The notes beneath the pieces are model-generated. The model was not told the DNA's origin, did not search any database, and was given only the letters and a program-made list of their open reading frames with translations. From Gammaproteobacteria bacterium (lineage in GTDB: Bacteria; Pseudomonadota; Gammaproteobacteria; Xanthomonadales; Wenzhouxiangellaceae): DNA of 33,723 nt. The translations under genes and the position numbers were made by a program. This document shows, in pieces, positions 1 to 33,723 of the stretch. Numbering within the stretch: position 1 is the stretch's first letter; every line of letters begins with the position of its first letter. Where the stretch lies: assembly GCA_009908385.1 (NCBI GenBank), contig JAAAPE010000072.1, positions 1 through 33,723 on the forward strand, in the 5' to 3' direction.

Positions 1-402
<402 letters not shown>

Positions 403-720
403 GTCGGTGTCGGGTTCCGGAATGGCTGAATGCAACGCAACATTCTAGTTTACCCCGTCACGCATATTGTGACTTGTGGCGAGCGCCGCCCGCCGTTACC
501 GGCCGACCGGGAGGAACAATGCCTTCGATCCGGGGCGGCCGAGAACGCCTTGGTCGGACGCCGGCGATGATTCGGCCGGATTTCTGCGGGCCGTTGTCAT
601 GTAGACTGTTGCCACTGATCGGTTCAGGCGGGGCGGCGGAATCCAGGCCGCCCGGTCGAGGCCCGATGGACGCAAACCTGGGTCGGTTGGCGGGGACTGG
701 CCGGCTCGGAAAGAGGACCG
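403..720. promoter_or_regulatory. Divergent intergenic region fbp / hybrid regulator
   Basis: This 318-base stretch has no convincing gene. On the minus strand a TAGAAT hexamer (plus positions 442-447) is a plausible -10 for fbp and would give a 5' leader of roughly 30 bases, but I see no good -35. An inverted repeat GTCAC-n7-GTGAC at 457-473 would overlap the expected -35 region and could be an operator. On the plus strand TTGTCA (594-599) and TTGCCA (609-614) are -35-like, but neither has a good -10 at the right spacing. The ribosome binding site of the downstream gene, AAAGAGGA, lies just before its ATG. Promoter calls here are weak. Confidence 0.3.
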
Positions 721-3700
721 ATGGCGCGTGCAAGTGCGCTTTTACTGTTGCTATTCGCTGCTGGAGTCGGCGCCTATTCCGACTTCAGCTTCGAGCATTT
801 GTCGCTCGAACATGGTCTGCCGCAGACCAGCGTTCAGGACATGCTCAGCGACGAGTTCGGCTACATGTGGTTCGGAACACAGTTCGGACTGAGCCGCTAC
901 AACGGTTACGATTTCCGCACTTTCCGGCACGACCCCGAGAACCCCTCCTCCCTGAGCAACAGCCGGATTCAGGGGCTCCTCCTGGGCAGCGATGGAATGC
1001 TTTGGGTGGGAACGCGCGCAGGGCTCAACCGTCTCGATCCCGAGACGCTTGTCATCGAGCGTATCGAGCCCAATTGGTCCGGCACGAGTCACCCGCCTGA
1101 CACGACCGTCGCCGTTCGCGGCCTGGTCGAGGACGGGCGCGGCAACGTGATCGTTCAGGCCGATCGAGGCCTGTTTGTCTTCGAGCGGCGAACCGGGGCC
1201 TTCGAACCCGTCGGTCTGGAGGGGGCGTCGGGCACGCCGCAGCGCGGCGAGCTGGCCGTCGACCGTTCCGGGCATACCTGGCTGTTCAATCCTGACGGGT
1301 TGTGGCGCTTGCGCGATGATCTCTCATCCTTCCACAGAGTGCAGGATATCCCGGTCGCTTCACGCGTATCGAGACACGCCTCGATCACGACCTTGCCCTC
1401 GGGCCTTCTGGCCCTGGCCGGGCAAGCGGGTGTCGCCCTCTTCAACCCGGATCGGATGGAAATCGTTCGGCGCCTCAGGCCGTCCGATTTCGGCGAAGAG
1501 GATGACTGGGTCGGCGCTGTTGCGGCCGACCGGCGCGGTTATCTCTGGATGATGACTCGAACGGCGCTGATCCAGTACGAGCCCGGAACGGGTCTGTGGC
1601 GGCAGCGTTTCAAGCGATGGCTGCCCGGAAACTCCGCTCGAGACGTGCTCTATTCGCTGGACGTCGCGCATGACCACAACGGCTATGTCTGGGTCGGCAT
1701 GCCCGAAGGGCTGGGCGTTTCGGCGCCGGACGGCGATCTGTTCCAGATGATCCGCCATGAACCCGGAAATCCCGATTCCCTGATGGCCTCTCCCTGGAAC
1801 GCGCTCTATCACGTCTATGTCGATCACTTCGGGGTGGTCTGGGCCGGGGGCGGTCTGGGCGGACTGTCGCGGTTCAGCCCCCAGTCGACCCGCTTTGAAG
1901 TTGTCCGCGATTCGCGCTCCGACCTGCAGTACGGGACCGACAACGTCGTTCGAAGCGTGCTGGAGCATCCCGCTTCGAACGGGGAAGCGCACTTGTGGAC
2001 GGGATTGACCCACGCGGGAATTCGCATATGGGCACGCAACTCGACCGGTTACCAGCGCATCGTGGACGAGTTCCACTCCCACGCTCCTCCGCCCAGGCGG
2101 CTTCCGGCCGGCACGGTCTGGGCGATGGAGCCCGACCCGGAAACCGGAAGGGTCTGGGCGGCCGTGGATGGCCGGCTCGTGGTCATCTCTCCGGAAACCC
2201 GGTCGGTCCTGGCCACTTATCCGCAGCATTTCGGCGATCGCACTCCCAACATCAAAGACATCCTGTTCTCCGAGGATGGGGAGCATCTATTGATCGCCAG
2301 CAGCGGGTGGCTGCGCGTTCTTCGCCTGGACGCCGACCGCCTCGAACCCGAGATCGTGCGCAGCGTCAACGTCGTCGATTTCAATGATCATGCCGGCGAC
2401 TATGCGATCTTCGACCTGCACCCATACAGCGATGGGGGAGTGCTCGTGGCAACCCGGCGCGGGGTCCTGCTGTGGGACCCCGTGACGGGAGCCTGGCACC
2501 GAAACTTTCCGGCCGGGGTGCCGGGCGAACATCCACGCAACTTCATCTTCGGTATTACCGAAACCGGCGACGGATCGGTGTGGCTCGGCAGCCAGCAAGG
2601 CGGCCTGGCGCGCGGCAAGGTCGAACGGGGTCGCTTCTCGGACTGGACCTGGTACGGCACCGATCAGGGCCTGCCCGACGAGACGATCTACGCCATCCTG
2701 CCGACCGAGCAGGGGCGTCTGTGGATGAGCAGCAACCGTGGCTTGATTCGATTCAACCCCGACACCGGCCTGTCCCGTCACTTCACCCTGGGCGATGGAT
2801 TGCAGGCGCTGGAGTTCAACAACACGGTTGGGAAGATCGGCCTGGAGGGTCGGTTTATATTCGGGGGTATCAACGGCGTCAATGTATTCAGGCCGAAGGA
2901 TATCGAGCTGCATCCGGAACCGCCCAGGCTTTTCCTGCAAGGCCTCGAGGTCGGCGGCGAGTCCGTCACGCCGCCTGCCGGACGCGAGGTCAGGGTCCGT
3001 ACGCCCCACGACGATAATTCGCTCGTGGTCGAGTTCGCCGGCCTGCATTTCGTCGAACCCGATCGCAATCGTTACGCCTATCGCCTCGCGGGCGTCGATG
3101 CCGGCTGGGTGGACAGCGGGGGAAGCCGTACCGTCCGCTACCCGGACCTGCCGCCCGGCAGTTACAGTTTCAGCGTCCGCGCGGCGAACAGCGACGGCGT
3201 CTGGTCGGGGCCGAAACGTCTGATGAGAATCGAGGTCGCTGCGCCGCCCTGGTTGACGCCGTGGGCATACACGCTCTACGTCCTGGCCGGCCTGACGGTG
3301 CTCGGACTGTTCCTTCTGGTCGAGTATCGGCGCCGCCGGCGCCTCGAGGTACTGGTTGAAGAGCGCACGCGCGAGCTGCTCGAACAGAAACGTCTGGTGG
3401 ATCGGCAGGCGGAGGAACTGACCGAGGTGCTCGAGACGCGGACGACGCTTTTCGCGAACATCTCGCACGAATTCCGGACGCCCCTCACGTTGATCGAAGC
3501 AGGTCTGGATCGGCTTTTGCGCAATCCTTCCGACGCCGGGGCCGTGATGACCGCACGTCGCTACCTCAAGCGGCTGCTGCGCCTGGCCGATCAGTTGCTC
3601 AACCTTTCGCGCCTTCAATCCAAGCGGGATCACGCGCTTCCGGACCCCTGGTCGCTCGACCGCGTGGTCGTCATGACGGTCGAGGCCTTCGGCTCGCTGG

Positions 3701-5034
3701 CCGAGCAGCAGGGTATCGAGCTGACCACCGGCATCGACGCGCACTGGCTCACGCAGTGCCACCAGGCCGATGTCGAGCGCATCCTGCTCAACCTGATCGG
3801 CAACGCGCTCAAGTACTGCCCGCCCGGATCGAATGTGCGCGTTGCGCTCGCGGGCACGGGCGATGGCGTCCTGCTTTCGGTCAGCGACGACGGGCCGGGC
3901 ATCGATGTCGAACAGCAGTCGATGATTTTCGAGCGTTTCAATCGTCTGCCGGCTCACGAGCAGGGGCGCATCGAGGGTGCGGGAATCGGGCTGACCCTGG
4001 TCCGCGAATCGGCCCGGGCCAACGGCGGACGGGTCGGCGTCGAGAGTGAGCCGGGCCAGGGGGCGAGTTTTCACGTGACCCTGCCCGCCTGGCGGGGCCA
4101 CATCGAGGGCGCGCCCCTCGACCAGTTGACCCACCGTCGGCTGCAGCTGGAACTCGAGAGCCTGGCTCCCGAACCCGCGCCCAAGCGCGATCAAACCGAT
4201 TTCGCGCGGCCGTCGGAAGCTCCGGCGCGCTTCGGTACCGCGCTGGTCGTCGAAGACAATCGGGATCTGCTTCGCCACCTGGCCGAAGCCCTGTCCGGCG
4301 ATTGGGACGTGATCGAGGCCGTCGACGGCCGGGAGGCGCTCGAGCAGGCGCGCGAGCGCCTGCCCGACATCGTGGTCAGCGACATCATGATGCCGCGCAT
4401 GGACGGCCTCGAGCTGCTCAGGCGCCTGCGTGACGACGTCCGGACCAGCCATCTGCCCGTTCTCCTTCTGACCGCACGCCAGGACGAGGCCACGCGGCTG
4501 CAGGGTTATTCACTCAGCGCCGACGACTTCCTCGCCAAGCCGTTCAGCCCGAACGAGCTGCGACTGCGCCTGCGTCGGATGGTGGATATTCGCAAGCGCA
4601 TCCAGGCGCGCCTCTGGCGCGAAATGGATGCCCGATCGCCGGGCCGGAGCGACGGCTCGTCCCCGGCGAACGACGACGGCATGCCGGACCTGTCCGAGCG
4701 CGACCAGCGCCTGCTCACGCGGGTGCGCAACTGGCTCGAAATCAACCTCGGCGATCCGGACGCCAGCATGAGCGACCTGGCGGAGTTCGTGGCCGTCGAT
4801 CCGCGCACGCTGCAGCGCAAGCTCAAGGCGCTGACCGGTCAGACACCCGCCGCCCACCTCCAGGCCGCGCGGCTGGAGCGCGCCCGCGAGCTGCTATCGA
4901 ACAGCGAGGAGACGATCCAGAATATCGCCCTGGCATGCGGATTCTCGAGCCCGCAGTACTTTTCCCGCGTTTTCACCCGCAGCGAAGGCATTTCGCCGTC
5001 CCGCTGGCGCCAGCGCGAGCAGCGCCGGTCCTGA
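721..5034 (+). CDS. Hybrid two-component system protein (propeller sensor, kinase, receiver, AraC HTH)
   Basis: A 1437-residue one-protein signalling chain of the HTCS type: an outside sensor, a kinase, a receiver and a DNA-binding domain together. A signal-anchor-like hydrophobic stretch is at 4-18. Residues about 20-755 are repeated two-component-regulator propeller blades (for example MWFGTQFGLSRYNG and LWVGTRAGLNRLDP), followed by a Y_Y_Y domain at about 762-842 and one membrane helix at 848-867. The kinase H-box NISHEFRTPLTLI carries the phospho-accepting His916. The ATPase domain shows an N-box (LLNLIGNALKY), DDGPGI and GAGIGLTLV. The receiver starts near 1171, with acidic Glu1178/Asp1179, phospho-accepting Asp1221 and Lys1273. 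An AraC-type HTH fills about 1345-1435. In Bacteroidetes such proteins usually sense glycan fragments and activate degradation genes; no glycan genes are visible here, so ligand and targets are unknown. The neighbour is fbp, which hints at a carbon-metabolism link only. Confidence 0.95.
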   Translation: MARASALLLLLFAAGVGAYSDFSFEHLSLEHGLPQTSVQDMLSDEFGYMWFGTQFGLSRYNGYDFRTFRHDPENPSSLSNSRIQGLLLGSDGMLWVGTRAGLNRLDPETLVIERIEPNWSGTSHPPDTTVAVRGLVEDGRGNVIVQADRGLFVFERRTGAFEPVGLEGASGTPQRGELAVDRSGHTWLFNPDGLWRLRDDLSSFHRVQDIPVASRVSRHASITTLPSGLLALAGQAGVALFNPDRMEIVRRLRPSDFGEEDDWVGAVAADRRGYLWMMTRTALIQYEPGTGLWRQRFKRWLPGNSARDVLYSLDVAHDHNGYVWVGMPEGLGVSAPDGDLFQMIRHEPGNPDSLMASPWNALYHVYVDHFGVVWAGGGLGGLSRFSPQSTRFEVVRDSRSDLQYGTDNVVRSVLEHPASNGEAHLWTGLTHAGIRIWARNSTGYQRIVDEFHSHAPPPRRLPAGTVWAMEPDPETGRVWAAVDGRLVVISPETRSVLATYPQHFGDRTPNIKDILFSEDGEHLLIASSGWLRVLRLDADRLEPEIVRSVNVVDFNDHAGDYAIFDLHPYSDGGVLVATRRGVLLWDPVTGAWHRNFPAGVPGEHPRNFIFGITETGDGSVWLGSQQGGLARGKVERGRFSDWTWYGTDQGLPDETIYAILPTEQGRLWMSSNRGLIRFNPDTGLSRHFTLGDGLQALEFNNTVGKIGLEGRFIFGGINGVNVFRPKDIELHPEPPRLFLQGLEVGGESVTPPAGREVRVRTPHDDNSLVVEFAGLHFVEPDRNRYAYRLAGVDAGWVDSGGSRTVRYPDLPPGSYSFSVRAANSDGVWSGPKRLMRIEVAAPPWLTPWAYTLYVLAGLTVLGLFLLVEYRRRRRLEVLVEERTRELLEQKRLVDRQAEELTEVLETRTTLFANISHEFRTPLTLIEAGLDRLLRNPSDAGAVMTARRYLKRLLRLADQLLNLSRLQSKRDHALPDPWSLDRVVVMTVEAFGSLAEQQGIELTTGIDAHWLTQCHQADVERILLNLIGNALKYCPPGSNVRVALAGTGDGVLLSVSDDGPGIDVEQQSMIFERFNRLPAHEQGRIEGAGIGLTLVRESARANGGRVGVESEPGQGASFHVTLPAWRGHIEGAPLDQLTHRRLQLELESLAPEPAPKRDQTDFARPSEAPARFGTALVVEDNRDLLRHLAEALSGDWDVIEAVDGREALEQARERLPDIVVSDIMMPRMDGLELLRRLRDDVRTSHLPVLLLTARQDEATRLQGYSLSADDFLAKPFSPNELRLRLRRMVDIRKRIQARLWREMDARSPGRSDGSSPANDDGMPDLSERDQRLLTRVRNWLEINLGDPDASMSDLAEFVAVDPRTLQRKLKALTGQTPAAHLQAARLERARELLSNSEETIQNIALACGFSSPQYFSRVFTRSEGISPSRWRQREQRRS

Positions 5035-5103
5035 TTCGGCAACCGCGTCGCAAAAATGCAAGCAGTCGTCGCTTTTCTGCAAGCCGCCGCGTCACTTCGT
5101 CGA

Positions 5104-5253
5104 TATGATGATGGCACATCAAGTTGGACGCGCCGGCCGATACGGGCCGGATACTGGGGCAAGCGAACCCGGCGGTTGATTGGCATCCCGGGGGATGCAA
5201 CGGGATGGGGGAGAGATGCCGGTGGCTCTTCAGGAGCCCCGGCATTTCTTTTA
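5104..5253 (+). ncRNA. Candidate structured small RNA
   Basis: Between the regulator stop (5034) and the convergent gene ending at 5265 there is no coding gene on the plus strand, yet the stretch is full of stem-loops and ends in a textbook terminator. A TATGAT hexamer sits at 5104-5109, though without a clear -35. After it come a perfect 6-bp stem CCGGCC/GGCCGG at 5133-5150, a perfect 7-bp stem GCATCCC/GGGATGC at 5183-5198, and the terminator hairpin at 5216-5245. Six GGA triplets occur between about 5126 and 5234, more than I would expect, but this alone does not make it a CsrA-binding RNA. It could instead be just the 3' untranslated region of the upstream gene. The family is not recognised. 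Confidence 0.3.
5216..5253 (+). terminator. Rho-independent terminator
   Basis: The left arm ATGCCGG-T-GGCTC (5216-5228) pairs with GAGCC-CCGGCAT (5234-5245) around a five-base loop, giving 12 pairs with one bulged T. It is followed by TTCTTTTAT. The T-tract is on the plus strand, so it ends transcription from the regulator gene or from the candidate small RNA. It lies just past the stop of the convergent gene and may also limit readthrough from that side, although on the minus strand no T-tract follows. Confidence 0.8.
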
Positions 5254-5264
5254 TCAGGCCGCCG

Positions 5265-5600
5265 TCAGTCCGCTGCGCGATTTCGCCGTGGCCGGATGTA
5301 GAGCGTTCGGGTGACGTGCGAGACCACGTCGCCGTCCTCGTCGAAGATGTCGACCGCCAGCGTCGGTTCGTATTTCCGACCGCTCGAGGTGGCCTGCCTG
5401 ATCTCGTCGAGAAAGGCCTCGTCGATCCGGAATTCGGCGCGCACGCGCCCGCGGCCCGGCTTTCGGTAGTCGATCGTGCCCGACTTGTCCCAGACGATGT
5501 AGCCCGCGCCGAGATTCTTCATCACCATCAGCATGTAGTACGGGTCGGTCATGGCCGAAAGGCTGCCGCCGAAATGCTTGCCCACGTAAAAGAAAATCAT
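5265..5600 (-). CDS. DUF4442 thioesterase-like (hot-dog fold) protein, short N-terminus
   Basis: The protein belongs to the DUF4442 / PaaI-like hot-dog family, mostly putative acyl-CoA thioesterases. Visible family marks are YVGKHFGGSLSAMTDP, YIVWDKSGTIDYRKPGRG and the C-terminal SHVTRTLYIRPRR. The open frame continues upstream to an ATG at 5747 (160 residues), but those 49 extra residues are arginine-rich and do not resemble the family. The ATG at 5600 has a good AGGA five to six bases upstream, whereas 5747 has none, so 5600 is preferred (111 residues). Family members are usually about 150 residues and carry an N-terminal helix region missing here, so the gene may be 5'-truncated. The neighbouring doe operon is divergent; no functional link is evident. 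Confidence 0.6.
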   Translation of the reverse strand: MIFFYVGKHFGGSLSAMTDPYYMLMVMKNLGAGYIVWDKSGTIDYRKPGRGRVRAEFRIDEAFLDEIRQATSSGRKYEPTLAVDIFDEDGDVVSHVTRTLYIRPRRNRAAD

Positions 5601-5830
5601 ACCCGTCCTGACCGGGCCGTTTCGTCGTGCCTGGCCGCTGAGGCGCCGCGCGACGATCCCGCAGTGAACCCGCTGGCACACAGCATTTTTGGGCCTAAAC
5701 GAAAGTGCTTGCAAGGGGGCAATACGGGGGTCTAGCCTAGACCGCATGAAAGGGCCCCGGCGGGCCTTGGGATTGATGTGTGCTCCATTCCGGGATCAGA
5801 CCCCGTCGGAGCCTCTTGCGGGAGTCGGGC

Positions 5831-7009
5831 ATGGACGTTGCCGTGGCGAACAACTGGCGCGCGATCGTCGAGCAGGCCGTCGGGTTTCGGCGGGCCCTGC
5901 ATCGTGCCCCGGAGCTGACCTGGGCCGAGCGCGATACCGCCGAGGCGATCCGGGCCCAGCTCGCCGCGCTCGGCATCGGCTGGCGCGCCTGTGCCGAAAC
6001 GGGCACGGTAGCGACGCTGGCTCCGAACGCCGATGGGCGGCATCTGGCGCTTCGTGCCGACATCGATGCGCTCCCGATCACCGAAGACAGCGGCGTGGAC
6101 TGGGCCTCGCAGCGCGAGGGCTGCATGCACGCCTGCGGGCACGACGGCCATGCCGCGACCCTGCTGGCGGCCGCGGCCTGGCTCAAGGCCCGGGAAGACG
6201 AGCTGCCGGGCCCCGTGACCCTGCTGTTCCAGCCGGCCGAGGAGGGCGGCCACGGCGCGAAGGCGATGATCGACGACGGCGCGCTCGAAGGCGTCGAGGC
6301 GATCTTCGGTTGGCACAACTGGCCGGCGATTCCCTTCGGCCGGGCGGCCTGCCCGGACGGCGCGGTGATGGCCGGTAACGGCACCTTCGAGATCGAACTC
6401 GACGGGCAGGGCGGGCACGCCAGCCAGCCCGAGGCCTGCCGCGATCCGGTACTGGCCGCCTCGGCCATCGTCACCGCCCTCCAGCAGGTCGTCAGCCGGC
6501 GAATCTCGCCCCAGGCCCCGACCGTACTGAGCGTCACGAGCATCCGCGCCGACGGCGGCGCCCCGACCGTCATTCCCGATCGCGCCGAGCTGGGCGGCAG
6601 CTTCCGCCTGGGTGACCCCGAGACGCGGGAAGCGATGGGCGAGCTGATCGAGGATATCGTGAGGAACACCGCCGCCGCGCACGGTGTCCACGCGGTTGTG
6701 AGCATTCATTCGCGCTACGACGCGACGGTCAACCACGCCGATCAGGCAGCGCCCTTCCGCGACGCCCTGATCGCCGAAATGGGCGATGAAGCGCTCGAGT
6801 CCGGCCTGAAGACGCCGATCATGGCCTCGGAGGACTTCAGCTACTATCTGAAGGCGGTCCCCGGCGCATTCGCGCTGATCGGCGCCGACGACGGGCAAGG
6901 GCATCAGCACCCCTGCCACAGCCCCAAGTACGACTTCAATGACCGGTTGATCGATCAGGTCGGCCGAATCTACGCCCGAATCGCTGGCTGTCCAGTGAAG
7001 GAGCAATAG
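5831..7009 (+). CDS. doeB2: N-acetyl-diaminobutyrate deacetylase, M20 amidohydrolase type (DoeB2-like)
   Basis: A 392-residue M20-family amidohydrolase (HipO/AbgB-like). Metal-binding signatures are DIDALPITE, CMHACGHDGHAATLL, LLFQPAEEGGHGAKAM and HSPKYDFND near the C-terminus. A dimerisation lid with GQGGHASQPEACRDP lies in the middle. By context the likely job is removal of the acetyl group from N-alpha-acetyl-2,4-diaminobutyrate, the product of ectoine ring opening, giving diaminobutyrate plus acetate in the cytoplasm. The start at 5831 (MDVAVANNW) follows a GGGAG about seven bases upstream; an in-frame ATG at 5780 exists but adds 17 non-family residues. It is first in the operon, 51 bases ahead of the transaminase. 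The substrate is inferred from the neighbours; the M20 fold alone would also fit hippurate or other N-acyl amino acids. Confidence 0.75.
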   Translation: MDVAVANNWRAIVEQAVGFRRALHRAPELTWAERDTAEAIRAQLAALGIGWRACAETGTVATLAPNADGRHLALRADIDALPITEDSGVDWASQREGCMHACGHDGHAATLLAAAAWLKAREDELPGPVTLLFQPAEEGGHGAKAMIDDGALEGVEAIFGWHNWPAIPFGRAACPDGAVMAGNGTFEIELDGQGGHASQPEACRDPVLAASAIVTALQQVVSRRISPQAPTVLSVTSIRADGGAPTVIPDRAELGGSFRLGDPETREAMGELIEDIVRNTAAAHGVHAVVSIHSRYDATVNHADQAAPFRDALIAEMGDEALESGLKTPIMASEDFSYYLKAVPGAFALIGADDGQGHQHPCHSPKYDFNDRLIDQVGRIYARIAGCPVKEQ

Positions 7010-7060
7010 CAGGAGCGCCCGAACACGATCGTGACGGGACGGAGCCCAAGGAGGAAGAAC

Positions 7061-8329
7061 ATGCAGGTATTCGAACAGTGGGAATCGGACATTCGCGGCT
7101 ATTGCCGCCTGTATCCGACCGTTTTCAAGTCGGCGTCCAATGCCCGGCAGACCGACGAGCAGGGCAAGTCGTACATCGACTTCTTCGCCGGCGCCGGCGT
7201 GCTGAATTTCGGCCACAACAATGCCCGCATGAAGCGCGCCATGATCGACTTCATGGAGCGTGACGGCGTGGCCCACAGCCTGGACATGTACACCGACGTC
7301 AAGCGCGATTTCATCGCCAAGTTCGTCGACACGATCGTCAAGCCCAGGGGCTGGAACCACAAGCTCCAGTTCATGGGGCCGACCGGCACCAACGCCGTCG
7401 AAACGGCGCTCAAACTGGCGCGCAAGGCCACGGGCCGCCGCACCGTGGTGGCCTATGAACACGGCTTCCACGGCATGACGCTGGGCTCGCTCGCCTGCAC
7501 CGCCAACGCCTATTTCCGCAACGCCGCCGGCGTGCCGCTCGACCACGTCTTCCGCCAGCCCTTCGGCAGCGACGAGGTCGAGCTCGAGCAGTGCCTGGCC
7601 TGGGTCGACCAGCTGCGCCACATGTACGCGGATTCCTCGAGCGGGCTCGAGCCGCCGGCGGCCTTCCTGATCGAGCCCATCCAGGCCGAGGGCGGCGTGC
7701 ACGTGGCCCGGCCCGAGTGGCTCAAGGCCGTCCAGGACCTGGCCCGGGATCTCGGGGCCCTCGTCATCTACGACGATATCCAGGCCGGCTGCGGCCGGAC
7801 CGGGCAATACTTCAGTTTCGACGGCATGGAGCTCGACCCCGACATCATCACCCTGGCCAAGGGCATCGGCGGCTTCGGCACGCCGATGGCGATGAACCTG
7901 GTCAAGCCCGAGTACGACAAGCACTGGTCTCCGGGCGAGCACACGGGCACCTTCCGAGGTCAGGGCCTGAGTTTCGTTGCCGGCACCGTGGCCCTCGAGT
8001 ACTTCGACGACGATGAACTCATGAACGTGGTCCGGTCCCATGGCGAGACCATGCGCGAGCGCCTGGAGTCGATCGCCGCCCAGCAAGGCGGCGGGGCCTT
8101 TTCGGTGCGCGGCCGGGGCATGATGCAGGCGCTCGACGTGGGCGACGGCGACCTGGCCAAGCACATCGCTTCGAGCGCTTTCGAAAGCGGCCTGCTGATC
8201 GGCGCCTGCGGTACGGGCGGGCGCACGCTCAAGCTGATCCCGCCGCTGACCATTCCGGAAGCCGACCTGGCCGAAGGGTTGGACATCCTCGAGCGATCCA
8301 TCGCCTCGGCGCGGAGGGCGGCGGCATGA
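7061..8329 (+). CDS. doeD: Diaminobutyrate-2-oxoglutarate transaminase (EctB/DoeD-type)
   Basis: A 422-residue PLP enzyme of aminotransferase class III that matches the EctB family in length and motifs: FFAGAGVLNFGHNN, LQFMGPTGTNAVETALKLAR, YDDIQAGCGRTGQYFSF and GTFRGQGLSF. The PLP-binding lysine is Lys267 in LAKGIGGFG. EctB makes diaminobutyrate from aspartate semialdehyde in ectoine synthesis. Here it sits among catabolic genes without ectA or ectC, so it probably runs in the degrading direction, giving aspartate semialdehyde (the DoeD role). The ATG at 7061 has a strong AAGGAGGAAG just upstream; the frame opens earlier at 7031 but that start has no such site. It overlaps doeA by four bases (ATGA), indicating translational coupling. 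Confidence 0.85.
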   Translation: MQVFEQWESDIRGYCRLYPTVFKSASNARQTDEQGKSYIDFFAGAGVLNFGHNNARMKRAMIDFMERDGVAHSLDMYTDVKRDFIAKFVDTIVKPRGWNHKLQFMGPTGTNAVETALKLARKATGRRTVVAYEHGFHGMTLGSLACTANAYFRNAAGVPLDHVFRQPFGSDEVELEQCLAWVDQLRHMYADSSSGLEPPAAFLIEPIQAEGGVHVARPEWLKAVQDLARDLGALVIYDDIQAGCGRTGQYFSFDGMELDPDIITLAKGIGGFGTPMAMNLVKPEYDKHWSPGEHTGTFRGQGLSFVAGTVALEYFDDDELMNVVRSHGETMRERLESIAAQQGGGAFSVRGRGMMQALDVGDGDLAKHIASSAFESGLLIGACGTGGRTLKLIPPLTIPEADLAEGLDILERSIASARRAAA

Positions 8330-9597
8330 GACAGCGCGACGACATGACCTTTCCCATCGAGGAATACGAGCGCCGGCTCCGGGAGCTGCGAGAGCGCATG
8401 GCCGAGCGCCTGCTCGACGCGGTGGTGATTACCGACCCCGAAAACCTGATGTACCTCACCGATTACCAGACCACGGGATACAGCTTCTTCCAGGCCCTGG
8501 TCGTGCCGCTCGAAGACGAGCCGTTCATGATCACGCGCATGCTCGAGGAGTCGAACATCCACGCCCGCACCTGGGTGGAGGAGACGCGGCCCTATCCGGA
8601 CACGGGCGATGCCATCCAGATGCTGGTCGAGTCGCTGCGCGAATTCGGCCTGACGGGCAAGAGCATCGGCTACGAGCGCAACAGCTACTTCTTCCCCGCG
8701 TACCACCAGGACAGCATCCACACGACCTTCCTGGACGGCAAATTGCTCGATTGCTTCGGCATCGTCGAGGAGGGCCGCGTGTGCAAGTCGAAGTACGAGC
8801 TCGACATCATGCGCAAGGCCGCCATTGCCACCGAGGCCGGGATGCGGGCCGGTTTCGAGGCCGCCCGCGCCGGCGTGACCGAAAACGAGATCGGCGCGGC
8901 GATTTCGAGCGCGATGTTCACTGCGGGCGGCGAGCCGCCGGCGGTGATGCCCTATGTCACCTCGGGGCCGCGAAGCATGATCGGTCATGCGACCTGGGAA
9001 GGCCGAACCGTCCAGCCCGGTGAGCACGTGTTTCTGGAGGTCGGCGGCTGCTACCGCCGCTACCACACCGCCATGATGCGCACCGTCGTGCTGGGCGAAC
9101 TCTCGCCCTCGATGGAGCACGCCCAGGACCGGATGAAGCAGGCCCTGCTCGAGATCAAGCAGGCCATCCGGCCCGGCATGACCGTCTCGGACGCCGACAA
9201 CCTGGTGCGCAACATCATCACCGCCAACGAAGTCGGCGCGCGGCTGATCACGCGTTCGGGCTATTCGATCGGCATCGCCTTTCCGCCGAGCTGGGACGAG
9301 GGCTACATCATCAGCCTCAAGCAGGGCGACTCGCGCGTGCTCAAGGAGGGCATGACCTTCCACCTCATTCCGTGGATGTGGGGCGTCGACGGCGACAAGA
9401 CGGTCGGCATTTCCGACACCATCCACGTCACCGCCGAGGGCTGCAAGTCCTTCTTCACCCTCGACGAGGATTTCGTCGTCAAGCCGGACCAGGCGCCACA
9501 GGAACTGCCGCGGCCGAAATCTTCGGCGCCGCCCCGGAAAGCGGCGGAAGCGACGTCCCGTGGCGAGTCGGTCAAGAACATTTCGGAGGTGCGCTGA
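8326..9597 (+). CDS. doeA: Ectoine hydrolase (M24, creatinase-like)
   Basis: A 423-residue protein of the M24 creatinase/aminopeptidase-P fold. It opens the ectoine ring to N-acetyl-diaminobutyrate, the first step of ectoine breakdown. The N-terminal creatinase domain covers about 1-165 (VITDPENLMYLTDYQ) and the pita-bread domain about 170-400 (YVTSGPRSMIGHATWEGR, GYSIGIAFPPSWDEG). The five metal ligands usual in M24 peptidases appear replaced: FLEVGGCYRRYHTAMMRT has E and H where D residues are usual, the usual GHGIG is GYSIG, and the C-terminal glutamates are missing. This is the creatinase-like, metal-independent pattern rather than that of a peptidase. The start ATG overlaps the doeD stop, with GGAGG ahead of it; a second ATG at 8344 is also possible. 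Three bases separate its stop from the next ATG. Confidence 0.85.
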   Translation: MRQRDDMTFPIEEYERRLRELRERMAERLLDAVVITDPENLMYLTDYQTTGYSFFQALVVPLEDEPFMITRMLEESNIHARTWVEETRPYPDTGDAIQMLVESLREFGLTGKSIGYERNSYFFPAYHQDSIHTTFLDGKLLDCFGIVEEGRVCKSKYELDIMRKAAIATEAGMRAGFEAARAGVTENEIGAAISSAMFTAGGEPPAVMPYVTSGPRSMIGHATWEGRTVQPGEHVFLEVGGCYRRYHTAMMRTVVLGELSPSMEHAQDRMKQALLEIKQAIRPGMTVSDADNLVRNIITANEVGARLITRSGYSIGIAFPPSWDEGYIISLKQGDSRVLKEGMTFHLIPWMWGVDGDKTVGISDTIHVTAEGCKSFFTLDEDFVVKPDQAPQELPRPKSSAPPRKAAEATSRGESVKNISEVR

Positions 9598-9599
9598 GA

Positions 9600-10964
9600 A
9601 TGACCACACTTCGGTCCATCAATCCGGCCACCGGCCGCGTGCAGCACGAGATCGATGTGCTCGACGACGGCGCCCTCGAGGCGCGGCTGGGGGCTGCCCA
9701 GGCGGCTTTCCCGGCCTGGAGCACGGCATCCTTCGGCGGGCGCGCCAGGGTGCTCCACGACGTGGCCGCCCTGATGCGGGAGGATGTCGAGCGCTATGCC
9801 CGCGTGATGACCGACGAGATGGGCAAGCCCATTCGCGAGGCGCGCGGCGAGGTCGAGAAGGCGGCCTGGTGCGCCGAGCACTACGCGGATCACGCCGAGC
9901 GCTACCTGGCCATCGAAGGGCTCGACTCGGACGCCAGCGAAAGCTACGTCCAGTACCTGCCGCTGGGCGTGATTCTGGGTATCCTGCCCTGGAATGCGCC
10001 GTTCTGGCTGGCCTTCCGCTTCGCCGCGCCAACCCTGATGGCGGGCAATACCTGCCTGATGAAGCACGATCCCAACGTGCCGGCCTGCGGCGCGGCCATC
10101 GGCGAGCTGTTCGCGCGTGCCGGCGCGCCCGAGGGCCTGTTCACCAACCTGCCCCTGGAAACCGAACGGGTCGCCGGCGTGATCCGCGACCGACGGGTGC
10201 AGGCGGTGTCGTTCACCGGCTCGGAGAAAGCCGGCGGCATCGTCGCGTCGACCGCGGCGGCCGAGATCAAGCATTCGGTGCTGGAACTCGGCGGCTCCGA
10301 CCCGGCGATCGTGCTCGCCGACGCCGATCTCGACAAGGCGGCCGACACGATCTGCCTGTCGCGCATCATCAATGCCGGCCAGAGCTGTATCGCCGCCAAG
10401 CGCATCATTGTCGAGGCCTCGGTCTACGACGCCTTCGTCGAGCGCCTGCACGAGCGGCTGGCCCGGCTGAGAATGGGGGATCCGGCCGAGGCGTCCACCG
10501 ATATCGGACCGATCGCGCGTGAGGACTTGCGCGAGAACCTGCACCGGCAGGTGGGCGAGACAGTCGAGGCCGGCGCCCAGTGCCTGATGGGCGGCGAACT
10601 GCCCGAAGGCGATGGGTTCTTCTATCCGGTGACCCTGCTGACGCATGTGACGCGGGAAATGACCGCCGCGAAGGAGGAGACCTTCGGTCCGGTGGCCGTG
10701 GTCATGAAGGTCGCCGATGAAGACGAGGCGGTCGAACTGGCCAACGACACCGACTACGGCCTGGCGGCCGCCGTCTGGACGAGCACAAAGCGCGGCGTGG
10801 CCATGGCCCGAAGGCTCGAGACCGGTCAGGTCGCGGTCAACGGCATCGTCAAGACCGACCCGCGGCTACCCAGCGGCGGCGTCAAACGCTCCGGCATCGG
10901 ACGCGAACTCGGGCCGCACGGCATCCACGAGTTCGTCAACGCCCAGCAGGTGTGGGTGGCGTGA
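9600..10964 (+). CDS. doeC: NAD(P)-dependent aldehyde dehydrogenase, aspartate-semialdehyde (DoeC-like)
   Basis: A 454-residue aldehyde dehydrogenase superfamily protein, close in layout to succinate-semialdehyde dehydrogenases. The catalytic pair is Cys263 in NAGQSCIAAKR and Glu229 in LELGGSDPAIV. The NAD-binding region includes GILPWNAPFW and VSFTGSEKAGG. In this operon its likely job is oxidation of aspartate semialdehyde to aspartate, the final step of ectoine degradation. The start ATG at 9600 has CGGAGG upstream within the end of doeA; the frame is open further upstream, inside doeA, but that is antifamily sequence. It is the last gene of the operon; 63 bases without an obvious terminator separate it from the convergent gene. 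Substrate is inferred from context; succinate semialdehyde is the main alternative. Confidence 0.8.
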   Translation: MTTLRSINPATGRVQHEIDVLDDGALEARLGAAQAAFPAWSTASFGGRARVLHDVAALMREDVERYARVMTDEMGKPIREARGEVEKAAWCAEHYADHAERYLAIEGLDSDASESYVQYLPLGVILGILPWNAPFWLAFRFAAPTLMAGNTCLMKHDPNVPACGAAIGELFARAGAPEGLFTNLPLETERVAGVIRDRRVQAVSFTGSEKAGGIVASTAAAEIKHSVLELGGSDPAIVLADADLDKAADTICLSRIINAGQSCIAAKRIIVEASVYDAFVERLHERLARLRMGDPAEASTDIGPIAREDLRENLHRQVGETVEAGAQCLMGGELPEGDGFFYPVTLLTHVTREMTAAKEETFGPVAVVMKVADEDEAVELANDTDYGLAAAVWTSTKRGVAMARRLETGQVAVNGIVKTDPRLPSGGVKRSGIGRELGPHGIHEFVNAQQVWVA

Positions 10965-11027
10965 CCGGGCAGGCGCCGGAAGCAACGCCTCGCCACACCA
11001 GGCAGGGAAATCGCGGTAACGGAACGA

Positions 11028-11555
11028 TCAGGAACGCGCCGCACGCTTCAGAAGCGCTTCCTTCATCCGGTCGTTGAAGGGCGCTTCGCCGAACCAGATT
11101 TTGAAGTACTGGTGGCCGTGGCCGCGGTCGGGGCATTCGGCGAGCAACTGGTCGTTGCGGTAGAGCGCCAACTTCTCGTCGGGCCGGTAGACCACGTCGA
11201 AGCGTTCGCCCTCTTCGGCGTCGACGTAGGCGTCGGCGAGGCAGGCAAGCTCCTCGGGCAGGGCTTCCCGGGATTCCAGGCCGAGATTGTCCATCAGCAG
11301 ATCGTTGGCGCTGTCGATCAGATCCTGGCCGGCGATATCGCGAGCGAGCTCGAGGGAAAACATCTTGGGCACGCGTTCGAGCACCCGACCGGCATCGTTG
11401 CACTCGGCCAGGTGAAGGCTGGCCGTGCCCACGCTGAACAGGCCCATCACCTTCAGCTCGACTTCCGAGCACTGCTCGAGACGATCTTCGGCGCCAGCCG
11501 GAAGGGCGGTCATGAATAGCGACAACAGGGCAACGGCAAGTGTCGGCTTCTTCAT
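11028..11555 (-). CDS. Secreted chalcone-isomerase-like family protein
   Basis: A 175-residue protein with a clear Sec signal peptide (cleavage likely after AGA near residue 22). The body resembles the bacterial chalcone-isomerase-like family, which often accompanies CFA-methyltransferase / DUF1365 / FAD-protein clusters: an early VGTASLHLAE strand, then PKMFSLELARDIAGQDLIDSAND, and a late region ending KIWFGEAPFNDRMKEALLKR. These proteins are not known to isomerise chalcones; a fatty-acid or lipid-binding role in the periplasm is a reasonable inference. Its ATG overlaps the stop of the upstream lipoprotein gene (ATGA), so the two are coupled and face the lipid operon divergently. Confidence 0.65.
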   Translation of the reverse strand: MKKPTLAVALLSLFMTALPAGAEDRLEQCSEVELKVMGLFSVGTASLHLAECNDAGRVLERVPKMFSLELARDIAGQDLIDSANDLLMDNLGLESREALPEELACLADAYVDAEEGERFDVVYRPDEKLALYRNDQLLAECPDRGHGHQYFKIWFGEAPFNDRMKEALLKRAARS

Positions 11556-12145
11556 TGCATCGCCCCCTGCGCGCGGCGCACGAAAAAGCCGACCACCGGC
11601 AGGTGGGCGTAGAGCGCACTGCCGCTGTCCCAGAAATCCTGGTGGAGCACGATGCGGCCGTCCTCGTCAAAGCGAAGGTGGGTCATGCCGATCGAATGGG
11701 ATTCGAGCTTTTTGCCGAGGGCGCGGCTGACGAAGCTCATCTCCCAGCGGACGTAGACGTCGGCTCCGTCGCGAATGACCTGGTGGACGTCGACGCTGTT
11801 TTCTTCCAGCTGGCTGCCGGTGCGCGCCATGTAGTCGACCAGCTCGGAGCGCTTGCGCGCGATGTGCACCGTGTCGTTGAAATAAAACGTCTCGGCATAG
11901 AGCTCGGCGATGCGCTCGGCAAGATCGGCGCGCGTCAGATCCGAGAACGTCTGCCGGAATGTGTTCAGGCCCTTGTCGATCGCCCCGGTGCGGCCGGGGA
12001 TCTGCTCGAGTGCCTCGTGATACGCGCTTACCGTTCGTTCGTCCATCATGGGGCCGCTCCCGGCGCAGGCGGGCACCGTCGCCAGAAGCAGGACGGCGAC
12101 CGCGATTCGATTGATGTTGGCAATGGTTATCATAGGGTCAAGCAT
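11552..12145 (-). CDS. Putative lipoprotein, NTF2/SnoaL-like
   Basis: A 197-residue protein starting with a hydrophobic leader that ends in VPAC, a plausible lipobox, so it is probably a membrane-anchored lipoprotein facing the periplasm. The rest fits a nuclear-transport-factor-2-like cone fold: helices with a LAERIAELYAETFYFNDTVH motif, then strands with DGADVYVRWEMSF, the conserved SIGMTHLRFDEDGRIVLHQDFWDSG, and a hydrophobic end. Proteins of this type frequently sit next to CFA-methyltransferase / FAD-protein clusters; the exact job is unknown. The ATG at 12145 is used; an in-frame ATG at 12133 would give a tidier signal peptide (MITIANINR) and is equally possible. It is the first gene of a two-gene minus-strand unit. 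Confidence 0.65.
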   Translation of the reverse strand: MLDPMITIANINRIAVAVLLLATVPACAGSGPMMDERTVSAYHEALEQIPGRTGAIDKGLNTFRQTFSDLTRADLAERIAELYAETFYFNDTVHIARKRSELVDYMARTGSQLEENSVDVHQVIRDGADVYVRWEMSFVSRALGKKLESHSIGMTHLRFDEDGRIVLHQDFWDSGSALYAHLPVVGFFVRRAQGAMQ

Positions 12146-12247
12146 GCCTTGTGGTGTGTTGTTCCGGAGTGAAGAAGCGCTTCACGCCGACTTGATGGTG
12201 CCGGGCGTCTAATCGGCCTTCTTGAGAGCATTCATAATTCGTTTCAC
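12146..12247. promoter_or_regulatory. Divergent control region of the lipid-modification locus
   Basis: These 102 bases lie between the two divergent units. A perfect 6-bp inverted repeat GTGAAG-n5-CTTCAC occupies 12169-12185. A -10-like CATAAT is at 12233-12238; transcription from it would begin within a few bases of the desaturase ATG at 12248, which has no Shine-Dalgarno sequence, so the message could be leaderless or nearly so. No good -35 precedes it, as expected for an activated promoter. A further TTCAC lies just before the ATG. I see no convincing match to the RpoE-ChrR type promoter that controls similar clusters elsewhere. Operator function is inferred. Confidence 0.4.
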
Positions 12248-13159
12248 ATGCAACAAATACTCGCCTGGTTCGATTCTCGGCAGCGCTTGCGCGACGACAA
12301 CGACGATTCACGTCGCGTCGATTGGTTCCGCATCATTCCCTTCATCGGGCTCCACCTGGCCTGCCTGGGCGTCGTTTTCGTCGGCGTTTCAGCGACGGCC
12401 GTGGTGGTTTTCGCGCTCAGCTATTTCCTGCGGATGTTCGCCATCACCGCCTTCTACCACCGCTTTTTCTCGCATCGCACATTCCGCACGAGCCGCCCGG
12501 TACAGTTCCTGTTCGCGCTCATCGGTGCCTCGGCGACCCAGCGCGGACCGCTCTGGTGGGCGGCGCACCACCGCCACCACCACCGCCACGCCGATACCGA
12601 CGAAGACGTGCATGCGCCCCGCCACGGTTTCTGGTGGAGTCACATGGGCTGGTTCCTCTGCCGCGAGAACTTCGAAACGCGCGCTGATCAGATTCCCGAT
12701 CTCGTCGTCTATCCCGAACTGCGCTGGCTGGATCGCTACGACCTCATCGTACCCGTGTTCTATGCGGTGTTCCTGTTCGGCCTGGGGGCGGCGCTGAACT
12801 GGCTCGCTCCGGGCCTGGAAACCAGCGCCTGGCAGCTGCTGGTCTGGGGTTATTTCGTGTCGACGGTCGTACTGATCCACGTCACCCTGACGATCAATTC
12901 GCTGGCGCACATCTGGGGCAGCCGCCGCTACGCCACCCGTGACGACAGCCGCAACAATTTCTTCCTGGCCCTTCTCACGCTGGGCGAAGGCTGGCACAAC
13001 AATCACCACCACTTCCCCGGGTCGGCCCGTCAGGGATTCTACTGGTGGGAACTCGACATCAGCTACTACGTGCTGAAGATGATGAGCTGGGTGGGGCTGG
13101 TCAGCGGTCTCAAGCCCGTGCCGGCCCGGATTCGAGAGGCACGACGGATCGGTTCATGA
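12248..13159 (+). CDS. Membrane acyl-CoA/acyl-lipid desaturase
   Basis: A 303-residue integral membrane di-iron desaturase of the delta-9 (stearoyl-CoA desaturase/DesC) type. The three histidine boxes are HRFFSH (71-76), HHRHHHRH (107-114) and HNNHHH (250-255), and the conserved RGPLWWAAHH lead-in precedes the second. Hydrophobic stretches near 30-65 and 165-220 fit the usual four-helix layout. It would introduce a double bond into an acyl chain at the cytoplasmic face of the membrane, which makes the unsaturated substrate for the methyltransferases downstream. It is first in the operon, and its stop overlaps the ATG of the FAD protein by the ATGA arrangement. The start lacks a ribosome binding site; see the control region upstream. 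Confidence 0.9.
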   Translation: MQQILAWFDSRQRLRDDNDDSRRVDWFRIIPFIGLHLACLGVVFVGVSATAVVVFALSYFLRMFAITAFYHRFFSHRTFRTSRPVQFLFALIGASATQRGPLWWAAHHRHHHRHADTDEDVHAPRHGFWWSHMGWFLCRENFETRADQIPDLVVYPELRWLDRYDLIVPVFYAVFLFGLGAALNWLAPGLETSAWQLLVWGYFVSTVVLIHVTLTINSLAHIWGSRRYATRDDSRNNFFLALLTLGEGWHNNHHHFPGSARQGFYWWELDISYYVLKMMSWVGLVSGLKPVPARIREARRIGS

Positions 13160-14397
13160 ATATCGCGATTGTCGGTGCCGGCGTATCCGGGCTCTACGCG
13201 GCCTGGCACCTGGCGGGTCGCCACGAAGTGACCGTCTTCGAGGCCGAGGACCGGCTCGGCGGACATGCCGACACCCAGGTCGTCGAGGATGATGGACAAA
13301 CCCGCTGGATCGACACGGGGTTCATCGTCTTCAACCGCCTGCATTACCCGTTGCTGACCGCCTGGTTCGAGGCGCTCGGGGTCGAATCCGAATCGACCGA
13401 CATGAGCTTCGGCGTCTCCGACACGGTCAGCGGCATGTGCTATAACGCGAGCACGCTCGGCCGACTCTACTGCCAGCGGCGGAATCTCTTGAGCCCGCGC
13501 TTCCACGGCATGGTGCTCGACATCGCGCGTTTCTACCGGCGCGCGCCCAGCCTGCTGGAGGAGATCGACGAGCAGGTCACGCTGGGCGAGTGGCTCGCGG
13601 CCAGCGGCCTGGGCGAGATGTTCGCGACCCGGCACATGCTGCCCATGGCCTCGGCGCTGTGGTCGGCCCCGATGGGCGACGTCACCCGCTTTCCGATGAA
13701 GCATCTGCTGGCATTCATGGACAACCACACCATGCTCACCCTCGGGGAGCGGCCGTCCTGGGAAACGGTGCGCGGTGGAAGCCGCGAGTACGTCGGGGCG
13801 GCCAGTCGCTGCGACGCGCAGTTCGTCGTCGGCACGCCGGTCCGATCGGTCGAGCGCAGGGAAGCCGGTGTGGTCATCCGCACCACGTCGGATGAAGCCC
13901 GCTTCGATGCCGTGATCATGGCTTGTCATTCCGATCAGGCGCTGGAGATTCTGGCGGACGCCAGCCCGGTCGAGCGCTGCGTCCTTTCGGCCGTGGACTA
14001 CCAGCCCAACGAGACGGTGTTGCACACCGACGCTTCCCTGCTGCCCGAGCGGCCGGCAGCGCGCGCGGCCTGGAACGTTCGTATCGACGGCCAGGCGCAC
14101 AACCAGTGCCGTGTCTCGTATTACATGAACCTGCTGCAGAACATCGACAGCCGGCAGCACTTCATCGTCTCGCTCAACCAGACCGATCGCATCGATCCGG
14201 ACCGGATCCTGGTGCGCCGCCACTATGCGCACCCGGTGTTCACGCCCGAAGCGGTGGCCGCCCAGGCGCGCTGGAACGACATCAACGGCCTGCGGCGAAC
14301 CTGGTTCTGCGGCGCCTGGTGGGGCTGGGGCTTCCACGAGGACGGTGCGCGCAGCGCCAGGCGCGTCATCGACGATATCGAGGCCCGCCATGGATAG
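13156..14397 (+). CDS. FAD/NAD(P)-binding amine-oxidase-like protein
   Basis: A 413-residue flavoprotein with a dinucleotide-binding N-terminus, AIVGAGVSGLYAAWHLAG (4-21), followed by VFEAEDRLGGHADT and IDTGFIVFNRLHYPLL. The C-terminal FAD-contact region ends in WFCGAWWGWGFHEDGARSA. This is the protein that accompanies DUF1365 and a CFA-type methyltransferase in many bacteria, including Mycobacterium tuberculosis (Rv0449c-Rv0448c-Rv0447c). Family knowledge suggests a redox step on a methylated unsaturated fatty acid: reduction of a methylene group in tuberculostearate formation, or dehydrogenation in furan fatty-acid formation. Which of these applies here cannot be read from sequence. It overlaps both neighbours (ATGA upstream, eight bases downstream), so it is tightly coupled. 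Confidence 0.88.
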   Translation: MNIAIVGAGVSGLYAAWHLAGRHEVTVFEAEDRLGGHADTQVVEDDGQTRWIDTGFIVFNRLHYPLLTAWFEALGVESESTDMSFGVSDTVSGMCYNASTLGRLYCQRRNLLSPRFHGMVLDIARFYRRAPSLLEEIDEQVTLGEWLAASGLGEMFATRHMLPMASALWSAPMGDVTRFPMKHLLAFMDNHTMLTLGERPSWETVRGGSREYVGAASRCDAQFVVGTPVRSVERREAGVVIRTTSDEARFDAVIMACHSDQALEILADASPVERCVLSAVDYQPNETVLHTDASLLPERPAARAAWNVRIDGQAHNQCRVSYYMNLLQNIDSRQHFIVSLNQTDRIDPDRILVRRHYAHPVFTPEAVAAQARWNDINGLRRTWFCGAWWGWGFHEDGARSARRVIDDIEARHG

Positions 14398-15139
14398 CGC
14401 CGTAGCGACCGGACGCGTATGGCACCAGCGCCTGGCGCCCAGGCCCCATCGCTTCGCCTACCGCACCAGTTACACGCTCATCGACCTCGACCGGGTCGAG
14501 GCGATCTTCGCTCGCAGCCGGCTGTGGTCGATCGAGCGCCGGAATCTCGTCAGCTTCAGGCGCAGTGACTTCCTGGGCCCCCATGATCGTCCACTGCGCG
14601 AGGCGGTCGTCGAAAGGGTGGCGGAGGTCACCGGCCGACGGCCGGGCGGCCGGATCTTCCTGCTTGCGCATCTGCGCCAGTGGGGGCAGTGTTTCAATCC
14701 GGTCAGCTTCTACTTCTGTCTCGACGAGTCAGGCCGCCCCGATGCCATCGTCGCCGAGGTCCACAACACGCCCTGGAACGAACGTCATGCCTACGTGCTC
14801 GACTGCGGCGACCAGGAGGGCCCCGAATACCGTTTCGGCTTCGACAAGGCTTTCCACGTCTCGCCCTTCATGCCGATGTCGCTGCGCTACCACTGGCGCC
14901 TTCGCCTGGAAGCTGATCAGTTGCACGTTCACATGCGCCTGACCGACGCGGGCCGACAATGTTTCACGGCCGGCATGCGCCTGGCGCTGGAGCCGCTGAC
15001 CGCGGCATCCATGCGCCGGATGCCGCTCAAATTTCCACTGATGACGGCGAAGGTCGTCGCGGCAATCTACTGGCAGGCCTTCAGGCTGTGGCTCAAGAAG
15101 ACGCCGTTCCACTCCCATCCGGACAAGGTGACGCAATGA
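14390..15139 (+). CDS. DUF1365 family protein
   Basis: A 249-residue protein that matches DUF1365 over its whole length: FAYRTSYTLIDLD near the start, QCFNPVSFYFCLD around residues 98-110, EVHNTPWNERHAYVLD, and FHVSPFMPMSLRYHW. The C-terminal quarter (KFPLMTAKVVAAIYWQAFRLW) is hydrophobic and may touch the membrane. The biochemical role of the family is not firmly known; it always travels with the FAD protein and a CFA-type methyltransferase, so it probably acts in the same fatty-acid modification. The start ATG lies eight bases inside the previous gene, and its stop overlaps the next ATG. Confidence 0.9.
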   Translation: MDSAVATGRVWHQRLAPRPHRFAYRTSYTLIDLDRVEAIFARSRLWSIERRNLVSFRRSDFLGPHDRPLREAVVERVAEVTGRRPGGRIFLLAHLRQWGQCFNPVSFYFCLDESGRPDAIVAEVHNTPWNERHAYVLDCGDQEGPEYRFGFDKAFHVSPFMPMSLRYHWRLRLEADQLHVHMRLTDAGRQCFTAGMRLALEPLTAASMRRMPLKFPLMTAKVVAAIYWQAFRLWLKKTPFHSHPDKVTQ

Positions 15140-16422
15140 CGCACTCGGACAGAACACTCGAAGCGCCCGATGCCGGGTCCGGCAGCGGCCTGGACCGCTG
15201 GCTTCGTGCCCGTGTGCTTGCTCGGCTGGGTTCGCTCGAGCAGGGGCGGCTGATCATTCAGGATGCCGACGGGGAGTACACCCTGGGCAATCCCGACGAT
15301 GCGCTCAGCGCGACCGTGGTCGTCCGCGACTTGCGCTTCTGGCGGCTGATGGCCAGCGGCGGCAGCGTCGGCGCGTCCGAGGCCTGGATGGCCAGTCTCT
15401 GGGACAGCCCCGATCCGGTGGCCGTGGTTCAGGTGCTGACCCGCAACCGCCAGGCGCTCGACGAGATGGAAACCGGGGCCGCGCGGCTGTTCAACGTCGT
15501 GCTCGGCCTCTGGCACGCCTTCAACCGCAACAGCCTCAAGGGCAGCCGTCGCAACATCGCCGCCCACTACGACCTGGGCAATGAATTCTTCGCCGCCTGG
15601 CTGGACGAGCGCATGATGTATTCCAGCGCGCTGTTCCTCGACGAGGACGAAACGCTCGAACAGGCGCAGTTCAACAAGCTCGATCGCATCTGCCGCAAGC
15701 TCGATCTCGGCCCCGACGACCACCTGCTGGAGATCGGCACCGGTTGGGGCGGGCTGGCGATTCATGCGGCCGCCGAGTACGGATGCCGGGTGACGACCAC
15801 CACCATCTCGCGCGAGCAGTACGATCACGCCCGTCTGAAGGTGCGCGAGGCCGGTCTCGAGGATCGCGTGACCCTCTTGGCCCGCGACTACCGCGCACTC
15901 GAGGGGCGGTTCGACAAGGTCGTGTCGATCGAGATGATCGAGGCGGTCGGTCACCACTACCTGGATACCTACCTGGAGAAGATCGATTCCCTGCTCAAGC
16001 CCGACGGGCTGGCACTGATCCAGGCCATCACGATCGAGGACTACCGCTATGCCAGCGCCCTGAAGACCGTCGACTTCATCAAGCGCTACATCTTTCCGGG
16101 TGCCTTCATTCCGTCGGTCAGCGCCATCACGGCCTCGATGGCCCGAGCGAGCCGGCTCGGACTGGTCGAGCTGGCCGACTTCGGCGCCAGCTACGCCCGC
16201 ACCCTCGCGGCCTGGCGGGAACGTTTCGAGTCTCGCTGGGAAGACATCCGCGAAATGGGTTTCGACGAGACCTTCCGCCGCCGCTGGTTGTGGTACCTGG
16301 CCTATTGCGAGGGCGGCTTCCGCGAGCGGGCGATCAGCGACGTGCACCTGCTGCTGGCGGGTCCCGGCTGGCGGCCGGCCTCCGAAACCGGTCTGAGCGG
16401 CGGAAGCGAGCTGATTGCATGA
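15136..16422 (+). CDS. CFA-type SAM-dependent fatty-acid methyltransferase (UfaA-like)
   Basis: A 428-residue member of the cyclopropane-fatty-acid synthase superfamily. It transfers a methyl group from S-adenosylmethionine to the double bond of a phospholipid acyl chain. Visible features are AHYDLGNEFFAAWLD, the SAM motif LLEIGTGWGG (197-206), SIEMIEAVGHHY with Glu266, and the hallmark KRYIFPGAFIPS. Where E. coli CFA synthase has the catalytic LHTIG, this protein has IQAITIED with Gln296 in the histidine position. That is typical of the UfaA-type branch, which makes methyl- or methylene-branched rather than cyclopropane products. The start ATG overlaps the DUF1365 stop. True cyclopropane synthase activity is less likely but not excluded. 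Confidence 0.9.
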   Translation: MTHSDRTLEAPDAGSGSGLDRWLRARVLARLGSLEQGRLIIQDADGEYTLGNPDDALSATVVVRDLRFWRLMASGGSVGASEAWMASLWDSPDPVAVVQVLTRNRQALDEMETGAARLFNVVLGLWHAFNRNSLKGSRRNIAAHYDLGNEFFAAWLDERMMYSSALFLDEDETLEQAQFNKLDRICRKLDLGPDDHLLEIGTGWGGLAIHAAAEYGCRVTTTTISREQYDHARLKVREAGLEDRVTLLARDYRALEGRFDKVVSIEMIEAVGHHYLDTYLEKIDSLLKPDGLALIQAITIEDYRYASALKTVDFIKRYIFPGAFIPSVSAITASMARASRLGLVELADFGASYARTLAAWRERFESRWEDIREMGFDETFRRRWLWYLAYCEGGFRERAISDVHLLLAGPGWRPASETGLSGGSELIA

Positions 16423-16985
16423 CACGCGATTTCTGGATCAACCAGGGCCTGTTCCAGCTCTGCTGGCCGGCCTGCGTGATCGGCGCCTCGGCCGGCGTGG
16501 CCGGGTGGACGGGTACGCTGGTGGTGGCCAGCCTGGCGTTCTGGCAGCTGCACCCCAGGCGTCGTCATCCCAACGACTGGTCCATGATCGGGTTGTGCCT
16601 GGCGATCGGATTCCTGCTCGATTCCCTGTGGGTGAAGGCCGGCCTGCTCGAATTCGCCATGCCCTGGCCCTCCTCGCAGTTCGCGCCCTTCTGGATTCTT
16701 CTGCTGTGGCTGGCGCTGGCGCTGGTGCTCAATCACTCGATGAGCGTGTTCAAGGGGCGTTTGCTGCTGATCGGAATCCTCGGCGGCATCGGTTCGCCGA
16801 TGTCCTACTACGCGGGCTCGCAGTTCGGCGCCGTCGAATGGGCCGCGCCCGCCTGGCAGGTCGTTCTGGCCACGGGGCTGAGCTGGGCGCTACTGCTGCC
16901 GTTGCTGTTCTGGCTGGCGCGCCGCCCGTCCGGTCGCGACCGGGGCCGACAGACCCGAACCCTCTCACGGAGCGCCACACCATGA
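16419..16985 (+). CDS. DUF2878 integral membrane protein
   Basis: A 188-residue, strongly hydrophobic protein with about four to six membrane helices (for example residues 10-45, 50-70, 85-110, 118-140 and 150-172). Recognisable pieces are LHPRRRHPNDWSMIG, GFLLDSLWVKAGLLEF and GGIGSPMSYYAGSQFGAV, as expected for DUF2878. The family is found almost only beside CFA-type methyltransferase clusters, so it is likely an accessory membrane component of the same pathway; its biochemical role is unknown. Starts in an ATGA overlap with the preceding gene and ends in another with the next. Confidence 0.85.
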   Translation: MTRDFWINQGLFQLCWPACVIGASAGVAGWTGTLVVASLAFWQLHPRRRHPNDWSMIGLCLAIGFLLDSLWVKAGLLEFAMPWPSSQFAPFWILLLWLALALVLNHSMSVFKGRLLLIGILGGIGSPMSYYAGSQFGAVEWAAPAWQVVLATGLSWALLLPLLFWLARRPSGRDRGRQTRTLSRSATP

Positions 16986-18013
16986 AGCCCATCGAGCTGG
17001 CCGAGCGGGGCCTCGCCCCGGACTGGATCATCCGGCGCGGCATTCGCGCGCTGCTCAGGCGCCGGCTGCGCGAGGAGCGGGCCGACGATCCCGAGGCCCA
17101 GGCCGAGCGCTACCAGGTCCTGATGGACGAGCTGGCCGAATCGGCCATCGCCATCGAGACCGATGCCGCCAACGAGCAGCACTACGAAGTGCCCGCCGCC
17201 TTCTACCAGCAGGTTCTGGGCTACCGCCTCAAGTACTCGAGCGCGCTCTGGCCGCCGGGTGTGAGCAGCCTGGACGACGCCGAAACGGTGATGCTCGAAC
17301 AGACCTGCCGGAATGCCGACCTGACCGACGGACAGGAGGTGCTCGAGCTGGGCTGCGGCTGGGGGTCGCTGACGCTCTGGATGGCCTCGAATTACCCCGC
17401 CAGCCGGATCACCGCGGTGTCCAATTCGGCCTCCCAGCGCCGTCACATCGAATCACGCGCCGCCGAGCTCGGCCTGAGCAACGTCTCGGTGATTACCTGC
17501 GACGTCAACGAACTGGCGCTGGAGCGGCAGTTCGATCGCGTGGTGTCGGTCGAGATGTTCGAGCACGTGCGCAACTATCGCCAGCTGCTCGCTCGCGTCG
17601 CAGGCTGGATGAAACCCGACGCGCGCCTGTTCGTCCACATCTTCTGCCATCGTTACCTCGCCTATCCCTTCGAGACCGAGGGCGACGGCAACTGGATGGG
17701 CAAGTACTTCTTCACCGGCGGCCTCATGCCGGCCGCGGATACGCTGTTACACTTCGCCGATGACGTGGTCATCGAACGCCGCTGGCTCTACTCCGGCGAA
17801 CACTATGCGAAAACCGCACGCGCCTGGCTCGACAACCTGGACGATCGCTCCCGCCAGGTGCGTTCGGTCATGCGCGAAGCCTATGGCGACGACGACGCCG
17901 CGCTCTGGCAGCAGCGCTGGCGGATCTTCTTCATGGCCTGCGAAGAGCTGTTCGGCTTCGAGCGAGGCCGGCAGTGGCTGGTGGGCCATTTCCGATTCCG
18001 CAAGGCCGGATGA
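16982..18013 (+). CDS. Second CFA-like SAM methyltransferase (coclaurine N-methyltransferase-like)
   Basis: A 343-residue class I methyltransferase of the CFA synthase superfamily, different from the one upstream. Motifs: NEQHYEVPAAFYQQVLG, the SAM-binding VLELGCGWGS (120-129), VSVEMFEHVRNY, and LFVHIFCHRYLAYPFE with His219/His223, followed by DGNWMGKYFFTGGLMPAAD. The latter part closely follows the pattern of plant coclaurine N-methyltransferases, a known resemblance of this bacterial group. In this operon the substrate is much more likely a fatty acyl chain, perhaps a second methylation after the first enzyme. It begins in ATGA overlap with DUF2878 and its stop overlaps the kinase start. 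Function beyond methyl transfer is inference. Confidence 0.85.
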   Translation: MKPIELAERGLAPDWIIRRGIRALLRRRLREERADDPEAQAERYQVLMDELAESAIAIETDAANEQHYEVPAAFYQQVLGYRLKYSSALWPPGVSSLDDAETVMLEQTCRNADLTDGQEVLELGCGWGSLTLWMASNYPASRITAVSNSASQRRHIESRAAELGLSNVSVITCDVNELALERQFDRVVSVEMFEHVRNYRQLLARVAGWMKPDARLFVHIFCHRYLAYPFETEGDGNWMGKYFFTGGLMPAADTLLHFADDVVIERRWLYSGEHYAKTARAWLDNLDDRSRQVRSVMREAYGDDDAALWQQRWRIFFMACEELFGFERGRQWLVGHFRFRKAG

Positions 18014-19335
18014 AACCGCTTAATCGCCTGTTGACCGGCGGGTTGCGCACGCGCCTGGTGCGCGTGTTTCTCCTGCAGGTTCTGGCCATCAGCATCGCTA
18101 CCGTCCTGGGCGTCTATGCCGCCGCCTGGGTCGTCGAGCGCGTCCTGGTGCAGGAGGCGCTCAACGGCGAGGCCGAGTATTTCTGGGACAAGCACGACGA
18201 CGATCCGACCTTCCCGCTCCCCGACACCAACAACCTGACCGCTTACCTCGCCGAGGACGGCGATACCGCCACGGTACCGGCCTGGCTGAGGGACGAACCG
18301 CCGGGCTTCAGGCGGGGCCATCGGGGGGACCGTTCTTCCCCGGTCATCTATGTCTCCGAGCACGGCGGCGACCGCCTCTACCTGGTTTTCGACGAGATGC
18401 AGGTGTCCTCACTGGCCTGGTATTTCGGCGTGGCGCCGCTGACCGGCGTGCTGCTTCTGATCTACCTGCTGACCTGGCTCGGCTATGTGATGTCCCGGCG
18501 CGCCGTGTCCACCGTCGTGCAGCTGTCGGACGCGGTTCGCAATTACGATTTCGGTTCCGGTCGCCTGGAGAAATTCAGCCAAGAGGAGTTCGGCGAAGCC
18601 ACCGATACAGAGACGCTGGCGCTGGTCAATGCCTTCAACCAGTTCATCCAGCGCCTCGAATCGTTCATCCGTCGCGAGCGCAACTTCACCCGCAACGCCA
18701 GTCACGAACTGCGTACGCCGCTGGCCGTGTTGCGCTCCAACCTGGGCCTGCTGGCCAGGCAGAGCGACCCGGAAGCCCGGGCCCTGACCGTCGAGCGCAT
18801 GAACCGCACGGTGCGCGACATGGAGGCGCTGGTCGAAACCCTGCTGATCCTCGCGCGGGAAAGCGAGTCGCGCCTGAACTGGTCATCGGTGGTTCTCAAC
18901 GACCTCCTTGCCGACCTGCTCGACCAGATTGCCTCGACCTTCGATCGGCCCGAGGTGACCACCGGGGTAAGGGCAAACGGCCTGCTCGAGATCAGCGCGC
19001 CCGAGCGGGTGCTGGCCATCGTCTTCACCAACCTGATTCGCAACGCGCTGAGCTATACCGAGAAGGGCCACGTCCACATTCTCATCGACCGCAACGGCGT
19101 GACCCTTCAGGACTCCGGCTGCGGCATGGCCGAGACCGACCTGGAACGGATGTTCGAGCCCTTCTACCGCGGCCATGATCGCTCCAACGAAGGCTACGGT
19201 CTCGGGCTCTCCATCGTGCGCCGCCTGTGCGACCGCTTCGGCTGGCATCTGCACGCCGACAGCGAGCTCGGCGCCGGCACCGAGATCCGCGTCGAGTTTC
19301 CCCAATCCGATTTCAAGCCGTTCGGAAGCAACTAG
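18010..19335 (+). CDS. Sensor histidine kinase at the end of the lipid operon
   Basis: A 441-residue membrane sensor kinase. First membrane helix about 16-40, periplasmic sensor of roughly 95 residues rich in acidic and arginine residues, second helix about 136-158, then a short linker and the dimerisation domain with NASHELRTPLAVL (phospho-accepting His232). The ATPase domain has FTNLIRNALSY, DSGCGMAE and GYGLGLSIVRRL. The start ATG overlaps the methyltransferase stop (ATGA), so kinase synthesis is coupled to that of the lipid enzymes. No response regulator gene is adjacent; the OmpR-type regulator at 24522-25226 is the nearest candidate partner. It may sense envelope or lipid state and control this operon, but that is inference from gene order. 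Confidence 0.92.
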   Translation: MKPLNRLLTGGLRTRLVRVFLLQVLAISIATVLGVYAAAWVVERVLVQEALNGEAEYFWDKHDDDPTFPLPDTNNLTAYLAEDGDTATVPAWLRDEPPGFRRGHRGDRSSPVIYVSEHGGDRLYLVFDEMQVSSLAWYFGVAPLTGVLLLIYLLTWLGYVMSRRAVSTVVQLSDAVRNYDFGSGRLEKFSQEEFGEATDTETLALVNAFNQFIQRLESFIRRERNFTRNASHELRTPLAVLRSNLGLLARQSDPEARALTVERMNRTVRDMEALVETLLILARESESRLNWSSVVLNDLLADLLDQIASTFDRPEVTTGVRANGLLEISAPERVLAIVFTNLIRNALSYTEKGHVHILIDRNGVTLQDSGCGMAETDLERMFEPFYRGHDRSNEGYGLGLSIVRRLCDRFGWHLHADSELGAGTEIRVEFPQSDFKPFGSN

Positions 19336-19356
19336 GGTTCAGGTGCTGAACCCTTA
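19334..19356 (+). terminator. Perfect 9-bp hairpin after the kinase gene
   Basis: AGGGTTCAG (19334-19342) and CTGAACCCT (19346-19354) form a perfect stem with a GTG loop, beginning inside the kinase stop codon. Only two T residues follow, so it is not a classical terminator; it may mark the 3' end of the lipid operon or protect it from exonucleases. It separates the lipid operon from the mevalonate operon 71 bases downstream. Confidence 0.4.
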
Positions 19357-19425
19357 AGCCGCAGTGCCACAGCGGAGCGCCAACGCTTATCATGCCCCCT
19401 GGCGCAACGCATACACCATTGTCGA

Positions 19426-20403
19426 ATGCAACAAGCCACCGCACGGGCCGGTGCGAATATCGCGCTGGTCAAATACTGGGGCAAGCGTGACCAGCGGCTG
19501 AACCTGCCGGCGGCCGGTTCGATCTCGATCACGCTGGCGGGGCTGGAGACCCGCACGACCGTCACGCCCGATCCCGCGCTGACCGCCGACCGGTTCGTGC
19601 TCGACGGTGTCGAGCAGCCGCTCGCCCGCGTCGGCGCCTTGCTCGACCTGATGCGCGAGCTGGCCCGGGAAACGGTGGCCTGCCGGGTCGAGAGCGACAA
19701 CAATTTCCCCACCGGCGCAGGCCTGGCATCCTCGGCATCGGGCTTCGCCGCACTGGTGGTTGCAGCCGCCGGGGCGCTGGGGCTGGAGCTGTCGAAACGC
19801 AAGCTTTCCGAGCTGGCCCGCCTGGGATCGGGCTCCGCGGCTCGCTCGATCTTCGGCGGGTTCGTGGAAATGGCGGCCGGGCAACGCGACGACGGCGCTG
19901 ACGCGGTGGCACATCCCCTGGCGGATCCCCCGGACTGGCCGCTGGAGGTCGTGGTGGCCGTGACCGATGCCGGCGGCAAGGCCGTCGGTTCGCGCGACGG
20001 CATGAACCATACCATGCAGACCTCGCCCTACTACCGAGCCTGGGTCGACTCGGTCGGTGATGACCTGGCCGAGGCCAGGTCGGCGATTGCCGGTCGCGAT
20101 TTCGAACGCCTGGCCGCGGTCAGCGAACACAGCGCCCTGAAGATGCATGCGTCGATGCTGGCGGCCCGGCCCGGGCTGGTCTACTGGAATCCTGCCACGC
20201 TGGCCTGCCTGCACGCCGTCCGCGCCCTGCGCGCCGAAGGCACGGGCGTGTTCTTCACCGTCGATGCCGGCCCCCAGGTCAAGGCCGTGTGCCGGCCCGG
20301 CGAGGGCGAGCGCGTGGCCGGCGTGCTACGGGGACAGCCGGGCGTGCGCGAAGTCATCGTGACCGGGCTGGGACCCGGCGCGGCCGAGGTGCCCGGGTCG
20401 TGA
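19426..20403 (+). CDS. mvaD: Diphosphomevalonate decarboxylase
   Basis: A 325-residue GHMP-superfamily enzyme that converts mevalonate-5-diphosphate, with ATP, to isopentenyl diphosphate, phosphate and CO2. Diagnostic motifs: ANIALVKYWGKRD near the N-terminus, the phosphate-binding NNFPTGAGLASSASG (92-106), GSGSAARSIFGGFVEM, and TVDAGPQVK with Asp280 near the C-terminus. It is first in the mevalonate operon and overlaps the next gene by four bases (GTGA). The ATG at 19426 has no Shine-Dalgarno sequence; CATACA at 19410-19415 with TTATCA at 19387-19392 (17-base spacing) could form a promoter yielding a leaderless message, which is a weak call. The enzyme acts in the cytoplasm. Confidence 0.95.
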   Translation: MQQATARAGANIALVKYWGKRDQRLNLPAAGSISITLAGLETRTTVTPDPALTADRFVLDGVEQPLARVGALLDLMRELARETVACRVESDNNFPTGAGLASSASGFAALVVAAAGALGLELSKRKLSELARLGSGSAARSIFGGFVEMAAGQRDDGADAVAHPLADPPDWPLEVVVAVTDAGGKAVGSRDGMNHTMQTSPYYRAWVDSVGDDLAEARSAIAGRDFERLAAVSEHSALKMHASMLAARPGLVYWNPATLACLHAVRALRAEGTGVFFTVDAGPQVKAVCRPGEGERVAGVLRGQPGVREVIVTGLGPGAAEVPGS

Positions 20404-21461
20404 CGCGTTGGGTCGCGTCGGCGCCGGGCAAGGTCGTTCTTCTGGGCGAGTACGCGGTGCTCGAGGGCGCACCGGCCCTGGTCCAGGCCGTGGACCGGCG
20501 CTGCCGGGTCGAGCTGACGGGCTGTTCGGCGCGCGATTGCCGCGTGGAGGTGCCGCAGCTCGGCATTCCCCCGGTGGGATTTCGTCTCGGCGAGGACGGG
20601 CGGCCGCTCTGGCCGGGTGACCTGGCGCCCGAATTCGCCCGCACCGCCGCGCTCATCGACGCCGTCCTGGAACATACCGGCGAGCGCGGCGGTCGGATCG
20701 TTCCGTTCAGGTTGCGCATCGACACCGGCGAGCTGTTCGACGGCAGTCCGCGGCATCCGCTCAAGCTCGGGCTGGGCTCGAGCGCCGCGTCGGCCGTCGC
20801 CATCGATGCGGCGCTGCAGGCGGCTTTCCTCGGGGAGCCGGCCGACGAGTCCGCCGAGCGCCGCGTCGAACGTCTGCTGGTCCCCGGCCGGGCCGCCCAG
20901 GGCAACGCAGGCAGCGGCATCGACCTGGCCGCCAGCCTGTGCGGCGGCACGCTCGCCTACCGCCTGGACGGGGAGCGCGTCGAGATCCGGCCCGTGGTGC
21001 TGCCCGAGGGCATCGAGTGCTGCTTCATCTGGGCCGGCGAGCCGGCCTCCACCGGCGCTCTGCTGGCTGCCTGGCAAGGGCTGCGGGAGGCCTCCCCGCG
21101 GGAATACGGCCGCATCCTCGGCGAGATGCAGGCCGTCGCGGCGGCCGGCATCGACGCGGTCGATCACGCCGATGCGGCGAGAATGCTGGCTTGCTGGTCG
21201 GATTACGGCGAGATAATGGGTAAAATGAACGACGTGATCGCGCGCGAAGTGGTCACCGTCGAGCACCGGCTGGCCGGCGCCCTGGCCCAGCTCCTCGGCG
21301 GCGTATACAAGCCCTGCGGTGCCGGCGGAGGCGACCTGGGACTGGCCGCCTCCGACGACGCGCGGTTCGTGGCACGGATGCGCGAACTATGCGACAAGGC
21401 CGGCCTTGCGACCCTGCCGATCCGGCCCGGCGAGCAGGGCGTTTGCGTAACCAGAGAGTGA
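20400..21461 (+). CDS. Phosphomevalonate kinase (GHMP family)
   Basis: A 353-residue GHMP kinase that most likely phosphorylates mevalonate-5-phosphate to the diphosphate, filling the step between the mevalonate kinase and decarboxylase encoded beside it. The N-terminal SAPGKVVLLGEYAVLEG is typical of the family; the ATP loop HPLKLGLGSSAASAVA lies about 119-134; GSGIDLAASLCGG and the C-terminal KPCGAGGGDLGLA are also present. GTG start at 20400, overlapping the mvaD stop, with GAGGTG upstream. Eight bases separate its stop from the fusion gene. A different GHMP specificity is possible in principle, but the pathway context is strong. Confidence 0.88.
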   Translation: MTRWVASAPGKVVLLGEYAVLEGAPALVQAVDRRCRVELTGCSARDCRVEVPQLGIPPVGFRLGEDGRPLWPGDLAPEFARTAALIDAVLEHTGERGGRIVPFRLRIDTGELFDGSPRHPLKLGLGSSAASAVAIDAALQAAFLGEPADESAERRVERLLVPGRAAQGNAGSGIDLAASLCGGTLAYRLDGERVEIRPVVLPEGIECCFIWAGEPASTGALLAAWQGLREASPREYGRILGEMQAVAAAGIDAVDHADAARMLACWSDYGEIMGKMNDVIAREVVTVEHRLAGALAQLLGGVYKPCGAGGGDLGLAASDDARFVARMRELCDKAGLATLPIRPGEQGVCVTRE

Positions 21462-21469
21462 CCCGATAG

Positions 21470-23749
21470 ATGGAACGATCCCGGATACCCCGTTTCTACA
21501 AGATGAGCGTGCCCGAGCGGGTGCGCACGGTGCGCGATCGCGGCCTCGTGAGCCCGGACGATTATCGCGACCTGCAGTCCGGGCGGCACACGCTCTCGGT
21601 GCAGCTGGCCGACAAGATGATCGAGAACGTCATCGGCGTGATGGGCCTGCCCGTCGGCCTCGGTCTCAATTTTCTGATCAACGACAAGGAATACGTCGTG
21701 CCGCTGGTGGTCGAGGAGCCCTCGATCGTGGCCGCACTGTCGTCGGCCGCAAAACTGGCGCGCGCCTCGGGCGGGTTCCGGGTCGAGAGCACCGAGCCGC
21801 TGCTGATCGGCCAGGTGCAGATCGTCGACGTGGCCAACCCGGCACGCGCCAAGGCTGCGCTGCTGCAGCGCAAGTACGAGATTCTCAACCTGGCCAACAG
21901 CCTGCATCCGAAGATGATCGCCCGGGGCGGCGGCGCACGGGATCTCGAGGTCTTCGTCCATCCGTCCCAGGGGCTGGGCGGCGACATGGTGGTCGTGCAC
22001 CTGTTGGTCGATACGCGAGACGCCATGGGCGCCAACCTCGTCAACACCATGTGCGAGGGCGTGGCCTCGCTGGTGGAGAACATCGCCGAGGGCCGCGTCT
22101 TCCTGCGCATCCTGTCCAACCTGTCCGATCGGGCCCTGGTGCGCGCGCGCGTGCGCATCCCGCTCGCGCAGCTGACCGGCAAGGGCTTCGACGGGGAGCA
22201 GGTGCGCGACGGCATCATCGTGGCCAACGATTTCGCCCGGATCGACCCGTACCGGGCGGCGACCCACAACAAGGGCATCATGAACGGCATCGACGCGGTG
22301 GCCCTGGCGACCGGCAACGACTGGCGCGCCATCGAGGCGGGTGCACATGCCTACGCCGCACGCGGCGGCCGCTACGCCTCGCTGACGCAGTGGTACAAGG
22401 ACGACAACGGCGACCTGATCGGCGAGCTGGAGATTCCGATCAAGGTGGGCACCGTGGGCGGTCCGCTTCAGACCAATCCCACCGTGGCCCTGAACATGCG
22501 CCTGCTGGGGGTCGAGTCCGCGCGCGAGCTGGCCGAGGTCATGGGCGCGGTCGGTCTGGCGCAGAATTTCTCGGCGATTCGCGCGCTGGTGACCGAGGGC
22601 ATCCAGCAGGGCCACATGACCCTGCACGCGCGCTCGGTCGCGACGGCCGCCGGCACGCCGCCGGATCTGTTCGACACGGTGGTCGAGCGCCTGATCGCTT
22701 CCGGCGAGATCAAGATCTGGAAGGCCGAGGAGATCATCGCCGAAGTGCGCGCGCAGGCAGAGCCCTCGACCGTCAGGTTGCCCGAAGCCGAAGGAACGGA
22801 GCGGCAGGACACCCTCGAAGGCGAGAAGCTGGGCGCCGGGCACGGCAAGATCATCCTCCTCGGCGAACACGCCGTAGTGTACGGCCGACGCGCCATCGCG
22901 GCGCCCATCCCGCTGGCCATCCAGGCCCGCGTCGAGGATGCCCGGGAAGGCGTGGAAATGATCATCCCGCGATGGGGCGTGGAACAGCGGATGGACTTCC
23001 AGTCAAAGCACCCGCAGTCCTTCGCCCGCTCGATGGCGCGGGTGCTTGAAGCCCTGGGCCTGCAGGGCCGGGGCATGAGGATCGAGGTCTTCCCCAACGT
23101 GCCGCGGGCCATGGGCCTGGGCGGATCGGCGGCCCTGGCGGTCGCCGTGATTCGGGCCATGGATGCGCATTTCTCGCTGGGCCTGAGCGATGAACGCATC
23201 AACGAACTGGCCTTCGAGAGCGAGAAGGTTGCCCACGGCACGCCGTCGGGCATCGACAACACGCTCGCCACCTGGGGCGAGTTCATGCTGTTCAGCAACG
23301 GCGAGAATCCCCGGCGCGAGGTGATCGAGGTAGCCGAGCCCCTGCCGATGGTGATCGGCATGAGCGGTGTCGAGAGCCTCACGGCGCGCACCGTGGCCCG
23401 GGTCCGCGAGGCGTGGAAGAGGAATCCGAAGCTCTACGAGCGCATCTTCGACGAGATCGACATGCTCGCGGGCAACGGACTCGACGCGCTCCAGACCGGC
23501 GACTACGAGACCCTGGGGGAGCTGATGAACATCTGCCAGGGGCTGCTCAACGCCATGCAGGTTTCCAGCTGGGAGCTCGAGGAGCTGGTGCAGGTCGCGC
23601 GCAACAACGGCGCGGTCGGCGCCAAGCTCACCGGCGGCGGCGGTGGTGGCTCCATCATCGCGCTGTGCCCCGACGACAGCGCGCGCGTGGCCCGGGCCAT
23701 TCGCGAAGCCGGCTACAACGCCCTGGAGGTGCAGATCGGTGGCACTTGA
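21470..23749 (+). CDS. HMG-CoA reductase (class II) fused to mevalonate kinase
   Basis: One uninterrupted 759-residue frame carries two enzymes. Residues 1 to about 430 are a class II HMG-CoA reductase: EEPSIVAALSSAAKLAR with catalytic Glu83, DAMGANLVNTMCEG, HNKGIMNGIDAVALATGND with Lys268 and Asp284, and QQGHMTLHAR with His382. These match Pseudomonas mevalonii residues 83, 267, 283 and 381 almost exactly. A charged linker of about 25 residues follows. Residues about 453-755 are a mevalonate kinase: GAGHGKIILLGEHAVVYG, the ATP loop AMGLGGSAALAVA (547-559), GTPSGIDNTLA with catalytic Asp596, and KLTGGGGGGSIIAL. The protein would turn HMG-CoA into mevalonate-5-phosphate in two consecutive steps. 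No stop or frameshift interrupts the junction, and both halves keep their catalytic residues. The neighbours supply the remaining steps to IPP and DMAPP. Confidence 0.96.
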   Translation: MERSRIPRFYKMSVPERVRTVRDRGLVSPDDYRDLQSGRHTLSVQLADKMIENVIGVMGLPVGLGLNFLINDKEYVVPLVVEEPSIVAALSSAAKLARASGGFRVESTEPLLIGQVQIVDVANPARAKAALLQRKYEILNLANSLHPKMIARGGGARDLEVFVHPSQGLGGDMVVVHLLVDTRDAMGANLVNTMCEGVASLVENIAEGRVFLRILSNLSDRALVRARVRIPLAQLTGKGFDGEQVRDGIIVANDFARIDPYRAATHNKGIMNGIDAVALATGNDWRAIEAGAHAYAARGGRYASLTQWYKDDNGDLIGELEIPIKVGTVGGPLQTNPTVALNMRLLGVESARELAEVMGAVGLAQNFSAIRALVTEGIQQGHMTLHARSVATAAGTPPDLFDTVVERLIASGEIKIWKAEEIIAEVRAQAEPSTVRLPEAEGTERQDTLEGEKLGAGHGKIILLGEHAVVYGRRAIAAPIPLAIQARVEDAREGVEMIIPRWGVEQRMDFQSKHPQSFARSMARVLEALGLQGRGMRIEVFPNVPRAMGLGGSAALAVAVIRAMDAHFSLGLSDERINELAFESEKVAHGTPSGIDNTLATWGEFMLFSNGENPRREVIEVAEPLPMVIGMSGVESLTARTVARVREAWKRNPKLYERIFDEIDMLAGNGLDALQTGDYETLGELMNICQGLLNAMQVSSWELEELVQVARNNGAVGAKLTGGGGGGSIIALCPDDSARVARAIREAGYNALEVQIGGT

Positions 23750-24323
23750 ACAGGCCGGTCCCGAGCGCGTGGTTTCGTCCGACAGTGAGGAGCTGATCCT
23801 CGTCGACGGCGGTGATCGTGAAATCGGCACGCTGTCGAAGGGCGAATGCCACGACGGCGACGGCATTCTCCATCGCGCCTTCTCGGTGTTCCTGTTCGAT
23901 CCTGCCGGTCGGCTGCTGGTCCAGCGACGCGCTCGCGAGAAGCGTCTGTGGCCGCTCTACTGGGCCAACAGTTGTTGCTCGCATCCGCGCGCTGGCGAGG
24001 AGATGGGCGAGGCGACGCTGCGCCGGACCCAGGAGGAGATGGGCGTCACCGCCGAACTCGAATTCGTCTACAAGTTCCAGTACCAGGCGAATTACGGCGA
24101 TCTCGGCGCCGAACACGAACTGTGCTGGGTCTACATCGGGCGGACAGCCGAAGGTGCCGTGCGCCCCAACCCCTCCGAGATCGCCGAATGGCAGTTCCTG
24201 CCGCCCGAGGCGGTCGACGCGCTGATCGCCGACGAAACCGCCGAAGTCGCCCCTTGGTTTCGCCTGGAATGGCGCGAACTTCGGCGGGCGCACTGGGCGC
24301 TCGTTGAGCGCCTGCTTGGCTGA
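23739..24323 (+). CDS. idi: Isopentenyl-diphosphate delta-isomerase, type 1
   Basis: A 194-residue Nudix-fold isomerase that interconverts IPP and DMAPP. Motifs: GILHRAFSVFLFDPAGRLLV, the active-site NSCCSHPR (Cys79, Cys80, His82), TLRRTQEEMGV, EHELCWVYIG and EIAEWQFLP. The start is a GTG at 23739 preceded by GGAGGT eight bases upstream; it overlaps the fusion gene by eleven bases. The frame stays open further upstream, but only inside the fusion gene. It is the last gene of the mevalonate operon and is followed by a repeat block, not by an obvious terminator. A mevalonate pathway requires an isomerase to make DMAPP, so its presence fits. Confidence 0.95.
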   Translation: MALEQAGPERVVSSDSEELILVDGGDREIGTLSKGECHDGDGILHRAFSVFLFDPAGRLLVQRRAREKRLWPLYWANSCCSHPRAGEEMGEATLRRTQEEMGVTAELEFVYKFQYQANYGDLGAEHELCWVYIGRTAEGAVRPNPSEIAEWQFLPPEAVDALIADETAEVAPWFRLEWRELRRAHWALVERLLG

Positions 24324-24334
24324 TGCCGTCTGCT

Positions 24335-24510
24335 GGTGCGTCGGTGGTCGGTGGTCAGTGCGTCAGTAGTCAGTAGTCAGTGGTCAGTGGTCAGTAGTCA
24401 GTCGTCAGTAGTCAGTCCACGGACTACAGGCGCACAGACGCACGGACCACGGACGCACGGACCACAGACGCACCGACCACAGACGCACCGACCACAGACG
24501 CACCGACCAC
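24335..24510. repeat. Heptad-repeat block, imperfect palindrome, copy 1
   Basis: The left half (24335-24417) consists of 7-base units of the type GTCAGTG/GTCAGTA/GTCGGTG. The right half (24418-24510) consists of roughly complementary units (CACAGAC, GCACCGAC) in 7-8 base steps, including three near-identical 15-base periods. The halves are loosely inverted: GGTGCGTCGGTGGT at 24335-24348 pairs with ACCACAGACGCACC near 24491-24504 with one mismatch, and GTAGTC/GACTAC flank the centre. It lies between two convergent genes (idi and the response regulator). A second copy is at 28831-28960. The plus strand is open across it by chance only. Confidence 0.85.
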
Positions 24511-24521
24511 GTCCCCGCCCT

Positions 24522-25226
24522 TCACGCCTCTTCCGGCGTCGCCAGCTTGAAGCCCATGCCCTGAACCGTGTGCAGCAGCTTGTGCTCGAACGGTCGGTCG
24601 ATGCCCTTGCGCAGGTTGTAGACGTGGCTCCTGAGCGTGTCCGAGTCGGGCAGGGTGTCGCCCCAGAGCTCGTTCTCGATCTGTTCGCGGCTGACCACGC
24701 GCGGCGATTCCCGCATCAGGATCTTGAGGATGCGCATGGCCGTCGGGGACAGCGTGATGCGCTCGCCGGCGCGTTCGACGCGCATCAGGCGCGGATCGAA
24801 CAACAGGTCGCCGACCTTGAGCTGGCCCTCGCCGGTTTCACCGCGGGCTCGGCGGATCAGCGCGCGCAGGCGAGCGATGAGCTCCTCGGTTTCGAACGGC
24901 TTGACAACGTAATCGTCGGCGCCGGCACTGAACCCCTCGATCTTGTCGTCGAGCTGGTCGCGGGCGGTCAGCATCAGGATAGGGGTCGAGACGCCGTCGT
25001 CACGCAGTTTCTCCGCGACCCGGATACCGTTGATCCGCGGCAGCATGAGATCCAGGACGATGGCGTCGTACTCGTTGTCGGTCACCAGGTTGAGCGCGAT
25101 CGCGCCGTCGGCGGCGTAGTCGACCGCAAACGCGGCATCTTCGAGCCAGGCCCCGATCGTCGCCGCCAGGTCGTCGTGATCCTCGACCAGAAGGACGGTC
25201 GCCGTCGGCAGAGCTTCTTCGGACAT
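24522..25226 (-). CDS. OmpR/PhoB-family response regulator (orphan)
   Basis: A 234-residue two-domain regulator. The receiver covers about 9-122, with acidic Glu15/Asp16, phospho-accepting Asp59 in VLDLMLPRING, and Lys109 in DDYVVKPFE. The winged-helix DNA-binding domain spans about 137-229, with SREQIENELWG, SDTLRSHVYNLRKGID and the final LHTVQGMGFKL hairpin. No kinase gene is adjacent; the kinase at 18010-19335, also unpaired, is the closest candidate partner. The ATG at 25226 has a good GAAGGAGTGAAGGA leader. It is convergent with idi. Target genes are unknown; see the direct and inverted repeats in its own upstream region. Confidence 0.93.
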   Translation of the reverse strand: MSEEALPTATVLLVEDHDDLAATIGAWLEDAAFAVDYAADGAIALNLVTDNEYDAIVLDLMLPRINGIRVAEKLRDDGVSTPILMLTARDQLDDKIEGFSAGADDYVVKPFETEELIARLRALIRRARGETGEGQLKVGDLLFDPRLMRVERAGERITLSPTAMRILKILMRESPRVVSREQIENELWGDTLPDSDTLRSHVYNLRKGIDRPFEHKLLHTVQGMGFKLATPEEA

Positions 25227-25318
25227 TCCTTCACTCCTTCACATTTGTGAATAGGAGCAGTCTAGGCCGTGGATGTCAACGCCAGGTGAAGGAGGCAGAG
25301 CGTTCGCAACGCCCGCGA
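25227..25318 (-). promoter_or_regulatory. Upstream region of the response regulator with TTCAC/GTGAA repeats
   Basis: Two TTCAC pentamers lie eight bases apart (25230-25234 and 25238-25242), and the second forms a perfect inverted repeat TTCACA-TT-TGTGAA at 25238-25251. A further GTGAA lies near 25286. The first two overlap the ribosome binding site, so binding there could repress translation or transcription. Paired half-sites one helical turn or less apart are usual for OmpR-type regulators, so autoregulation is a reasonable inference. No clear -35/-10 pair is seen. Confidence 0.35.
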
Positions 25319-25366
25319 AGGTCGGGGACGCGGCCCCGACCTACCCGATAGCCCGCAGGGCTATCG
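25319..25366 (-). terminator. Two tandem perfect 9-bp hairpins at the 3' end of rho
   Basis: CGATAGCCC/GGGCTATCG (25346-25366, loop GCA) overlaps the rho stop codon, and AGGTCGGGG/CCCCGACCT (25319-25342, six-base loop) follows three bases later. Both stems are perfect. No T-tract follows on the minus strand, so they are not classical intrinsic terminators; they may stabilise the rho mRNA end or separate rho from the regulator gene downstream. Confidence 0.45.
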
Positions 25367-26617
25367 CTTCATGTAATTGAAGAACTCCTCGTTGGTCTTG
25401 GTGACCTTGAGCTTGTCGAGCATGAACTCGATCGCCTGGGATTCGTCCATGGGGTGGAGGATGCGTCGCAGGATCCAGGTTTTCTGGAGCTGGTCGTTGC
25501 CCACCATCAGTTCCTCGCGCCGCGTGCCCGAGCGATTGATGTCGATGGCCGGGTAGACGCGTTTCTCGGCGATCCGGCGGCTGAGGTGGATTTCCATGTT
25601 GCCGGTGCCCTTGAACTCCTCGTAGATCACCTCGTCCATCTTGGAGCCGGTGTCGACCAGGGCCGTGGCGATGATGGTCAGGCTGGCGCCGTCCTCGATG
25701 TTGCGCGCCGCGCCGAAGAAACGCTTGGGGCGCTGCAGGGCGTTGGCGTCGACGCCGCCGGTGAGCACCTTGCCGGAAGAGGGCACGACGGTGTTGTAGG
25801 CGCGCGCCAGGCGGGTGATCGAGTCGAGCAGGATAATCACGTCGTGCTTGTGTTCGACCAGGCGCTTGGCCCGCTCGATGACCATGTCGGCGACCTGAAC
25901 GTGCCGCGTGGCCGGCTCGTCGAAGGTCGACGAGATCACCTCGGCATCGACGCCGCGCTCCATCTCGGTGACTTCCTCGGGGCGCTCGTCGATGAGCAGA
26001 ATGATCATGTGCGTTTCCGGGTTGTTGGCCCGGATCGCGGTGGCGATATTCTGCAGCATCATGGTCTTGCCGGCCTTGGGCGGGCTGACCACCAGGCCGC
26101 GCTGGCCCTTGCCGATGGGCGCGATCAGGTCGATGATGCGCCCCGTTATGTCCTCGGTGGAGCCGTTGCCGCGCTCGAGCAGAAACTGCTCGCGCGGGAA
26201 TTCCGGGGTCAGGTTCTCGAAGAGAATCTTGTTCTTCGAGTGTTCCGGCTTGTCGTAGTTGAGCTCCTCGACCTTGAGCAAGGCGAAGTAGCGCTCGGAG
26301 GACTTGGGCGGGCGGATCTTGCCCGAGATGTAGTCGCCGGTACGCAGGTTGAAGCGGCGGATCTGGGAGGGCGAGACGTAGATATCGTCGGGCCCGGCCA
26401 TGTAGGAGGCCTCCGCCGATCTGAGGAAGCCGAAGCCGTCCTGCAGGATTTCCAGCACCCCGTCGCCGTAGATGGCTTCCTTCTTCTGGGCCTTGGCCTT
26501 GAGGATGGCGAAGATGACGTCGTGCTTGCGCGAACGCCCGATATTCTCGATGCCGAGTTCCTCGGCCATCTCGACCAGATCTTTCGCGGATTTCTTCTTC
26601 AGTTCGGTCAGATTCAT
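25361..26617 (-). CDS. rho: Transcription termination factor Rho
   Basis: A 418-residue hexameric RNA-dependent ATPase that ends transcription of untranslated RNA. It has the normal E. coli length and layout: N-terminal helical domain with [20 protein letters not shown], cold-shock-type RNA-binding domain with [15 protein letters not shown] (53-67), and the ATPase domain with Walker A PPKAGKT (179-185, Lys184), [29 protein letters not shown] and the R-loop [18 protein letters not shown]. The start ATG has no Shine-Dalgarno sequence; the preceding bases are A-rich. It overlaps the stop of a 29-codon frame, which could couple its translation. It follows trxA with a 260-base gap, the same order as in E. 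coli. Confidence 0.98.
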
Positions 26618-26703
26618 TGCTTGGGTTTTGTTTTACGGGAATTGTGGGCGCGCCGCGGGCGAACAGGGAAGTTCACCGGTCGCGACGACCGGAACAGGAC
26701 CAT
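26614..26703 (-). CDS. Candidate rho leader peptide (29 codons)
   Basis: A small frame upstream of rho on the same strand: ATG at 26703, 29 codons, TGA at 26616-26614 overlapping the rho ATG in an ATGA arrangement. The peptide is very basic, starting [10 protein letters not shown] and ending [10 protein letters not shown]. An in-frame TAG lies four codons upstream of its ATG. The early codons lie in a perfect 7-bp stem-loop CCGGTCG/CGACCGG (plus positions 26676-26692). E. coli has a leader peptide gene, rhoL, of 33 codons just before rho, so a leader here is plausible. No strong ribosome binding site precedes its ATG, and such a short frame could arise by chance. Confidence 0.35.
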
Positions 26704-26877
26704 GGTCAGGTTCTATCGCATGTTGCCCCGGAGGTCCGGGTTGAGATAACGGGAATCAAATAGGAACTGCCGGGCGGTGACTCGCCCCGATTGGCGCTAA
26801 AGTTAGCACTATTTTCCGGCGGAGTCCAGCCGCCGCGGGCCATCCGCCGAACCGGGCGGTCCGGCGGGCCCGGGCGA
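26704..26877 (-). promoter_or_regulatory. rho upstream region
   Basis: This stretch between trxA and the candidate leader frame holds no gene. On the minus strand a TGCTAACTT sequence (extended -10-like, plus 26800-26808 approximately) could serve as a rho promoter, but no -35 is visible. Near the trxA stop there are GC-rich inverted repeats (CGGCGG/CCGCCG and similar) without a T-tract. E. coli rho is autoregulated in its leader; nothing here proves or excludes the same. Confidence 0.25.
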
Positions 26878-27204
26878 TCAGATGGTCTCTTCGACGAAGG
26901 ACTTGAGCGCCGACTTGGTCAGCGCGCCGACTTTCGTGCCCTGGTGCTCTCCGTTCTCGAAAATCATCAGGGTCGGGATGCCGCGAATCTTGTAGCGGCT
27001 CGTCACCTGCTGGTTCTCGTCGATGTTGAGTTTCGCGATCTTCAGCCGGTCGCCGTATTCGTCGGCCAGTTCGTGCAGGATCGGTTCGATCATCTTGCAC
27101 GGGCCGCACCATTCGGCCCAGTAGTCGACCAGCACGGGTCCTTCGGCCTTGAGCACGGTTTCCTCGAAGTCGCTGTCGGTAACGTGGATGATCTTGTCGC
27201 TCAC
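26878..27204 (-). CDS. trxA: Thioredoxin 1
   Basis: A 108-residue thioredoxin, the general cytoplasmic disulfide reductant. The active site is [13 protein letters not shown] with Cys33 and Cys36; the cis-proline motif is RGIPTLMIF. The N-terminus [10 protein letters not shown] aligns with E. coli MSDKIIHLTD, so the GTG at 27204 is chosen; AAGGAG lies eleven bases upstream. The open frame runs 23 codons further upstream (ATG at 27273), but that part is unlike thioredoxin. It is followed by rho and is divergent from rhlB, exactly as in E. coli. Confidence 0.96.
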
Positions 27205-27410
27205 GGCTTGTCTTGCTCCTTGCGGGATGGGGTGGGCGGGCGATTTGCGCAGACTGCCAGCAGGAACGGGCATTTATCAATATACTATGCCACGCTTGCC
27301 TGTGTGTTCACCCGCGCGTGAAAAACTCAAGTCCGGTCGGCGCTCGGCCCCGGGACACGTTCCGCTAGGTCAAGGCGGCCGGACCAAAATTCAAGGACAG
27401 AACGATTGCA
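27205..27410. promoter_or_regulatory. Divergent trxA / rhlB promoter region
   Basis: An AT-rich island at about 27272-27290 contains TATACT (27281-27286) on the plus strand and overlapping TAGTAT/TATATT on the minus strand, plausible -10 elements for rhlB and trxA respectively. Neither has a clear -35. An inverted repeat TTCAC-n6-GTGAA occupies 27305-27320. Divergent -10 elements this close together suggest competition between the two promoters. Confidence 0.4.
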
Positions 27411-28712
27411 GTGACAGACGAGACTGGCGCCCAGCAGGTGCTGACCAAAACCCGCTTCGATTCCTTCGACCTCCATCCCGATATTCAGCGCGGCCTGGTC
27501 GAGGCCGGCTTCGAGTGCTGCACGCCGATCCAGGAAGAAACCCTGCCGCTGGTGCTCGGCGGGCGCGACGTGGCCGGGCAGGCGCGCACGGGCACGGGCA
27601 AGACGGCGGCCTTCCTGCTCGCCGTTTTCCAGCGGCTGCTCTCGCCGGAGTCCATCGGGCCGGGGCCCAACCCCAGGTCCATCATTATCGCGCCGACGCG
27701 CGAGCTGGCCATCCAGATCCATCGCGACGCCGAGCTGCTCGGCAAGCACACGGGCCTGCGCTCGGTGCTGACCTACGGCGGCGTCGACTACGGCAAGCAG
27801 CGCGACCAGATCGCCGCCGGCGTCGACATCCTGATCGGCACGCCGGGGCGGCTGATCGACTACCTCAAGCAGGGCGTCTACAGCCTCAAGGTGATCGAGG
27901 TCGCCGTCCTCGACGAGGCCGACCGCATGTTCGATCTCGGCTTTATCGCCGATATCCGCTACCTGTTCCGCAAGATGCCCCCGGTCGACAAGCGCCAGAC
28001 CCTGATGTTCTCCGCCACCTTCCCCCTGAAGGTCACCGAACTGGCCTACGAGCACATGAACGACGCGCAGACGATCCGCTTCGAGGAGGAGCAGGTCACG
28101 AGCGACCGGGTCCGGCAGTGCGTCTACTACCCCGCCAACCGCGAGAAGCTGCCGCTGCTGGTCAAGCTGCTGCGCAGCATGCCGGACGGTCACGTGATGG
28201 TTTTCGTCAACACCCGCCACGAGACCGACCGCGTGGCTCGCACGCTCAAGGCCAACGGCATGAATGCCGCCATGCTGGCGGGCAGCGTCCCGCAGAAGAA
28301 GCGCCAGACCCTGCTGAAGCGCTTCCACGACGGCGAACTCGACGTGCTGGTGGCCACCGACGTGGCCGCGCGCGGCCTGCATATCCCCGATGTCAGCCAC
28401 GTCATCAACTACGACCTGCCGCAGGAGGCCGCCGACTACGTCCACCGGATCGGCCGCACGGCGCGCCTGGGCGCGACCGGCGACGCCATCAGCTTCGCCT
28501 GCGAGGACTTCGCCTTCCACCTGCCCGAGATCGAGGAGTACATCGAGATGCCGCTGCCGGTCGAGCAGCACGATCCCGACGACCTTCCCCAGCTCGAGCG
28601 CCCGGCGCCGAGCAAGAAGAGCGGCAAGAAGAAGGGCGGCCGGCGCGGCGGTGGTCGCGGGCGTGGCGGTGGGGGCGGTCGACGCTCCGCAGGCGGCGGC
28701 CCGCGGCGCTGA
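27411..28712 (+). CDS. rhlB: ATP-dependent RNA helicase RhlB
   Basis: A 433-residue DEAD-box RNA helicase. In E. coli, RhlB unwinds RNA for the degradosome. Motifs: [21 protein letters not shown] (Q-motif region, about 21-41), Walker A ARTGTGKT (58-65), [14 protein letters not shown] (168-171), [10 protein letters not shown] (201-210) and [10 protein letters not shown]. The stretch [19 protein letters not shown] is typical of RhlB. The tail from about 400 is a low-complexity K/R/G-rich extension likely to bind RNA. The start codon is GTG at 27411; AAGGAC lies about 13 bases upstream, which is a weak site. The position divergent from trxA-rho supports RhlB over other DEAD-box paralogues. Confidence 0.93.
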
Positions 28713-28741
28713 TATTGCGCGGCCCGACAGAGCCCGCGTAA

Positions 28742-28760
28742 CCCCGGACTCGATCCGGGG
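28742..28760. terminator. Palindrome CCCCGGA-n5-TCCGGGG downstream of rhlB
   Basis: A perfect 7-bp stem with loop CTCGA, 30 bases after the rhlB stop. It is followed by CCTTCCT, a poor T-tract. This palindrome resembles a short dispersed intergenic motif common in many GC-rich proteobacteria and could act as a weak terminator or RNA end. Its role here is inferred from position. Confidence 0.4.
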
Positions 28761-28830
28761 CCTTCCTGGATCCGGCGCCACCGCCCGGAAACCTCCCCGC
28801 TCCCAGTCAGCGCGAAGCTCGACCGGGGGG

Positions 28831-28960
28831 CGGTGGTCGGTGGTCGGTGGTCAGTAGTCAGTGGTCAGTGGTCAGTGGTCAGTGGTCAGTGGTCAGTGGC
28901 CCGGTGCACCGACGCACCGACCACAGACGCACCGACGCACCGACGCACCGACGCACAGCC
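28831..28960. repeat. Heptad-repeat block, imperfect palindrome, copy 2
   Basis: The same architecture as the block at 24335-24510. The left half (28831-28900) starts with GGTGGTCGGTGGTC and continues as about nine GTCAGTG/GTCAGTA units. The right half (28904-28960) consists of CACCGAC and CACAGAC units in steps of 7-8 bases. The turn lies near CCCGG at 28900. Unlike copy 1 it lies between two genes on the same strand (rhlB and gspC). It is followed by a C/G-rich run up to about 28982. Confidence 0.85.
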
Positions 28961-28990
28961 CCCGGCCCCCGGCCCGCCGGCCCCGGTCTG

Positions 28991-28999
28991 TGCTAATCT
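28991..28999 (+). promoter_or_regulatory. Candidate extended -10 for gspC
   Basis: TGCTAATCT (TG-n-TAATCT) lies 35 bases before the gspC GTG and would place the start of transcription near 29006. No -35 is visible in the GC-rich sequence upstream, which is acceptable for extended -10 promoters. It is the first AT-containing stretch after the repeat block. Confidence 0.35.
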
Positions 29000-29033
29000 C
29001 GCGCCAGTACACCCGTCCCGGAGTCGCCTTTCC

Positions 29034-29918
29034 GTGTCCGCCATGATGTCACCTGCCTGGTCGTCGCGACTGGCCCTGCTCAGCAGCGCGTTACTGGCGC
29101 TGGCGGTGGTCTGGCTGCTGGTCCGGGCGATGTGGCTCGTGCTCGGCGGCGTTAGCGTGCCCTCCGCGCCGGCGCTGCCGGTGCCCCAGATGTCGCAGTC
29201 GACCGGCGCCACCGGCGATTTCCGGTGGAACCTGTTCGGCCAGTCCGCCTCTCGGCCGGCCAGGCCCGTGGCCGTGGCGGTTTCGAACACCCGGCTCCGG
29301 CTCAAGGGAGTCGTCGCCGGAGACCGGGGCTACGCGATCATCGCCGACCCGGACGCCGGAGAGCAGGTCTACCGGGTGGGCGACGCGCTGCCCGGCGGGG
29401 GCGAGCTCGAGACGATCGAGTCGCGCCGCGTCATCATCCAGCGCGACGCCCGGCGTGAAACGCTCGCGCTCGACCCCGACGCCGCCTCTAGCTCCTCGGG
29501 CTCTCGCGGCGGTCCGGCCCGACAGGCAGCGTCGACCTCGCGGCCGCAGCTGCCGGGCGTGCGCGGCTTCAGCGCGCCGGCCGGAGCCAGCGTGGCCTCG
29601 CTGCCGCCCGAGGCCCGTTCGCTCGGGCTCGACGCCTCCGAATTGGCCGGCGCCATCTCGGTCATGCCCGTCGCGGGCGGCGGTTTCCGCGTGCGGCCGG
29701 GTCGCAACGCCCGGCTGTTTTCCGAACTCGGTCTCGAGGTCAACGACGTGGTCCTGGCGATCAACGGGCGAGAGCTGGAATCGGCGCAGGCCGTGCGCGG
29801 CCTGTTCGCGGATATCATGACGAGCGGGGAGGTCGCCATCACCGTCCGCCGGGGCGAGCGGGAAATGACCCTTCGCCCGGACCTCGAGCAAATCATGGGG
29901 AGTCTGCAATCGCAATGA
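29034..29918 (+). CDS. gspC: Type II secretion inner-membrane protein GspC (with PDZ domain)
   Basis: A 294-residue GspC: short cytoplasmic N-terminus, one membrane helix at about 12-36, then the periplasmic HR domain (FRWNLFGQ; NTRLRLKGVVAGDRGYAIIADP) that contacts GspD, a low-complexity serine/glycine/proline linker, and a C-terminal PDZ-like domain from about 195 (GGFRVRPGRNARLFSELGLEVNDVVLAINGREL). It links the inner-membrane platform to the outer-membrane secretin. GTG at 29034 is chosen because GGAG lies ten bases before it; ATGs at 29043 and 29046 are alternatives that leave a poor spacing. It overlaps gspD by ATGA. It is first of the visible gsp genes. Confidence 0.9.
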   Translation: MSAMMSPAWSSRLALLSSALLALAVVWLLVRAMWLVLGGVSVPSAPALPVPQMSQSTGATGDFRWNLFGQSASRPARPVAVAVSNTRLRLKGVVAGDRGYAIIADPDAGEQVYRVGDALPGGGELETIESRRVIIQRDARRETLALDPDAASSSSGSRGGPARQAASTSRPQLPGVRGFSAPAGASVASLPPEARSLGLDASELAGAISVMPVAGGGFRVRPGRNARLFSELGLEVNDVVLAINGRELESAQAVRGLFADIMTSGEVAITVRRGEREMTLRPDLEQIMGSLQSQ

Positions 29919-31831
29919 TCCGATCGATCCGAAACGTCACGCTGGCGCTCGTCCTGTCGCTTTCGCTGCAGGCGGCGGCCCAGGAAGCAGAAGGCAACGG
30001 CCACGTCCTGAATTTCAACGATGCCGATATCCGCGCGCTGATCACCACGGTGGCCGACATGACCGGCCGGTCGATCATCGTCGACCCGCAGGTCACCGGC
30101 CGGGTGACGGTGATCTCGTCCGAGCCGCTCGCCGACGACGAAGTCTGGGACGTCTTTCAGTCGATCCTGCGCGTGCACGGCTACGCGGCGGTGGGCGAGG
30201 GCGAGACCGTTCGCGTGGTGCCCGACGTGGTCGCGCGTCAGGACGGCCGCGTGCCGGTCGACGACATGCGGGCCGGCGGCGACGAGCCCGTGACGCGCAT
30301 CATCCAGCTCGACCACGTCGACGCCGGCGAGGTCTCGCAGCTGCTCCGCCAGCTCCTGCCCCAGTCGGCCTACATGGTGCACCACGACAGCTCCAACAGC
30401 CTGATCGTCAGCGATCGGGCCACCAACATCCGCCGCCTCGAGGCCGTGATCGAACGGCTCGACGCGGCCGTCGACCAGGAAGTGGAGGTCATCGCGCTGT
30501 CGCACGCCGACGCCGGCGAGATCGTCCAGCTGATCAACCGGATCTATCCCACCAACGGCGGCGGCGAGTCGGCGGTGGCCGACGAGCGCACCAATACGGT
30601 CGTCTTGTCGGGCGATCCCAGCCGTCGCCTGCGCCTGAGGACGCTGATCAGCCATCTCGATACGCCGCTCGAGTCCGAAGGCAGCACCCAGGTGATCTAC
30701 CTGCGCTATGCCACGGCCGACACCCTGGTGCCGGTGCTCGAGGGCATGCTCGAGATGGAATCCGAGGAAGGCCCGCAGGCGCGCATCCAGGCCCACCAGG
30801 ACACCAACGCGCTGGTCGTCACCGCGCCGCCCTCGGTGTTCCGGTCGGTCCAGTCGGTGGTGCGCCAGCTCGACATCCGCCGCGCGCAGGTGCTGGTCGA
30901 GGCGATCATCGCCGAGGTCGCCGTCGACACCAGCCGCGAACTCGGCATCCAGTGGCAGGCCTTCGAGTCGGGCGAGGACGGGTTCTTCGGCGGCACCAAC
31001 TTCCAGACCGGCGGCAACAACATCATCAACCTGAGCGCCGGCCTCGCGGGCGACCAGGAAGGCAACCTGCTGTTGCCGGGCCGCGGACTCAACCTCGGCT
31101 ACGTCGGCGGCCGCACGAGCCTGCTCGGCGTCGAGCTGCTCGAGATCGGCGGCCTGGCCCGCGCCCTGTCGAGCGATTCCAACACCAACGTCCTGTCGAC
31201 GCCTTCGGTGGTCACGCTCGACAACCACGAGGCCAGCATAAACGTCGGCCAGGAAGTGCCCTTCCTGACCGGCAGCTTCTCCACCCAGGGCGTGGCCACC
31301 GGCGAGGGCCAGGTCAATCCCTTCCAGACGATCAATCGCGAGGAGATCGGCGTCAAGCTCAACGTCACCCCCTACATCAACGAGGGCGACACCATCCTCC
31401 TCAACATCTCCCAGGAGGTCTCCACCCTGGCGCCGTCGGCCGGCGCGGTCGACCTGATCACCAACAAGCGCACGCTCTCGACGCGCGTGATGGTGCCCGA
31501 CGGCGCGATCCTGGTGCTCGGCGGCCTGATCAGCGACGACCTGCAGGAGGGCCGCGAGGAAGTGCCCGGCCTCGGCCGCATTCCCCTGCTCGGTGAACTG
31601 TTCCGCTACCGCACCAGCAGCAAGGTCAAGCGCAACCTGATGATCTTCATCCGTCCCAAGATCCTGCACGACGAGGAACTGATGAACTCGGTCACGCGTT
31701 CGAAGTACACGCGCATCCGCGACGCGCAACTCGGCCAGCGGGAGCGTTCGGGCAACCTCAACCGCGGCGAGCGCATTCCGCTTCTGCCCGAGCTCGAGGA
31801 CTTCCTGCAGGCGCCGCCGGACGATCGCTGA
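29915..31831 (+). CDS. gspD: Type II secretion outer-membrane secretin GspD
   Basis: A 638-residue secretin with signal peptide (cleavage near AAAQ, residue 23). Four periplasmic N domains follow: N0 starting HVLNFNDADIRALITTVADMT, then N1-N3 repeats such as IIQLDHVDAGEVSQLLRQLL and VIALSHADAGEIVQLINRIYP. The secretin core begins about 325 (RRAQVLVEAIIAEVAVDTSRELGIQW, shortened here to its first part) and ends with VPGLGRIPLLGELFRY and a KVKRNLMIFIRPKIL strand. It forms the multimeric outer-membrane pore. Start overlaps the gspC stop; three bases separate its stop from gspE. Confidence 0.96.
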   Translation: MIRSIRNVTLALVLSLSLQAAAQEAEGNGHVLNFNDADIRALITTVADMTGRSIIVDPQVTGRVTVISSEPLADDEVWDVFQSILRVHGYAAVGEGETVRVVPDVVARQDGRVPVDDMRAGGDEPVTRIIQLDHVDAGEVSQLLRQLLPQSAYMVHHDSSNSLIVSDRATNIRRLEAVIERLDAAVDQEVEVIALSHADAGEIVQLINRIYPTNGGGESAVADERTNTVVLSGDPSRRLRLRTLISHLDTPLESEGSTQVIYLRYATADTLVPVLEGMLEMESEEGPQARIQAHQDTNALVVTAPPSVFRSVQSVVRQLDIRRAQVLVEAIIAEVAVDTSRELGIQWQAFESGEDGFFGGTNFQTGGNNIINLSAGLAGDQEGNLLLPGRGLNLGYVGGRTSLLGVELLEIGGLARALSSDSNTNVLSTPSVVTLDNHEASINVGQEVPFLTGSFSTQGVATGEGQVNPFQTINREEIGVKLNVTPYINEGDTILLNISQEVSTLAPSAGAVDLITNKRTLSTRVMVPDGAILVLGGLISDDLQEGREEVPGLGRIPLLGELFRYRTSSKVKRNLMIFIRPKILHDEELMNSVTRSKYTRIRDAQLGQRERSGNLNRGERIPLLPELEDFLQAPPDDR

Positions 31832-31834
31832 ACC

Positions 31835-33313
<1,479 letters not shown>

Positions 33314-33465
33314 GAAAAGCAAATACGAAATTCGAAGCACCAAATCCGAAACAAATCCGAAGTTCGAATGACCGAAACGCTTGCCATTTCATCGACCCCG
33401 AACAATGACTCGCGCGCCGCGATGCAGCGATTCAGCCCGCTGATGCGCGTTTCGAATTTGTTGCC
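33314..33465. other. Intergenic stretch with an inverted copy of the tandem repeat
   Basis: No gene is seen. Positions 33333-33351 are an exact 19-base reverse complement of 33672-33690 inside the tandem array downstream, and the surrounding 33320-33362 is an imperfect reverse complement of the repeat-unit junction. The remaining sequence up to 33465 shows nothing I can name. Because the gsp operon would normally continue with gspF, this block interrupts an expected operon. Confidence 0.7.
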
Positions 33466-33723
33466 TCGGATTTCGAATTTCGGCCTGAAAACGACTGCCT
33501 TGAAACCAGTTGCCCTGGCCGGTAGCACGCCCGACACCTCGCAGCCGGCCGGCACACCCATTTCGGATTTGGTGTTTCGGATTTCGAATTTCGGCCTGAA
33601 AACGACTGTCTTGAAACCAGTTGCCCTGGCCGGTAGCACGCCCGACACCTCGCACCCGGCCGGCACACCCATTTCGGATTTGGTGCTTCGGATTTCGAAT
33701 TTCGGCCTGAAAACGACTGCCTT
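33466..33723. repeat. 111-bp tandem repeat, at least 2.3 units
   Basis: The sequence starting TCGGATTTCGAATTTCGG at 33466 recurs at 33577 and 33688, so the period is exactly 111 bases; two complete units and part of a third are visible, and the array runs off the window. Units differ at only a few positions (for example CTGCCTT/CTGTCTT and GCAGCC/GCACCC). 111 is divisible by three, so the minus strand reads open as a 37-residue repeat, but nothing suggests it is a gene. Unit junctions contain AT-rich FEIR-type sequence, and the middle is GC-rich (GCCGGCCGGCACACCC). Confidence 0.9.

Follow-up and report, generated by a model that had tools for sequence, protein, structure and literature searches.

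The window, by which we mean the whole stretch of 33,723 nucleotides analysed here, derives from a member of the Wenzhouxiangellaceae (Gammaproteobacteria) and carries a mevalonate-pathway operon in the order MDD-PMK-[reductase-kinase]-IDI, with the following features.

19426 to 20403, + strand: diphosphomevalonate decarboxylase (MDD); TIGR01240, 281 bits (cut-off 171)
20289 to 21461, + strand: putative phosphomevalonate kinase (PMK) ORF; TIGR01220, 106 bits (below the cut-off of 166)
21470 to 23749, + strand: fused HMG-CoA reductase-mevalonate kinase gene; single frame from ATG to stop, 759 codons plus stop
21470 to 22753, + strand: class II HMG-CoA reductase domain, residues 1-428; TIGR00532, catalytic residues, Pseudomonas mevalonii HMG-CoA reductase (HMGR) as best PDB chain
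Residues about 378-430, + strand: C-terminal flap of the reductase domain
22754 to 22828, + strand: poorly conserved linker, residues about 429-453, with predicted disorder at 432-450
22829 to 23746, + strand: mevalonate kinase domain (GHMP), residues 454-759
23643 to 24323, + strand: isopentenyl-diphosphate isomerase type I (IDI) ORF; TIGR02150, 153.6 bits (cut-off 106)

The fused gene is present in one copy in the window's genome. Its product matches the NCBIfam model for HMG-CoA reductase, TIGR00532, with 414 bits over residues 1-387 (cut-off 260) and that for mevalonate kinase, TIGR00549, with 256.6 bits over residues 458-732 (cut-off 163), and the Pfam domains found are HMG-CoA_red, GHMP_kinases_N and GHMP_kinases_C. 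Judged by these scores, each half taken alone matches its family far above chance. TIGR00532 also matches 25 of 25 diverse members. The closest solved chain for the reductase half is P. mevalonii HMGR (residues 4-428 aligned), and the domain has the class II fold with its C-terminal flap; the closest chains for the kinase half are the mevalonate kinases of Leishmania major and Methanosarcina mazei (32-33% identity), which stand alone, unlike the fused domain.

We collected 121 distinct full-length fused proteins, 119 of them at below 98% and 85 at below 90% identity, after dropping 7 of 128 sequences that fell outside 720-799 residues. Residues E83, K268, D284 and H382, which we take to be the catalytic Glu, Lys, Asp and His of the reductase, are invariant in all 121, and so are K460, E466, H467, G549, G551, S553 and D596 of the kinase half, which presumably form the GHMP loop, provide the catalytic Asp and bind substrate. 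An earlier note on this DNA had proposed one open frame encoding a complete reductase and a complete mevalonate kinase, and had placed Glu83, Lys268, Asp284, His382 and Asp596; the family and domain matches, the residues and the fold bear this out, with all five at those positions. The protein is a true reductase-kinase fusion: family scores, catalytic residues and fold all show both halves to be intact.

The PMK ORF, which ends 8 bases upstream of the fused gene, matches PDB entry 3k17 (E 4e-18) and is divergent relative to its family; its similarity begins only at residues 42-44, so its start is uncertain, as is that of the IDI ORF, where similarity begins at residues 47-51. In a scan of named genomes, from which the best 80 of 552 relatives were kept, the MDD-PMK-fusion-IDI order recurs in 49 of the 80 loci, IDI adjoins the fusion in 71 and an HMGS-like gene lies inside the fetched flank in 9.

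Elsewhere in the window, the region upstream of the operon (12248-18013) encodes a fatty-acid desaturase, a flavin amine oxidase, a DUF1365 protein and two CMAS-type methyltransferases, possibly a cluster for a modified membrane lipid. Tandem repeats lie at 24340-24511, 28833-28956 and 33450-33723, with a 111-base unit at the contig end; downstream of the operon, units resembling CACAGACGCACCGAC adjoin the 7-mers GTCAGTG/GTGGTCA at two sites.

The linker and the proposed bifunctional enzyme

Between positions 427 and 457 the linker measures 12 to 34 residues across the 121 proteins and is in frame throughout. Its commonest residue per column averages 42%, whereas the two domains average 78% and 70%. 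The earlier note had called it charged, which holds in part: over the 121 proteins it is 18% acidic and 11% basic. AlphaFold predicts two ordered domains with pLDDT below 50 at 432-450 and a pTM of 0.57, the mutual placement of the domains carrying no confidence, and in the predicted structure the kinase follows immediately after the flap helices (378-430). The earlier note had suggested that joining consecutive reactions in one chain could channel mevalonate. A linker that is variable, poorly conserved and predicted to be disordered fits tethering rather than a tunnel, and together with the lack of a confident domain placement this does not favour a built-in tunnel. Class II reductases form dimers or higher assemblies, so the fused particle should carry several kinase domains, a quaternary arrangement that we infer.

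The protein is very probably a bifunctional biosynthetic enzyme that would convert HMG-CoA to mevalonate 5-phosphate, both activities being predicted from the two halves. The N-terminal class II reductase would reduce HMG-CoA to mevalonate, most likely with two NADPH, and the C-terminal GHMP kinase, connected through the disordered linker to where the mobile flap domain of the reductase ends, would phosphorylate mevalonate with ATP. The PMK, MDD and IDI of the operon would then complete the route to IPP and DMAPP, replacing the MEP pathway in most carriers. Likely benefits are a fixed 1:1 supply of the two enzymes and a high local concentration of kinase, which would pull mevalonate onward in a reversible, CoA-releasing reaction; a flexible tether alone makes no channel, and the effect we infer is one of proximity.

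The position of the kinase directly behind the flap also allows it to be read as a tethered scaffold or regulator that senses, for instance, ATP or feedback inhibitors on behalf of the reductase through the His382-bearing flap. We consider this unlikely, as a disordered and variable linker makes transmission of force or signal improbable and the kinase has retained all its catalytic residues. Somewhat less likely again is that an internal start or cleavage of the protein gives a free mevalonate kinase as the working form. In-frame start codons accompanied by an SD-like core occur around the linker in 28 of the 121 genes and an in-frame ATG in 30, and one genome, G036, has an additional stand-alone kinase immediately downstream of the fusion. 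Against this, 91 of the 121 genes have no in-frame ATG there, and the linker region of the window offers only GTG (codon 426) and TTG (codon 437), neither with an SD-like core. A conserved internal start for a free kinase, searched for around the linker in all 121 genes, was rejected. We retain the bifunctional enzyme as the preferred reading.

Cofactor preference and pathway context

The cofactor helix of the window protein reads H146-P-K148-M-I-A-R152 (HxKxxxR). Among the fused proteins His146 occurs in 119 of 121 and Arg152 in all 121, position 148 is K, N, R or Q, and Asp146 occurs in none. According to a 2026 preprint citing Miller and Kung (PMC13370337), NADH enzymes carry Dx(V/L)xxxL and NADPH enzymes (H/Y)xSxxxR; the window protein lacks the former. 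The catabolic-type group has Asp146 in 14 of 14 members, V, L, M or A at 148 and Leu152 in 12 of 14, and the other unfused class II reductases have A, L or I at 146 and Arg152 in 13 of 13. In the HMGR of R. pomeroyi, replacement of Asp154 by Lys raised NADPH activity 53.7-fold (PMC12292504); this Asp154 aligns with window position 146, counting from a start 17 codons upstream, and the E91 numbering in the same paper confirms the register. On the strength of that result and of His146/Arg152 in place of Asp146/Leu152, the fused reductase is predicted to use NADPH, with position 148 not fitting the Ser of the NADPH motif. A change from NADH to NADPH is one possible direction; given Arg152 in 13 of 13 other class II reductases, together with A, L or I at 146, Arg152 may instead be ancestral, with the NADH motif derived.

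That the enzyme is catabolic and runs backwards, from mevalonate to HMG-CoA, is suggested by the 'degradative' name of its best family, TIGR00532, and by its nearest clade, the P. mevalonii type. We regard it as very unlikely. The cofactor motif differs from the catabolic type, the gene neighbours are PMK, MDD and IDI besides the fused kinase itself, the MEP enzyme IspG is replaced in most carriers, and HMG-CoA lyase stands beside the fusion in none of the 80 named loci within the fetched flanks (best 80 of 552 relatives), against 2 of 14 catabolic-type loci within a short flank. As the lyase lies in the flank of only 2 of these 14, the "catabolic" label itself rests mainly on the NADH motif and the family name.

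We scored IspG by PF04551. It is absent from all 28 genus genomes examined and from two more genomes with the fusion, whereas the remaining 16 of that sample have it. In the order sample of 299 genomes, 2 have the fusion and IspG, 53 the fusion only, 233 IspG only and 11 neither; IspG is thus missing in 53 of 55 fusion genomes vs 11 of 244 without the fusion, which, although the counts come from related genomes and are not independent, indicates that the fusion serves isoprenoid synthesis. Among 50 named fusion genomes, hand-picked from the 80, IspG scored above cut-off in 8, and 42 had none above cut-off. In most carriers the fused enzyme is thus part of the only route to IPP visible in the genome, and replacement of the MEP pathway among carriers is not universal (IspG is present in 2 of 55 fusion genomes of the order and in 8 of the 50 named ones). 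In one of these 8, a Natronospirales MAG (G999, contig C13, 44078-45231; L210), IspG is broken up by frame changes and stops; it has the appearance of a MEP gene in decay, with MAG error as the alternative.

HMG-CoA synthase was recognisable by a PF01154 search in 12 of 28 genus genomes. In five genomes of the genus (G003, G011, G018, G019 and G022; loci L168 and L169 for two of them) the fusion is present and IspG absent, and HMG-CoA synthase was not found with either PF01154 or the window genome's own synthase as query. Of 19 genomes searched for HMG-CoA lyase, 18 have it above cut-off, and all 13 genus loci retrieved with the lyase contain a thiolase-HMG-CoA lyase gene pair; the thiolase gene directly precedes the lyase gene at L239:5894-7988 in the window's genome and at L238:5920-8162 in G018. 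This incidence of the lyase would fit leucine breakdown as a source of HMG-CoA.

Distribution and origin of the fusion

The earlier note had treated the fusion as possibly singular; instead, the architecture is widespread. Of 61 relatives surveyed, 41 had a match, and full-length uninterrupted copies occur throughout the genus at 80-93% identity as well as in other genera and families. The order sample (299 genomes) contains 52 full-length fusions, 3 partial ones (G008, G132, G190) and 1 reductase alone. The class sample (369 genomes) gave 28 matches, namely 9 full-length fusions including that of the window, 1 contig-end piece and 18 reductases alone, and the phylum sample (349 genomes) gave 11, fused only in the window's own genome. 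By group code, at least 19 genera bear the fusion, 13 in the order and 6 more in the class. Among named genomes the best 80 of 552 relatives are all fused, one being cut by a contig end, and include Wenzhouxiangella, Dyella, Rhodanobacter, Nevskia, Dokdonella and one Marinobacter record. The fusion also occurs in MAGs labelled Thermoanaerobaculia, KSB1, Melioribacteraceae, Calditrichaeota and Nakamurella (putative binning); 56 plasmid records match, none over 80% of the fused protein. Many genera related to Wenzhouxiangella have kept the fusion.

That two separate genes were joined by a sequencing or assembly error, for which the fragmented source genome (155 contigs, 85% complete) might speak and which the earlier note had named in advance, at about 22760-22835, as its refuting case, is ruled out by 121 relatives with in-frame linkers of differing length, isolates of Wenzhouxiangella, Dyella and Rhodanobacter among the carriers and single-contig genomes (G018, G026, G027) that contain the fusion. 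At 18 loci where the junction was inspected, 16 have the kinase after the reductase, all in frame and free of stops; at the remaining two, L042 and L050, no kinase follows the reductase.

A careful tree was built from 59 reductase domains (33 fused, 14 catabolic-type and 12 other class II), omitting the fragments L154 and L158, L197 (a copy of L153) and the distant L050 and L157; only L157 was retained for a quick tree. In the careful tree each of the three groups lies on one side of a branch (support 99/99, 99/95 and 100/100, respectively), and in the quick tree, rooted on L157, the fused group falls next to the catabolic-type one. No unfused member, such as fission would leave, falls inside the fused clade in either tree (33 fused and 26-27 unfused rows), a check that drew on the best 80 of 552 relatives and so selects against unfused members. 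Pairwise distances of the reductase and kinase halves correlate with r = 0.91, indicating that the two halves travelled together, and the kinase half is distant, at 24-30% identity, from the separate kinases of the other mevalonate-using Gammaproteobacteria searched. The best reading of these trees and distances is that reductase and kinase were joined once and then inherited as a unit, which has apparently also passed between lineages as such. The second, separate kinase of G036 (L043, about 5967-6890, minus strand) is 55% identical and groups with the fused kinases in a quick tree (support 81-88, with a long-branch warning); by sequence it looks like a copy of the kinase half.

Relation to known fusions and significance

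The thiolase-HMG-CoA reductase fusion MvaE of Enterococcus is a known precedent within the pathway. MvaE joins a thiolase, an earlier and non-consecutive step, on the N-terminal side, whereas the window protein joins the kinase of the next step on the C-terminal side and contains no thiolase domain by Pfam. The fused reductase resembles P. mevalonii HMGR (class II, NADH, catabolic) in catalytic residues, flap and 51-55% domain identity, its clade being the nearest; the latter is single-domain, without a kinase, and has D146/L152 where the fusion has H146/R152. IspDF, described in PMC13001223 as a natural isoprenoid-enzyme fusion common in bacteria, belongs to the MEP pathway and links non-consecutive steps, whereas the window fusion links consecutive steps of the mevalonate pathway. 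A different fusion, HpnCD, appears in PMC5462960, and a passage of PMC7691419 distinguishes Wenzhouxiangella from Marinicella by the mevalonate pathway and squalene synthase, naming no fusion there. The earlier note was aware of no described reductase-kinase fusion; likewise, we found no description of a natural one in the open-access literature searched, subscription papers lying mostly outside that search. To our knowledge, both enzymes and the idea of pathway fusion are known, and the joining of reductase to kinase is new.

It is tempting to speculate further, though we think it rather improbable as a whole, that in one bacterial lineage the fusion turned a reversible catabolic stock into a one-way NADPH reductase, the flap-tied kinase trapping mevalonate as its phosphate before reoxidation, and that a portable four-gene cassette repeatedly displaced the MEP pathway, fed by leucine in synthase-less Wenzhouxiangella. 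If true, Wenzhouxiangella without HMG-CoA synthase would represent a leucine-to-isoprenoid route in protein-eating bacteria.

Read as a bifunctional biosynthetic enzyme, the protein would join the committed step of the mevalonate pathway to the one that follows in a form already provided by nature, directly useful for engineering terpenoid production, in which accumulation of free mevalonate and supply of the kinase are common concerns. Current annotation hides the fusion, as NCBI's best model is the reductase named 'degradative'. The fusion also marks one event that can be traced in the switch of Gammaproteobacteria from the MEP to the mevalonate pathway: a single tree suffices to follow the gene, its cofactor motif and IspG loss.
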